DNA from: DAOVGU01 sp030637775 [NCBI: bacterium]
GTDB taxonomy: Bacteria; Ratteibacteria; UBA8468
Reading direction: 5' to 3'
DNA: 11,319 nt
Assembly: GCA_030637775.1 (NCBI GenBank)
Contig: DAOWFY010000164.1
Location: forward strand, 1-11,319
Shown here: positions 1 through 11,319 of the stretch, in pieces
Position numbering within the stretch: position 1 is the first letter of the stretch
Layout: each line of letters begins with the position of its first letter
The notes under the pieces: generated by a model
Told to the model about the DNA's origin: nothing
What the model saw: only the letters and a program-made list of their open reading frames with translations
The model's database searches: none
Position numbers and translations under genes: made by a program

Positions 1-366
1 AAGTCGATTTCCAAGGTAGAAGTCAAGGAAAAAAGCCGCAGCGTCTCAAATGAGGCAAAGTCAAAATATCCTCCCTGGGGTAGGTTCTATACCATCCCTA
101 TCGAGAGATGGAGGCTGGACAGTCCGCAGGCGGTGAGAATAGCAGAGGATTGCGGTGGCAGAGGATTGGTGCCACTGAAAGTCGAGTTGACGAATTGTAT
201 CAATACAGTAAAGCGTGCTCCCAATCCTGCAGACAATGATCCAAGATGGATCGTAAACTTTGGTCCGTCCACAAGGGAGTCTGGGAAGTTTCCAGGCTTT
301 CGAGCAGTGATCAATGCGGCGACTGGGGAGGTAATTCGTACAAGTAAACCTATGTACAGGAAATAG
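1..366 (+). CDS. C-terminal fragment of an unrecognised protein, PepSY-like end
   Basis: The reading frame is open from the first base of the window to a TAG at 364-366, so the gene begins outside the window; about 121 residues are visible. I do not recognise the protein with confidence. The visible part has an 'RWRLDSPQAVRIAEDCGG' stretch, then 'RWIVNFGP', and ends with 'FRAVINAATGEVIRTSKPMY'. A Trp-led strand followed by 'INAATGEVI' resembles the last two strands of PepSY-type domains, which are often found in exported bacterial proteins. That assignment is inference from pattern only. Base composition appears somewhat richer in G and C than in the genes to the right. It converges on the minus-strand tRNA-Pro with 47 bases between them. 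Confidence 0.6.
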   Translation, partial: KSISKVEVKEKSRSVSNEAKSKYPPWGRFYTIPIERWRLDSPQAVRIAEDCGGRGLVPLKVELTNCINTVKRAPNPADNDPRWIVNFGPSTRESGKFPGFRAVINAATGEVIRTSKPMYRK

Positions 367-413
367 CAATATCGCGACGGCCGGACTTCAGATATGAAGG
401 AAGGTCAAGTAAG

Positions 414-488
414 TCGGGGTGCCCGGATTTGAACCGGGGACCTCCTGCTCCCAAAGCAGGCGCGCTAAACCAGCTGCGCTACACCCCG
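414..488 (-). tRNA. tRNA-Pro (anticodon UGG)
   Basis: A full cloverleaf can be drawn on the minus strand. The seven-pair acceptor stem CGGGGTG/CACCCCG spans 482-488 with 415-421, and the discriminator A is at 414. The D stem is GCGC/GCGC, the anticodon stem CCTGC/GCAGG with loop TTTGGGA (anticodon TGG), and the T stem CCCGG/CCGGG with loop TTCAAAT. The 3' CCA is not encoded; the next bases are CTT. The 5' end overlaps the end of the cyclo-ligase gene on the same strand, so the tRNA is probably cut out of a longer rarA-ygfA transcript. Confidence 0.97.
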
Positions 489-1048
489 CAGTCAATAACT
501 CTTTTTTCGGTTATGATTTTGTCGACGGCAACATCCCTTCTATGGCTTGGAAGAGACTCGGAAATCACCTGAAGTTCAAAGACCAGACCTATTTTGAGAA
601 TTCTTTTAGGAATTTTGCTTAAGAAGCGATCGTAGAATCCCCCGCCAAAACCGATTCTGTTTCCTTTTGTGTCAAAGGCAATTCCCGGAACAATGACCAA
701 GTCAACTCTTTCTATAGAAAGAGGACGATATTTCTTTTTTGGTTCTAATATTCCAAAGGTTGAGGGAGAAAGTTCCTTAAATTGAAGGATCTGGGAGAAA
801 AGAAGGTCTTCTCCCTTGGTGATGGGTAATCCCACCTTTTTTCCTGAGGAAAGCGCTTCTTGAAGCATCTCCTTTGTTTCTACTTCGCTTCCTTTCGCGG
901 CATAGAGAAGAATTATTTTAGCGGTTTTAAATTCAAAAAAGGTAAAAAGTCTTTCCTTTATCGCCTTGCTTTTTTCTCTCCTTTCTTCCGGAGGGAGACT
1001 ATTGCGCAGTCTCAGAACTCTTCTGCGAATCTTTTCCTTTTCTGCCAC
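479..1048 (-). CDS. ygfA: 5-formyltetrahydrofolate cyclo-ligase
   Basis: This 189-residue protein has the usual length and layout of the cyclo-ligase family (MTHFS/YgfA). The family converts 5-formyl-tetrahydrofolate to 5,10-methenyl-tetrahydrofolate with ATP in the cytoplasm. The basic N-terminal helix 'KIRRRVLRLRNSL' and 'LLYAAKGSEVET' are typical. The signature ATP/folate loop 'GNRIGFGGGFYDRFL' sits at about residues 129-143. The start is GTG at 1046-1048. The same frame has a TAA two codons upstream, so this is the earliest possible start; a GGAG lies about 12 bases ahead. The start lies 50 bases inside rarA, implying coupled translation. The stop TAG (479-481) lies inside the tRNA-Pro gene, and the final codons GGG GTG TAG double as the tRNA 5' end. 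Confidence 0.95.
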   Translation of the reverse strand: MAEKEKIRRRVLRLRNSLPPEERREKSKAIKERLFTFFEFKTAKIILLYAAKGSEVETKEMLQEALSSGKKVGLPITKGEDLLFSQILQFKELSPSTFGILEPKKKYRPLSIERVDLVIVPGIAFDTKGNRIGFGGGFYDRFLSKIPKRILKIGLVFELQVISESLPSHRRDVAVDKIITEKRVIDCGV

Positions 1049-2363
1049 TTTTTATAAGTTTCTCCAGTTTTTCCATTCTTTCCCTGATCACCTTTTCATA
1101 ACCCATTCCCGAAGGTTGGTAATATTTCTTTCTTTCCGGGATATATTCCTGCTTGATAAGATGATCTTTGTAATTATGGGGATAGAGATAGTTTTGACCC
1201 CGGCCTAACTTTTCCGCACCTTTGTAACTGCCAACCTGTAAATGTTTTGGCACCTCTAAGGTTTTCCCCTTTTCTACATCGGCAATTGCCTTCTCTATTC
1301 CTAAATAGCTACTATTGCTTTTTGGACAGGTGGCAACATAGACTGCGGCCTGGGCTAAAGGAATCTTTGCTTCCGGCATGCCCACAAATTCTGAAACCTG
1401 AAGGGCAGAATTCGCCAGTACAAGAGCCTGGGGGTCGGCATTGCCCACATCCTCAGCAGCACAGATAACGATACGCCGGGCAATAAATCTGGGATCTTCT
1501 CCCGCAACGATCATCTTTGCTAACCAGTAGAGAGTGGCATCCGGATCTGAGCCGCGCATACTCTTAATAAAGGCAGAGATGGTATTATAATGTTCATCCT
1601 CATCCTTGTCGTAAAGCACCACCTTTCTCTGGATCGATTCCTCAGCTACCGCAAGAGTAAACTGTATCATACCCTGTTTATCCGGTCTTGTTGTCAGCAC
1701 ACCTATCTCTAAGGCATTGAGAGCCCGACGGGCATCACCTTCGCTCTGCTTGGCAAGATGATGAAGAGCTTCCTCCTCCATCCTCACCCTAAAATTACCC
1801 AGACCCCCTTCTTTATCAAGCAAGGCCCTTTTCATAATTACTAACAGATCCTTCTCCTCTAAGGGTTTAAATTCAAAGACAAGTGAGCGGGAAAGCAGGG
1901 GACTGTTAATGGCAAAATAGGGGTTATGAACCGTTGCCCCAATGAGGATAATTGTTCCATCCTCGACATCGGCCATAAAAGCATCCTGCTGGCTCTTATT
2001 GAAATGGTGAAGTTCATCGATAAAGAGGATTGTCCTCTTCTTGTTTATTCTTCTCCGCTCTCTTGCCTCGGCAATAATATTGCGAACATCTGCGAGGAAG
2101 GAGGTTACCGCATTGAGCGACTTAAAAGAGCCTTTGGTGGAGTTAGCAATAATATAGGCAAGGGCGGTCTTCCCGGTACCGGAGGGACCGAAGAAAATGA
2201 GGGAACTGATTCTATCAGAAAGAATTGCTCTCTGAAGTAGACTTCCTTCCTGTAAAATATGTTTTTGACCGACAAATTCCTGCAAATTCCTCGGGCGCAT
2301 CCTCATCGCTAAGGGCACCTCTTTTTTTGACTCTTCCTTTTCTAATTCAAAAAGTGTCTCCAT
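999..2363 (-). CDS. rarA: Replication-associated recombination protein A (RarA/MgsA), AAA+ ATPase
   Basis: This 454-residue protein is full length for the RarA/MgsA/WRNIP1 family, which are tetrameric clamp-loader-like ATPases acting at stalled replication forks. The N-terminus 'PLAMRMRPRNLQEFVGQKHIL' is the standard opening. Walker A is GPSGTGKT (59-66) and Walker B is ILFIDELH (112-119). Sensor 1 is GATVHNP (142-148), and 'SPLLSRSLVF' carries the arginine finger. Sensor 2 is GDARRALNALE (207-217). The C-terminal half shows the family block 'SMRGSDPDATLYWLAKM...RRIVICAAEDVG'. The ATG at 2361-2363 is right for the family. Its ribosome-binding site CGGGAG is part of the 3' strand of the upstream 6S RNA closing stem, and the six bases between are all T. 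It overlaps the cyclo-ligase gene by 50 bases. Confidence 0.96.
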   Translation of the reverse strand: METLFELEKEESKKEVPLAMRMRPRNLQEFVGQKHILQEGSLLQRAILSDRISSLIFFGPSGTGKTALAYIIANSTKGSFKSLNAVTSFLADVRNIIAEARERRRINKKRTILFIDELHHFNKSQQDAFMADVEDGTIILIGATVHNPYFAINSPLLSRSLVFEFKPLEEKDLLVIMKRALLDKEGGLGNFRVRMEEEALHHLAKQSEGDARRALNALEIGVLTTRPDKQGMIQFTLAVAEESIQRKVVLYDKDEDEHYNTISAFIKSMRGSDPDATLYWLAKMIVAGEDPRFIARRIVICAAEDVGNADPQALVLANSALQVSEFVGMPEAKIPLAQAAVYVATCPKSNSSYLGIEKAIADVEKGKTLEVPKHLQVGSYKGAEKLGRGQNYLYPHNYKDHLIKQEYIPERKKYYQPSGMGYEKVIRERMEKLEKLIKSGRKGKDSQKSSETAQ

Positions 2364-2542
2364 AAAAAACTCCCGTCCTGCCGTAAGAATAAGAATCTAT
2401 GAACCCTTTTTATAGGTGGGTGCCCTCCTGGATACTTCATGCTTTCCTTCGAAGAAGGACATGCATTCCACACCCAACGTTGGGCTCCCTTAAAAAGAGT
2501 GTTGGCTCAAGATTGTCTATTCTACACGCACAGGACAGGAGC
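2364..2542 (-). ncRNA. ssrS: 6S RNA (SsrS), RNA polymerase-binding regulatory RNA
   Basis: A 179-nt RNA is predicted on the minus strand, starting at G2542. The 5' CUCCUGUCCUG (2541-2531) pairs with the 3' CAGGACGGGAG (2380-2370) over 11 pairs with one U-G wobble, followed at once by UUUUUU (2369-2364). The stem continues with small loops: CGU/ACG, GAAUA/UAUUC, AAUCU/AGAUU. A distal arm contains GUUGGGUG pairing with CACCCACC and UGGA with UCCA. It ends in CAUG-UCCUUC-UUC-GAAGGA-AAG-CAUG. The overall shape is a rod of about 180 nt with closing stem, interrupted middle and apical stem, as in 6S RNA, which mimics an open promoter and binds sigma70 RNA polymerase. Location just before a cyclo-ligase operon matches ssrS-ygfA in gammaproteobacteria. 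A 10-pair helix ACUCUUUUUA/UAAAAAGGGU could close part of the expected central bubble, so the call rests on shape, size, promoter and context, not on a model search. Confidence 0.8.
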
Positions 2543-2548
2543 AATTTT

Positions 2549-2577
2549 ACTATATCACATTCCTTTAAAGATGTCAA
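2549..2577 (-). promoter_or_regulatory. Sigma70-type promoter of the 6S RNA-rarA-ygfA-tRNA unit
   Basis: Reading the minus strand, TTGACA (2577-2572) and TATAGT (2554-2549) are separated by exactly 17 bases. The -35 is perfect and the -10 matches five of six. The expected start point, six bases past the -10, falls on G2542, the first base before the 6S closing stem. Confidence 0.85.
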
Positions 2578-2650
2578 GAATGCTACTCGCCAATCGCCCC
2601 TCACCTCAGCAGGGAATTGTGCTACTACACTCTAATCTCACTTAACAATA
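2578..2650. other. Spacer without recognised content
   Basis: Between the -35 box of the 6S promoter and the inverted-repeat element I see no gene and no clear signal. It may hold upstream promoter sequence, but there is no clear A/T-rich UP element. Confidence 0.4.
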
Positions 2651-2725
2651 GGCGGATAGATTAACCTGCCACTAAACCAACGGCGGGTCTGGCTCAGGTC
2701 ATCCGCCATGACTTAGTGGCGGATG
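2651..2725. repeat. Structured inverted-repeat element (REP/MITE-like) between operons
   Basis: A perfect 9-base inverted repeat CATCCGCCA/TGGCGGATG lies at 2700-2708 and 2717-2725 with an 8-base spacer. A competing arm CTGCCACTAA (2666-2675) matches TTAGTGGCGG (2713-2722) in 9 of 10 positions. The heptamer GGCGGAT occurs directly at 2651-2657 and again at 2718-2724. No run of T follows on either strand, so it is not a canonical intrinsic terminator, although it sits just past the nitrilase stop codon. Size and symmetry suggest a dispersed palindromic element; only one copy is in this window. Confidence 0.5.
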
Positions 2726-2743
2726 GCGACTTCCTGACAATTC

Positions 2744-3658
2744 TCACAGTAAATGTTTTTTTCGTTCTTTTCTTGCCCGGTTGAGATATTCATCAAATGT
2801 CTCTATTTTGAACTCTTTAATCATCTCTTCAACACTTTTTTTCGGATGAAAGGAGGAAAGAAAATAAACCGCTTCTGGGCTGGCTACCTCAACCCTCACA
2901 TATTCTTTATACTTCTTCTTCAGATTGGCCATCTTCTGTTGATTATAATCAATATGAATAACTTTGGAATCGAGATTTATTTTTGAGAAAATAATCTTTC
3001 CGTACATACTGGATTCGGCTAAAGTGCGCCCCAGAGGATCAACGATAACACTATTCTCTCCTGGTGTGCTACTGGCAATAAAGACCTGATTTTCAAAAGC
3101 GGCTGCCGGAATCATAAATCCGGCTCTGAAAGCGGAAAGAAAACAGATCAATTCCACTCCTTTGCTTTTATAGCCGGCAAACAGTTCTCGGAAATTAAAG
3201 TCAAAGCAAATCATCGCTCCGATACGGCCAAAATCTGTCGGGAAGACTTTCGCTCCTTTACCGGGAAGAATGCCATCCTTGGACATCTCCTCTACCACCG
3301 GAAAAGTTTTATCATATACTCCAACTATCTTACCTTTTCGGCCAAACAAAACAGCACTATTATAAATTCCCTTTTTATCCTTCCGATAATAAGAAGCAAA
3401 GATATGGATTTTATGTTGCCTGGCCTTTCTCGAGAGAAATTTTGTGATTGGCTTACCCCCAGGTAATAATTCGGCGACGTCGGTTTTCTTGTAAACCATT
3501 CCGGTAAATAAGAAATGCTCCGGCAAAAGAATAATATCCGGCTTGTCGAGAGAGGCAGTATCAATAAGATTCTCCCAGGCCTTTATCCTCTTATCTATCT
3601 TTTTCTCTACTCCAGCATTATCAAAAGAGAGGCTTGATACCCCAACTAATCTGGACAT
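2744..3658 (-). CDS. Carbon-nitrogen hydrolase (nitrilase superfamily), putative amidase
   Basis: This 304-residue protein has the full Glu-Lys-Cys triad of the nitrilase superfamily. Glu47 is in 'DIILLPEHFLF', Lys117 in 'GVYDKTFPVVEE' and Cys151 in 'RIGAMICFDFNFREL'. Such enzymes hydrolyse amides, carbamoyl groups or nitriles through a cysteine thioester in the cytoplasm; the substrate cannot be read from the sequence. There is no signal peptide. A charged tail of about 30 residues (from 'HPKKSVEEMIKEF') extends past the catalytic domain. The ATG at 3656-3658 is preceded by a strong AAGGAGGAG five bases upstream. It is the last gene of a three-gene operon behind two Gfo/Idh-type oxidoreductases, with 12 bases between stop and start. 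This suggests a pathway for an amide- or amino-substituted sugar or polyol, which is inference. Confidence 0.88.
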   Translation of the reverse strand: MSRLVGVSSLSFDNAGVEKKIDKRIKAWENLIDTASLDKPDIILLPEHFLFTGMVYKKTDVAELLPGGKPITKFLSRKARQHKIHIFASYYRKDKKGIYNSAVLFGRKGKIVGVYDKTFPVVEEMSKDGILPGKGAKVFPTDFGRIGAMICFDFNFRELFAGYKSKGVELICFLSAFRAGFMIPAAAFENQVFIASSTPGENSVIVDPLGRTLAESSMYGKIIFSKINLDSKVIHIDYNQQKMANLKKKYKEYVRVEVASPEAVYFLSSFHPKKSVEEMIKEFKIETFDEYLNRARKERKKHLL

Positions 3659-3670
3659 AAGGACTCCTCC

Positions 3671-4633
3671 TTATATTTGTGAGTGGTAGATTTTGCTCAC
3701 CAATTCCATTGTCTTGACACTATCTGCAAAATTAGTTAAAGGCTGCTTGCCTTTCTTTAAGCAGTCGATGAAATGTCTGTTCTCAGCAAAGAAACCAGCA
3801 TATTTATATATTTCCTTGCTTTTAGACACCTCTGCAGTTAAAAGAATTTCTCCTTTTTCTTCATTATTCTTATAGATCAGAGCTTTATCATCCGGCTCGG
3901 CAAAGGCGGAAATCCCTTTAGCATGCATCTCCACCCGGAAGATGCGCTTCCCCACGACCCAGTTGGTCAATAGCATTCCCACTGCACCACTCTCAAACTT
4001 CAACAGGGCATTAAAAGCATTATCGTATTTGACATAGAAGTTTTCTATATCGCTACTTACCTTCTTTACCTCCCCGCCCATCCAGCGCAGAACATCTACG
4101 GCATGAATCGCATCAGAGGTTAAGATATCAACCGCCCCGTTATAATAGGGACCAGCAAAATAGTTCTTCATAAATCTGGCTGCGCACTGGATAATGGGAC
4201 CTCTCTCTTCTACTTTTTTTCTTGCCTCTACAATTACCGGACAAAAACGGCGTTGAAACCCCACCATCGTCAAACAATCATTCTTCTCGGCGGCTCTTGC
4301 CATATTCCTTGTTTGCTCAGTAGTAATTCCGGGAGGTTTCTCAATAAAGACATTCAATTTTCTGTTTAAAGATTCAATTACCAGATCAAAGAGATGATGC
4401 GGTGGCATCAAAATATAGACAGCATCCGGCTTTATTTCATCCAGCATCTTCTTATAATCGGCAAAGGTGCGTTTGATATGAAACTTTTTGCTCGTTGCAA
4501 TCAACTTCTCCTCCACCAAATCACATAACCCTGCCATCTCCACATCAGGAAATTCTGCGAGAGACGGATAGTGAACGCTATTTGCCATACCCCCGGCACC
4601 AATCAAAGCCAATCTAATTCTTTCCTTTTTCAT
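3671..4633 (-). CDS. Gfo/Idh/MocA family NAD(P)-dependent oxidoreductase
   Basis: This 320-residue protein is of normal length for the family. The N-terminal Rossmann fold opens with 'LALIGAGGMANSVHYPSL', with the dinucleotide loop GAGGMA at residues 12-17. The family EKP motif with its catalytic lysine is at 98-100. The substrate-side block 'SDAIHAVDVLRWMGG' at about 173-187 supplies the expected Asp and His. The family oxidises or reduces sugars, inositols and related polyols in the cytoplasm, and the exact substrate is not predictable here. The ATG (4631-4633) overlaps the TGA of the preceding gene as ATGA, so translation is likely coupled. It is followed by the nitrilase-family gene. Confidence 0.93.
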   Translation of the reverse strand: MKKERIRLALIGAGGMANSVHYPSLAEFPDVEMAGLCDLVEEKLIATSKKFHIKRTFADYKKMLDEIKPDAVYILMPPHHLFDLVIESLNRKLNVFIEKPPGITTEQTRNMARAAEKNDCLTMVGFQRRFCPVIVEARKKVEERGPIIQCAARFMKNYFAGPYYNGAVDILTSDAIHAVDVLRWMGGEVKKVSSDIENFYVKYDNAFNALLKFESGAVGMLLTNWVVGKRIFRVEMHAKGISAFAEPDDKALIYKNNEEKGEILLTAEVSKSKEIYKYAGFFAENRHFIDCLKKGKQPLTNFADSVKTMELVSKIYHSQI

Positions 4634-5565
4634 AGCTTCTCCTTGTCATTTTTAGCCGCATATTCCGCCTCAAAGATGGCTCCATCATAGCCAGAATCAT
4701 CTACTTTGAGCTCTGTAAGTTTAATTTCTTTTCCTTCGTTTTCCTTCGAGACCTTTCCGGCTAAGTATATTCTTATCGTCTCGGTTAAATCTGTAATCTT
4801 AGCAAGAGGAATGCCTCTTTCCATAAAATCACAGATTTTATCAAGCATCGCTTTGTATATCTTTGCGCTATCAACCCGGAAATGATGGATATTTTTTGTA
4901 GTTGTTACTATCACATCAAAGGGCTGCCATTGAGGGGTCTGGGTCTGGTAGATAACAGTCTTTCCATCCTTCCATCTTACAAAATATTGTTCGATAATAT
5001 TATCATTAATTTTGGTTGAACCGATAAATTTTACCGAATATGCCCCAGAACCAAGAAATCCCTGAATGCCCTCCATAATATGGACACCATAGTTGAACTC
5101 ATCCACACCTGCGGTGCCAAAAACAGAGATAATCTCCTCTTCATTTTCTTCTATTACCCTTTTCGCATTTACAAATTCCTCGGCATATCTTACCGAGGAA
5201 CTGCCTAAGATGACTGCTCCCTTTTTAACAAGATTCTCCAGTTTAATGCAATCAGCCAAATTTCCCACAATAGGTTTATCAATAAATACCGGTTTGCCAA
5301 GTTTTATCGCCGGCTCGGCTAATTCAAGATGTCTATCCCAGTTGCATCCCTGAATGAAGACTATATCTACCACTTTGGCAAGTTCTTCCACATTACCATA
5401 CCTCTTTTCTAAATTGAATTCCCTCATAAACTCTTCTATCTCTTCATCGGTTCTGAAGCCATCATTGTAGATGGCGCTATACCTTGCCCTGTTTTCCTTA
5501 TGCAATATACTGGCAAATGACCTTGGATGCGAGACATCGATATTTACCACACCAATCTTAATCAT
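4630..5565 (-). CDS. Gfo/Idh/MocA-like oxidoreductase with atypical nucleotide loop
   Basis: This 311-residue protein has Gfo/Idh/MocA architecture: a Rossmann-like N-terminus, 'PVFIDKPIVGNL' (DKP at 96-98 in place of EKP), and a substrate-domain block 'FNYGVHIMEGIQGFLGSG' (157-174) with His162. The first loop reads 'IGVVNIDVSHPRSF' and lacks the GxGxxG/A pattern of its neighbour. NAD(P) binding may therefore be altered or lost; this is inference. The start ATG (5563-5565) has GGAG seven bases ahead. It is the first intact gene of the operon and overlaps the next gene by ATGA. Two different Gfo/Idh proteins in tandem could act in sequence or as a heteromer. Confidence 0.85.
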   Translation of the reverse strand: MIKIGVVNIDVSHPRSFASILHKENRARYSAIYNDGFRTDEEIEEFMREFNLEKRYGNVEELAKVVDIVFIQGCNWDRHLELAEPAIKLGKPVFIDKPIVGNLADCIKLENLVKKGAVILGSSSVRYAEEFVNAKRVIEENEEEIISVFGTAGVDEFNYGVHIMEGIQGFLGSGAYSVKFIGSTKINDNIIEQYFVRWKDGKTVIYQTQTPQWQPFDVIVTTTKNIHHFRVDSAKIYKAMLDKICDFMERGIPLAKITDLTETIRIYLAGKVSKENEGKEIKLTELKVDDSGYDGAIFEAEYAAKNDKEKL

Positions 5566-5579
5566 TTTCTTTCTCCATA

Positions 5580-5794
5580 TTATTTTACCACATTTTTCAG
5601 TTTTTCCCTTTTCATTATCAGATAGATCGCCAAGAAGACTAAAACAAGACCGAGGAAGAAAAGGGAGCTTGCCCTTTCCTTTAACAGAAGATAAGAGAGA
5701 ATAATGGTGAAAAGAGGAGCAGTATTAGAAAAAAGGTAGCCCAGAAGATGCTTGCCCCTAATCCAAAAGATAGAGCAGAGTTTCTTCCTTCCAT
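5580..5794 (-). pseudogene. Remnant of an EamA/DMT-family permease gene
   Basis: No intact gene lies between the two divergent operons, but the minus strand still encodes membrane-protein pieces in two frames. One frame, from an ATG at 5794, reads 'FGLGASIFWATFFL', like the start of an EamA repeat, and soon meets a stop. The other runs to a TAA at 5580-5582 and reads 'GYLFSNTAPLFTIILSYLL', 'KERASSLFFLGLVLVFLAIY' and 'LIMKREK'. That is the usual EamA repeat end: Pro in a helix, K/E-E-R loop, last helix, basic tail. This looks like a gene that lost most of its length and its frame. The stop is 14 bases from the first oxidoreductase start, so the remnant now forms most of that operon's 5' leader. 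Confidence 0.55.
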
Positions 5795-5807
5795 AGCTAT
5801 CTTTTAG

Positions 5808-5836
5808 ACTATAATCCTCTCTTTTTCGTTTGTCAA
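5808..5836 (-). promoter_or_regulatory. Promoter of the oxidoreductase-nitrilase operon
   Basis: On the minus strand TTGACA (5836-5831) and TATAGT (5813-5808) are 17 bases apart, with the same hexamers and spacing as the 6S promoter in this window. The predicted start is near 5801. That gives a leader of about 235 nt before the first oxidoreductase, running through the permease remnant. Confidence 0.8.
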
Positions 5837-5859
5837 GGATAGGGGAAAAATAGTATAAT
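5830..5859 (+). promoter_or_regulatory. Promoter of the rnfEAB operon, overlapping the divergent promoter
   Basis: The plus strand carries TTGTCA (5830-5835) and a perfect TATAAT (5854-5859) with an 18-base spacer. Its -35 shares five bases with the -35 of the divergent promoter. The predicted start point (about 5866) is two to four bases ahead of the rnfE ATG, and no Shine-Dalgarno sequence is present, so the mRNA should be leaderless or nearly so. Confidence 0.75.
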
Positions 5860-5868
5860 TACTTTCCA

Positions 5869-6459
5869 ATGAAAAAGGGGGTCGATGTTTTTGTTAAAGG
5901 GCTCTTCCGGGAAAATCCCATTCTGGTATTGCTTTTAGGGCTTTGTCCGGTCTTAGCCGTCTCCACCTCAACAAGGGATGCTCTATGCATGGGGGTGGCT
6001 TTTAGTTTTGTCCTCCTATTCTCCAATATTATCATCTCCTCGTTGCGCCGATTTACTCCCCATCACATCCGTATTCCCGTCTTTATTGTGGTCATTGCTA
6101 CCTTTGTTACCATTACCGACTATTTAGTAGCCGGTTATAGCCCCCAGCTACATCGGAATTTAGGAGTCTTTATCCCTCTGATTGTGGTTAATTGCATCGT
6201 TCTGGGAAGGGCGGAAGCATTCGCTTACAAAAATAATCCTTTCCTTTCTTTAGCTGATGCTATTGGAATGGGAGCCGGCTTTACCATTATTATTGTTCTT
6301 ATTGCAATCATCAGGGAGCTTTTAGGTGCAGGCACTATTTTTGGCAAAATGATTATGCCCGAGGGTTATCAGCCCGTTATTATGATGATTCTTCCTCCCG
6401 GGGCATTTCTGATTATGGCATTTTTAATCGCTTTACAGAATAAATTAGTTAAAAAATGA
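5869..6459 (+). CDS. rnfE: Rnf electron transport complex subunit RnfE
   Basis: This 196-residue integral membrane protein, with about six hydrophobic segments, belongs to the RnfA/RnfE/NqrD/NqrE family. Rnf oxidises reduced ferredoxin, reduces NAD+ and pumps Na+ or H+. Hallmarks of RnfE are 'RENPILVLLLGLCPVLAVST' near the N-terminus, 'LGVFIPLIVVNCIVLGRAEA' in the middle, and 'DAIGMGAGFTIIIV' with 'IRELLGAGTIFG' and 'PPGAFLIMAFLIALQNK' at the end. The conserved Cys residues in 'GLCP' and 'VNCI' are present; in family members they help hold an iron-sulfur centre in the membrane. The ATG matches the family N-terminus, and an in-frame TAG lies six codons upstream. It is the first gene of the unit, with no rnfC, rnfD or rnfG before it, and overlaps rnfA by ATGA. 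Confidence 0.94.
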   Translation: MKKGVDVFVKGLFRENPILVLLLGLCPVLAVSTSTRDALCMGVAFSFVLLFSNIIISSLRRFTPHHIRIPVFIVVIATFVTITDYLVAGYSPQLHRNLGVFIPLIVVNCIVLGRAEAFAYKNNPFLSLADAIGMGAGFTIIIVLIAIIRELLGAGTIFGKMIMPEGYQPVIMMILPPGAFLIMAFLIALQNKLVKK

Positions 6460-7049
6460 TCAGCAATGATCTTAACATTTTTCTTATCTTTCTATCTGCT
6501 CTTTTAGTTAATAATATCCTTTTGATCCGCTTCATTGGACTCTGCAGTTTCTTTGGCATCTCACAAAGGATAGAGTCCTCTTTGGGAATGGGGGCGGCGG
6601 TGACCTTTGTGATGGTGATGTCCTCCTCAGTCACCTGGCTCATCTATAATTTCTTACTTATTCCTTTTCATCTACAATATCTGCGCACCATCTCCTTCAT
6701 TTTGGTTATTGCCACCCTTGTCCAGCTGGTGGAGCGTTTCATCAGAAAATATAATCCTACCCTTTATCAGGCTTTGGGGATTTACCTGCCCCTGGTCACC
6801 ACTAACTGCGCAATTTTAGCGGCTGCCTTCCTGGGAATTGACTATCATTTAAGCTTCCTGCAAAATCTAATCTATGCCTTGGGGATCTCCCTCGGCTATC
6901 TTTTGGCAATTATTTTATTTTCTGGTCTCAGGGAAAGAATTGCTCTTTCTCCTATTCCTAAAGCATTTAAGGGGGTCCCCATCGCTTTTCTCACTGCCAG
7001 TTTGATGTCTCTTGCCTTTTTGGGATTTAAAGGGTTGTTTGGGCTATGA
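6456..7049 (+). CDS. rnfA: Rnf electron transport complex subunit RnfA
   Basis: This 197-residue protein is paralogous to RnfE in inverted topology, with about six membrane segments. Family landmarks are 'ALLVNNILLIRFIGLCSFFG', 'SLGMGAAVTFVMVMSSSVTW' and 'LGIYLPLVTTNCAILAAAFL'. The end is 'LFSGLRERIALSPIPKAFKG' followed by 'PIAFLTASLMSLAFLGFKGL'. The Cys in 'GLCS' and 'TNCA' correspond to those in RnfE. With RnfE it would form the membrane core that passes electrons across the bilayer. It overlaps both neighbours by ATGA (6456-6459 and 7046-7049), so production of the three subunits is probably coupled. Confidence 0.95.
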   Translation: MISNDLNIFLIFLSALLVNNILLIRFIGLCSFFGISQRIESSLGMGAAVTFVMVMSSSVTWLIYNFLLIPFHLQYLRTISFILVIATLVQLVERFIRKYNPTLYQALGIYLPLVTTNCAILAAAFLGIDYHLSFLQNLIYALGISLGYLLAIILFSGLRERIALSPIPKAFKGVPIAFLTASLMSLAFLGFKGLFGL

Positions 7050-7888
7050 TTGCTTCTCTCCTTATCCTGGGAATTTTAGGTCTAATCTTTGGTATTCTCT
7101 TAACCCTTGCCCACCGGAGATTAAAGATAGAGATAAACCCTTTGGTAGAGAAGGTTACCAATCTCTTACCCGGAGCAAATTGTGGTACCTGTGGTTATGG
7201 AAGATGCATTTCTTTAGCGGAAGCAATCGTTAAAGAAGAGGCGGAGCCAGACCTATGCCCGGCAACTGAGCCCGAGATAATTAAAAAGATTGCTCAGCTC
7301 TTGGGGAAAGAGGCAAGAATAAAGGAAAAGAAGACCGCCCGGCTTCTCTGTGCGGGAGGGAAGAAAAATGCCAAAGAATGTTTTTCCTACTTCGGCATTA
7401 AAGATTGTCAGGCAGCGATGCTAATAGCAGGAGGCAATCTGCTCTGTAAATATGGATGTTTAGGATTTGGTAGTTGTATTGAGGCCTGTCCTTTTGAGGC
7501 GATAAAAATGAGCGAGGATTCTCTTCCCATTATTGATCCAGAAAAATGCAAGGGTTGTGGTAAATGCGTGGATGCCTGCCCGAAAGGGTTGCTACAACTT
7601 CTCCCCCTCCGCCAGAAATTCTTTGTTGCTTGCGGCTCTGAGGACAAAGGAGCCGCTACCGCCAAGAACTGCTCAGTGGGCTGTATTGGCTGTCAGAAAT
7701 GCGTTAAGGTTTGCGAGCAGGATGCAATTACGATAGAAAATTTTTTAGCCAGGATTGACCCGGAAAAATGCAACAACTGCGGAAAATGCACTGAGGTCTG
7801 TCCAAGAGGGGTAATCAAACAACTAAATTACACCCCCACCATACTTCCTCCCCCCTTGAGGGGGAGGATAAAAGTGAGGGGGAATTAA
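7046..7888 (+). CDS. rnfB: Rnf electron transport complex subunit RnfB, ferredoxin-accepting iron-sulfur protein
   Basis: This 280-residue protein has one N-terminal membrane anchor (about 2-22) and a cytoplasmic iron-sulfur region. The 4Fe-4S domain has Cys46, 49, 54 and 71. A Cys-rich middle, 'NLLCKYGCLGFGSCIEACPF', is standard for RnfB. Next come 'CKGCGKCVDACPKG' (168-178), 'CIGCQKCVKVCEQDA' (213-223) and 'CNNCGKCTEVCPRG' (242-252). RnfB is the likely entry point for electrons from ferredoxin. The last ~20 residues, 'TPTILPPPLRGRIKVRGN', are unlike the family and are encoded by a palindromic repeat, so the native C-terminus was probably replaced. The stop overlaps that of the convergent DUF4139 gene by three bases. 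Confidence 0.95.
   Translation: MIASLLILGILGLIFGILLTLAHRRLKIEINPLVEKVTNLLPGANCGTCGYGRCISLAEAIVKEEAEPDLCPATEPEIIKKIAQLLGKEARIKEKKTARLLCAGGKKNAKECFSYFGIKDCQAAMLIAGGNLLCKYGCLGFGSCIEACPFEAIKMSEDSLPIIDPEKCKGCGKCVDACPKGLLQLLPLRQKFFVACGSEDKGAATAKNCSVGCIGCQKCVKVCEQDAITIENFLARIDPEKCNNCGKCTEVCPRGVIKQLNYTPTILPPPLRGRIKVRGN
7833..7882. repeat. GC-rich palindrome at the 3' end of rnfB
   Basis: TCCTCCCCC (7846-7854) and GGGGGAGGA (7860-7868) form a perfect 9-base inverted repeat around a 5-base loop. CCCCCAC (7833-7839) and GTGAGGGGG (7874-7882) give a weaker outer pair. It lies inside the rnfB coding end and between two convergent genes, so it may slow or end transcription in both directions. No T-run follows on either strand. 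It resembles extragenic palindromic repeats. Confidence 0.6.
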
Positions 7889-9351
7889 AACTTATAAAGG
7901 GCGGTATAGGTAACCGTAGCTTTCCCATCCTTGGGAATGGAAACAGGATATTCGATGGTAAAGGCATCCTTTTTGGTATGGGGTTGACTCTCAGATAATA
8001 TTTGCCAATCTCCATAGAGATGTTCAATTACAATCACCTTAACATCCTCCTTCTTATGGTTGGAAAGAGTAATCTCATAGGAGTTCTGGTAGACCCGGGA
8101 AGAAATCTTCCGATGCTCGGTGCATTTCCTTTCCCCAACAATATCGAAGGCATTGCCCAGAAACAGTTTTACTTTCTCATTCTTTGGCGTATGGTCAATC
8201 TGGTCTTCTCCAATAAATTCTAAGGAACCATCAACATCCTTCTTATAAACCCTGATCTTACCCTTAGGCAGGGGGATACCCAGACCATATTTCTTTTCAT
8301 TCTTGAACTCCAAAGAAACGGCTACCTTCTTATTGCAGGGCTCCTTTTCCGAAGAGCGCCACCAGCCCCGATAGATAGCCCCATCATAAGTAAAGAGTTT
8401 CTTTGTGGGAATCTCGGTTGCGGTAAAGAGAGAAATTTGTTTGGTCTGGTTATCCTTCAGGGTTGTCTTCCTTTGTAAGGTATAGAGATGGTATTCAAAA
8501 AAGGCTTTTTCCTTAAATTGAGGGGCCGCAATTCCTGCTTTTGCCTCACGAAGCATCAAGTCCCTTTTATATTTCGGTCTCTCCTCAACACGATGCACCT
8601 CCCCGGCAATCAACTTTAACCCGGCATTTTTATATGTTGCTCCGGATTTATTATCAATCGTCACCCAGCCATTCAAATCGATTTTCTTGTCATCCCTATT
8701 CACGATGCTAATATAGTCAGCCTTCCAGTTGATGCCATTGGTCAGATAGGTAACCTCAACAGTGTGCATTCCGGGCTTTTCATTAAGCAGTTCCCAGAGG
8801 AGAGTTGGTTTTGTGATTAAACCCTCTGGTAGAGCAGGTAAAATTACTCTCCCGAGAGGATTAAGATATATCTCATCCCCAATTTTAACCACCATTCCGC
8901 CCTTGGTGGAAAGCAGGATTGCTTTAACTCTTTTTATCTTGGGAGTTACTTCCTTGCGTTGTCGGGAACCTTTACCCAAGGTAGCCCACTTATCATATGT
9001 CTCCTCAGTAGTTCCCTCTGTTCTCTCCAATATAATCTCTTGATCAAGGTATTTCTCTAAGAGTTTATTCCTGCTGATTAAATCATACTCAAAGTTTTGT
9101 TCCTGGATGATACAACTTTCGGGAGCCCTTAAGGATTTGAAGGAGACGCTTGTTGCATCAATCTCTCGCGCAACATCAACAAACCTGATAATATTTAAAC
9201 CTTTCTTTAAGCTAAGGTAGCGAATATCCTTTACCAGACCAAAGTTCTGGTTATAGATGGTTAAGGAAATTTCCTTCTGCCGCATCTCTTCAGCAGAAAC
9301 AAAACTACTTAATAAAACTACTATCCCTATAACTCCAATTATTTTTTTCAT
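7885..9351 (-). CDS. Exported DUF4139-family protein
   Basis: This 488-residue protein starts with a clear signal peptide, 'MKKIIGVIGIVVLLSSFVSA', with probable cleavage before 'EEM'. The rest is rich in beta strands. Blocks such as 'LTIYNQNFGLVKDIRYLSLK', 'VEVTYLTNGINWKADYISIV' and 'LNGWVTIDNKSGATYKNAGL' match what I know of DUF4139, a family of exported proteins without an assigned reaction. The C-terminal part 'EFKNEKKYGLGIPLPKGKIR' and 'YEITLSNHKKEDVKVIVIEH' belongs to the same domain. No catalytic motif or lipoprotein cysteine is visible. The ATG overlaps the porD stop as ATGA, so it is translated with porG-porD. A link to POR function is not evident and may only be transcriptional. Confidence 0.78.
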   Translation of the reverse strand: MKKIIGVIGIVVLLSSFVSAEEMRQKEISLTIYNQNFGLVKDIRYLSLKKGLNIIRFVDVAREIDATSVSFKSLRAPESCIIQEQNFEYDLISRNKLLEKYLDQEIILERTEGTTEETYDKWATLGKGSRQRKEVTPKIKRVKAILLSTKGGMVVKIGDEIYLNPLGRVILPALPEGLITKPTLLWELLNEKPGMHTVEVTYLTNGINWKADYISIVNRDDKKIDLNGWVTIDNKSGATYKNAGLKLIAGEVHRVEERPKYKRDLMLREAKAGIAAPQFKEKAFFEYHLYTLQRKTTLKDNQTKQISLFTATEIPTKKLFTYDGAIYRGWWRSSEKEPCNKKVAVSLEFKNEKKYGLGIPLPKGKIRVYKKDVDGSLEFIGEDQIDHTPKNEKVKLFLGNAFDIVGERKCTEHRKISSRVYQNSYEITLSNHKKEDVKVIVIEHLYGDWQILSESQPHTKKDAFTIEYPVSIPKDGKATVTYTALYKF

Positions 9352-9683
9352 CGCTTCCTCTCCTCCTTATTTTGCTTTGCTATCAGATCGCCACGGCCTA
9401 CCCTCCTCATCTCAATCGCCTTAAAGGGGCATTCGGCAGCACAGATGCCACAGCCTTTACAATAACGATAATCGATCCCGGTCATCTTTTTGTCCTTCAC
9501 CATAATGCTACTGTCCGGACAATAAATCCAGCAGAAGAGGCAATGTTTACATTTCTTTTCATCCCAGACTGGCTGTTGACTCCTCCAATCACCGGTCTCA
9601 AAATTGAGACTGCTGCCAGCCTCCAAAAAATCGGCCAAAGGAAGCTCCTTCCAGCCCAATTTTTTCTTAATTTTCTCTCCCAT
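9348..9683 (-). CDS. porD: Pyruvate/2-oxoacid:ferredoxin oxidoreductase delta subunit (2x 4Fe-4S)
   Basis: This 111-residue protein has the delta-subunit pattern. 'GDWRSQQPVWDEKKCKHCLF' leads into two ferredoxin motifs, Cys45-48-51-55 and Cys75-78-81-85, each ending in Cys-Pro. The subunit carries two 4Fe-4S clusters that pass electrons from the thiamine-diphosphate site to ferredoxin. The ATG is 12 bases after the porG stop. No good ribosome-binding site is seen, only a distant GAGGTG inside porG, which suggests coupling. The basic tail 'RRVGRGDLIAKQNKEERKR' extends past the last cluster. The alpha and beta subunit genes, which usually follow, are replaced here by the DUF4139 gene. Confidence 0.9.
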   Translation of the reverse strand: MGEKIKKKLGWKELPLADFLEAGSSLNFETGDWRSQQPVWDEKKCKHCLFCWIYCPDSSIMVKDKKMTGIDYRYCKGCGICAAECPFKAIEMRRVGRGDLIAKQNKEERKR

Positions 9684-9695
9684 AATATGTTCGGA

Positions 9696-10265
9696 CTATT
9701 TCACCTCTTGATAAGCGCGCTCAATTGCTCTTATATTTCCCTCAATTACCTCTGGTTTATGCCTGAACTTCTCTTGCAATTTTGTTCTTGTCTTCTCCAG
9801 AACTTCTTTCAGATTAAGGAATTTGGTTACTTTAATTAAGGCGCCCATCATCGGTGTGTTGGGCATCTCCCTGCCAATGGTCTCTCGCGAAATTTTAGAA
9901 GCATCCAGAGTAAACACCTTTCCTTTAAATCCCAGATTTTCCTTAATTACCGAGGGATCCTCCCGACTATTGACAATGAGAGTGCCTTCACCAGAAAGCC
10001 CCCCGATAACATCAATTGTCTCCATCAGGGAAGGGTCAAGGACGATTACAATATCCGGTTTCTCCACTCCGCAGTGCAAAGTAATCGGTTGAGAACTTAT
10101 GCGGTTGAATGACTGGATGGGAGCACCCATCCTTTCTGGTCCATACTCAGGAAAGGCCTGAATATACTTGCCCGAGGCCGCTACCACCTCTCCAAGAAGA
10201 AGAGCTACTGTCTTCGCCCCCTGGCCTCCCCGACCATGCCAGCGAACTTCAAACAAATCTTCCAT
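9696..10265 (-). CDS. porG: Pyruvate/2-oxoacid:ferredoxin oxidoreductase gamma subunit
   Basis: This 189-residue protein is full length for the gamma subunit/domain of 2-oxoacid:ferredoxin oxidoreductases. The opening 'EVRWHGRGGQGAKTVALLLG' has the GRGGQG loop. 'FPEYGPERMGAPIQSFNRIS' and 'PDIVIVLDPSLME' are family signatures, and 'MPNTPMMGALIKVTKF' completes the domain. The 'PEYGPERMGAP' form is common in pyruvate-type enzymes, so pyruvate is the likely but unproven substrate. The enzyme makes acetyl-CoA, CO2 and reduced ferredoxin, or the reverse. It is first of porG-porD-DUF4139, preceded on the same strand by proS across an 85-base gap with a large hairpin. The ATG has only a weak upstream ribosome signal. 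Confidence 0.93.
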   Translation of the reverse strand: MEDLFEVRWHGRGGQGAKTVALLLGEVVAASGKYIQAFPEYGPERMGAPIQSFNRISSQPITLHCGVEKPDIVIVLDPSLMETIDVIGGLSGEGTLIVNSREDPSVIKENLGFKGKVFTLDASKISRETIGREMPNTPMMGALIKVTKFLNLKEVLEKTRTKLQEKFRHKPEVIEGNIRAIERAYQEVK

Positions 10266-10306
10266 TCTTTATTAAGTTAACCACAGATTAAAGGACAAGA
10301 AACTGC

Positions 10307-10352
10307 AGGAGATGACTGGGGTTTGTAAGCGAACAAACTTTAGTCGTCTCCT
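10307..10352. repeat. 20-base imperfect inverted repeat between proS and porG
   Basis: Arms 10307-10326 and 10333-10352 match in 16 of 20 positions around a 6-base loop. In plus-strand RNA all four mismatches become G-U wobbles, giving an unbroken 20-pair stem. In minus-strand RNA they are an A-C mismatch and an AAA/CCC internal loop. The proS stop codon TAG (10351-10353) overlaps the edge of the right arm. There is no T-run after the hairpin on the minus strand, so a simple intrinsic terminator is not supported. Confidence 0.6.
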
Positions 10353-11319
10353 AAATTACAGCCAATATCTCCTTTACTATCCCAGGAGCATCTTTAACCT
10401 TTACCAATTTAGTTTTCCTCTCCCTGCGCAGTTTTAATTCTACCTTGCCATTTTTTAATTCTTTGCCAACTACTATCCGGAGAGGGACACCTAAAAGGTC
10501 CCCATCCTTAAACTTCACTCCCGGGCTGATCAGCCGGTCATCCATTATAACATCAACGCTATTTTTTTGTAAAGATTGATAAAGATTCTCGGTCGTTTCT
10601 TTGATATCTTTCTCCCCCATATTCATCGGGAGCAACAGCACCGAATAAGGGGAGACAGAGACCGGCCAGATGATTCCCTCTTCGTCATAACTCCCTTCAA
10701 TTATTGCCGCCATCAGCCGAGAAATGCCAATTCCGTAACAGCCCATGATCATCGGTTTCGTTCTTCCATCTTTATCGAGGAAAAATAGCTTTAATTTCTT
10801 ACTGTATTCATCCCCCAACTTAAAGATATGTCCTACCTCCAACTCCTTGCATTCCCCTTCGGCTACAAATTCCTGGGAGAACTTACCTCCCATTACCCCT
10901 GAATCTGCTTTCCGGATCTGATATCTTATACCACAGCGGTTAAAGATGGAGTGATAGGCTTTAAGCATTTTTTCGTAATTCCTCTCCAATCCTTGTTGAT
11001 CCACATCAAAACTATAGGCATCCTTCATCAAAAATTCACGCGCCCGCACTACGCCAAATCTTGGCCTGACCTCATCTCTGAATTTTGTCTGAATTTGATA
11101 AAGTAAAACAGGGAGTTGTTTCCATGATTTTATATGTTGACGTACCATACTGGTTATGACTTCTTCATGGGTAGGGGCTAAAAGCATTTCTCTGCCGTGT
11201 CTGTCAACGAAGGTAATCATATCCTTCCCCATTGTATCCCACCTGCCGGTTTCTTTCCATAGACTTGAAGGCTGGAGAGCCGGAAGAAGTACTTCTATCC
11301 CACCGGCTTTATTCATTTC
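10351..11319 (-). CDS. proS: Prolyl-tRNA synthetase, C-terminal part; compact form without insertion domain
   Basis: About 323 residues are visible; the frame runs off the window edge, so the N-terminal ~70 residues are missing (the ATG at 11316 is an internal methionine in 'EMNKAGGIEV'). It belongs to the bacterial-type ProRS. It has 'LAPTHEEVI', class II motif 2 'FRDEVRPRFGVVRAREFLMK', motif 3 'GCYGIGISRLMAAIIE' and the C-terminal anticodon-binding domain 'VDVIMDDRLISPGVKFKDGD'. It charges tRNA-Pro. Between 'GGKFSQEF' and 'EVGHIFKLG' there are only nine residues, where the E. coli enzyme has the roughly 180-residue insertion domain that clears Ala-tRNA-Pro. The editing domain is therefore absent and the whole protein should be near 390 residues. 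A tRNA-Pro gene is in the same window. Confidence 0.96.
   Translation of the reverse strand, partial: EMNKAGGIEVLLPALQPSSLWKETGRWDTMGKDMITFVDRHGREMLLAPTHEEVITSMVRQHIKSWKQLPVLLYQIQTKFRDEVRPRFGVVRAREFLMKDAYSFDVDQQGLERNYEKMLKAYHSIFNRCGIRYQIRKADSGVMGGKFSQEFVAEGECKELEVGHIFKLGDEYSKKLKLFFLDKDGRTKPMIMGCYGIGISRLMAAIIEGSYDEEGIIWPVSVSPYSVLLLPMNMGEKDIKETTENLYQSLQKNSVDVIMDDRLISPGVKFKDGDLLGVPLRIVVGKELKNGKVELKLRRERKTKLVKVKDAPGIVKEILAVI

Follow-up and report, generated by a model that had tools for sequence, protein, structure and literature searches.

The locus described here raises the question of whether the helix that closes a 6S RNA also governs the expression of rarA, the gene that follows it. In a preliminary description of the window (the whole stretch of 11,319 nt that was analysed, from the phylum Ratteibacteria), a 6S RNA had been placed at 2364–2542 on the minus strand, and its folding state, for example on release from polymerase, had been suggested to control rarA and ygfA. 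The analysis presented below shows that 6S and rarA are paired repeatedly and that the window holds an extreme case of this pairing, which is not proof of a new genetic switch. The features of the locus are collected in Table 1.

Table 1. Features of the 6S–rarA–fthC locus in the window, in the order of transcription
Feature	Position	Strand	Basis or remark
6S gene promoter (sigma-70 type), TTGACA-17-TATAGT; TG precedes the second hexamer	2549..2577	-	11/12 match
6S RNA gene, ssrS homologue	2366..2544	-	RF00013 full-length match, fold, covariation
Closing stem, 5′ strand	2530..2542	-	Fold and covariation
Predicted pRNA template core, GAGCCAAC	2501..2508	-	Predicted pRNA start 5′-GUUGGCUCAAG
Closing stem, 3′ strand, with GGGAG at 2374–2370	2369..2381	-	Sequence, fold, covariation
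U6 tract, terminator-like with the closing stem	2364..2369	-	Sequence
rarA (mgsA), AAA+ ATPase, 454 aa	999..2363	-	PF12002, PF16193, PF00004
5-Formyltetrahydrofolate cyclo-ligase (ygfA/fthC homologue)	479..1048	-	TIGR02727, PF01812
tRNA-Pro (UGG)	413..488	-	10-nt overlap with the 3′ end of the cyclo-ligase gene

Identification of the 6S RNA

The search with the Rfam models that the preliminary description had called for returned a match of RF00013 to positions 2544–2366 of the minus strand, with a score of 114 bits (E-value 5.4e-23) against a gathering score of 46.4, covering positions 1–187 of the 187 in the model. Judged by its sequence, the segment is a bona fide 6S RNA, whose transcript likely ends at about 2542 on one side and 2364–2366 on the other. 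The computed fold of 2542–2364 was the rod expected for this RNA of about 179 nt, with an energy of −74.5 kcal/mol and a z-score of −6.7, and none of 200 dinucleotide shuffles was equally stable. The closing stem, described earlier as having 11 pairs, is present in the fold and backed by covariation, its length in the minimum-energy structure being 13 uninterrupted pairs up to the first bulge, with the outermost a G-U pair formed with the first U of the tract. The stretch at 2508–2501, which we take from general 6S biology to be the pRNA template, is a predicted, template-like stretch.

To this was added an alignment of 36 rarA-linked 6S RNAs, in which two-sided changes were found in 30 of 41 pairs and 92.6% of cells were paired; these sequences were our own choice among the rarA-linked 6S RNAs and were fitted to their own structure model, which biases the alignment in favour of that model. 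None of 500 shuffles matched the observed values, and sliding the pairing partners by one to three columns lowered the paired share to 43–52%. When 19 sequences, one of them present twice, were aligned freely with MAFFT and analysed with RNAalifold, two-sided changes were seen in 27 of the 41 pairs. Compensatory changes in the closing stem, proposed earlier as a test, were present among the 36 relatives in seven of its ten modelled pairs, including both pairs that separate GGGAG from GGGGA. The parts of the 6S rod, namely the closing stem, the central bulge and the apical arm, were thus found, and the structure is backed by covariation. A chance structure was considered and rejected on the RF00013 score and the covariation.

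The junction with rarA and the downstream genes

On the minus strand GGGAG is followed directly by the U6 tract, and the rarA ATG lies at 2363–2361, so that the gap between the tract and the start codon is zero, as had been read from the sequence. The identity of the downstream gene as RarA/MgsA is given by PF12002 (229.8 bits, E-value 2.3e-68), with its best NCBIfam matches, the RarA model included, all lying under the curated cut-offs. Its start is backed by an N-terminal L-F or F-F motif common to its relatives. The gene behind it, expected to be ygfA, was confirmed as a 5-formyltetrahydrofolate cyclo-ligase gene by TIGR02727 (164.9 bits, cut-off 84.9), and, provided that its GTG start codon was chosen correctly, it overlaps the end of rarA by 50 nt. 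The tRNA-Pro(UGG) at the end of this cluster would, unless it has a separate promoter, depend on the 6S–rarA–fthC transcript. In one relative (L160) a tRNA-Pro(UGG) likewise lies behind the cyclo-ligase gene, at 3413–3489; no such tRNA gene was found in the other two family members, where the L161 contig ends soon after rarA and the L162 contig inside it.

Of 35 genomes from the phylum of the window, 32 yielded a 6S RNA. The same junction, consisting of GGGAG, 6 to 8 nt and the rarA ATG, was found in all four sampled genomes of its family, the window included. Two of these (G000 and G002) have an unbroken T6 or T7, and the other two lack a U tract, reading GGGAGCATTTAATATG in L162 (G001) and GGGAGCATTTATTATG in L161 (G003). 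With the U tract missing from half of the four members, intrinsic termination cannot be the rule throughout the family, and the 6S RNA of L161 and L162 would need either trimming from a longer transcript or Rho. The closing stem of L161 and L162 has one extra pair, with G-C replacing the G-U of the window. The combination of a lost U tract with a longer stem raises the question of how the 6S 3′ end is formed in these two genomes.

Distribution of the gene order

The surroundings of 6S RNA genes were surveyed in 159 loci from 158 genomes, 32 of the loci in the phylum of the window and 127 elsewhere. These are the matches listed with flanking sequence, out of 219 genomes with a match, and five weak 6S matches (G035, G051, G079, G081 and G083) were left out. 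Neighbours were called with tblastn at E-values below 1e-20 for rarA and below 1e-4 for ygfA, with PF12002 used only for spotting them. Among the matches listed, rarA was found near 6S in 26 of 159 loci (7 in the phylum, 19 elsewhere), in every case downstream and on the same strand, with the start of the match within 300 nt in 22 and rarA 499–984 nt away in the other four. A ygfA homologue near 6S was present in 34 of the 159 loci listed, again always on the same strand and downstream. The full order 6S–rarA–ygfA was seen in 12 of the 159, nine of which lie outside the phylum; ygfA behind rarA is undercounted here, since most of L001–L040 hold 1.5 kb of downstream sequence or less.

The reverse approach started from 80 rarA-centred loci, a set biased towards close relatives of this RarA. 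Using the model R1, itself partly built from rarA-linked 6S RNAs, a 6S match was detected in 64 of the 80, on the rarA strand in 63 and at most 300 nt upstream in 60. Sixteen had no 6S match, four of which (L174, L186, L190 and L204) hold less than 400 nt of upstream sequence. In L167 an R1 match at 1515–1672 (minus strand) lies close upstream of rarA on the opposite strand. Of 34 rarA-linked loci examined with Rfam, 28 passed the RF00013 cut-off, among them loci of Omnitrophota, Verrucomicrobia, Methylacidiphilum, Planctomycetota, Firestonebacteria, Endomicrobiales and Clostridia; those failing were L170, L177, L182, L192, L194 and L195, with two Verrucomicrobia and two Planctomycetota among them. 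The rarA-centred loci beyond these 34 were assigned by R1 only. The 6S–rarA(–ygfA) order is a widespread gene order.

Within this order the distance between the two genes varies greatly. The rarA start lies within 12 nt of the 6S end (here termed tight) in 21 of 78 6S–rarA pairs: four in the family of the window, 13 in Omnitrophota, one each in Endomicrobiales and Firestonebacteria, and two in other groups. This count leaves out G006, which has no start in the best-match frame, and the four distant loci mentioned above, and enters G001–G003 as L162, L160 and L161. Rfam confirmed the 6S RNA in 20 of the 21 tight loci, L195 being below the cut-off, and in one tight locus (G145) the chosen rarA start is unsupported by the N-terminal motif. 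The gaps ran from 3 to over 200 nt with no clear break, which looks like compaction and not like a separate class. In G094 it is a DNA polymerase III delta gene that starts at +4 after the 6S RNA (L057, gene at 4175), so that tight fusion is not limited to rarA; this too fits simple compaction. The fused arrangement, put forward earlier as a tighter version of the ssrS–ygfA linkage, holds as an extremely compact gene order, and is shared by the other tight pairs.

Transcription of 6S and rarA

The consensus promoter noted in the preliminary description was recovered as a promoter-like site, and the other three family members have a promoter-like site with 9 to 11 of 12 matching positions at an equal distance from 6S. 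For the folding and promoter counts 20 of the 21 tight loci were used, L176 being omitted because its 6S is cut by the end of the record and its rarA start may lie at +10 or +13. A promoter-like site was present just upstream of 6S in 15 of the 20, a count made without a shuffle control, and there was none at that place in five. A sigma-70-type promoter inside the 6S gene was not found above chance (2 of the 20 tight loci against 1.4 expected from shuffles), with promoters of other sigma types being possible. The idea that rarA mRNA starts at a promoter within 6S was considered and is unsupported by these counts. In the family of the window the junction itself leaves no space for an intervening promoter.

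In 62 of 158 loci the 3′ end of 6S carries a run of at least five T residues, as against 3.0–4.2% of random 18-nt stretches, an enrichment of about tenfold that fits a terminator composed of the closing stem and the U tract. Such runs occur in 16 of 21 tight and 40 of 55 loose loci, with no difference between the two. A scan for short-loop terminators found none at the 6S–rarA junction; the closing stem, a putative terminator, is a long-range hairpin. From the promoter counts, the lack of space at the junction and the T runs, rarA is most likely transcribed by polymerase passing the 6S end. The shared strand in all 26 loci of the survey also argues for shared transcription of 6S and rarA.

The translation start of rarA

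In the modelled read-through RNA of the window, GGGAG is fully held in the closing stem, with a probability of being unpaired of 0.005 or less. Of the read-through RNAs modelled for the 20 tight loci, 18 had a similarly closed G-rich strand (0.03 or less), and the rarA AUG ranged from closed to open in these models (0.12–0.99). The motif CGGGAG had been named as the ribosome-binding site of rarA lying in the closing stem; the pairing of its GGGAG stands, and its part as a working ribosome-binding site is unproven, since a weak Shine–Dalgarno sequence or none at all (dG above −4) was seen in 30 of the 55 relatives whose rarA starts over 15 nt away from 6S. Restricting the count to rarA starts backed by the N-terminal motif gives 28 of 48, and an equally weak sequence precedes five of 11 window genes examined. 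In our judgement, initiation at a masked GGGAG and initiation at the AUG and the U-rich approach to it are equally likely.

GGGAG occurs in the four family members with a dG of −6.8 to −7.0, at a spacing of 6 nt from the AUG in the window, and 12 of the 16 other folded tight loci carry the slightly weaker Shine–Dalgarno sequence GGGGA (−5.5 to −5.7). GGAG is also found within 6S about 60 nt from rarA in L182 and L230, which have no tight junction. Selection of GGGAG as the Shine–Dalgarno sequence of the family was weighed as an explanation and is unproven, with four sequences being too few and GGAG being present in those two loci.

Interpretation of the locus

The reading that we prefer, with a probability of roughly three in four, is that a canonical 6S gene forms the first gene of an extremely compact 6S–rarA–fthC transcription unit, in which the 6S RNA serves as a leader and the downstream genes are fed by read-through, with no conditional switch needed. 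Transcription would start at the 6S promoter, and the closing stem with the U tract would end most transcripts as 6S RNA in genomes that have such a tract. Transcripts continuing past the 6S end would be the rarA–fthC mRNA, with 6S itself as its 5′ leader. As the G-rich 3′ strand is paired in this mRNA, initiation at rarA would be either constitutively weak or reliant on the AUG and its U-rich stretch instead of on GGGAG.

The opposite reading, that 6S and rarA overlap without regulatory meaning and that the promoter serving rarA escaped detection, lying for instance within 6S or well upstream of it, would agree with the polymerase III delta gene in G094 and with the widely varying gap lengths. 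It is considered improbable, as the internal promoter count is close to that of the shuffles and the strand is shared in 26 of 26 loci. A somewhat better case, though still a doubtful one, can be made for a static double brake, in which the stem acts as a terminator and at the same time as a permanent mask over the ribosome-binding site of rarA, keeping RarA low next to abundant 6S as a selected arrangement that cannot be switched. The pairing of the G-rich strand in 18 of the 20 tight loci, the occurrence of tight junctions in the family of the window and in Omnitrophota, Endomicrobiales and Firestonebacteria, and the longer stem of L161 and L162, with G-C for G-U where the U tract is lost, would all fit such a brake. 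However, the G-rich strand is a regular part of the aligned 6S RNAs at any distance from rarA, so that masking comes free once the genes are packed together, and both the unbroken range of gaps and the variable pairing of the AUG speak against the brake.

It was suspected in the preliminary description that the folding state of 6S controls rarA and ygfA. In its full form this means that a particular state of 6S, such as that after pRNA-driven release from polymerase, opens the stem and exposes GGGAG, so that rarA and fthC are translated on outgrowth. The complete pairing of GGGAG in the read-through RNA only 6 nt from the AUG, and its presence in the family in place of the GGGGA of most other folded tight loci, would suit such a switch. 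However, when the pRNA template was held single-stranded over 8 to 28 nt, the stem stayed closed and the accessibility of GGGAG was unchanged (an equilibrium model of one sequence with no polymerase), and two folds differing in exposure of the start were not found at any modelled pRNA length. Because the blocked template stops short of the outer 13 pairs, the main finding here is that the rod is not displaced by a competing fold. In the available text of PMC12005410 pRNAs are up to about 14 nt long, too short to reach the stem. Removal of the first 40 nt freed the G-rich strand only in part, the probability of being unpaired staying below 0.3 in 18 of 20 loci, and the GGAG of L182 and L230 and the missing strong Shine–Dalgarno sequence in 30 of 55 relatives also count against the switch. 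The possibility that pRNA synthesis triggers it by opening the closing stem was considered and is unsupported by the pRNA model. Control of rarA and ygfA by 6S folding is thus not borne out, and a switch of this kind is regarded as having a very slim chance of being correct. The wider proposal of a conditional leader, in which the end helix of 6S sets rarA–fthC expression through termination and start masking, passing the state of polymerase in cis to a fork-repair gene, and in which the arrangement was repeatedly kept or gained in Ratteibacteria, Omnitrophota, Endomicrobiales and Firestonebacteria, is also held to be quite unlikely.

Comparison with known systems

The fused junctions are natural constructs in which a single helix serves both the end of an RNA and the start of a protein. 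The co-transcription of 6S and rarA that the preferred reading requires is inferred from the zero gap and from the absence of an internal promoter above chance. Apart from a paper on lactic acid bacteria (PMC8414754), no account of 6S upstream of rarA was found among the titles and abstract openings surveyed, and an earlier mention is possible. In the available text of that paper, rarA is a conserved neighbour of 6S in Lactobacillales, located upstream of a 6S gene thought to be monocistronic; rarA thus adjoins 6S in both cases, with that of the window lying downstream and in the same direction. According to the same text, 6S RNA and the tRNA-Lys that follows it in Streptococcaceae probably arise from one primary transcript (PMC8414754). 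The likeness lies in a 6S RNA that would share its transcript with the next gene, and the difference in that this gene is a tRNA, as opposed to a protein gene starting beside the closing stem in the window.

A further parallel is the ssrS–ygfA pair of gammaproteobacteria, where in E. coli and Coxiella 6S is co-transcribed with, or lies in the 5′ UTR of, the cyclo-ligase gene. According to the available text of the two sources, this is a conserved arrangement (PMC2848244; PMC4064990), the functional significance of which one of them calls unknown (PMC2848244). A 2011 paper by Chae reportedly deals with Rho-dependent termination of ssrS and ygfA expression. The window likewise has a cyclo-ligase gene downstream of 6S in the same direction, but this gene is not directly downstream, since rarA stands between the two and starts directly at the 6S end. 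The proteobacterial ssrS–ygfA pair, that of E. coli included, may be what remains of the 6S–rarA(–ygfA) order, and the 12 loci with all three genes, nine of them outside the phylum, suggest that the three-gene unit may be ancestral. If so, 6S would be tied to both fork repair and folate metabolism, and the meaning of the 6S–ygfA linkage would become testable.
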